Positions 1 to 33,512 of a stretch of 33,512 nt of DNA are shown here, piece by piece. Position numbers and translations under genes: made by a program. The notes below the pieces were generated by a model. That model had not been told where the DNA came from. It was given only the letters and a program-made list of their open reading frames with translations, and searched no databases. The first letter of the stretch is position 1; each line of letters begins with the position of its first letter. Source of the stretch: Phycisphaerae bacterium (GTDB lineage: Bacteria; Planctomycetota; Phycisphaerae; Sedimentisphaerales; UBA12454); NCBI GenBank assembly GCA_026386845.1, contig JAPLMW010000024.1:1-33512 (forward strand), read 5' to 3'.

Positions 1-1
1 G

Positions 2-307
2 CTTACAGAAGGTCTGGTTGACGGACTCTTCAGGCTTATTAAGCATGAGCTTATGCAGGAGTCGATGCTGCTTGCCTTGAAGTTCAGGCCTGTAGTAATG
101 AGAATGTATCAGAAATACGACTATCACGAATACGGCGGGGCGCTGTTGCTGGGCGTAAATGGAACTGCCGTTATTTGCCATGGTGCCAGTAAGAGCAGAA
201 CAATTAAGAATGCTGTTCTGGCCTCTCGAAAGTTTCATAGTCAGAACATTAACGAAAAAATAAAAGAATACCTGTCCACTACAACTGTTAAAATCGCTGA
301 TGAGTAG
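2..307 (+). CDS. plsX: Phosphate acyltransferase PlsX, C-terminal fragment
   Basis: The reading frame is open from the first bases of the window, so the gene begins upstream and only about the last 101 residues are seen. They match the PlsX C-terminus, with the run EYGGALLLGVNG followed by a conserved HGAS motif. PlsX makes acyl-phosphate from acyl-ACP for phospholipid synthesis. The stop codon overlaps the fabH start by 8 nt (fabH ATG at 300), and plsX-fabH is a very common bacterial gene pair. An internal ATG at 53 is not the real start. The identification rests on the C-terminal motif and on gene order. Confidence 0.9.
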   Translation, partial: LTEGLVDGLFRLIKHELMQESMLLALKFRPVVMRMYQKYDYHEYGGALLLGVNGTAVICHGASKSRTIKNAVLASRKFHSQNINEKIKEYLSTTTVKIADE

Positions 308-1316
308 TATGAATACAAATTCGACTTGTGCTTTCAGGGCTGTCATCGCTGGCACTGGAAGCTGCGTACCTGAAAAACAGCTTACAAATGAAGACCTCAC
401 GAAAATGGTTGACACCAATGATGAGTGGATAACAACACGGACAGGCATAAAAGTCCGGCATATAGCCGCCGAAAATCAGACAACCGCGTCTCTGGCGACA
501 GAGGCCGCAAAAAAAGCGCTTCAGCAGGCCAAGGTATCTCCTGAAGATGTCGAAATGATTATCGTTGCGACGATAACCCCTGAAATGGTCTTTCCCGCGA
601 CTGCCTGTTTTGTTCAGGAACAGCTTGGAGCGAAAAAAGCCTGGGCGTTCGATATCTCCGCCGCCTGCAGCGGGTTTGTTTATGCGTTAAGTATTGCTCA
701 GCATTTTGTGATAAGCGGCAAATATGACAATGTCCTCGTTATCGGCGCCGAGACCATTAGTAAAATTACGAACTACAAGGATAGAACAAGCTGCATCCTT
801 TTCGGCGACGGTGCAGGCGCCGCTGTGGTAAAAAGAGCCGGCCTTAACGGTTCAAAAGGAATTTTTTATAGCACTTGCGGCTCTGATGGTTCAGGCTGGC
901 CTGCCATTCATTGTCCGGCTTACGGCAGCAGGCACCCGGCCGATAAGCCGCTCGAAAATCCCAATCAGGTCTATTTGCAGATTAGCGGCAGGGAGGTTTA
1001 TCAGCTCGCAGTGCGGAAAATTATTGAAACTGTTGAAGACTGCCTGGCAAATTGCAAATTAACAATAAACGATATAGATTTATTTATCCCTCACCAGATG
1101 AACGCCCGGATTATCGAATCCGTTGCCAAGAGGCTCGAGCTTTCCGATGAGAAGGTATTTATAAATATTGATAAGTATGGCAACACTTCAGCCGCCTCGA
1201 TTCCAATTGCTCTTGATGAGTGTCTCAGGCAGGGCAGGATTAAGAAGGGCGATATTGTTCTGCTGGTCGCCTTCGGCGGCGGCCTCACCTGGGGTGCTAA
1301 CGTAATTGAATTTTAA
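300..1316 (+). CDS. fabH: Beta-ketoacyl-ACP synthase III (FabH)
   Basis: FabH condenses acetyl-CoA with malonyl-ACP and so starts type II fatty-acid synthesis in the cytoplasm. The 338-residue product is full length. The catalytic triad is visible: Cys123 in AACSGF, His265 in IPHQMNARI and Asn295 in YGNTSAAS. The C-terminal GGGLTWGA motif is intact, as is the N-terminal DEWITTRTGI motif of the CoA site. The start at 300 overlaps plsX; a second ATG at 309 is a possible alternative start. The next fatty-acid gene, fabD, would normally follow closely but here lies 3.5 kb downstream, beyond an insertion. Confidence 0.97.
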   Translation: MSSMNTNSTCAFRAVIAGTGSCVPEKQLTNEDLTKMVDTNDEWITTRTGIKVRHIAAENQTTASLATEAAKKALQQAKVSPEDVEMIIVATITPEMVFPATACFVQEQLGAKKAWAFDISAACSGFVYALSIAQHFVISGKYDNVLVIGAETISKITNYKDRTSCILFGDGAGAAVVKRAGLNGSKGIFYSTCGSDGSGWPAIHCPAYGSRHPADKPLENPNQVYLQISGREVYQLAVRKIIETVEDCLANCKLTINDIDLFIPHQMNARIIESVAKRLELSDEKVFINIDKYGNTSAASIPIALDECLRQGRIKKGDIVLLVAFGGGLTWGANVIEF

Positions 1317-1341
1317 CGCGGAAGCGACTTGAATCGGTAAA

Positions 1342-4056
1342 TCACATAGATTTTATTAATTTTACATAATCGCTGGTTTCAGTTTCTTTAATCAAAGACT
1401 TATCTATAATAGCCAGATTTGCTCTTACCTTCCAGCTTTTATCCTCAGCGATTTTTCTTAGCTCGGCTTCATTCCACTTATAATTTATTTTTCTAAGCTG
1501 CCAGACACACCACGCCCGCAGGTTTTCATTGTCGCTTTGCAATAATCCCTTGATAAGCATGTCTGTTGCATCGGGCGTTAAATAATGCTCAATGCCTAAA
1601 TCTTTCGGACGTATAAAGTTGCCGGATGTTCTTAAAATTAAACTTAACATTCTTTCTGCTGTCCCATTATCCAGATATAATCCTCCGGAGTCGTGTAAAA
1701 AATATAATGAACTATGTTTCGCATCATTATCTGTCTTGTCGAATTCGTTTTCTGCTTTATCAAAATACAAATTCATAATCTTCAAAATGGTGTTCTTTGA
1801 TAATGTGCAGATATTTTTATATTCGAAGCGGATCTTCTCTATGGTATGAGTCTCAAAATGTTTTTTGAACAGGGCGTATGTTTCATCAGGCTCGGATATT
1901 GCAGCTAATGCAGAAATTAATTCAGATACTCTCGGTTTTTCTGGATTGTATCTTTCTTCGATTTCGTTCGGTTCATTTTCTGCCTTTATTGCTTCATTTA
2001 ACGCGGCTGTTAATTTATATTTTACCTTTTTATCGCCCAATTGAGCCCTCGCAATCAATGCCCAACTGTTATCTGGATTGTCCATATATTTGATTATGAC
2101 AGGCACCTGGTCCTTCCCGGCATTTTTTAACATAGAACAGATACTCATATCTGTTAATGTGTAATAGTCCTTATCAAAAGGCGAGCGAAGACCAGCCGAA
2201 TTATAGAGATATAAAAATTTACGATTCTTTAAATTTTGCATAACTTGCGGTAAGTCCGCGGTTTTAACTAATTGAATATATCTTGGAATATTTTGCATGG
2301 GTAAATTTACATCATCAATTTTCTTTAATATATCCTTATATACCTTTTCATAATCCGAAACAGTTAAATAGGTATAAGATTTATATTCTTCTGCTTTTTC
2401 TCCCATGGATTTTTTTACTGGATACGTTAAAAGCAATAAGCCCAGCCAGCACAGAATAGCCGCAATAACCGACTGCTTAACTAAATTCGCCCGTAAGGCA
2501 GCGATTTCATTTTCACAGGTTCCGGCAAATGTTTTAAAAATATTTTTAAATGAAACATTATTGAAAGAATATTTAAAAGCAAATAATATGAAAATTATGA
2601 TAGGAAGATATTTAAGATACGTATGCCCCTGGAGAAACATTGTGATAATCCCAAGTGGTATTGAAATCATTATTCCGCAGATAAATCTGGTAACCCAGTT
2701 GTCGAATTTAGGTTTAAAAAATTTAATAATGCTTATACCTAAAACAATCCCTATGGGAAGGACAAATGGGAATAAAAAATATGGTTCTTTTAGAAAATAT
2801 ATTATGTCTTCAAAATCGGGATAATCGAACCTGAATAGTATCGGCGGGAAAAGGAATGCATCCGCATAACTATAATGACTGCAAGAACATAAGTCGTCCC
2901 CGAAAAATTCAACTAAAATAGGTGCTTGACCGGCAAGGAAATAAACGAATCCATAAATAAAAAATCGGATGGCACTAAACTTATTGATTTTAATGTTGTA
3001 AATATCTTTACAGAAAAATGAGAAAATAAAAAGAACCGCTGTTATCAATATAAATACGGTTGTCATTCTAACAAAAAACATAAAAGGCAATACGGCTATA
3101 ACATAAAATTCTGTTTTTTCATTTAGACCATAGTGTTTATAGATTGCTTTGACTTTCTTTTCAGGGTTAGCTGTTGCGCACATTTCTAATCTTTTTCGGT
3201 CAGCCTCTGTTTGAGTCAGATTTTTCCGCTGCAGTTCAACTTCCTGTGGCAGGGTCCAGTAGCCGAACCCTCCTCCAAAACCATAAAGCTGTTCTGTACG
3301 AATCGAATGCTGCAAATAAGATTCGCCCATACTGTCTTTTAACATACTTTTGAGTAGATTTGATATCTCATCGGCCTTGGTGAAATCTCGTTCTGTAATC
3401 AATAGGTTTTGATATTTTATTAAGACATTATAGATATCCCTGGTATAAAAATTATCAGGATGGGAATAATTTAATTCTTCTATTAAGCGGAAATGCAAAC
3501 GCTGTTTTTGGGCCAATGATAAAACCCTATCTCGGTATATCGAATATGGTTCTTCATTGTATTCGCATTTGTTGGCTTGTTTGATTGTTTCTATTGCCTC
3601 ATCAAAATTGTTGCCCTTCCTATCCCGTAATAGCGCAAAAGCCTTCATATAATAATAATTTGAATTTTTCCCATCTAACTCAATGAGCCTGTTTGACAGT
3701 TTAAGCAAGATAGCAGGGTCGAGTCCTCCGTCATGCAAATAACATAAAGTACTTATTGCAAATTCATAAAGAAAATATTGATTTTCTGGAAACTTTTGGA
3801 TGTTTGCAGATAATATTTTTATGAGTTGATTGTCGTCCCGTGATAAAAAATACTGATAATTCAGTTTATAATTTGCTATTGCGGCGGCCTCTGGATCATT
3901 TTCTGCGATTTTTTCTTTTATGGCTGGTGTTTTTGTGACCAAACGTGATTTTGTGTAGCAAAAACTTTTATGTAAACTCCAATATTCATCCCAGATAATT
4001 TTCAGGTTATCTTTTTGCCAAAAAGAAAGACAGATGCAGACTATAAGGCTTGACAA
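1342..4056 (-). CDS. Unrecognised large membrane protein, TPR-like N-terminus and HEAT-like C-terminus
   Basis: I do not recognise this family. The 904-residue product begins with a hydrophobic anchor, followed by about 300 soluble residues with TPR-like helical pairs (roughly residues 55-240). A block of about six membrane segments follows (roughly 317-349, 362-385, 425-447, 455-476, 480-498 and 527-547). The tail of about 350 soluble residues has HEAT-repeat-like helices near its end (LLQSDNENLRAWCVWQLRK). The TTG at 4056 has no ribosome-binding site. An ATT at 4086 preceded by GGAG at 8 nt spacing would add KNRRQFSILL, giving a proper positively charged signal anchor, so the true start may be 4086. 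The gene faces against the fab operon, is more AT-rich than its neighbours, and looks like inserted material. Confidence 0.75.
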   Translation of the reverse strand: MSSLIVCICLSFWQKDNLKIIWDEYWSLHKSFCYTKSRLVTKTPAIKEKIAENDPEAAAIANYKLNYQYFLSRDDNQLIKILSANIQKFPENQYFLYEFAISTLCYLHDGGLDPAILLKLSNRLIELDGKNSNYYYMKAFALLRDRKGNNFDEAIETIKQANKCEYNEEPYSIYRDRVLSLAQKQRLHFRLIEELNYSHPDNFYTRDIYNVLIKYQNLLITERDFTKADEISNLLKSMLKDSMGESYLQHSIRTEQLYGFGGGFGYWTLPQEVELQRKNLTQTEADRKRLEMCATANPEKKVKAIYKHYGLNEKTEFYVIAVLPFMFFVRMTTVFILITAVLFIFSFFCKDIYNIKINKFSAIRFFIYGFVYFLAGQAPILVEFFGDDLCSCSHYSYADAFLFPPILFRFDYPDFEDIIYFLKEPYFLFPFVLPIGIVLGISIIKFFKPKFDNWVTRFICGIMISIPLGIITMFLQGHTYLKYLPIIIFILFAFKYSFNNVSFKNIFKTFAGTCENEIAALRANLVKQSVIAAILCWLGLLLLTYPVKKSMGEKAEEYKSYTYLTVSDYEKVYKDILKKIDDVNLPMQNIPRYIQLVKTADLPQVMQNLKNRKFLYLYNSAGLRSPFDKDYYTLTDMSICSMLKNAGKDQVPVIIKYMDNPDNSWALIARAQLGDKKVKYKLTAALNEAIKAENEPNEIEERYNPEKPRVSELISALAAISEPDETYALFKKHFETHTIEKIRFEYKNICTLSKNTILKIMNLYFDKAENEFDKTDNDAKHSSLYFLHDSGGLYLDNGTAERMLSLILRTSGNFIRPKDLGIEHYLTPDATDMLIKGLLQSDNENLRAWCVWQLRKINYKWNEAELRKIAEDKSWKVRANLAIIDKSLIKETETSDYVKLIKSM

Positions 4057-4121
4057 GAGAATCGAAAATTGTCTTCTGTTTTTAATAGTATTTTCTCCGC
4101 TGTGTTATTCGTCCGTATTAA

Positions 4122-4149
4122 TTATTACGATGGTTGACCCTAAAATCAA
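4122..4149 (-). promoter_or_regulatory. Candidate promoter of the large membrane protein gene
   Basis: Read on the minus strand there is TTGATT (4149-4144), a 16-bp spacer and TAATAA (4127-4122). Transcription would begin about 30 nt ahead of the proposed ATT start. Both boxes match the consensus only moderately in an AT-rich region. Confidence 0.3.
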
Positions 4150-4342
4150 GAAAATTGTAGAAATTGGGACAATGGCTTTGTTGCTCTCGATTAAACAGCT
4201 AAAAAGTTGGATTTTTTTGATGGAAATTGGGCTAAAAGTATGGTATTAAATGAAATATTGAAAAATTAAGACAAAAGGCGAAAAGTAAAATAGTATATTT
4301 ATTCGTTTTTAATTCTTAGTGTCGGAGTTTACCCCGTGAGAT

Positions 4343-4835
4343 GGTATTGGTAACGTATGGAACAAAAAAAATACAGCAGTTTTAATGATTTAGAGGTTTA
4401 TCGTAATACTTTTCAGGCTGCTGTTATAGTTATTCAAAAAATACTTCCTAAATTGCCGAAGGAAGAAAAATTTGATTTGGATAATCAGTTGCGCCGTTCT
4501 GCAAAGGCAGTTCCTCGTCTTATTGCGGAAGCGTATTCCAAAAGATACCAGAACAAGGGGTATCAAAGTTTATTAGATACAGCAACGCAAGAAAGTAATG
4601 AAACAATTGTTTCTCTAAGTCAGGCAAGAGATATTTACGGTGTAGATAAAGAAAATTGCACTAAATTGATTGATCTGTATGATAAATCGTCTCGCCAGAT
4701 TCAAAGACTAAGTTTGGCTTGGGCTGCGTTTGTTCCAAGAAAAACTAAATGTGATGTATCTGAATAGATTCGAAATGGTATCGCCGACAACTATAACCGA
4801 TTACCGATACACAAGACGTTACCGATACCAATACC
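4343..4835. mobile_element. Possible mobile cassette: four-helix-bundle gene between inverted repeats
   Basis: GGTATTGGTAACGT at 4343-4356 abuts the start codon of the four-helix-bundle gene. Its reverse complement recurs at 4816-4835, except that an extra GATACC unit has been inserted into the downstream copy. A second inverted pair, TGGTATCG (4776-4783) and CGATACCA (4823-4830), lies in the 3' flank. The 3' flank also carries four copies of ACCGAT (from 4797, 4803, 4821 and 4833). No transposase is present, so movement, if any, would need a helper in trans. Mobility is inferred from structure only. Confidence 0.45.
4357..4767 (+). CDS. Four-helix-bundle protein (S23 / 23S rRNA intervening-sequence type)
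   Basis: This 136-residue protein has the family pattern: an N-terminal SFNDLEVYRNTFQAAVIV helix, then LRRSAKAVPRLIAEAYSKR, then a NETIVSLSQARD-like helix and a final helix ending the bundle. The fold is shared with proteins found in 23S rRNA intervening sequences and with Avd of diversity-generating retroelements. The cellular role is unknown, and no reverse transcriptase or variable repeat is nearby. There is no clear ribosome-binding site before the ATG. Inverted repeats flank the gene, one of them touching the start codon. It sits inside the block that separates fabH from fabD. Confidence 0.85.
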   Translation: MEQKKYSSFNDLEVYRNTFQAAVIVIQKILPKLPKEEKFDLDNQLRRSAKAVPRLIAEAYSKRYQNKGYQSLLDTATQESNETIVSLSQARDIYGVDKENCTKLIDLYDKSSRQIQRLSLAWAAFVPRKTKCDVSE

Positions 4836-4850
4836 GATACCGAAACCAGA
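4768..4850. repeat. Short degenerate CCGATAC tandem repeats
   Basis: The 120 bp between the four-helix-bundle gene and fabD contain repeated ACCGAT(A) units (from 4797, 4803, 4821 and 4833), separated by short variable spacers. They are followed by an AT-rich near-palindrome around 4852-4872. The repeats pair with TGGTATCG at 4776 and with the sequence before the upstream gene. Confidence 0.55.
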
Positions 4851-4887
4851 ATATTGATAATCATTAATATCGATAAGGTTCATAAGA

Positions 4888-5799
4888 ATGGAAAAGACCT
4901 CTTACATATTTCCCGGCCAGGGCGCTCAGGCAGTCGGTATGGGCAGGGATTTTTACGATGCCGAGCCGCTCGCAAAGCAGATTTTCGACAAAGCAAACGA
5001 AATAATTGGTTTCAATCTTACCCAAATCTGTTTCCAGGGCCCCGAAGATAAACTAAACTCGACGGTTATTTCTCAGCCGGCTATTTTCGTAACTTCAGTC
5101 GCGATTCTCGAAGTCCTGAAATCCAAAAATGCGATTCAGCCTGCTGATGTAACCGCAGGTTTGAGTCTTGGCGAATATACTGCTCTTTACGCCGCTGGTA
5201 TTATTAGTTTTGAAGACGGCCTCAAACTTGTGCAGAAACGAGGGGCATCTATGCAGGCCGCTGCCGATGCTTCAAAAGGTTCTATGGTAAGTATCGTCGG
5301 TCTTGAGCAGACTGCTGTTGAAAAACTTTGTGCCGAAGCCGCTCAGGGACGGATTCTTGTCTGTGCCAATTTCAACTGCCCCGGCCAGATTGTCATTACA
5401 GGCGATATTGGCGCTTGTAAAAGGGCGGTTTCTCTGTCTGAAAAATATGGAGCAATCAAAGCGATTGAGCTGAAAGTAGCAGGCGCCTTTCATTCGGAAA
5501 TGATGAAACCCGCCGCTGATGAGCTTAAAAAAGCCCTCGCTCAATGCAAAATTAATAATATAGGAAATATATCCGTTATTGCAAATGTGGACGCCGAATA
5601 TTATAAAACTAAAGAGCAAATTTCTAATGGGCTTGTCAGGCAGCTTACCGGCGCCGTTTTGTGGCAGAAGTGTATGGAAAAACTTTTAGCTGATGGCGTT
5701 AATAAATTTTATGAAATCGGCCCGAACAAAGTTTTGACCGGCCTTATGCGAAGGATTAACCGCAAGGCCGAAATTACAAATATCAGTTCTATCGGTTAG
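4888..5799 (+). CDS. fabD: Malonyl-CoA:ACP transacylase (FabD)
   Basis: FabD moves the malonyl group from CoA to ACP, feeding fatty-acid elongation. The 303-residue product shows the N-terminal FPGQGAQ motif, the nucleophile Ser93 in GLSLGEY, Arg118 in QKRGA and the catalytic His202 in GAFHSEMM, so all active-site residues are present. An AAGG lies about 10 nt before the ATG. The gene is separated from fabH by the 3.5 kb inserted block. It must therefore be transcribed from a promoter within or after that block, but I see no strong one. A 9-bp hairpin follows the stop codon, before fabG. Confidence 0.96.
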   Translation: MEKTSYIFPGQGAQAVGMGRDFYDAEPLAKQIFDKANEIIGFNLTQICFQGPEDKLNSTVISQPAIFVTSVAILEVLKSKNAIQPADVTAGLSLGEYTALYAAGIISFEDGLKLVQKRGASMQAAADASKGSMVSIVGLEQTAVEKLCAEAAQGRILVCANFNCPGQIVITGDIGACKRAVSLSEKYGAIKAIELKVAGAFHSEMMKPAADELKKALAQCKINNIGNISVIANVDAEYYKTKEQISNGLVRQLTGAVLWQKCMEKLLADGVNKFYEIGPNKVLTGLMRRINRKAEITNISSIG

Positions 5800-5821
5800 C
5801 CCCGCCATCACTATGGCGGGG
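5800..5821 (+). other. Intercistronic hairpin between fabD and fabG
   Basis: A perfect 9-bp stem, CCCCGCCAT (5800-5808) with ATGGCGGGG (5813-5821), closes a 4-nt loop directly after the fabD stop. No T-run follows, so it is not a classical terminator. It may protect or punctuate the mRNA, or be a small dispersed palindrome. Confidence 0.6.
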
Positions 5822-5867
5822 TTCAGAGCCGCGACAGTAATGGAGCGGATTTTTTGGAGAATCATTT

Positions 5868-6608
5868 ATGTCTGAAGAAAAAAAACTTGCGGTTGTAACG
5901 GGTGCGGCAAGAGGCATCGGCAGGGCGATTGTCCTTGAGCTTTTAAAGCAGGGCAGACTCGTTGCCGGCCTTGACGTCAACGCCGAACAGCTCAAAGAGC
6001 TTGAAAAAGTTGTTGCCGACGCCGGCTATAGCGTCATTACAAAATGCTTGGATATCACAAAGACTGAGCTGCTGACCGAAACCATAGAGTCATTGGCGAA
6101 GGAGTATAACGGAATAGGAATCCTTGTAAATAACGCAGGTATTACCCGCGACAGATTGATGATACAGATGAGTGATGAAGAGTATGATTTGTTGATGGCT
6201 GTGAACTTACGAGCGGCTTTTATGGCGTGCAGGGTAGCGTTGCGGTCGATGTTGCGAAATAAATTCGGCAGGATTATCAATATAAGTTCTGTCGCGGGCA
6301 TTATGGGTCAGGCCGGCAGTACCAATTATGCTGCCAGCAAAGCGGGGCTTATTGGAATGACTAAGTCCATTGTTCGCGAGGTCGCCAAGAAGGGTATTAC
6401 CGCTAACTGTGTTGCACCGGGTTTTATAGTTACTGAGATGACAAATATCCTGCCCGAACCCGTTAAGGAAGCGGCTTTAGCCTTTATTCCAGCCAAAAAA
6501 TTAGGAACGCCGCAGGATGTCGCCAGGGCCGTGGCTTTTCTGGCAAGTGATGATTCTGGCTATATTAACGGTCAAGTCCTCCAGGTTGACGGCGGAATGG
6601 CTATGTAA
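5868..6608 (+). CDS. fabG: 3-oxoacyl-ACP reductase (FabG)
   Basis: FabG is the NADPH-dependent short-chain dehydrogenase that reduces 3-ketoacyl-ACP during chain elongation. The 246-residue product has the TGAARGIG cofactor motif (residues 11-18), the NNAG motif near 88-91 and the catalytic Ser141, Tyr154 and Lys158 (YAASK). It ends with the typical YINGQVLQVDGGMAM. GGAG lies 8 nt before the ATG. The length and motifs match the family, and the position between fabD and acpP supports the specific assignment over other short-chain dehydrogenases. Confidence 0.96.
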   Translation: MSEEKKLAVVTGAARGIGRAIVLELLKQGRLVAGLDVNAEQLKELEKVVADAGYSVITKCLDITKTELLTETIESLAKEYNGIGILVNNAGITRDRLMIQMSDEEYDLLMAVNLRAAFMACRVALRSMLRNKFGRIINISSVAGIMGQAGSTNYAASKAGLIGMTKSIVREVAKKGITANCVAPGFIVTEMTNILPEPVKEAALAFIPAKKLGTPQDVARAVAFLASDDSGYINGQVLQVDGGMAM

Positions 6609-6622
6609 TATAAAAAAAAGGG

Positions 6623-6651
6623 TTGCATTAACTGTCTTTGGCAGGTATATT
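6623..6651 (+). promoter_or_regulatory. Promoter for acpP-fabF
   Basis: TTGCAT (6623-6628), a 17-bp spacer and TATATT (6646-6651) form a good sigma-70-type promoter in the 111-bp gap before acpP. It would give a leader of about 60 nt and allow acpP to be made in excess of the upstream genes, as is usual for acyl carrier protein. Confidence 0.6.
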
Positions 6652-6719
6652 ACCGCCCTTAATGTAAATTAGTCGTACTTATTAAGTTAAAAAGGAAGCA
6701 TTTTTCAAGGAGACGAAAA

Positions 6720-6986
6720 GTGAGTATTGACGTCCAGGCTATTGAAAAGAAGGTCATTAAGATTGTTGCAGAGCAGATGGGCACGGATGAAGCGGAAATA
6801 ACACGTGAAACATCGTTTATTAACGACCTTAACGCAGATTCCCTCGACACAGTTGAGCTGGTTATGGAATTTGAGGATGAGTTTGATACCAGCATACCCG
6901 ACGAAGAGGCTGAAAAAATTCAGACCGTTGGTGCTGCAATCGATTTTGTTGTGAATACGCTAAAACAGAAAGAGCAGAGCAAATAA
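6720..6986 (+). CDS. acpP: Acyl carrier protein
   Basis: The small acidic 88-residue protein carries the growing acyl chain on a phosphopantetheine arm attached to Ser41 in the [10 protein letters not shown] motif. The following helix, [20 protein letters not shown], is typical of AcpP. The start is a GTG, supported by an AAGGAG ribosome-binding site 7 nt upstream. The gene has its own promoter and lies 12 nt before fabF, its usual partner. Confidence 0.97.
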
Positions 6987-6998
6987 CAGGCTGTTACG

Positions 6999-7829
6999 AT
7001 GAATAAACGTCGAGTGGTTATAACAGGCCTGGGTTGCGTTACCCCTCTTGGTAATTCTGTGGATACGTTTTTTGATGCTATCTGCAAAGGCAAGAGCGGA
7101 ATTGCCCCCATTACCAGCTTTGATGTTTCGCAGTTCGCCACGAGGTTCGGCGGAGAGATAAAAGATTTCGATATTACCCAATTCATCGATGCCCGCGAAG
7201 GCAAACGAATGGACCGCTTCTGTCAGCTTGCCATAGCATCAGTGGTGCAGGCCGTCAAGGACTGCGGAATTGACTTCTCAAAGGAAGATACCGAACGATG
7301 CGGCGTTATTTACGGAACAGGTATCGGCGGCATCCAGGAAATCGAACAGCAGCATATCCGCCTGCTGAACAAGGGACCCCGGTTCGTTTCGCCTTTCACC
7401 GTGCCTAAACTTATGGCCAACGCGGCCAGCGGAACAGTATCAATGATGTACGGCCTTAAAGGACCGAATTTCTGCGTCGTTACCGCCTGCGCCTCGGCAT
7501 CACACTCGATAGGCGAAGCGTTTTATAATATCCTTAACGACCGCAGCGATGTTATGGTAACCGGCGGCTCAGAAGCAGCGGTTTCGCCGGTCGGCGTAGG
7601 CTCCTTCTGTGCGCTAAAGGCGCTAAGCACCAAAAATGATACGCCCGAAATCGCATCGAGGCCTTTCGATATCGACCGCGACGGCTTTGTAATAGCCGAA
7701 GGCGCAGCGGGTATTATTCTCGAAGAATATGAACACGCCAAAAAACGCGGCGCGAAAATATATGCCGAGCTTTTAGGCTACGGCGCAACAGCAGACGCAT
7801 ACCATATAACTGCTCCTCCGCCGGAATAA
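6999..7829 (+). CDS. fabF: Beta-ketoacyl-ACP synthase II (FabF), truncated by internal deletion and frameshift
   Basis: The first 276 residues are a good FabF N-terminus, with [13 protein letters not shown], the nucleophile Cys164 in [10 protein letters not shown], and the run [21 protein letters not shown]. The frame then stops at TAA 7827 directly after ITAPPPE. The rest of FabF resumes in another frame from about 7829. By comparison with E. coli FabF (413 residues), about 57 residues are absent. They include the NAHGTST segment with the catalytic histidine equivalent to His303. The product as read would lack two of the three active-site residues, His303 and His340, and should be inactive. 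It follows acpP by 12 nt. Either this is a real pseudogene or the assembly has lost about 170 bases. Confidence 0.9.
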
Positions 7830-8077
7830 GCTCGACGAAAAGCGCAATCGGCCATTCGCTGGGCGCAAGCGGCGGAATTGAGATGGTCGCGACCTGCAAA
7901 ACGATTGAAAAATCAATAATCCATCCCACGGTAAACCTCGATAACATCGACCCCGAATGCGACCCCAAATTAGATTTCGTGCCGAAGGTTGGCAAAGAGC
8001 GAAAAGTCGATTACGCGATAAGCAATTCATTCGGCTTCGGCGGGCATAACGCCTGCCTTGTAGTTGGCAAGGTTTAA
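7830..8077 (+). pseudogene. fabF: FabF C-terminal remnant in a shifted frame
   Basis: From about 7829 the frame +1 to the upstream part reads [20 protein letters not shown] and continues through [15 protein letters not shown] to a stop at 8075-8077. This is the last ~82 residues of FabF, matching the E. coli C-terminus in length, and it includes the catalytic His in the GHSLG motif. It has no start signal of its own at the junction; an ATG at 7883 lies too far in to give a working enzyme. The sequence is otherwise undamaged, so the lesion is either very recent or artefactual. Confidence 0.88.
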
Positions 8078-8110
8078 CCACGAATAAACACGAATTTACA
8101 TAAATTCAAA
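8078..8110. repeat. 10-bp period repeat after fabF
   Basis: CACGAATAAA, CACGAATTTA and CATAAATTCA follow one another from 8079, starting right after the fabF stop codon. Such low-complexity motifs occur dispersed between genes in many environmental bacteria. A related-looking patch (GATTACGCTGATTATG) lies at 8160-8177. Confidence 0.5.
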
Positions 8111-8121
8111 AAGATATTTAG

Positions 8122-8147
8122 CCGCCGGTTTCACCGGCGGTTTTTTT
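8122..8147 (+). terminator. Rho-independent terminator of the fab operon
   Basis: A perfect 8-bp GC-rich stem, CCGCCGGT (8122-8129) with ACCGGCGG (8133-8140), has a 3-nt loop and is followed by seven T residues. It lies 45 nt after the fabF stop. Confidence 0.9.
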
Positions 8148-8256
8148 ATTATTTAATCGCTGATTACGCTGATTATGCGGGCTTTTTTGTTAGCTTTTTT
8201 GTGCGAAATTGCCAACAAACCTTTTAATCTGATTTGCCGGCTGTGTTATCCTGCTT

Positions 8257-8667
8257 TTAATTTTTCCGGGGCTTACCTTCTTTTTTGTCCATCATCGGAC
8301 AACCGGCTTTATTGGGTTCTGACAAACCGGCGGCTCTTTTAGAACATATTGGGCAAGTACAGCCTGGTTTGCATTTTCCCATGTCAGCCTTATGTCCGAA
8401 CCAGCCCTTTTGTTCGCCGTAAACTTTCTTTCCTTCCTGGAACTTATGTTCAAAACTGCCTTCATATTCCCTGTAATCTCTGTCCCTGCAGACTTCTCTG
8501 CCGTAGCCGCCGCCGCATGGCCCTCTCATATGGCAGCAATTATGCATCATGGTCATTTTATGGCCGAATACCGCCCCTATCGCCATAAATGCGATTGCGA
8601 TAAGAATCGCTTTCCAGCTTTGGCAGCAGCAGCTTTGACTATCATGTTTCTTTTCGTTTTCACTCAT
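8257..8667 (-). CDS. Cys-rich membrane-anchored protein, possibly metal-binding
   Basis: I do not recognise the family. The 136-residue product has a short N-terminal tail with three adjacent cysteines (13-15), one membrane segment (about 19-36) and a His/Cys/Met-rich stretch just after it (HKMTMMHNCCHM). A charged middle follows, and then a C-terminal knot CKPGCTCPICS (99-109) and GCPMM (122-126). There are twelve cysteines in all. The pattern suggests metal or thiol chemistry, but this is inference. The start is well supported: GGAG lies 7 nt before the ATG on the minus strand. It is transcribed convergently with the fab operon. Confidence 0.75.
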   Translation of the reverse strand: MSENEKKHDSQSCCCQSWKAILIAIAFMAIGAVFGHKMTMMHNCCHMRGPCGGGYGREVCRDRDYREYEGSFEHKFQEGKKVYGEQKGWFGHKADMGKCKPGCTCPICSKRAAGLSEPNKAGCPMMDKKEGKPRKN

Positions 8668-8724
8668 TTTTAATTCTCCATAGACATTTCATATTTATCC
8701 GCCTTTTACCCGCCTTTGACGGAC

Positions 8725-8772
8725 GTGGTTAATAAAATCCGCGTCATCCGCGCAATCCGTGGTTTAATACGT
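8725..8772. repeat. 9-bp tandem repeat between GTGGTT motifs
   Basis: AATCCGCGT, CATCCGCGC and AATCCGTGG (8736-8762) are three successive 9-bp units. They are preceded by GTGGTTAATA (from 8725) and followed by GTGGTTTAATA (from 8759). This resembles widespread intergenic repeat families of unknown function. Confidence 0.55.
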
Positions 8773-8786
8773 AAAACACGCCGGTT

Positions 8787-8867
8787 TTACTGTTTATGAT
8801 GTCTGATTTTCCACTTTTGATGTCTTTTCTTGCTGCCTATTTTTCGTCTGCGTCTTGGTTTAGCCAT
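8787..8867 (-). CDS. 26-residue very basic protein
   Basis: A short frame begins with MAKPRRRRKIGSKKRHQK and ends WKIRHHKQ. More than half its residues are Arg, Lys or His, and it has one Trp and no acidic residue. GGAG lies 5 nt before the ATG on the minus strand, the same spacing class as the neighbouring Cys-rich gene. Its composition is that of small ribosome-associated or RNA-binding proteins, but I cannot place it in a named family. It is separated from the Cys-rich gene by the 9-bp repeats. Confidence 0.65.
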   Translation of the reverse strand: MAKPRRRRKIGSKKRHQKWKIRHHKQ

Positions 8868-8988
8868 ATATACTCCATATCAGTAATTTTTATGCTTTTC
8901 TAAAATCTTTTAAACGGATAAGATATATGGTATTATCTACAATTGCAAGAGTTTGTTTATCGTAAATTATGTTTTTTAAGGTGCGGCA

Positions 8989-9285
8989 ATGATTCAGTGT
9001 AAAGATTGTGAATTTTGCGAGATGGGTCCTGATAACCACAGGACATTCAAGTGCGACCCGTTCGTAAACATCAAAGAGCCGGAATGTATCGCGAAATGGC
9101 AGCTAATCAGGCTGGATATGATAGCGGCGATGTATCGCAGTATGCAGCAATCGCAGGAAAAATTAGCGCCATTGCAGGATAAACTTCTGAAGTATATGGA
9201 ACGGGAAATCGGCGATATCGACGAAAGCGATAAATGGAAGGTCGATGACGAAGACGGACAGGACAAGGATGATAAGTTAATATGA
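8989..9285 (+). CDS. Small protein with N-terminal Cys motif
   Basis: The 98-residue product opens with a tight cysteine cluster, CKDCEFC (Cys4, Cys7, Cys10), and has further cysteines at 22 and 33, which would suit a zinc or iron-sulfur site. A helical segment (about 34-76) and a very acidic Asp-rich tail follow. I do not recognise a family. AAGG lies 7 nt before the ATG. The gene stands between the divergent basic-protein gene and dat. Confidence 0.7.
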   Translation: MIQCKDCEFCEMGPDNHRTFKCDPFVNIKEPECIAKWQLIRLDMIAAMYRSMQQSQEKLAPLQDKLLKYMEREIGDIDESDKWKVDDEDGQDKDDKLI

Positions 9286-9297
9286 TATTTTTATTTT

Positions 9298-9397
9298 GAA
9301 GTAAAGATGTAAAGAAGTAAGGAAGTAAGGAAAACGCTCGAAAGTTTCCTTACATCTTTACCTCCTTAATTCCTTACTTCCTCTTTAAAAGGAATTA
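9298..9397 (+). promoter_or_regulatory. Competing inverted repeats in the dat leader
   Basis: Two 12-bp segments, A (9301-9312) and B (9321-9332), have exact reverse complements A' (9350-9361) and B' (9370-9381), in the order A-B-A'-B'. A third helix can form from 9325-9333 with 9345-9353. A fourth pairs 9367-9375 with 9389-9397 and would cover the AAGGA ribosome-binding site of dat. B' overlaps that site-covering strand, so the B-B' helix and the closed ribosome site exclude each other. The sequence is low-complexity purine/pyrimidine, so chance repeats are a real alternative. Confidence 0.45.
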
Positions 9398-9403
9398 TGC
9401 AAA

Positions 9404-10234
9404 ATGCAGCTTGCAATGGTTGGCGATAAATTCATCGAGTCAGAAAAACTCGATTCGGCATATCTCGATTACGGCACATTTTTCGGCGACGGGGTTTATG
9501 AAGTTCTGCGGAGCTATGACGGCAAACTCTTCGCACTCGAAGAACATCTGGCAAGGTTCAAAAGAAGCCTGAAAGAAGTCGATATCAACGGCATTGATAT
9601 AAATATTATCCGCCAGAGAGTTTTAGCCGCATTTGGCAAAAGTAAATTATCAAACGCTAAGATTTATTTTCATATAACAAGAGGAGCAGGGCCGAGAGAC
9701 CACGCCGCGGAAGGACTTGAGCCGAGATTTTTTTTGATGGTTTCAGATATAGAGGATTACAGCGACCAAAAACAAAACGGAATATCTGTAATAACAGTCC
9801 CCGATACACGATGGAAAAGATGTGATATTAAGTCTTTAAATTTGCTGGCGAATGTGCTTGCAAAACGAGCGGCTAAAAGAAGAGGCTGTCAGGAAGCGAT
9901 ATTTGTCGATGAAAAGGGTTTCATAACAGAGGGGTCGTCCAGCGCGTTTTTCGCAGTATTCGGCAATAAACTTAGGACATCGCCACTGGCGGCAAATATT
10001 CTGCCATCTATAACACGACATTTTGTCGTTCAAATCGCGCCAAACGCAGGACTTGCTGTTGAAGAAAAACAGATGAAAGCCGAAGATGCGGCAAAGGCAG
10101 ATGAGCTTTTTATCGCGGTATCGAGCAAGGATATTGTGCCGGTCGTGAAATTCAACGAGATAAAAATTTCAGACGGCAGGCCGGGCAAATATACAAAACT
10201 GCTGATAAGTGAGTTTGCAAAACTCGTCAAATAA
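9404..10234 (+). CDS. dat: D-amino-acid transaminase (class IV aminotransferase)
   Basis: This PLP enzyme interconverts D-alanine, D-glutamate and their 2-oxoacids, supplying D-amino acids for peptidoglycan. The 276-residue product carries the D-alanine aminotransferase signature RWKRCDIKSLNLL with the PLP lysine at 143, Glu176 in TEGSSS, Tyr32 in FGDGVYEV, and the substrate-carboxylate pair Arg98 and His100 (TRGAGPRDH). The last two features favour Dat over branched-chain transaminase or aminodeoxychorismate lyase. The ATG at 9404 has AAGGA about 10 nt upstream, inside a possible leader hairpin. An out-of-frame ATG at 9397 lies between them. Confidence 0.9.
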   Translation: MQLAMVGDKFIESEKLDSAYLDYGTFFGDGVYEVLRSYDGKLFALEEHLARFKRSLKEVDINGIDINIIRQRVLAAFGKSKLSNAKIYFHITRGAGPRDHAAEGLEPRFFLMVSDIEDYSDQKQNGISVITVPDTRWKRCDIKSLNLLANVLAKRAAKRRGCQEAIFVDEKGFITEGSSSAFFAVFGNKLRTSPLAANILPSITRHFVVQIAPNAGLAVEEKQMKAEDAAKADELFIAVSSKDIVPVVKFNEIKISDGRPGKYTKLLISEFAKLVK

Positions 10235-10410
10235 AGCATTTCTTTGATTCCCCAAAAGATACGTGCAGCGATGATTCAATTTTAATCGTTACCTTTTGTG
10301 AAGAGAAACCACTATTATTGCAGACAGGAATAAAAGGCTTTTTATTTGCGTCGTAAGTTGGGCAGAATTGACAAAGGAAGATTGGAATATCGAACTTAAA
10401 GGAGCTTACA

Positions 10411-10662
10411 ATGGCAAAGAAAATGAAAATGGCTGTTTTGGCTGTAATTGCTTTACTGGCAATTTCAGATATCACATTCGCACGCGGCGGATATCAAGAA
10501 CGCGGAAATAGAAACTATCGTCCGGAATTTCGACATAACGATTGCCGTCCAGATTACCATTATCGCAGGGCTGTAATTGCTCCGCATCGAAGAGGGCCGG
10601 CTGCAGTTTATCCATCGCGCGGATTATTTATCAGCCCGTTTATAGTTATTAGCTTCAGATAA
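10411..10662 (+). CDS. Small secreted protein, short relative of the next gene
   Basis: The 83-residue product has a clear signal peptide (MAKKMKMAVLAVIALLAISD, cleavage near ITFA) and an Arg/His/Tyr-rich mature part. It resembles the first ~85 residues of the downstream repeat protein: both start MAKK, both signal peptides end in TFA, and a FISPFIVI segment corresponds to IIISPTIVF. It lacks the repeat region. AAAGGAG lies 6 nt before the ATG, as in the next gene. The function is unknown, and the pair looks like an old tandem duplication. Confidence 0.75.
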   Translation: MAKKMKMAVLAVIALLAISDITFARGGYQERGNRNYRPEFRHNDCRPDYHYRRAVIAPHRRGPAAVYPSRGLFISPFIVISFR

Positions 10663-10687
10663 AAATCAAAGATTAAAGGAGTAAGCA

Positions 10688-11791
10688 ATGGCAAAGAAAT
10701 TAATGTTGATTGTGCTGGCTGGAATCACGTTATTGGCAGTTACAGATAATACATTTGCTGACGGGCATCGAGACGGCGGACACCGAGACGGCGGGCGATG
10801 GGACGGCGGACATCGAGGCGGCGGAGGCGATTGGCATCATGGGTCTGGATTGATAATTATTCCGCCTCGAATAAGGCCGGTGATAGTTTTTCCGCCGCGG
10901 AGAATAATAATCAGTCCGACTATTGTTTTTGGCTCGCCCACGGTTACCAGGGAAGTTGTTACTGAAGTTGTCAGGGAAGAAACGGTTGTTGTCTGGGTTA
11001 CAAACGACAACGGTTCCAAAACAGAAGTCCGACTGACAAGGACAAACAGCGGCGGATATATAGGGCCAAGAGGCGAATACTATTCAAGTCTGCCTACTGA
11101 ATACGAATTGGAAACGCTATATGCGGTAAGATCGCAGCGGGCAAAACCATCGAGTATTACGGTTTGGATTACCAATGATAACGGCTCGCAAACGCCTGTA
11201 ACGCTTACGCCTTCGGGTGTGGGTTTCATCGGGCCTTCAAATGAGTATTATCCGAATATGCCGACAGAAGAACAGCTCAAGGCATTGTATGGATTGCGTT
11301 CCAATGTGCCGAGCGAAAATAATGTTACTGTCTGGATTGACGGAGAAAGTCCTGTAGTGCTGACGAAGGACGACTCCGAATATATCGGGCCAAGGGGCGA
11401 GCATTATGCGAATATTCCTACGAAGGAACAATTGAAAATGATTTACGGCGAGAAACCAAAAAAGATTGCCTCTGACAGTACCGTAATCTGGATTAGCAGC
11501 AGCGATGGTTCCAAGATGCCGATAACCCTGCAGAAGGAAGGTTCAAATTACATCGGACCGGCGGGCGAGAAATATACCAGCCTGCCTTCGGAAGAACAGC
11601 TCAAACTGTTATATGGTTCAGATGTTAACGGGGTAGAACAGGGCGAATTGAACTTTGAAATTACGAAAGATGACGGCAGCAAGACGGTTGTTATTCTTAA
11701 AAAAGAAGGTTCGGAATTTGTAGGGCCAAAAGGTGAACGCTATCCGACAATGCCCACCGAAGAACAATTGAAGCTTGTTTACGGGAAATAA
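10688..11791 (+). CDS. Secreted protein with five tandem GPxGExY...PTEEQLKxxYG repeats
   Basis: I recognise no named family. The 367-residue product has a signal peptide (cleavage near residue 24) and a Gly/His/Asp/Arg stretch with GHRDGG repeats (26-48). A hydrophobic beta-rich segment (55-84) comes next, then five repeats at about 100-145, 157-202, 212-254, 265-310 and 321-366. Each repeat reads roughly VWITNDNGS...VTL, then YIGPRGEYY, then PTEEQLKxLYG. Repeat 3 is shortened in its first part. The protein is probably periplasmic or on the surface. AAAGGAG precedes the ATG, and the gene lies 26 nt after its short relative, so the two are probably co-transcribed. Confidence 0.85.
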   Translation: MAKKLMLIVLAGITLLAVTDNTFADGHRDGGHRDGGRWDGGHRGGGGDWHHGSGLIIIPPRIRPVIVFPPRRIIISPTIVFGSPTVTREVVTEVVREETVVVWVTNDNGSKTEVRLTRTNSGGYIGPRGEYYSSLPTEYELETLYAVRSQRAKPSSITVWITNDNGSQTPVTLTPSGVGFIGPSNEYYPNMPTEEQLKALYGLRSNVPSENNVTVWIDGESPVVLTKDDSEYIGPRGEHYANIPTKEQLKMIYGEKPKKIASDSTVIWISSSDGSKMPITLQKEGSNYIGPAGEKYTSLPSEEQLKLLYGSDVNGVEQGELNFEITKDDGSKTVVILKKEGSEFVGPKGERYPTMPTEEQLKLVYGK

Positions 11792-11810
11792 AATCACATA
11801 TTTGTTGATG

Positions 11811-11838
11811 AAAGGCCGGTTTATAGCCGGCCTTTTTT
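11811..11838 (+). terminator. Rho-independent terminator after the repeat protein
   Basis: AAAGGCCGG (11811-11819) pairs with CCGGCCTTT (11827-11835) around a 7-nt loop, in a run of six T residues. It lies 20 nt after the stop codon. Confidence 0.9.
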
Positions 11839-11885
11839 GTTTGCATTGAGTTGGAAAAATTATAAAATCAATCATCCATATTTTT

Positions 11886-11942
11886 CCGCCGTCGCTAAAA
11901 GCTTCCGTCTTCGCCAAGGGCTACGAACGGACAAGATGGCGG
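11886..11942. repeat. Imperfect palindromic element before nifJ
   Basis: CCGCC at 11886 and GGCGG at 11938-11942 close a long imperfect hairpin. It has inner pairs TCCG/CGGA and TTCG/CGAA around CCAAGGGCTA. It looks like a dispersed palindromic element. A role in nifJ expression is possible but not shown. Confidence 0.4.
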
Positions 11943-12028
11943 ACAGGCTTGGACTTTCAAGACGTAGGGAGTCTTTTTGTTTTTATATCATAAGTTCTGT
12001 AATTTTAAATAGTTAAATAGGAGTATTT

Positions 12029-15000
12029 ATGAAGTCCAGTAAGGTAATGATTGACGGCAATACGGCAGCGGCTCATGTGGCGCATGCGACGAATGAAGTT
12101 ATTGCTATTTATCCGATTACGCCAAGCTCTAATATGGGCGAAATTTCCGATGCGAAGTCGGCGGCGGGCGAAAAAAATATATGGGGGACAATTCCAGGCG
12201 TAACAGAAATGCAGTCCGAAGGCGGGGCAAGCGGCGCTGTTCACGGCGCACTTGCGGCAGGCGCTCTTACGACCACGTTCACCGCTTCGCAGGGATTGCT
12301 TCTGATGATTCCTAATATGTATAAAATCGCAGGCGAACTTACGCCGACGGCGTTTCACGTTTCGGCAAGGTCGCTGGCCTGTCAGGCATTGTCAATCTTC
12401 GGCGACCATTCCGATGTTATGGCCTGCAGACAAACTGGTTTCGCTATGCTCTGTTCAGGCAGCGTGCAGGAAGTAATGGATTTTGCTCTTATTTCTCAGC
12501 AGGCGACGCTGAAGTCCCGCGTGCCTTTTCTGCATTTCTTCGATGGGTTCAGGACGAGCCACGAAGTGCAGAAAGTTGACGAAATTAGTTACGACCAGAT
12601 GCGGGAAATGATTGATGATGAACTTGTGCGGGCACACAGGCAAAGAGCGTTGAGCCCCGACCGGCCTCAGATTTCCGGCACAAGCCAAAACCCCGATGTA
12701 TATTTCCAGGGGCGCGAAACGGTCAATAAATATTATCTTGCCATTCCGCAAATCGTTGAAGAAACGATGCAGAAATTAGATAAGATAGTCGGCAGAAAAT
12801 ACAATCTCTTCGATTATGTCGGCGCACCTGATGCGGAAAAAATAGTAATTATTATGGGTTCAGGAGCAGAAACCGTTCACGAAACGGTTGAATATCTTGT
12901 CTCCAAAGGCCAAAAGGTCGGCGTTTTGAAGGTAAGACTGTTCAGGCCTTTCAGCAACAGGCACTTTATGGCCGCGATTCCCAAGACTGTTAAGAAAATA
13001 GCTGTTCTGGACAGGACAAAAGAACCCGGTTCACTTGGCGAACCATTATATCTTGATGTCAGGACCGGCATCGGCGAGGCGATGAGCGATAAATACGCAC
13101 CGTTCAAGGATTATCCGCTGGTTGTCGGCGGAAGATATGGACTGGGCTCGAAGGAATTTACGCCTGCTATGGCAAAAGCGGTGTTCGATAATCTCGACGC
13201 GAAAGAGCCGAAAAATCATTTCGTTGTCGGAATTAACGATGATGTAACAAACAGCAGTCTGCCTGTCGATGATTCGTTCATTGTGCCGCAGGAAGGTCTT
13301 TATACCGCGATGTTCTTCGGTCTTGGCTCCGACGGCACAGTCGGCGCAAACAAGAACTCAATCAAAATTATCGGCGACCTGACCGACAATTACGCACAGG
13401 GATATTTTGTGTATGATTCGAAAAAAGCCGGCGCTAAGACGGTTTCACATCTGCGATTCGGCAAAAACATTATTCGCAGACCTTACCTGATTCGTCAGGC
13501 TGATTTTGTCGCCTGTCATAATCCGAGCTTTGTGGAAAAGTATGATATGCTCGCCAATATCAAGCCGGGCGGAACATTTTTGCTGACCAGTATGCACGGC
13601 AAAGATAAGGTCTGGGATACATTGCCGAGAGAAATGCAAAAACAAATTATAGATAAGAAACTTAAATTCTACGGCATCGACGCAATTTCAGTTGCACAAA
13701 AGCTCGGACTTGGCGCAAGAATCAATGTTATTATGCAAACAGCGTTTTTCAAGATAAGCAATATCATTCCGATTGAAAAGGCTATCGGTGCCATAAAGTA
13801 CGCGATTGAAAAGACTTACGGCAAGAAGGGCAAAAAGGTTGTAGATATGAATAATGCCGCGGTCGATGCGGCTTTGTCGGAAATCTATGAAGTAAAAGTG
13901 CCGCAGACGGTTACCAGCAAGTTTGCTATGCCGCCGGCTGTGCCGAGCGATGCTCCGAAATTTGTAAAGGAAGTTGTCGGCGAAATTATCGCTGACAGGG
14001 GCGATAAAATACCGGTGAGCAAAATGCCTGCTGACGGGAAATTCCCATCCGCGACAACACAGTATGAAAAGAGAAATATCGCGGTCGAGATACCGGTTTG
14101 GGAGCCTGATATTTGCATCCAGTGCGCTCAGTGCTCGCTTGTTTGTCCGCACGCTACGATAAGAGTAAAGGCTTATGACAAGAAATATCTCGATAAAGCG
14201 CCGAAGACTTTCAAGTCCGCTGATGCGAAGGGGAAAGAATTCGAAGGTATGAAATGGACAGTGCAGATTGCACCTGAAGACTGCACCGGCTGCGGAAACT
14301 GCGTAATGGTATGCCCGGCGCAGCAGAAGGATGAAAACAAAAAGCCGATGGGAAAGAAAGCAATCAATATGGCTATGCAGGAGCCGCTGCGTGCACAGGA
14401 AAGAGAAAATTACGCTTATTTCCTGTCGATACCAAATACAGACCAGAACCTTTACAAACTCAATACAGTAAAAGGCAGTCAGCTTGCTCAGCCGTTGTTC
14501 GAGTATTCAGGAGCCTGTTCGGGCTGCGGCGAAACGCCTTATGTAAAATTACTGACGCAGCTTTTTGGAGACAGAGCTTTCATAGGCAATGCCACAGGCT
14601 GCTCATCGATTTACGGCGGAAACCTGCCGACGACGCCTTATAGCGTCAAACCTGATGGCAGGGGGCCGGCATGGTCAAACAGCCTTTTTGAAGATAACGC
14701 TGAGTTCGCGATGGGTATGAGACTGGCGGTTGATAAGTTCATGGAGTTTGCGATTGAGCAGATTGACAAGGTTGTGCAGAAAGGCTGTGTTGAAAAGGCC
14801 TTTGCTGATGAGCTTCGCCAGGCGGCGATTGCCAACGACCCATCACAGGTTGAAATTGAAAAGCAGCGGGGCAGGGTTGCAAAATTAAAAGACCTGTGCA
14901 GCAAAAATAAATGTGCAGAATGCAGCCAGCTTTTGAGCGTTGCCGATTATCTTGTTCGCAAGAGTGTCTGGGCTGTCGGCGGCGACGGCTGGGCTTACGA

Positions 15001-15649
15001 TATCGGTTACGGCGGGCTTGACCATGTTCTTGCGAGCGGCAGGGATGTAAACGTTCTTGTGCTTGATACGGAAGTTTATTCCAATACCGGCGGACAGATG
15101 TCAAAATCGACGCCGAGAGCGGCTGTTGCACAGTTCGCAGCAGGCGGAAAACCGGTCGCCAAGAAAGACCTTACTATGCTGGCGATGACTTACGGAAGTA
15201 TTTATGTCGCGAAAATAGCACTGGGCGCAAGTCCTGTTCAGGCGGTAAGGGCGTTTGTTGAAGCGGAAAGTTTCAAAGGACCTTCGCTGATTGTCGCTTA
15301 TTCGCACTGTATTGCTCACGGCTTTAATCTTTTGCAGGGTTATGAACATCAGAAGCAGGCTGTCGCAAGCGGATACTGGCCGTTATACAGATATAATCCC
15401 GCTTTAAAGGCAGAGGGCAAAAACCCGCTGCAGCTCGATTCTAAGGCTCCAACCGTCAATTTCGCCGATTACGCATACAGCGAAAACAGGTATCGCACTC
15501 TGAAAGATTCGAAGCCTGAAATCGCGGCTGAACTTATGAAATTGGCTACACAGGATGTTGCCGAAAGATTCAATCTTGTCCAGCAGCTTGCGAATCTGAA
15601 ATGCGGCGAATGTCAAAAAACCGAGTCAAAAGAAGAAAAGGATAAGTAA
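12029..15649 (+). CDS. nifJ: Pyruvate:ferredoxin (flavodoxin) oxidoreductase
   Basis: This enzyme splits pyruvate with CoA to acetyl-CoA and CO2, passing electrons to ferredoxin, and is typical of anaerobes. The 1206-residue single chain shows the N-terminal pyrimidine-binding domain (DGNTAAAHVAHATNEV, YPITPSSNMGE). Two 4Fe-4S motifs follow, with Cys696, 699, 702, 706 and Cys752, 755, 758, 762. The proximal-cluster CSGCGETPY has Cys830 and Cys833. The thiamine-diphosphate site is GDGWAYDIGYGG followed by DTEVYSNTGGQ. The length fits the one-subunit NifJ/POR type. AGGAG lies 6 nt before the ATG. It provides acetyl-CoA that could feed the fatty-acid genes upstream. Confidence 0.97.
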   Translation: MKSSKVMIDGNTAAAHVAHATNEVIAIYPITPSSNMGEISDAKSAAGEKNIWGTIPGVTEMQSEGGASGAVHGALAAGALTTTFTASQGLLLMIPNMYKIAGELTPTAFHVSARSLACQALSIFGDHSDVMACRQTGFAMLCSGSVQEVMDFALISQQATLKSRVPFLHFFDGFRTSHEVQKVDEISYDQMREMIDDELVRAHRQRALSPDRPQISGTSQNPDVYFQGRETVNKYYLAIPQIVEETMQKLDKIVGRKYNLFDYVGAPDAEKIVIIMGSGAETVHETVEYLVSKGQKVGVLKVRLFRPFSNRHFMAAIPKTVKKIAVLDRTKEPGSLGEPLYLDVRTGIGEAMSDKYAPFKDYPLVVGGRYGLGSKEFTPAMAKAVFDNLDAKEPKNHFVVGINDDVTNSSLPVDDSFIVPQEGLYTAMFFGLGSDGTVGANKNSIKIIGDLTDNYAQGYFVYDSKKAGAKTVSHLRFGKNIIRRPYLIRQADFVACHNPSFVEKYDMLANIKPGGTFLLTSMHGKDKVWDTLPREMQKQIIDKKLKFYGIDAISVAQKLGLGARINVIMQTAFFKISNIIPIEKAIGAIKYAIEKTYGKKGKKVVDMNNAAVDAALSEIYEVKVPQTVTSKFAMPPAVPSDAPKFVKEVVGEIIADRGDKIPVSKMPADGKFPSATTQYEKRNIAVEIPVWEPDICIQCAQCSLVCPHATIRVKAYDKKYLDKAPKTFKSADAKGKEFEGMKWTVQIAPEDCTGCGNCVMVCPAQQKDENKKPMGKKAINMAMQEPLRAQERENYAYFLSIPNTDQNLYKLNTVKGSQLAQPLFEYSGACSGCGETPYVKLLTQLFGDRAFIGNATGCSSIYGGNLPTTPYSVKPDGRGPAWSNSLFEDNAEFAMGMRLAVDKFMEFAIEQIDKVVQKGCVEKAFADELRQAAIANDPSQVEIEKQRGRVAKLKDLCSKNKCAECSQLLSVADYLVRKSVWAVGGDGWAYDIGYGGLDHVLASGRDVNVLVLDTEVYSNTGGQMSKSTPRAAVAQFAAGGKPVAKKDLTMLAMTYGSIYVAKIALGASPVQAVRAFVEAESFKGPSLIVAYSHCIAHGFNLLQGYEHQKQAVASGYWPLYRYNPALKAEGKNPLQLDSKAPTVNFADYAYSENRYRTLKDSKPEIAAELMKLATQDVAERFNLVQQLANLKCGECQKTESKEEKDK

Positions 15650-15650
15650 T

Positions 15651-16331
15651 ATGAAAAAGTTACTTATTGTTTTAGTCGTAGCAGTTTTATTTCTCAGTTT
15701 AACGGGCTGTCAGGAGCAGAAAAGCAAAGACAGCAGCAAATGGCGTAAGCCATCCCCCAGCGGACTGGAAAAACAGGCGGACATTAAACTTGTTTCTATG
15801 GCAAGATTTTTATGCGGCGATGGAAGCTGGTATTTAACCGAGCAGAAGCACGAAATTTCTATTGAACCGGCGGCGATAAAAGTAACGGCAAAAGAACCTT
15901 CAGGTGAAATTATATCAGCAGTGCAGAATGGACAATTTGCTGTCAGGAAAGGTTCCAAGGCTGTTGCTGCTGATAAAGAGCTTTTCGAACTTATGACAAA
16001 CGAGACAATCTGCAAAGCTCTTCTGGAGCTTTATGTTGCGGAACTGAAAAAAACTCAGACGGGTTCAAATCAAACTGTCAGTCTTACTCTTGAAGGACAA
16101 GTATATAACCTTGTGTTCTCAGACAAGAATGGCGTGGAAGTATATAAGAATAAAGCGACTCAAAAAAATGACCTGGTAGTTTCACAGGGCAAAAGAAAAT
16201 ATATTTTGTTCGGATATAATTATCTGAAATTCGCAGAAGGAAGATATTTCCCATCCAAAATAGATGTTTATGTTTATAATGATGGTTCTGACAGGAAACT
16301 GATAGCACAGTACGATAGTCGGCTGCTATAA
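15651..16331 (+). CDS. Lipoprotein of unknown function
   Basis: The 226-residue product has a lipoprotein signal ending in LSLTGC, with the lipidated Cys at residue 20. The mature part is mostly beta-strand-like with no membrane segments, and includes WYLTEQKHEISIEP and VEVYKNKATQ. I do not recognise a family. The start codon lies 1 nt after the nifJ stop, so the two are almost certainly co-transcribed, with the ribosome-binding site (AAGGAT) inside the nifJ end. The link to pyruvate metabolism is unclear. Confidence 0.8.
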   Translation: MKKLLIVLVVAVLFLSLTGCQEQKSKDSSKWRKPSPSGLEKQADIKLVSMARFLCGDGSWYLTEQKHEISIEPAAIKVTAKEPSGEIISAVQNGQFAVRKGSKAVAADKELFELMTNETICKALLELYVAELKKTQTGSNQTVSLTLEGQVYNLVFSDKNGVEVYKNKATQKNDLVVSQGKRKYILFGYNYLKFAEGRYFPSKIDVYVYNDGSDRKLIAQYDSRLL

Positions 16332-16746
16332 ACCCCCAATACTGTTGTCGTGCAAATATGTGTGGGGGTGAAGCTCCGATAAAAATTAAGCAGGGATGGC
16401 TGTTAAGGGATTTATCCGAACAATGGGGTGGTTTTAAGAGTATAGTAGGCGACACGGCCTTCGGACAGGCAGTAAAGAGTCATTTTCAAGGACGGTTTAA
16501 GTTGTTTCTTTGACTTTAGTTGTGTCAATTTTGAGTAGAGCTGCTTTTTTTGATTTTCAGCCTCAGTTTTTGCAGACAGTAAGGTTTAACAGCCGATAAT
16601 AGAATAGTGCATAATTTTTTACAGAAAAAGGTTTTAGACAACATAGAGTTGTTAAGAACGGTAATGATTGAGCCGATAAAAAATGGGGTGGCAGGCTTTA
16701 AATCTGTCAGTATGGAGTTTATGGCTCTGAAGTTAAGGTGAAAAAT
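16332..16746 (+). other. 415-base intergenic region ahead of the exopolysaccharide operon
   Basis: No convincing gene is present on either strand. Directly after the lipoprotein stop, ACCCCCA (16332-16338) can pair with TGGGGGT (16363-16369), but no T-run follows. AATGGGGTGG occurs twice (16422-16431 and 16682-16691). CCGATAA occurs three times (16376, 16593 and 16673), with CCGATAAAAA at the first and last. A 5-bp hairpin ACAAC/GTTGT lies at 16640-16654. These may be regulator sites for the downstream operon, but they are not a known motif to me. Confidence 0.4.
16586..16615 (+). promoter_or_regulatory. Candidate promoter of the exopolysaccharide/exosortase operon
   Basis: TTAACA (16586-16591), an 18-bp spacer and CATAAT (16610-16615) each match the sigma-70 consensus at five of six positions. 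The leader would be about 125 nt. I found no sigma-54 type GG-N10-GC site. Confidence 0.4.
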
Positions 16747-18369
16747 ATGACCAAAACGGACAGGAGGCGTTTGCTGTTAACCGTTGTTGTTATGGTTTTC
16801 GGCCTGACAGGCTGCAGCAAAGACCATCTTGACCCTACGCAGATTGGGCGGTTCAGGTCTGCGCCCGCCGTAAATGTCATTCTTGATTCTTTGGGAGTTG
16901 CTGAAGAGACGGTGGCTTCTTATGAGGGGGCAGAGGACCCCAAACCAGCGGATGTGATTATTCAAGAGCAGGATTATGCCTTCAGTTCCGGCGATACCAT
17001 AAGAATATCCATTTTTGAACTGCTACAGGAGGGACAGCCTTACGTTGACAACTATATCGTCAGCGAAAGCGGAAATATATCCATACCAGAAATCGGCCAG
17101 ATACAGGCAGCGGGACTAACCGAAACACAGCTCGAAGAAGAAATAAGAAATTCACTTTCACCGGGCATCCTGAAGAGTCCTTCCGTAACGATTTCACTTC
17201 AAAATTCTCTGAGCAGGACTTTTACGATACTTGGTGATGGTGTGTCAAATCCGGGCAGATATAACATTCCTCGTTACGATTTTCGTCTAATGGATGCTCT
17301 TGCCGTAGCAGGTTCGGCAAGGCAGTTTAATGTAAGTTATTTATATGTAGTGCGCAGACTGACCGGGCAGGAACAACTCGGTGAACAGGTTGGCCAGGAA
17401 TCGCCGATGGACTTAAAGCCTGTTGAGACAGGAAAGCAAATAGACGCCAACAACGCAGAAGAAAAAATCAATCAAGAAATGCTTGAGGTAATTGAGCCGA
17501 CATTCAGCAGGGCGGATTCAGGCGGGCTTGTTATAGCTTCGGCTGAAATGGTAACCAAAGAGCAGCTTGAAACCCTGGCAATTCCGGAAACAGTTGGTGA
17601 TTCCAATAATGATAATGCTCAGCATGAAATTAGCAGTACAATGCCTGAGGCACAGGAGAATGAAGGAAGGATTGAATGGGTTTTCCGTGACGGCAAATGG
17701 GTTCCAGTCAAAATTGGAGAACCAGTTGCTGTTGAGCCTGAAAAACAGGCTGATTTGAAACCGCAGTTCAAACCTCAGCCCGCAAAGCAAAAGGAAACCA
17801 AACCGGTTGAGCCCGAGACAAAACCGCTGCCGGAACAGTACGGCTGGGAAGACATACAGTCAGCCGGCATTCAAAGCAGAGTAATACGTATTCCAAAAGA
17901 TAAACTTTACGGTGGCGACCCTCGCTATAATATTGTGGTAAAGCCGCAGGACACGGTTACAGTTCAGCTTGATGTTGTCGGCGAATTTTACGTTCTCGGC
18001 AACGTGAACAATCAGGGTGTGATTAACCTTACCGGCAGGCCGATGACGCTGAAAATGGCGATAGCGGCAGCAGGCGGTCTGGGACCACTTGCGTGGCCGA
18101 AAAAATGTGAGGTCATTCGCAGAATAGGCGAGAAAAAGGAAGAAATGGTGATGGTTGACCTTGAAAAAATCGCCAATGGTTCGCAGCCGGATTTCTTTAT
18201 AAAACCAAATGATGTTATCAATGTCGGAACACATGGCATAGCGAGATATTTAGCAGTGCTGCGAAATGCTTTCAGGGCGACGTATGGTTTCGGTTTTATT
18301 TACGACCGGAACTTTTCGAACAGAAGTTTGAGTCTTGATAATCCTGAAATGCTGCTTCATAATTGGTAG
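16747..18369 (+). CDS. Polysaccharide export lipoprotein, Wza-like (Poly_export and SLBB domains)
   Basis: This is the outer-membrane channel lipoprotein for capsule or exopolysaccharide export. The lipobox FGLTGC sits near residue 23. A Poly_export domain spans about 75-155 (YAFSSGDTIRISIFEL, SESGNISIPEIGQI). A first SLBB domain follows (TILGDGVSNPGRYNIP). Then comes a long Gln/Glu/Pro/Lys-rich linker, about 200-375, which is unusual. A second SLBB domain ends the protein (FYVLGNVNNQGVINL, MAIAAAGGLGP). An upstream GTG at 16738 would add three residues, but AAGGTG spaced 6 nt from the ATG at 16747 favours the ATG. It is the first gene of the export/exosortase operon. Confidence 0.88.
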   Translation: MTKTDRRRLLLTVVVMVFGLTGCSKDHLDPTQIGRFRSAPAVNVILDSLGVAEETVASYEGAEDPKPADVIIQEQDYAFSSGDTIRISIFELLQEGQPYVDNYIVSESGNISIPEIGQIQAAGLTETQLEEEIRNSLSPGILKSPSVTISLQNSLSRTFTILGDGVSNPGRYNIPRYDFRLMDALAVAGSARQFNVSYLYVVRRLTGQEQLGEQVGQESPMDLKPVETGKQIDANNAEEKINQEMLEVIEPTFSRADSGGLVIASAEMVTKEQLETLAIPETVGDSNNDNAQHEISSTMPEAQENEGRIEWVFRDGKWVPVKIGEPVAVEPEKQADLKPQFKPQPAKQKETKPVEPETKPLPEQYGWEDIQSAGIQSRVIRIPKDKLYGGDPRYNIVVKPQDTVTVQLDVVGEFYVLGNVNNQGVINLTGRPMTLKMAIAAAGGLGPLAWPKKCEVIRRIGEKKEEMVMVDLEKIANGSQPDFFIKPNDVINVGTHGIARYLAVLRNAFRATYGFGFIYDRNFSNRSLSLDNPEMLLHNW

Positions 18370-18407
18370 GTAATTAATTTGTCTTATAAGATAAAAAAGG
18401 TTTTTAA

Positions 18408-19373
18408 ATGCAGGATGTTGAAACGGATAGCATAGGGGAGAAAAACTTATCGGAACAAGATTTAAGCTGGGCAGGTCTTGGTGTGCATACATATATCAAA
18501 ATAGCCCTGCTTGCCGCTGCGGTCTATAGTGTTTTTCGTATTGAGATTTATTCAATAGTTTTTCAATGGGTAACCAACAGCAGCTGGTCGCACGGTTTTC
18601 TCATACCTTTTTTCAGCTTTTATTTTATCAATCAGAAAAAAAAGGAATTGCTGACTCTTAAATCGGGCTCCAATTATCTCGGTCTTGGGCTTCTTATATG
18701 TTGTCTTGTGTTTTATTGGCTGGTTTTATTCGTTTACAAGTTCGGTTATCTGAAGCCTCTTGTGATAATTCCGACAATCGGTTCGATAGTTTTATTTATT
18801 GGCGGCTGGAAGCTGATAAAATATACCTGGCTGCCAATTGTTTATCTTGTTTTTGCGATTCCTCTGCCTACCAGGATTTATGATGTCCTTACAATCCCGA
18901 TGCAAAAACTTGCCTCTGCGGTAGCAGCCCAGCTTCTGAATCTGGTTAGCGGCCTTGAGGCTGAGGCAAGCGGTACGACTATAAATGTGATTTACAAAGG
19001 CGTGGAGCTCAAACCCGCGCTCGATGTGGCTCAAGCGTGCAGCGGAATGAGGCTGCTGATGGCTTTTCTTGCGCTTGGTGTCGCAATGGCATATCTGCAT
19101 TATCGCCCAATGTGGCAGAGACTGATTCTGCTTGCAAGCACTGTGCCGATAGCAATTCTATGCAATATTGTCAGAGTAACGGCAACAGGTTTTATTTATA
19201 TTCTGTGGGACCCGATATATGCCCAGGGGATTTATCATGACATGCTGGGTCTGCTGATGCTGCCGCTGGCCTTCGGATTATATGGCTTATTAGCATGGTT
19301 TATGTCGAATTTAGTTGTTGATGAAAGCAAGCTGCAGCAACAGGAAATTATCATTCGAAGAAAGGATTTATAG
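18408..19373 (+). CDS. Exosortase
   Basis: Exosortase is a multi-pass inner-membrane cysteine transpeptidase that cleaves PEP-CTERM-like sorting signals and is tied to exopolysaccharide loci. The 321-residue product has about eight membrane segments, the WSHGFLIP motif (60-67) and all three catalytic residues: Cys211 in QACSGMRLL, Arg256 in CNIVRVTATG and His277 in IYHDMLG. The subtype cannot be fixed by eye. It is followed after 5 nt by its EpsI-type partner. No protein in this window ends in a recognisable PEP-CTERM signal. Confidence 0.93.
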   Translation: MQDVETDSIGEKNLSEQDLSWAGLGVHTYIKIALLAAAVYSVFRIEIYSIVFQWVTNSSWSHGFLIPFFSFYFINQKKKELLTLKSGSNYLGLGLLICCLVFYWLVLFVYKFGYLKPLVIIPTIGSIVLFIGGWKLIKYTWLPIVYLVFAIPLPTRIYDVLTIPMQKLASAVAAQLLNLVSGLEAEASGTTINVIYKGVELKPALDVAQACSGMRLLMAFLALGVAMAYLHYRPMWQRLILLASTVPIAILCNIVRVTATGFIYILWDPIYAQGIYHDMLGLLMLPLAFGLYGLLAWFMSNLVVDESKLQQQEIIIRRKDL

Positions 19374-19378
19374 GAGCA

Positions 19379-20137
19379 ATGAAGAATTTTTCAAGAAATT
19401 ATCTTCAGCCGTCTTTTTTGATAAGCTTTGTGCTTCTTGGGGCTTTTGCCGGTGGAATGAGTTATTTCAAGGCGCATTGGGGCATTACACTGATAAAGAA
19501 GCCTCTGTCCCTGAAAAAGCCGTTTGATATGCTTGATGAAAAACTTCTTGAACCTTACAAGGTGCTTGAAAAAACAAAAATTGACAACAAAGATGTAATT
19601 GAGTCACTTGGCACCGAGGAGTATCTGCAGTGGCTTCTGGAAGATACGACGGTTGATACACTGAGTCCTGTGAGAAATTGCTCTCTTTTTATTACGTATT
19701 ACACTGGCAATCCGGACCAGGTGCCGCACGTGCCGGAAGCCTGTTATATGGGCGGCGGATTTGAGTCAGATGAGAAATTTGCGGTTGACTTGAATGTTGG
19801 TGATATCAATATGCCGGGCATTTCCGGAAATGTGAAAATCCCTGCTACCGGCCTGGTTTTCAGCCGTAAATCGGACGAAATATGGCAGGCTTCGGCACAA
19901 TTTCCTGTCATTTACTTTTTTAAGGTTAACGGTCAATACAAGGGAAATCGAACAACGACGAGATGGGTCCTTGGTGATTTGACGAGTGAATATTCTTATT
20001 TCTCGAAGATTGAGATAAAATTTTTCAACTTAAAAGGTCTGTATCCGGAAAAGGCGCAAGCTGTGGAAGCTACCGAAAAACTGCTGAAAGTTCTGCTGCC
20101 TGTGCTTGAAAAGAATCACTGGCCTGAGTGGAAATAA
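19379..20137 (+). CDS. Exosortase-associated EpsI-type protein
   Basis: The 252-residue product has one N-terminal membrane anchor (about 12-30) and a periplasmic domain. That domain contains TYYTGNPDQVPHVPEACYMGGG, split here as the TYYTG and HVPEACY motifs, which are characteristic of the EpsI/DUF3485 family. In many genomes this domain is either fused to exosortase or encoded next to it, as here. It is thought to assist exosortase or polysaccharide assembly; the biochemical role is unproven. Its end overlaps the longest possible reading frame of the next gene, but not that gene's preferred start. Confidence 0.85.
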   Translation: MKNFSRNYLQPSFLISFVLLGAFAGGMSYFKAHWGITLIKKPLSLKKPFDMLDEKLLEPYKVLEKTKIDNKDVIESLGTEEYLQWLLEDTTVDTLSPVRNCSLFITYYTGNPDQVPHVPEACYMGGGFESDEKFAVDLNVGDINMPGISGNVKIPATGLVFSRKSDEIWQASAQFPVIYFFKVNGQYKGNRTTTRWVLGDLTSEYSYFSKIEIKFFNLKGLYPEKAQAVEATEKLLKVLLPVLEKNHWPEWK

Positions 20138-20172
20138 AATTAAAGGTAAATTTTTTTAGAAGGATAGTAAAA

Positions 20173-23100
20173 ATGGCTAAGAGACTAAATAAGAAGATAG
20201 CAATTATAGGTTCGCTGATACTTGCGCTGCTGATAGTAGTAGCGATAGTGGTAATTCTCAATTTAAGCAGAGACCCGCAGAAGTACATAGCCGATGCTGA
20301 GGCGGCGCTGGCACTTCCAAAGCCTGATTACGAAGCTGCGGCAAAAGCCTATGGGCGTGCGTTCGGTTATGCAAAAAATACAGAACTCAAAATCGATATT
20401 CTGTTTAGACTGGCAAAGATATACATCGATACCAATGAGTGGCCGAAGGCTGCCGGCTGCTGGGATAGGGTAATAGGTTACGACACGAAAAATCTCAAGG
20501 CACGTCTTGCATTGTTAGACTACCGCTATCAGCTTGCTACTGCCGGGAACTGGACGGTATGGAAGGATGTAGAATCAGGCGCATCAGAATTGATTAGTAA
20601 AGAGCTTGATAAGAGTCCAAGGATGTATCGTATAAGGGGCCAAGCTCTTGTCGAGCTAATAAAACGTGGGCAGGTGACGGATAAGGAAACAGCTATCAAG
20701 GACGCAATCGAGATTCTGCGGAAAACAAGTCAGGACGAGCCGAATAATGCTGATACATATCAGTATCTTGCAGATGCTATAAAGCAGCAGGGTGAAATTC
20801 TTGCTGCTAAAGGAGTTCTCGGCGCTGCGGATAATGCCCGTCAGGAGGCAGTGAAAGTTTTGACAAAGGGAATAGAAAATATTCCTGATGATCCTAAAAC
20901 ATACATAAATCTTTGCAGTACCAAACTTGATGAAGCGAAGAAAAATCCGGACAAATACAAAGAGCTTGAAACAGAGCTTACAGAGCTGACTAAAAAGTTC
21001 AATAACAGCGCTCTTCCTTATTTTGGGATGGTGCAGTTGTATCAAACAACTCCGAAGGATATAGATAAGGCAGTTGCAGCCGTGAAAAAGGCAATAGAAT
21101 TTGACAAACAGAACGTGTCTTATGCGGTAGCTGCAGCTAATCTTTATTACAGGAAATTTGCGATAGATGGAAACGAAGACGATTTTCAAAAAGCAATTGA
21201 TATTGCCAAAGAGGCTTTAAGTTTTCCTGACAGTCTTGATACGCCTGGCCCGAAGGCAAGAGTAAATTTTATAAACAGATATGCGCTGCGTACTTTTCTG
21301 GCCGATTGTTTTGTTGAAAAAGCTGTGGATGCGCCGGATGGGCAGCCAGAGAAGTCCAAATGGATACAAGATGCCGAAAGCGAAATTTATCAGATAGATC
21401 AATTGCTTGGCAGTGCAGAAAATCCCTATGTGATAATGTGGCAGGGCAGGTTGCTGTTTGCCAAGGGTCAGGTGAACGATGCTATTGCAAAGATGAACAC
21501 AGCGTATGAAATTCTTACGGCTTCGGGCCAGGCACAGGGAGATTTTCAACTTGGCAAATTATCTTACGCACTTGCCAGGGCATTACGTAATTCACCGGAA
21601 GCAGGAGCCATTATTCAATTTTATTCGACCGCTGTAAGAAACGGATTGTATTACTCAAAACCGGAAATGCTTCTTGATTTTGCTTCTGTTCTGATGGCGA
21701 CGAAAGACTGGCGGGGCGTACTCGATGCAACAAATTTCTACGAAACCAACTTTGGGAAGAATGAAAAAAGCAACATTCTCCGCATCAATGCATATATCGG
21801 TGCTGGTATGTTTGAACAGGCGCAGGAATTGCTTGACAAACTTGGGCAGGATAACTTAGACACAATAAAATTGAGGATGTCGTTTTTAAACAATAAATTA
21901 ACTCGAATGAGCTTGGAGCTCGAACGAGGTACGCCGGGACAACAATCACAGGTGCCGCCTAAGAGCAAGGAGCAATTGAAGATGGAATATGACACCCTGG
22001 TAAAAGAGCAAGATAGATTAAGAGACAAACTTGCATCGAGCAAGATGGCAGACCTCAGAGAAGATGAAGTCGTGGATATTTGTAAAAAATACGTTGCTGA
22101 AGAGCAAACCGGCAAAGCCCAAAAACTTATCGGAAATTTTCTGCAGGAGTATCCCAACAGCATAAGCGCTAAGGTCTATCAGATTATTCTTGCTGAACCA
22201 CAGCCGGCAAATGTGCCGGCTGAAAGGTTTGAACAGCTGACGGTTAAGACTATCGAATCGCTGAATGAGCCTGTGAAACGAGCATCTCTGCTTGGACAAT
22301 TTTACCAGAATAGGGATCAAAAAGACAAGGCAGTTGAATATTATCAGCAGGTTCTGCAGCTCGAACCAAACAATAGTCTGGCGATTGCAGGTCTTTTTGA
22401 TATTGCCGTAGATAATCAGAATTACGAGGAGGCTGAAAAACTGGCTGAAACCGCGAGGCAGAATAATACCGACCTCTGCGAAGGCGAATTTTTTAAGGCT
22501 CGGCTTGCTTTTGCCAGAAAAGAATATCAAAAGACCATCGAGAGAGTTAACAACTGTCTCGAAAAAAGACCTATATTTTCTAAGGCGTATCTGTTGAGAG
22601 GTCAGGCGAATGCAGCGCTCGAAAAGGAATCAGACGCTTTGAGCGACGTTAAAAAGGCATATAGTCTGAATATCAGTGACGGTATGATTACCAGGAATCT
22701 TGCATATCTGCTTTATAATCGTAACCGAAAACTCGGCGCAAGCACATCGGTCGACCAGGCTGCCGAGTTAAAAACCGCACTTGTAGAAGCAATGCGCACC
22801 AATCCGATGGATTTCAGGTTGAAAAGTGTTTATGCTGAATACATAAGCAATGAAGAACCGGAAAAGGCAATTGCAGCGTGTCAGCAGATACAAAAGTTTA
22901 GGCCGAGCATCGAAAACTCGTTAATCCTCGGCCGTTTAGCTATGGAAATGGCGGCGAAGAACAAAATGCAAACAAATGAAAAACTATATTTTTCTTTAGC
23001 AGAAGATGCTTATAAAAAGGCCTATGAGCTTGCCCCTGATGACAGACGTGTTCTGGGAGCGTATAGTGAATTTTTCGTAATTACAGGCAAACCCGGCGAA

Positions 23101-24867
23101 GCGGAAAAACTTCTTGCCGACCACAACGACCTGTTATGGCGGTTCTATGTTCGCGCAGGTAAACTTGATGAAGCGCAGCAGTTGCTTACGCAGCTATGGG
23201 AGGCGAATCCTAAAGATGTCAATACAATAAAAGGACTTATTCTTGTGTCCAGAACCAAAAGAGACCAGGCTGGAATACTGAAATATACCGCTGAGCTTCT
23301 AAAAGTTGATAATTCTATGGACAATCAGATTATTGAAATTGAATCATACCTTGAGGCAGGTCTGGTTGATGGCGCCCAAACCAAGCTTGACAGCCTGTGT
23401 GAAAGATTTCCTGATGAACCCAGAACGATGTTTCTGAAGACCTGGTTTCTTGCACGGCGGGGCAAACTCGATGAGGCTCTTAAACTTGCAAACAAAAATC
23501 TCGCAGTGGAAGAAGATAATCCTCGCACATGGCGGTTGCGCGGACAGATAAATCTTGCGCTGGGTAATTTGAACCAGGCAATCGACGACCTGCAGAAGAG
23601 CAGGGCACTCCAGGAAAATTCGGAAATTCGAGTCGACCTTGCAAAAGCATATATTAGAGCCGGCAGAGAAGAAGAGGCCGTTTCAGAACTAAGAGCGGCT
23701 GTTGATGCACAAGGTTCGGCTGTTAATATGAATATGCTTGAAGAGGCTTATTTAATCACAGGCAAAACGGACCGTCTCGAAAAATTTTACCTTGAAATAA
23801 TAGAAAAGTTTCCTGACAACACGTACTGGTACAATCGGGCCGGCGAGCTTGCTATGAACCAAAAGCAGTTCGATAAGGCTTTTACGCTTTTTGATAAGGC
23901 ATTCCAGAACAGTCTCAAGATTAACAGCGAATCACCCGATTCGCAGGCTTTCGAGGGAAAGCTGAGAGCTCTTCTTGAAGCAAAAAAATATGACCAGTTG
24001 TTTGCTGAGGCGACAAAATATCTTGAGGGGCCAATGGCTGTTGTTGCCTATGCGAAAATGGCGGATGCGAAGGCCCAAATGGGAGACAAGGGTACTGCTA
24101 TTCAGTATTTCCGCAGGGCGCTTGAAAAGACGGGTTCGAATGAGAATTATATCATCAATATACTTAGATATATGAATCAGGTGGTTGGCTCTGAAGAGAC
24201 AATGAAATGGTGCAGTGAAAAATTGCAGAGTCAGCCTGATTCACTTGCGATAAATCTTGCGATGTTTAATCTGTACAAAATTGCCGGAGAGTACAACAAG
24301 GCTCTTGAATATGTTAACAATTGTATCAGGATTGCAGGAGATAATAAGGAGTTAAAACTGGCCTCTCAGAATAATAAGGCGGGTATCCTCTATGAGGCAT
24401 TCAGTAAGACCTCAGACAAAACATATCTGGAACAGGCCATTAAAGAGTATGAAAGTATACTTCAGGAACAGCCGACAGATACTACAGTTCTTAACAATCT
24501 TGCTTACATGCTGATAGAGACGAATATGGATGCTGCCAAGGCACTCCAGTATGCCGAGAAGGCCTATAAAACCGCATCTAATAATCCGGGCATACTCGAT
24601 ACTTATGGCTATGTTCTGTTGAAAAACGGCAAACTTGAGCAGGCAGACGAATTCCTGCAAAGATCAGTGCAGCAATTTGAACAAAATAAGATGAATGCAC
24701 CTATAGAAGTATATGAACATATAGGCTTGACAAAGGAGAAACTCGGGCAAAATGCCGAGGCCTTAAAGGCCTATAAACGGGCGATGGAGTTGGCGGGTAA
24801 AGATGCCTCAAAAGAGGTCAAAGACAGGATATCGGCGGGAATTGAAAGAGTTTCTCCAAAAGAATGA
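20173..24867 (+). CDS. Giant TPR-repeat protein of the exosortase/exopolysaccharide locus
   Basis: The product of about 1564 residues has one N-terminal membrane anchor (IAIIGSLILALLIVVAIVVIL), after which nearly the whole chain is TPR-like helical hairpins, presumably periplasmic. Examples are KAVEYYQQVLQLEPNNSLAI and AGKLDEAQQLL. It resembles the PEP-CTERM-system TPR proteins (PrsT type), which accompany exosortases, but is longer. An ATG at 20128 overlaps epsI and lacks a ribosome site; AGAAGGAT 8 nt before the ATG at 20173 favours the latter. A scaffold role in polymer secretion or assembly is inferred. Confidence 0.85.
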   Translation: MAKRLNKKIAIIGSLILALLIVVAIVVILNLSRDPQKYIADAEAALALPKPDYEAAAKAYGRAFGYAKNTELKIDILFRLAKIYIDTNEWPKAAGCWDRVIGYDTKNLKARLALLDYRYQLATAGNWTVWKDVESGASELISKELDKSPRMYRIRGQALVELIKRGQVTDKETAIKDAIEILRKTSQDEPNNADTYQYLADAIKQQGEILAAKGVLGAADNARQEAVKVLTKGIENIPDDPKTYINLCSTKLDEAKKNPDKYKELETELTELTKKFNNSALPYFGMVQLYQTTPKDIDKAVAAVKKAIEFDKQNVSYAVAAANLYYRKFAIDGNEDDFQKAIDIAKEALSFPDSLDTPGPKARVNFINRYALRTFLADCFVEKAVDAPDGQPEKSKWIQDAESEIYQIDQLLGSAENPYVIMWQGRLLFAKGQVNDAIAKMNTAYEILTASGQAQGDFQLGKLSYALARALRNSPEAGAIIQFYSTAVRNGLYYSKPEMLLDFASVLMATKDWRGVLDATNFYETNFGKNEKSNILRINAYIGAGMFEQAQELLDKLGQDNLDTIKLRMSFLNNKLTRMSLELERGTPGQQSQVPPKSKEQLKMEYDTLVKEQDRLRDKLASSKMADLREDEVVDICKKYVAEEQTGKAQKLIGNFLQEYPNSISAKVYQIILAEPQPANVPAERFEQLTVKTIESLNEPVKRASLLGQFYQNRDQKDKAVEYYQQVLQLEPNNSLAIAGLFDIAVDNQNYEEAEKLAETARQNNTDLCEGEFFKARLAFARKEYQKTIERVNNCLEKRPIFSKAYLLRGQANAALEKESDALSDVKKAYSLNISDGMITRNLAYLLYNRNRKLGASTSVDQAAELKTALVEAMRTNPMDFRLKSVYAEYISNEEPEKAIAACQQIQKFRPSIENSLILGRLAMEMAAKNKMQTNEKLYFSLAEDAYKKAYELAPDDRRVLGAYSEFFVITGKPGEAEKLLADHNDLLWRFYVRAGKLDEAQQLLTQLWEANPKDVNTIKGLILVSRTKRDQAGILKYTAELLKVDNSMDNQIIEIESYLEAGLVDGAQTKLDSLCERFPDEPRTMFLKTWFLARRGKLDEALKLANKNLAVEEDNPRTWRLRGQINLALGNLNQAIDDLQKSRALQENSEIRVDLAKAYIRAGREEEAVSELRAAVDAQGSAVNMNMLEEAYLITGKTDRLEKFYLEIIEKFPDNTYWYNRAGELAMNQKQFDKAFTLFDKAFQNSLKINSESPDSQAFEGKLRALLEAKKYDQLFAEATKYLEGPMAVVAYAKMADAKAQMGDKGTAIQYFRRALEKTGSNENYIINILRYMNQVVGSEETMKWCSEKLQSQPDSLAINLAMFNLYKIAGEYNKALEYVNNCIRIAGDNKELKLASQNNKAGILYEAFSKTSDKTYLEQAIKEYESILQEQPTDTTVLNNLAYMLIETNMDAAKALQYAEKAYKTASNNPGILDTYGYVLLKNGKLEQADEFLQRSVQQFEQNKMNAPIEVYEHIGLTKEKLGQNAEALKAYKRAMELAGKDASKEVKDRISAGIERVSPKE

Positions 24868-24934
24868 GAAACTAAATAAATTTTCACTGAAATATTTGTT
24901 ATTGGACCTTCCGGTCTATAAGAATTAGGTAACA

Positions 24935-27184
24935 ATGATAAATAGTAAACAGCCAGTAGCAGCAGGATATGGTCAGATACCTCGGCAGTTTATGCAGGCA
25001 GGTTCCGGCGGTTCGACTGCCGCGGCAATAAGCATTGCGCCAAAAGAGATACTCGATATTCTTAGACGGCATCTGTTTTTAATAATTAGTTTGACAGTAC
25101 TTGGTGCCATTATCGGTAGTGGCTTATGGTATGTTCTAAAGACTATTGTACCGAAATATACGGCGGGAACCTACATAGAGGTCTTAAACCCAGGACAGTT
25201 TGACCCTACTATAATCGCCACTCCTCTCGCAAGCAAGGATATAGCCTATGAGTTTAGGTTTTCGAAGGCCGCTCTTATAAAACAGCAAAATATGCTGCAG
25301 GAGCTTATTCGCAGAGATGCCATTCGAGAGACTAACTGGTTTAAAAGTTTCAACAATGATGTTATAAAGACTATCGAAGACCTTAAAAACCATCTTGGGG
25401 TTGTTGCTGATAGAAACAGTAGTTACATTTCAATTAATATGACCTGCGGCAGTCCGAAGGAAGCGGCTCTTATCGTTAATCAGATGGTTGACCTGTTTGT
25501 TAAATCGCAGCAATCCACCGCTGAATCCGATGTTGGCCTGAAACTTAGTGACCTCAGCCAGCAGGAGAATGGACTTAGAGACAAACTCCGGAGTATAGCC
25601 AGTTCGCTTACTGATATTCGGCGTTCAACGGGTATAACCCAGCTTGAAGGCAGTACTCAAGATAATTTTCGTAATACTATAACACAGAAATTAGCTTCTC
25701 TTGAAATTGAAAAGGTAAAGCTTGAGGCGGATATTGAAGAAACCCGCGCAAGTGCCGTCAATTACGAGGAAAGAAAAGTCTCCGATGAAATAGTGCAGCG
25801 TAGTACCGAAAATGACGCGGTTGTTATTGGTCTGATTCAGCGAATTGCTACTCTGGAGGTAGAACTTTCAAGAAAGCTCACCAATCTTGGTGAAAATCAC
25901 AGAGAAGTGCAGCAGATACGAGAAGTTTTGCGCCAGAGTATAATAGAAAGAGATGCGCGTAGCAATTTCAAGGCTCTGCAAATTAGGGATTCAGATTCCG
26001 TAATGGCAAAGGACCAGCTTACGGTAATGACCAATCGGCTTGCAAAACTCGAGGAACAAAGAGCACAAACCGAAAACGAGCAGAGAGAGCTTGATAATAC
26101 ACAGGCAACTTATACCCAGCTTGTTTCCGACAGAGAGGAAGCAAAGAACAAGCTATTTAGTGTTCAGGAACAGATAAGCAAATATAATATGATAAAGCAG
26201 GATGCTGAGTCCTCCAAGATAAAACCGGTTGGTCTCGCCCCTGAACCATTAGAGAGAAGTTCGCCCAAATTGGTCATGTTTATGCCGGGAGGGACTTTTT
26301 TGGGTTTTCTGCTTGGTGTAGGTTTGGCCTTTATGATTGAGCTTTTAAATGACCTTTTAAGAACGCCGAGCGATGTAATGAAATTCGTCAATATACCTCT
26401 GCTGGGTATGATTACGCACAAAGACATTGATGATGATACAATAAATATCGATATGTGGCAGGTTGTAAGACAGGCTCCACTTTCGATGATTAGTGAGTGC
26501 TACAGGCGGTTCAGGACGAATCTTAAAGTTTCTTCTGATCCCGACAGTCAAAGAGTAATTTTTGTTACGAGCGGAAATGCAGGAGAAGGCAGAACAACAG
26601 TGGCGGCAAACTTAGCAGCTACTTTTGCGGCGGAAGGCAAACGGGTTCTCTTGATAGATGCGAATTTTCGCAGGCCGAGTTCTTATAAAGTCTTTCCGAA
26701 TTCCAACGGCCACCATACTGAAACAGAAGAGATTGATAAAGGGCTGAGTGGTTATCTTGTCGGAAATCGTAACATTGAGGAGATTATAAGGCCCACTGGC
26801 TTGGAAGGTACGGATGTTATTGACAGCGGCCGGCTTCCTGCCAATCCGGTCGGACTTCTGGACAACAGGAGAATGACGGAACTTCTCAAATATACAAAGG
26901 AACACTATGACCACGTGATAATTGATGGTCCTCCCATACTCGTCAGTGACGCCAAGGTCATTGCATCACAGGCGGACGGAACAGTGCTGGTATTCAATAC
27001 AGCCATTACCAGACGCGGGACTGCAAAGAGAATTGTTCGTGAGCTGAAAGAGGTAAACACAAATATTCTTGGCGCTGTACTGGTTGGCGTAAGGGTACTC
27101 AAGGGCGGCTACTTCCGCGAGATGCTCGAGTCTTATCAGGAATACCAGAACTCGCATAAGGAAATGGCGGCACAGAAAGCTTAA
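24935..27184 (+). CDS. Wzz/Wzc-type chain-length determinant with BY-kinase domain
   Basis: The 749-residue inner-membrane protein co-polymerises with the export lipoprotein and controls polysaccharide chain length. It has an N-terminal Wzz region with a membrane segment near 50-72. Long coiled coils (about 200-430) and a second membrane segment (about 447-470) follow, then a CpsD/CapB-type kinase domain from about 520. The Walker A' motif (VLLIDANFRRP) and Walker B motif (HVIIDGPP) are present. A tyrosine-bearing tail follows (YFREMLESYQEYQ). Walker A reads GNAGEGRTT with Arg553 where the family has Lys, which could weaken ATP hydrolysis. No ribosome-binding site is strong (AGGTAAC precedes the ATG). 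Confidence 0.9.
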   Translation: MINSKQPVAAGYGQIPRQFMQAGSGGSTAAAISIAPKEILDILRRHLFLIISLTVLGAIIGSGLWYVLKTIVPKYTAGTYIEVLNPGQFDPTIIATPLASKDIAYEFRFSKAALIKQQNMLQELIRRDAIRETNWFKSFNNDVIKTIEDLKNHLGVVADRNSSYISINMTCGSPKEAALIVNQMVDLFVKSQQSTAESDVGLKLSDLSQQENGLRDKLRSIASSLTDIRRSTGITQLEGSTQDNFRNTITQKLASLEIEKVKLEADIEETRASAVNYEERKVSDEIVQRSTENDAVVIGLIQRIATLEVELSRKLTNLGENHREVQQIREVLRQSIIERDARSNFKALQIRDSDSVMAKDQLTVMTNRLAKLEEQRAQTENEQRELDNTQATYTQLVSDREEAKNKLFSVQEQISKYNMIKQDAESSKIKPVGLAPEPLERSSPKLVMFMPGGTFLGFLLGVGLAFMIELLNDLLRTPSDVMKFVNIPLLGMITHKDIDDDTINIDMWQVVRQAPLSMISECYRRFRTNLKVSSDPDSQRVIFVTSGNAGEGRTTVAANLAATFAAEGKRVLLIDANFRRPSSYKVFPNSNGHHTETEEIDKGLSGYLVGNRNIEEIIRPTGLEGTDVIDSGRLPANPVGLLDNRRMTELLKYTKEHYDHVIIDGPPILVSDAKVIASQADGTVLVFNTAITRRGTAKRIVRELKEVNTNILGAVLVGVRVLKGGYFREMLESYQEYQNSHKEMAAQKA

Positions 27185-27254
27185 AATTGCCGGCCGGCGC
27201 ATATCTTTCAATCCTTTAATATTTCTTCGTTTTGTGTTGGAATTTGTATGATTA

Positions 27255-27299
27255 AAAACAGTTGTTTTTTGTTTCTTAAGGATGTAAAATAACTGTTTT
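27255..27299 (+). promoter_or_regulatory. tRNA-Pro promoter bracketed by a 9-bp inverted repeat
   Basis: TTGTTT (27262-27267), a 17-bp spacer and TAAAAT (27285-27290) place the start of transcription at about 27297, just ahead of the tRNA. AAAACAGTT (27255-27263) and AACTGTTTT (27291-27299) form a perfect inverted repeat around the promoter. The upstream arm overlaps the -35 box by two bases and the downstream arm starts right after the -10 box. Confidence 0.6.
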
Positions 27300-27300
27300 G

Positions 27301-27375
27301 CGGGGCGTAGCGCAGTTTGGCTAGCGCGTTGGACTGGGGGTCCAAAGGTCGCAGGTTCAAGTCCTGTCGCCCCGA
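27301..27375 (+). tRNA. tRNA-Pro (anticodon GGG)
   Basis: The cloverleaf folds well. The 7-bp acceptor stem CGGGGCG/CGCCCCG begins with C1-G72, as is typical of bacterial tRNA-Pro. The D arm is GCGC/GCGC. The anticodon stem TTGGA/TCCAA holds loop CTGGGGG with GGG at 34-36. The T arm is GCAGG/CCTGT with loop TTCAAGT. The discriminator is A at 27375. The 3' CCA is not encoded. Confidence 0.97.
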
Positions 27376-27510
27376 TTTGCCTTTCACAAAAAGAGCAATC
27401 TAACAGCAGTTTACCATCAGAAAAATGAATAAAACCTTTAAATCGCAAACCCTTATTGTATATGGAGTTACCAGGCAGATGCACCGGAGTTTCTGAAAAT
27501 TTTATGGCTA

Positions 27511-27541
27511 TTGCTTGCTTAAATGGTGATAATAATATAAA
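27511..27541 (+). promoter_or_regulatory. Candidate promoter of pgl
   Basis: TTGCTT (27511-27516), a 16-bp spacer and TAATAT (27533-27538) lie about 60 nt before the pgl start. An overlapping choice, TTGCTT (27515-27520) with TATAAA (27536-27541) at 15 bp, is also possible. Confidence 0.4.
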
Positions 27542-27601
27542 CCTTTTATCTTTACGATTCGTACCCTGGTAAGAGACTTTTGAAGATAGAAGTGCTGTGC
27601 G

Positions 27602-28357
27602 ATGAAAACTTTAAACAGTGATAAACTCAAAATCGTTGATGTGAAAGACTCTCAGGAGCTTGCCCGAAAAGCGCTGGAGTTTTTTACGGACTCTGTCCGC
27701 AGGACGATAAACGACAAAGATATTTTTCATATAGCCATATCCGGGGGAAAAACTCCGAGGCAGTTTTACAAACTGCTCGGCACAGACAGCAGCAGTCTTG
27801 GTCTGCCGTGGGACAGGATAAAATTATTCTGGGTTGATGAACGATGCGTGGACCCTCAATCGCCTGACAGTAATTATAAGGTCGCGGCCGATACCTTCTT
27901 AAAGAAAGTTCCGATTCCGCCGAATAATGTTCACAGGATTGCCGGTGAAAGTACTGATTACACTCAGGCCGTCGAGGAATACACCCGCAGATTAAAAGAA
28001 GTTTTCAACCTTGAGCCGGGACGGCTTCCTGAGTTTGACCTTATGATTCTTGGAATGGGGCCGGATGGACATATCGGTTCGCTTTTGCCGAATTCCTACG
28101 CCTTATTCGATACTGATGATTTGGTGACGGTTGTTTACCAGATGGAAGGTGGTTTGGATCGTATTACGCTTACACATCCGGTAATGTGTGCGGCACGGCA
28201 ATTACTTGTTATGGTATCAGGCGAGGAGAAAGCTGAAATTGTCCGCAATGTGCTGGTTGACAGGCCTGATGAGGTAAAATATCCTGTCCATACACTCTGG
28301 CCGATTCTTCACAAGGTTGTATGGCTGATTGACCAGGATGCTGCGAAGCTTCTGTAG
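27602..28357 (+). CDS. pgl: 6-phosphogluconolactonase
   Basis: The enzyme hydrolyses 6-phosphogluconolactone in the oxidative pentose phosphate pathway. The 251-residue product has the family motifs: ISGGKTPRQFY (about 46-56), LFWVDERCVDPQSPDSNYK (about 77-95) and LGMGPDGHIGSLLPNS (about 150-165), where the family usually has DGHTASLFP. It also has ITLTHPVMCAARQLLVMVSG towards the C-terminus. The length is normal for the NagB-like fold. No clear ribosome-binding site precedes the ATG. It stands alone here between the tRNA and the convergent LysM gene, without zwf or gnd visible. Confidence 0.92.
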   Translation: MKTLNSDKLKIVDVKDSQELARKALEFFTDSVRRTINDKDIFHIAISGGKTPRQFYKLLGTDSSSLGLPWDRIKLFWVDERCVDPQSPDSNYKVAADTFLKKVPIPPNNVHRIAGESTDYTQAVEEYTRRLKEVFNLEPGRLPEFDLMILGMGPDGHIGSLLPNSYALFDTDDLVTVVYQMEGGLDRITLTHPVMCAARQLLVMVSGEEKAEIVRNVLVDRPDEVKYPVHTLWPILHKVVWLIDQDAAKLL

Positions 28358-28364
28358 CCGGGTC

Positions 28365-28775
28365 TTATGGCGGGATGACAAGCCGCATACCTGTTCTTAT
28401 TGTATCAGGGCCTCGAGGGAGTTGTTCCTTATTTGCTTCGTAAATCTTTTTCCAGCCGGAGGTGGTATTATAATAAATTTTCGATATATCGATGAGAGTC
28501 TGCCCCTGTGTTACGGTATGAATTATGGAAGTGTCGGTATTTTTATCCGCCGCGGCGGAATCTGACTTCTGAATCTGTTTATCGGCAGGGGCGATAACTA
28601 TCGGACTGCTGTTTTCAAGACCGGCAGGTTCTTTATTTGCCGGTGCGATGAATTTTTGTGATTCAAACTTTGTCAATGGTGTGGTTATAACCTGCTGTTT
28701 TATGCAAAACCAGACTACAGCAATAAGGCACAGGACGGTACCTGCCAGCATTCCTGTTTTTATGTCCCTCCGCAT
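28365..28775 (-). CDS. LysM-domain membrane-anchored protein
   Basis: The 136-residue product has an N-terminal membrane anchor (about 8-25) and a linker of some 55 residues. One LysM domain lies at about 86-135 (HTVTQGQTLIDISKIYY, then IYEANKEQL, ending GMRLVIPP). LysM binds peptidoglycan or chitin-like glycans, so the protein probably sits on the cell wall side of the inner membrane. It starts 22 nt after the secDF stop and may be the last gene of the tgt-yajC-secDF operon. No strong ribosome-binding site is seen. It ends convergently with pgl, 7 nt apart. Confidence 0.85.
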   Translation of the reverse strand: MRRDIKTGMLAGTVLCLIAVVWFCIKQQVITTPLTKFESQKFIAPANKEPAGLENSSPIVIAPADKQIQKSDSAAADKNTDTSIIHTVTQGQTLIDISKIYYNTTSGWKKIYEANKEQLPRGPDTIRTGMRLVIPP

Positions 28776-28797
28776 ATTTATATATATTATATTTACT

Positions 28798-31700
28798 CTA
28801 TTTTATTATTTTCGCTTTTTTGCCGAGAATCAATATTGGCGCTGCGATAGCGATAGTTGAATACGCGCCGATAAAGACGCCGATAAGCATAACGAAGTTG
28901 AAGCTTCTGATGCCCGGCCCGCCCCAGATATACATAATAAGGACAGCGAGGAAAACCGTAAAGGACGTCAGAATACCTCTTGATAATGTTTGATTTATAC
29001 TGTCATTAATAAGTTCAGGCGTCAGCAAAATCGATTTGCCTCTGTTTTCGCGGATACGGTCGTAAATAACAATGGTGTCATTAATAGAGTATCCTATGAT
29101 TGTCAAAAAGGCGGCAATCGTGGTAAGGTTGATTTTGAAATCGCTGATAAGCAATTTTTGGCCGATTGCCGTGTCTGCGATATATACGCTGACGACGGTG
29201 GCGCCGACCGCAATACTTACGTCGTGAACAAGGGCTATAACGCCTGCGATGCCGTAGCTTGCCGTTCCGAACCTGAACCACACATAAAGAATAATGGCCA
29301 GGAATGAAAGAACGATAGCGATGAGAGCCCTGGTCTTGGCCTCTTTGCCTACGGATGGAGCGATTTGAGTAACTCTCTGCAGAGAAGTTTCGAGGCTCGC
29401 GGCAGTAGTGATTTTCTGCTGCTCATTGTTTATAAGAGTGTTCCATTCTTCTTCAGACAGTTCCCTGAAACCTGCTTCCGGCTCAAGGCATACATAAATA
29501 AATGTTGAGATTTTATCCTTCGCAGATGTGAGGTTTGGGCCGAATAATTTGTATTTGTACCAGGTCAGATTTTGCATATCAGGTTTGAATCGAAGGTTGT
29601 TTATTCGCTGTTCCATTTCCGCGATAGTTGTCGGCGCGGAAACCGAGAAGGTTATTTTTGCGCCGCCGAGGAAATCGGCAAGTTCCGGATATTGTTCAAT
29701 TTGAGAATCGTTGATTTTCTCAGTTGATACTATTTTCGGCTCAAGATTTTGCTCTATTTCAAGCTTATCTCCGAAGGCATGTTTGATTGCGTTGCTTACA
29801 ACTTCGTCAACGACCGGTTCGGAAATAGCTGCCTTTTCGCCGAATGCTTTGGCGAGAATGCCGGCAACAGCGGTTCTGTTAAGCTGAGTGGTGATTACGG
29901 TGAATTTTGCCGGATTTTGTTTGTCCTGATTAACCTGCAGATTAGTTATTTTTGCATAGCTGCCTGTCTGAGCAGCTTTAATTGCGGAAGACACATCCTC
30001 AGTAGTCTGGTTTGCTTCCTTGAAGGTAACCTCGGCGATGGCTTTATTGATTTCGGTAGTAGTGATTTCATACTGACGGTTTTCGCCTGCCGGGCCGACT
30101 CTGTAAATAGTAGCGGCGGCAATAGCCGGGTTATTAAGCCTTTGTCCTTCTTTTTGAATTAGCGATACAACGGCTGCCTGGTCAAGGGGTTGTTTCAAAT
30201 TGATTTGAGCGCTTGTGCCGCCGGTAAATTCTATGTCGTATTTGCTGTTCTTGGAATCGTCACGGGTGTAGAAGATATACCAGCTTCCAAGAACGAGTAT
30301 GAGCGAGAATGCGAGAAAGTAAGGTCTTAAGCCCATCCAGTTGATATTTGGAGTGCGTATAATACGGAGCATAAAAAGCTTGTTCTTAAGTATTTTTTTG
30401 TCGAGCAGATACTGGAAAATTAATCTTGTTACCAAAACCGCGGTGAACATATTTGCAATAAGACCGAGAATAAGCGTGATGGCAAAACCTTTGATTTCCT
30501 CGGATGCGACCATATACAAAACAAGGGCGGTTATTATGGTCGTCAGGTTGGAGTCGAAAATAGTGAGAAATGCCCTGTTGTAGCCGTTGGCGATTGCGAT
30601 ACCAAGCGATGCGCCTTTTTCCTGTTCTTCGCGAATACGTTCGTAGATAAGAACGTTGGCGTCAACGCTCATACCGATAGTAAGGACTATACCTCCGATG
30701 CCGGCGAGTGTGAAAGTTGCCCGGCTAAGAGCCATTACAGCCAGCAGAAAGAGTATATTCATAAACAGAGCGGCGTCGGCAATAGAACCCGCGAGGGTAT
30801 AGTAAATGAGCATAAATGCCGCGACGGCGACGAAGCTGATATAGCCTGCACGGATACCCTGGTCGCGGTTGTCGACTCCTATGCTTGCCCCGATGGTTTT
30901 TTCCGAAATCGGCGGCTCAATCAGTCTTGCCGGCAGCGAACCTGCGTTTAGCTTGTTAACCATATCCATCTGTTCTGTCTGTGTGTAATCGCCTTCGATT
31001 ACGCCGCTGGCGCGAATCGCGCTTCGGATATTCGGCGCGGATATTGCCATATCATCAAGGATAATGCACAATGGTCTTTGAAGATTATTGCTGGTTACAT
31101 CATAAAACAGCGAGGCTCCGACCTCATCGAACATAAAACTGATGGCTCTTTTGCCTATATCATCAACAGTAGTGCCGGCCTTTTCCAGCTTCCAGGGTTT
31201 TTTGCCTGTATTTTTCAGCAAACTTTCGCCTTTCTGGTTGCTTGTAAGGACATAATATTTATCCGCGAACATTCCGAGGACAATCTGGTTTCTTTCACTT
31301 GCGCGCCAGGTATTGTCTTCGATGTTTTCTACCTGCACCCATATATATTCGCTGTCCGACGCGAGTTTCGGTCCCTTTGTTTTGAGGGCTTCCTGGTAAG
31401 CGAGCATTTCCTCTTTGTTGGTTCTGCTGTCGTTGGATTTCGGCAGAATCCTGAATTCGAGCACGCCTGTTCCTTTGAGCATTCTTTTAACGTCTTCGGG
31501 ACCGTCAATTCTTCCTCTTGAAGGCCTGTATTCTTCAAATACTTTTACAAGATTATCAATCTGCTCTGCTTTTGAAGGGAAACTGTCTTTGAACTGCTGA
31601 ATCATCTCAGTACGTTTGATGGATTTTACCGGCATTTCCAGAATTTTTGTAAGGGCTTCAATATTGAGATTGAAATCCCTAAGTTTTATTTCAGCCTGGC

Positions 31701-32502
31701 GGTAAACCGCGTTAAGACCCATTTCAGGTTTTGTAAGGTCATTGACTACCTGCGACCATTTTTGATGTATTTGAAGATATTGTTCGAACTGCTGACGTTT
31801 GGACTGTTCGATATTTACTTTTTTAAAGTTACTATCGTTGGCGTCCGAGAACAGCCGCTCAAGGGTCATTTCCTGTTCGTTGGGGTCCATTGTGTTCCAG
31901 GCAGGTGCAATCATAGCCAGCAATTCTTTGTTTGCGCCGGCCTTTTCGAGTTTTTCGGCCATTGTATCAAGTTCGGCTTTAAAGGCGTTCCGCTTATCCT
32001 GCGCCGTTTTTCTGGCATCATAGGCTGAAGCGAGATTATTTAGAATTTCTTTTTTTTCGTTGCTGTCAGCAGCGAGTTGGGCGAAAACATGAGCTCTTTC
32101 GTTTGGTTCTTTGGCCAGTGTCCTTTTAATTATTGCAAGGTTGGTGTTATCTTCCGCGATTGCCTTGAGCGCTTTATCGTAAGCCTCCCTTTTTCTATGG
32201 GCATCGATGCTTGCCAGCGGAACCTGGATTTCAAGTCTGGTATCACCCTGTGGCCGCATAATAATGTTCTGGATATTGCCGGGGTCGATACGCTTTAAAA
32301 GAATTGGCGAAAGACGCTGAGCGAGATTGTCTATCTCGGTGCTTTCGAGGCCGGTTGTATCTATTTCATAGATAAGACTTGTTCCGCCTGCAAGGTCGAT
32401 GCCGGGTTTTAGTTTCTCCCCCGGCGGATAAAGCTCCACAGCGGCGAAAATTACCAGGATGATTGTCGCTATAAGTCCGAAACGCACAAGATTTTTGTCC
32501 AT
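28798..32502 (-). CDS. secDF: SecD-SecF fusion protein translocase subunit
   Basis: SecDF uses the proton gradient to help pull exported proteins through SecYEG. The 1234-residue chain joins SecD (about 1-705) and SecF (from about 711). SecD shows the first membrane segment, GIDLAGGTSLIYEI, and the membrane block with GMSVDANVLIYERIREE. SecF shows YDIEFTGGTSAQINL and a second membrane block with GYSINDTIVIYDRIRENR. About twelve membrane segments are expected. It is some 300 residues longer than the summed E. coli proteins, mostly from charged helical insertions in the SecD head (about 70-340) and in the SecF head. Its place after tgt and yajC is classical. Confidence 0.96.
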   Translation of the reverse strand: MDKNLVRFGLIATIILVIFAAVELYPPGEKLKPGIDLAGGTSLIYEIDTTGLESTEIDNLAQRLSPILLKRIDPGNIQNIIMRPQGDTRLEIQVPLASIDAHRKREAYDKALKAIAEDNTNLAIIKRTLAKEPNERAHVFAQLAADSNEKKEILNNLASAYDARKTAQDKRNAFKAELDTMAEKLEKAGANKELLAMIAPAWNTMDPNEQEMTLERLFSDANDSNFKKVNIEQSKRQQFEQYLQIHQKWSQVVNDLTKPEMGLNAVYRQAEIKLRDFNLNIEALTKILEMPVKSIKRTEMIQQFKDSFPSKAEQIDNLVKVFEEYRPSRGRIDGPEDVKRMLKGTGVLEFRILPKSNDSRTNKEEMLAYQEALKTKGPKLASDSEYIWVQVENIEDNTWRASERNQIVLGMFADKYYVLTSNQKGESLLKNTGKKPWKLEKAGTTVDDIGKRAISFMFDEVGASLFYDVTSNNLQRPLCIILDDMAISAPNIRSAIRASGVIEGDYTQTEQMDMVNKLNAGSLPARLIEPPISEKTIGASIGVDNRDQGIRAGYISFVAVAAFMLIYYTLAGSIADAALFMNILFLLAVMALSRATFTLAGIGGIVLTIGMSVDANVLIYERIREEQEKGASLGIAIANGYNRAFLTIFDSNLTTIITALVLYMVASEEIKGFAITLILGLIANMFTAVLVTRLIFQYLLDKKILKNKLFMLRIIRTPNINWMGLRPYFLAFSLILVLGSWYIFYTRDDSKNSKYDIEFTGGTSAQINLKQPLDQAAVVSLIQKEGQRLNNPAIAAATIYRVGPAGENRQYEITTTEINKAIAEVTFKEANQTTEDVSSAIKAAQTGSYAKITNLQVNQDKQNPAKFTVITTQLNRTAVAGILAKAFGEKAAISEPVVDEVVSNAIKHAFGDKLEIEQNLEPKIVSTEKINDSQIEQYPELADFLGGAKITFSVSAPTTIAEMEQRINNLRFKPDMQNLTWYKYKLFGPNLTSAKDKISTFIYVCLEPEAGFRELSEEEWNTLINNEQQKITTAASLETSLQRVTQIAPSVGKEAKTRALIAIVLSFLAIILYVWFRFGTASYGIAGVIALVHDVSIAVGATVVSVYIADTAIGQKLLISDFKINLTTIAAFLTIIGYSINDTIVIYDRIRENRGKSILLTPELINDSINQTLSRGILTSFTVFLAVLIMYIWGGPGIRSFNFVMLIGVFIGAYSTIAIAAPILILGKKAKIIK

Positions 32503-32542
32503 ATCAATTCCCTGAAAAGAATGCCTCAGTAAATTTTAAAAA

Positions 32543-32962
32543 TTATTTTTGTTCGATTACCCTGTTGATTGCAGAAGGAACCACTTTTATTTTTGTATTG
32601 TTCGATTCGTCAACCTTGAGGGTTATTTCACTATCGGTTACTTCAAGAACTGTTCCAAGAATGCCGCCTATCGTTTGCACTCTGTCATTTTTCTTTAGTG
32701 CCTTAACCATCTGATCCTGCTGCTGCTTCTTTTTGGGTCCTCTGAACATAACAAAATACAGCATTATGAAAATCAGAGCCAGAAGCATATATGATGCGTA
32801 AGGGTTTGGCTTTGGACCATTCTGAACCGCAACTTTGGAATTCGGGTCCGTCTGTTTTGTCAATGTCTGCGTAGTCTGTTGGCCTTGAGAAGAAATATCC
32901 TCTGCCTTGACGACCTCAGGAGCATTTGATTCTGCCTGTGCTAAAATCCATAATCCTTCCAT
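32543..32962 (-). CDS. yajC: Preprotein translocase subunit YajC
   Basis: YajC is the small single-span partner of SecDF. The 139-residue product has its membrane segment at about 57-73 (YMLLALIFIMLYFVMF), followed by RGPKKKQQQ and the conserved NDRVQTIGGILGTV motif. The N-terminal part before the membrane segment is about 50 residues of Gln/Thr-rich sequence, longer than in E. coli YajC. AAGGA lies 8 nt before the ATG and is formed by the last codons of tgt, so the two genes are translationally close. secDF follows 40 nt downstream. Confidence 0.93.
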   Translation of the reverse strand: MEGLWILAQAESNAPEVVKAEDISSQGQQTTQTLTKQTDPNSKVAVQNGPKPNPYASYMLLALIFIMLYFVMFRGPKKKQQQDQMVKALKKNDRVQTIGGILGTVLEVTDSEITLKVDESNNTKIKVVPSAINRVIEQK

Positions 32963-32965
32963 TAT

Positions 32966-33512
32966 TTATTCCTTTCTATATTCTGCATCTTCCGTATCGT
33001 TATTTGCCTGTTTGTTCCGGGCATAAGCGGGACTTTGCAAGGCCTGCTCTGCCCATTTGGGAAACGTGCCATTCTCTATATTTTCTCGCATTTTGTCCAT
33101 TAAATTATGATAAAAAAAGATATTATGCAGAGAAAGCATTATTGGCCCGAGCATCTCGCCGACGTTGAAAAAGTGCCTTATAGCCGAGCGGGTATATGTT
33201 GAACAGCACAGGCATTGGCAGGAAGGGTCTATCGGCCTAAAATCGTCAATATAGGCGGCATTACGCAGCCTGATAGGGCCGTTTGCCGTAAAAGCCAGTG
33301 CATTTCGGCCGTTTCTGGTTGGCATCACACAGTCGAACATATCGATACCGGCTTCGACAGCCTGGATAATGTCGGCAGGTGTTCCTACGCCCATAAGGTA
33401 GCGGGGTTTGTTTTCCGGAAGCAGCGGGGCGGTAAAACGGACGGTTTGAAGCATTTGCTCCGTGCCTTCGCCGACACTTAATCCCCCGATTGCGTAGCCG
33501 GGAAAATCCATT
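32966..33512 (-). CDS. tgt: Queuine tRNA-ribosyltransferase (Tgt), C-terminal part
   Basis: Tgt exchanges guanine 34 for the queuosine precursor in certain tRNAs. The frame runs off the window edge, so the Met at 33511 is internal and roughly the last 181 residues are present. They include YAIGGLSVGE, the nucleophile Asp in MFDCVMPTRNGR, and the zinc ligands CxCxxC plus His (residues 98, 100, 103 and 129 of this fragment). The gene ends 3 nt before yajC. The tgt-yajC-secD-secF order is well known in bacteria. Confidence 0.95.
   Translation of the reverse strand, partial: MDFPGYAIGGLSVGEGTEQMLQTVRFTAPLLPENKPRYLMGVGTPADIIQAVEAGIDMFDCVMPTRNGRNALAFTANGPIRLRNAAYIDDFRPIDPSCQCLCCSTYTRSAIRHFFNVGEMLGPIMLSLHNIFFYHNLMDKMRENIENGTFPKWAEQALQSPAYARNKQANNDTEDAEYRKE

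Follow-up and report, generated by a model that had tools for sequence, protein, structure and literature searches.

S23 (PF05635) proteins occur across many phyla, where a single genome often has from several to over ten of them. To our knowledge no function has been assigned to them since the rRNA intervening sequences were described more than 25 years ago. The closest described system is the intervening sequence of the 23S rRNA gene that carries an S23p ORF, as in Leptospira, Coxiella and Brucella. In the Coxiella intervening sequence, tandem heptamers lie upstream of the S23 ORF, some strains have one unit fewer in the array, S23p is seemingly not made in vivo and is decaying, and the element is excised by RNase III (PMC4990558). 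When the Coxiella heptamers are written out as described, five AG dinucleotides appear at a 7-nt spacing, the adjacency of the parts being assumed. Ralph and McClelland, as cited in PMC4990558, have proposed that the ORF of the intervening sequence serves mobility. Dispersed arrays of 7-nt units have also been described in Xanthomonas and Nostoc, where the GGGAATC arrays are mostly intergenic and include, in Xanthomonas, 70 convergent inverted pairs with a preference for four full units (PMC4692102), and in Beggiatoaceae, where the unit is TAACTGA (PMC4679880).

The window analysed here, a 33,512-nt stretch of DNA from a Phycisphaerae bacterium (contig JAPLMW010000024.1), contains an S23 gene (23S_rRNA_IVP; 4357..4767, plus strand) outside any rRNA gene, with fabH (300..1316, plus strand) as the upstream and fabD (4888..5799, plus strand) as the downstream flank of its insertion site. 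The sequence-only reading of this locus had seen a four-helix-bundle gene of the rRNA intervening sequence family, an inverted copy of the bases before the ATG beyond the stop codon and additional ACCGAT units in the 3' flank, and all three observations held. The 136-residue product belongs to a divergent subfamily and matches PF05635 over residues 11-116 (E 7e-18, 65.2 bits against a curated cut-off of 33.8) and TIGR02436 (E 6e-15, score 55.5 against a cut-off of 24); in Azospirillum an S23 gene lies inside 23S rRNA, as described below. The bases TGGTATTGGTAACGT (4342-4356), which abut the ATG at 4357, match the inverted ACGTTACCGATACCA (4816-4830) at 14 of 15 positions, and this inverted copy begins 48 nt past the stop codon. 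The short 5' arm (4342..4356, plus strand) consists of two GGT units with a 6-nt spacing (GGTATTGGTAACGT). The 3' arm (4816..4847, minus strand) has exactly five GGT units at the same spacing, read in inverse orientation as GGTTTC, GGTATC, GGTATT, GGTATC and GGTAAC, and two outlying ACCGAT units are located in the interval between the gene and this arm (4796..4809, minus strand). In total, ACC[GA]A[TA] units start at 4796, 4803, 4821, 4827, 4833 and 4839. The inverted match of the window is weak when taken alone, being equalled in 165 of 2000 dinucleotide shuffles and at 14 of 301 genes of the same genome. Judged by itself, the repeat was dismissed as not significant by shuffles and is convincing through the family only; it gains significance because the flanks of the S23 family show a locus-specific inverted match.

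In 12 of 12 same-family relatives fabH directly adjoins fabD with no S23 gene in between, and the insertion in the window is therefore lineage-specific, in a comparison that is not base-precise because the same gap has also gained an ORF of 904 aa in the window lineage. This ORF (1342-4056, minus strand), which lies between fabH and the S23 gene and gives weak HEAT and TPR matches, is itself missing from the junction in 12 of 12 of these relatives and represents a second lineage-specific insertion there. Homologues of the window protein with 55-60% identity (L307-L310) occupy other genomic places and have GGTTACG or GGTTGCG motifs upstream, and an inverted 3' copy is clear in L308 only. Searches against Pfam and NCBIfam revealed no transposase or nuclease motif in the window element, the sole gene of which matches S23 families alone. 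The idea of a transposase-free minimal mobile unit fits, with the correction that the window copy itself is an atypical S23 cassette member, in which a 5' arm of two units and a 3' arm of five are built from a unit of 6 nt. It has probably been partly eroded or domesticated.

Whether the same inverted ends recur around homologous genes was a question that the first reading had left to related genomes; repeats do flank these genes family-wide, with the unit following the protein subfamily. There are 13 PF05635 genes in the 2.4-Mb genome from which the window comes, and at nearly all of them short units stand in tandem upstream and return in inverse orientation downstream, the unit differing from locus to locus; contig ends truncate two of the 13 copies, and the pattern is weaker at a few loci. 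Over 39 S23 loci of this genome and its relatives, the mean inverted-match score of the flanks is 17.7, compared with 10.0 when arms are paired across loci and 10.4 for 288 other genes, the control genes being drawn from about 345 kb of the same genome and the window. Because of this difference, the pairing of S23 arms is locus-specific rather than a mere consequence of low complexity. S23 genes show this inverted-array layout in at least 12 phyla, counted from named records. In 107 of 118 S23 loci the repeat period that fits best is 7 or 8, whereas 298 control genes are spread over all lags; the 118 loci combine those of Planctomycetes with those from a scan of genome contigs, which was queried with a single S23 protein, so that its 80 loci represent one subfamily. 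A search of phage records for this subfamily gave no match. The 5' array mostly ends a few to a few tens of nucleotides before the S23 start codon. The defined ends that had been proposed from the window alone are not one fixed sequence: the ends of an S23 cassette are an array architecture with about five short units per arm and a locus-specific sequence. In two genera of Planctomycetes (L030 and L034), S23 cassettes with different repeat units lie between two tRNA genes, apparently at the same position in both.

A second gene family with cassette-like ends is GxxExxY (TIGR04256), which has a nuclease fold (PDDEXK_3 nuclease-like). Six GxxExxY genes are present in the same genome. At L061:1408-1779, which is on C66 of this genome, and in L156-L185, inverted arrays of units of about 9 nt (CACGAAGGA, CAGATTAAC and CACAGAGGA) lie on both sides of such genes. 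In the window, a small cysteine-rich ORF with no Pfam match (8257-8667, minus strand) is flanked by imperfect inverted ACCACGGATTGCGCGGATGACGCGGATT and AATCAGCGTAATCAGCG units similar to the GxxExxY type. A general preference of inverted arrays for five units was ruled out by this family, in which the layout is the same and there is no five-unit mode.

The arms of S23 cassettes do have such a mode. When the longest AG run at the best period is counted in each arm, five is the commonest value in Planctomycetes (20 of 78 arms), outside Flavobacteriaceae (22 of 76), in Flavobacteriaceae (48 of 82) and at one Flavobacterium site (52 of 74), and in all four sets the number of arms drops sharply from five AG to six. 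The pattern was discovered by inspection in the same kind of data that was later used for counting; the more independent checks are the Planctomycete set, the Azospirillum insert and the unselected fifth AG of arms that had been picked for four CWRAG cores at an 8-nt spacing. In these arms the slot that precedes the first core, which was not selected, is AG in 96% of the 5' arms and 100% of the 3' arms, and the slot after the last core lacks AG. The layout of a CWRAG arm is accordingly AG-N6-AG-N6-AG-N6-AG-N6-AG, each of the four linkers containing C[AT][AG]. The crystal structures of PF05635 proteins, 2rld and 2gsc, contain five chains each and are homopentamers, and XCC0516 is a homopentameric toroid according to Lin 2006 as cited in PMC4990558. 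Because five units per arm meet five chains per structure, one repeat per subunit is a natural inference, and the S23 pentamer would read the arm in this manner.

The link between protein and unit is most clearly seen in Flavobacterium, where 121 species were surveyed and the junction upstream of the conserved MINLFNTHIET gene was read in about 88. Type I S23 proteins, defined by at least 75% identity to L216, are paired with CAAAG or CAGAG units in both arms in 15 of 15 cases, and type II proteins (58-74% identity) with CTAAG or CTGAG (CTRAG) units in 21 of 21, so that protein type and repeat type agree in 36 of 36. At the same junction, both arms of a distant type III are made of GTTTAA units. 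The S23 types are interspersed on a tree of the flanking gene, with at least 11 changes, and the match between type and unit holds in seven of seven independent pairs (p=0.016). In L229 and L235 the flanking genes are 99.3% and 97% identical, and the cassettes differ in the gene and both arms together. The S23 gene and its two arms thus act as one unit and are swapped together at a site; homologous recombination through the flanking genes could be an alternative route for this exchange. Arm similarity also tracks protein similarity in Planctomycetes (Mantel r 0.22, 9/2000). The same Flavobacterium junction is a hot spot that carries in L246, L250, L257, L261 and L266 another inserted element, which is gene-less, measures about 150-210 nt and is bounded by CCTCTCCAAAGGAGAGGG palindromes, and in L251, L256, L258, L267, L268, L272, L243 and L269 gene-less inverted CAAGAGCCAAGATNAAAGAC arrays, which are probably the ends of a further subtype.

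Empty sites, the existence of which had been raised as a question for related genomes, are present in Aquimarina, Flavobacterium and the rRNA copies of Azospirillum as well as between fabH and fabD. Site B of Aquimarina is clean in L118, filled in L119, occupied by the arms only in L132 and by a truncated gene in L147, and at site B of Flavobacterium the junctions of several species are only 24-31 nt long. No target-site duplication was found in these comparisons. In Azospirillum lipoferum 4B, an S23 gene lies within a 23S rRNA gene (Rfam RF02541) on an insert of 473 nt, which has five heptamers per arm and takes the place of a 19-nt loop. The rRNA copies on two other replicons of this strain lack the insert, and by BLAST the shared flanks are 100% identical, the two empty stretches not being letter-for-letter identical to each other over their full length. 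Because the insert carries both an S23 gene and five-heptamer arms, the classic rRNA intervening sequence is one of these cassettes.

Arrays of the same kind are abundant without a gene. The exact five-AG pattern has 60-270 copies per genome in many Flavobacterium species, most of them located away from any S23 gene, and the reversed pattern has few or none in most Flavobacterium genomes. Among the matches listed for one genome, arrays within 250 bp of each other form 12 convergent pairs against 4 pairs in other orientations, and the convergent layout is that of S23 gene flanks. In gene-less examples, a terminator or a short loop has five units to its left and five to its right. The argF'-argB junction is a clean 11-nt gap in about ten species and is occupied in others by a gene-less element of about 100 nt, the arms of which are both of the CAAAG type or both of the CTAAG type; in one genome (L359, G244) an insert of about 750 nt with an apparent small gene is found where relatives have the element of about 100 nt. 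Eight or more arrays on both strands are present in 31 of 43 genomes with a cognate S23 gene and in 3 of 78 without; the genomes behind this excess group together on the tree, and it does not reach significance when independent pairs are compared. Genomes with a type II protein have the higher share of CTRAG arrays (0.69 against 0.49, p 0.007, uncorrected for kinship). Some genomes have arrays without a cognate S23 gene (G225), and others have an S23 gene with few arrays.

What was observed, namely the architecture, the mode of five units, the pairing of cognate protein and unit, the exchange of cassettes, the empty sites and the gene-less copies, is probably explained in full by a family of small mobile S23 cassettes with inverted arms, the ends of which would be bound by pentamers; the reading of S23 genes as mobile cassettes with cognate ends is strongly supported. 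A cassette consists of one S23 gene between two inverted arms of short units, most often five to an arm, each unit, usually of 7 or 8 nt and of 6 nt in the window, being composed of a conserved core of 2-5 nt and a loose spacer. In the proposed mechanism, a ring of five identical S23 subunits would bind one arm, with each subunit taking one unit. On the inverted arms, two such rings would mark the ends of complete cassettes and gene-less miniatures or join them, leading to their transposition. Pfam and NCBIfam give S23 neither a nuclease nor a polymerase domain, and cutting and copying would therefore have to be supplied by host enzymes. In transcripts the arms can also pair as a stem, which in the rRNA versions is removed by RNase III, as shown for Coxiella (PMC4990558). 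More tentatively, and with slightly less than even confidence, the cassettes may represent an altogether new class of mobile element that carries neither a transposase nor a nuclease nor a polymerase, whose five-unit ends are read by a pentamer ring and whose specificity can switch by coupled change of ring and units. The miniature derivatives of such a class would number in the hundreds, and its scattered members would be the classic rRNA intervening sequences, the heptamer arrays of Xanthomonas and repeats like them.

The pairing of arms in RNA could in principle be the primary function, the transcript folding and RNase III cutting the insert out of rRNA or operon mRNA while S23 is a passenger or a stem-binder. 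Inside 23S rRNA the two Azospirillum arms pair almost perfectly over about 30 bp (z -9.7 for the whole insert), the window transcript closes with a 15-bp stem (z -3.75), and RNase III excision of the Coxiella element is on record (PMC4990558). A stem needs complementarity, however, and at protein-gene loci the likeness of the spacers of the two arms is 0.606 in order and 0.572 when shuffled. With spacers that gain so little likeness from being in order, a simple hairpin in RNA is the weaker account, and a conserved hairpin as the constraint on the arms, once a candidate, was set back to a rival since the spacers are not complementary in order. Pairing also leaves the fixed count of five units unexplained, and many of the sites are simply gaps between genes or elements that lack a gene. 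We consider this account unlikely.

The arrays might instead be independent dispersed repeats, REP- or MITE-like or simple sequences such as the G-quadruplex repeats proposed for Xanthomonas, in or between which S23 genes land. The distance of most Flavobacterium arrays from S23 genes is in keeping with this, as are the published descriptions of heptamer arrays that leave S23 unmentioned (PMC4692102, PMC4679880). However, an S23 gene landing within an array would acquire direct rather than inverted arms, the unit fits the S23 subtype without exception at the Flavobacterium junction, the CTRAG share of a genome follows its S23 type, and most units (AG, GT, CAG) are not G-runs, which together make independent repeats highly improbable. 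The least probable account is autoregulation, in which the pentamer would bind the five-unit array of its own 5' leader, the 3' copy being incidental, and ordinary recombination would spread the gene. The closeness of the 5' array to the S23 start codon in most loci would suit such control, and a precedent exists in TRAP, an 11-mer that reads 11 spaced triplets. Autoregulation nevertheless explains neither why the inverted 3' arm holds five units as strictly as the 5' arm nor why both arms are kept in gene-less elements.

If the mobile-cassette reading is correct, it would unite the rRNA intervening sequences, the dispersed heptamer and octamer arrays and the numerous inverted elements that lack a gene, and a gene would be able to spread without a DNA-cutting enzyme of its own. 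An array of five units that fits a ring of five subunits, and a unit that changes along with the protein type, would give S23 a testable function and a binding code.

Among known systems, the accessory protein Avd of diversity-generating retroelements resembles PF05635 and has a related fold (PMC10053308). In contrast to that system, no reverse transcriptase, template or variable repeat is seen at the window locus, where S23 stands alone between the arms; no reverse transcriptase was recognised on reading through the window ORFs. On two cyanobacterial plasmids (L373 and L374), array-flanked S23 genes lie between cas6 and cas4, and this placement may explain the listing of the S23 family as CRISPR-linked (PMC10910872). 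The heptamer arrays of Xanthomonas and Nostoc (PMC4692102) and of Beggiatoaceae (PMC4679880) look like the same class, which is a lead; they have been published as G-quadruplex or translational regulation with no link to S23. S23 genes are known in X. campestris (XCC0516) and present on Nostoc plasmids. REP sequences with RAYT (TnpA-REP) and MITEs with their transposases share with S23 cassettes a small gene, inverted cognate ends and many gene-less miniatures. However, S23 has no transposase or nuclease motif, and its ends are loose arrays of short units that vary in sequence by subtype. TRAP, the trp RNA-binding attenuation protein, is a ring of identical subunits that recognises spaced short repeats with loose spacers; it works alike but is not a member, having another fold, binding RNA only and lacking an inverted second array. 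For 23S rRNA intervening sequences, the array unit, the subtype link, the five-unit mode and the gene-less relatives appear not to have been described in the open-licence literature, in which no link of S23 to such arrays outside rRNA was found either. These intervening sequences with their S23p ORF have the same protein family, inverted-repeat ends and sporadic occurrence among rRNA copies, and differ in that the window and most loci lie between protein genes. The present data support the mobility idea of Ralph and McClelland and extend it beyond rRNA.
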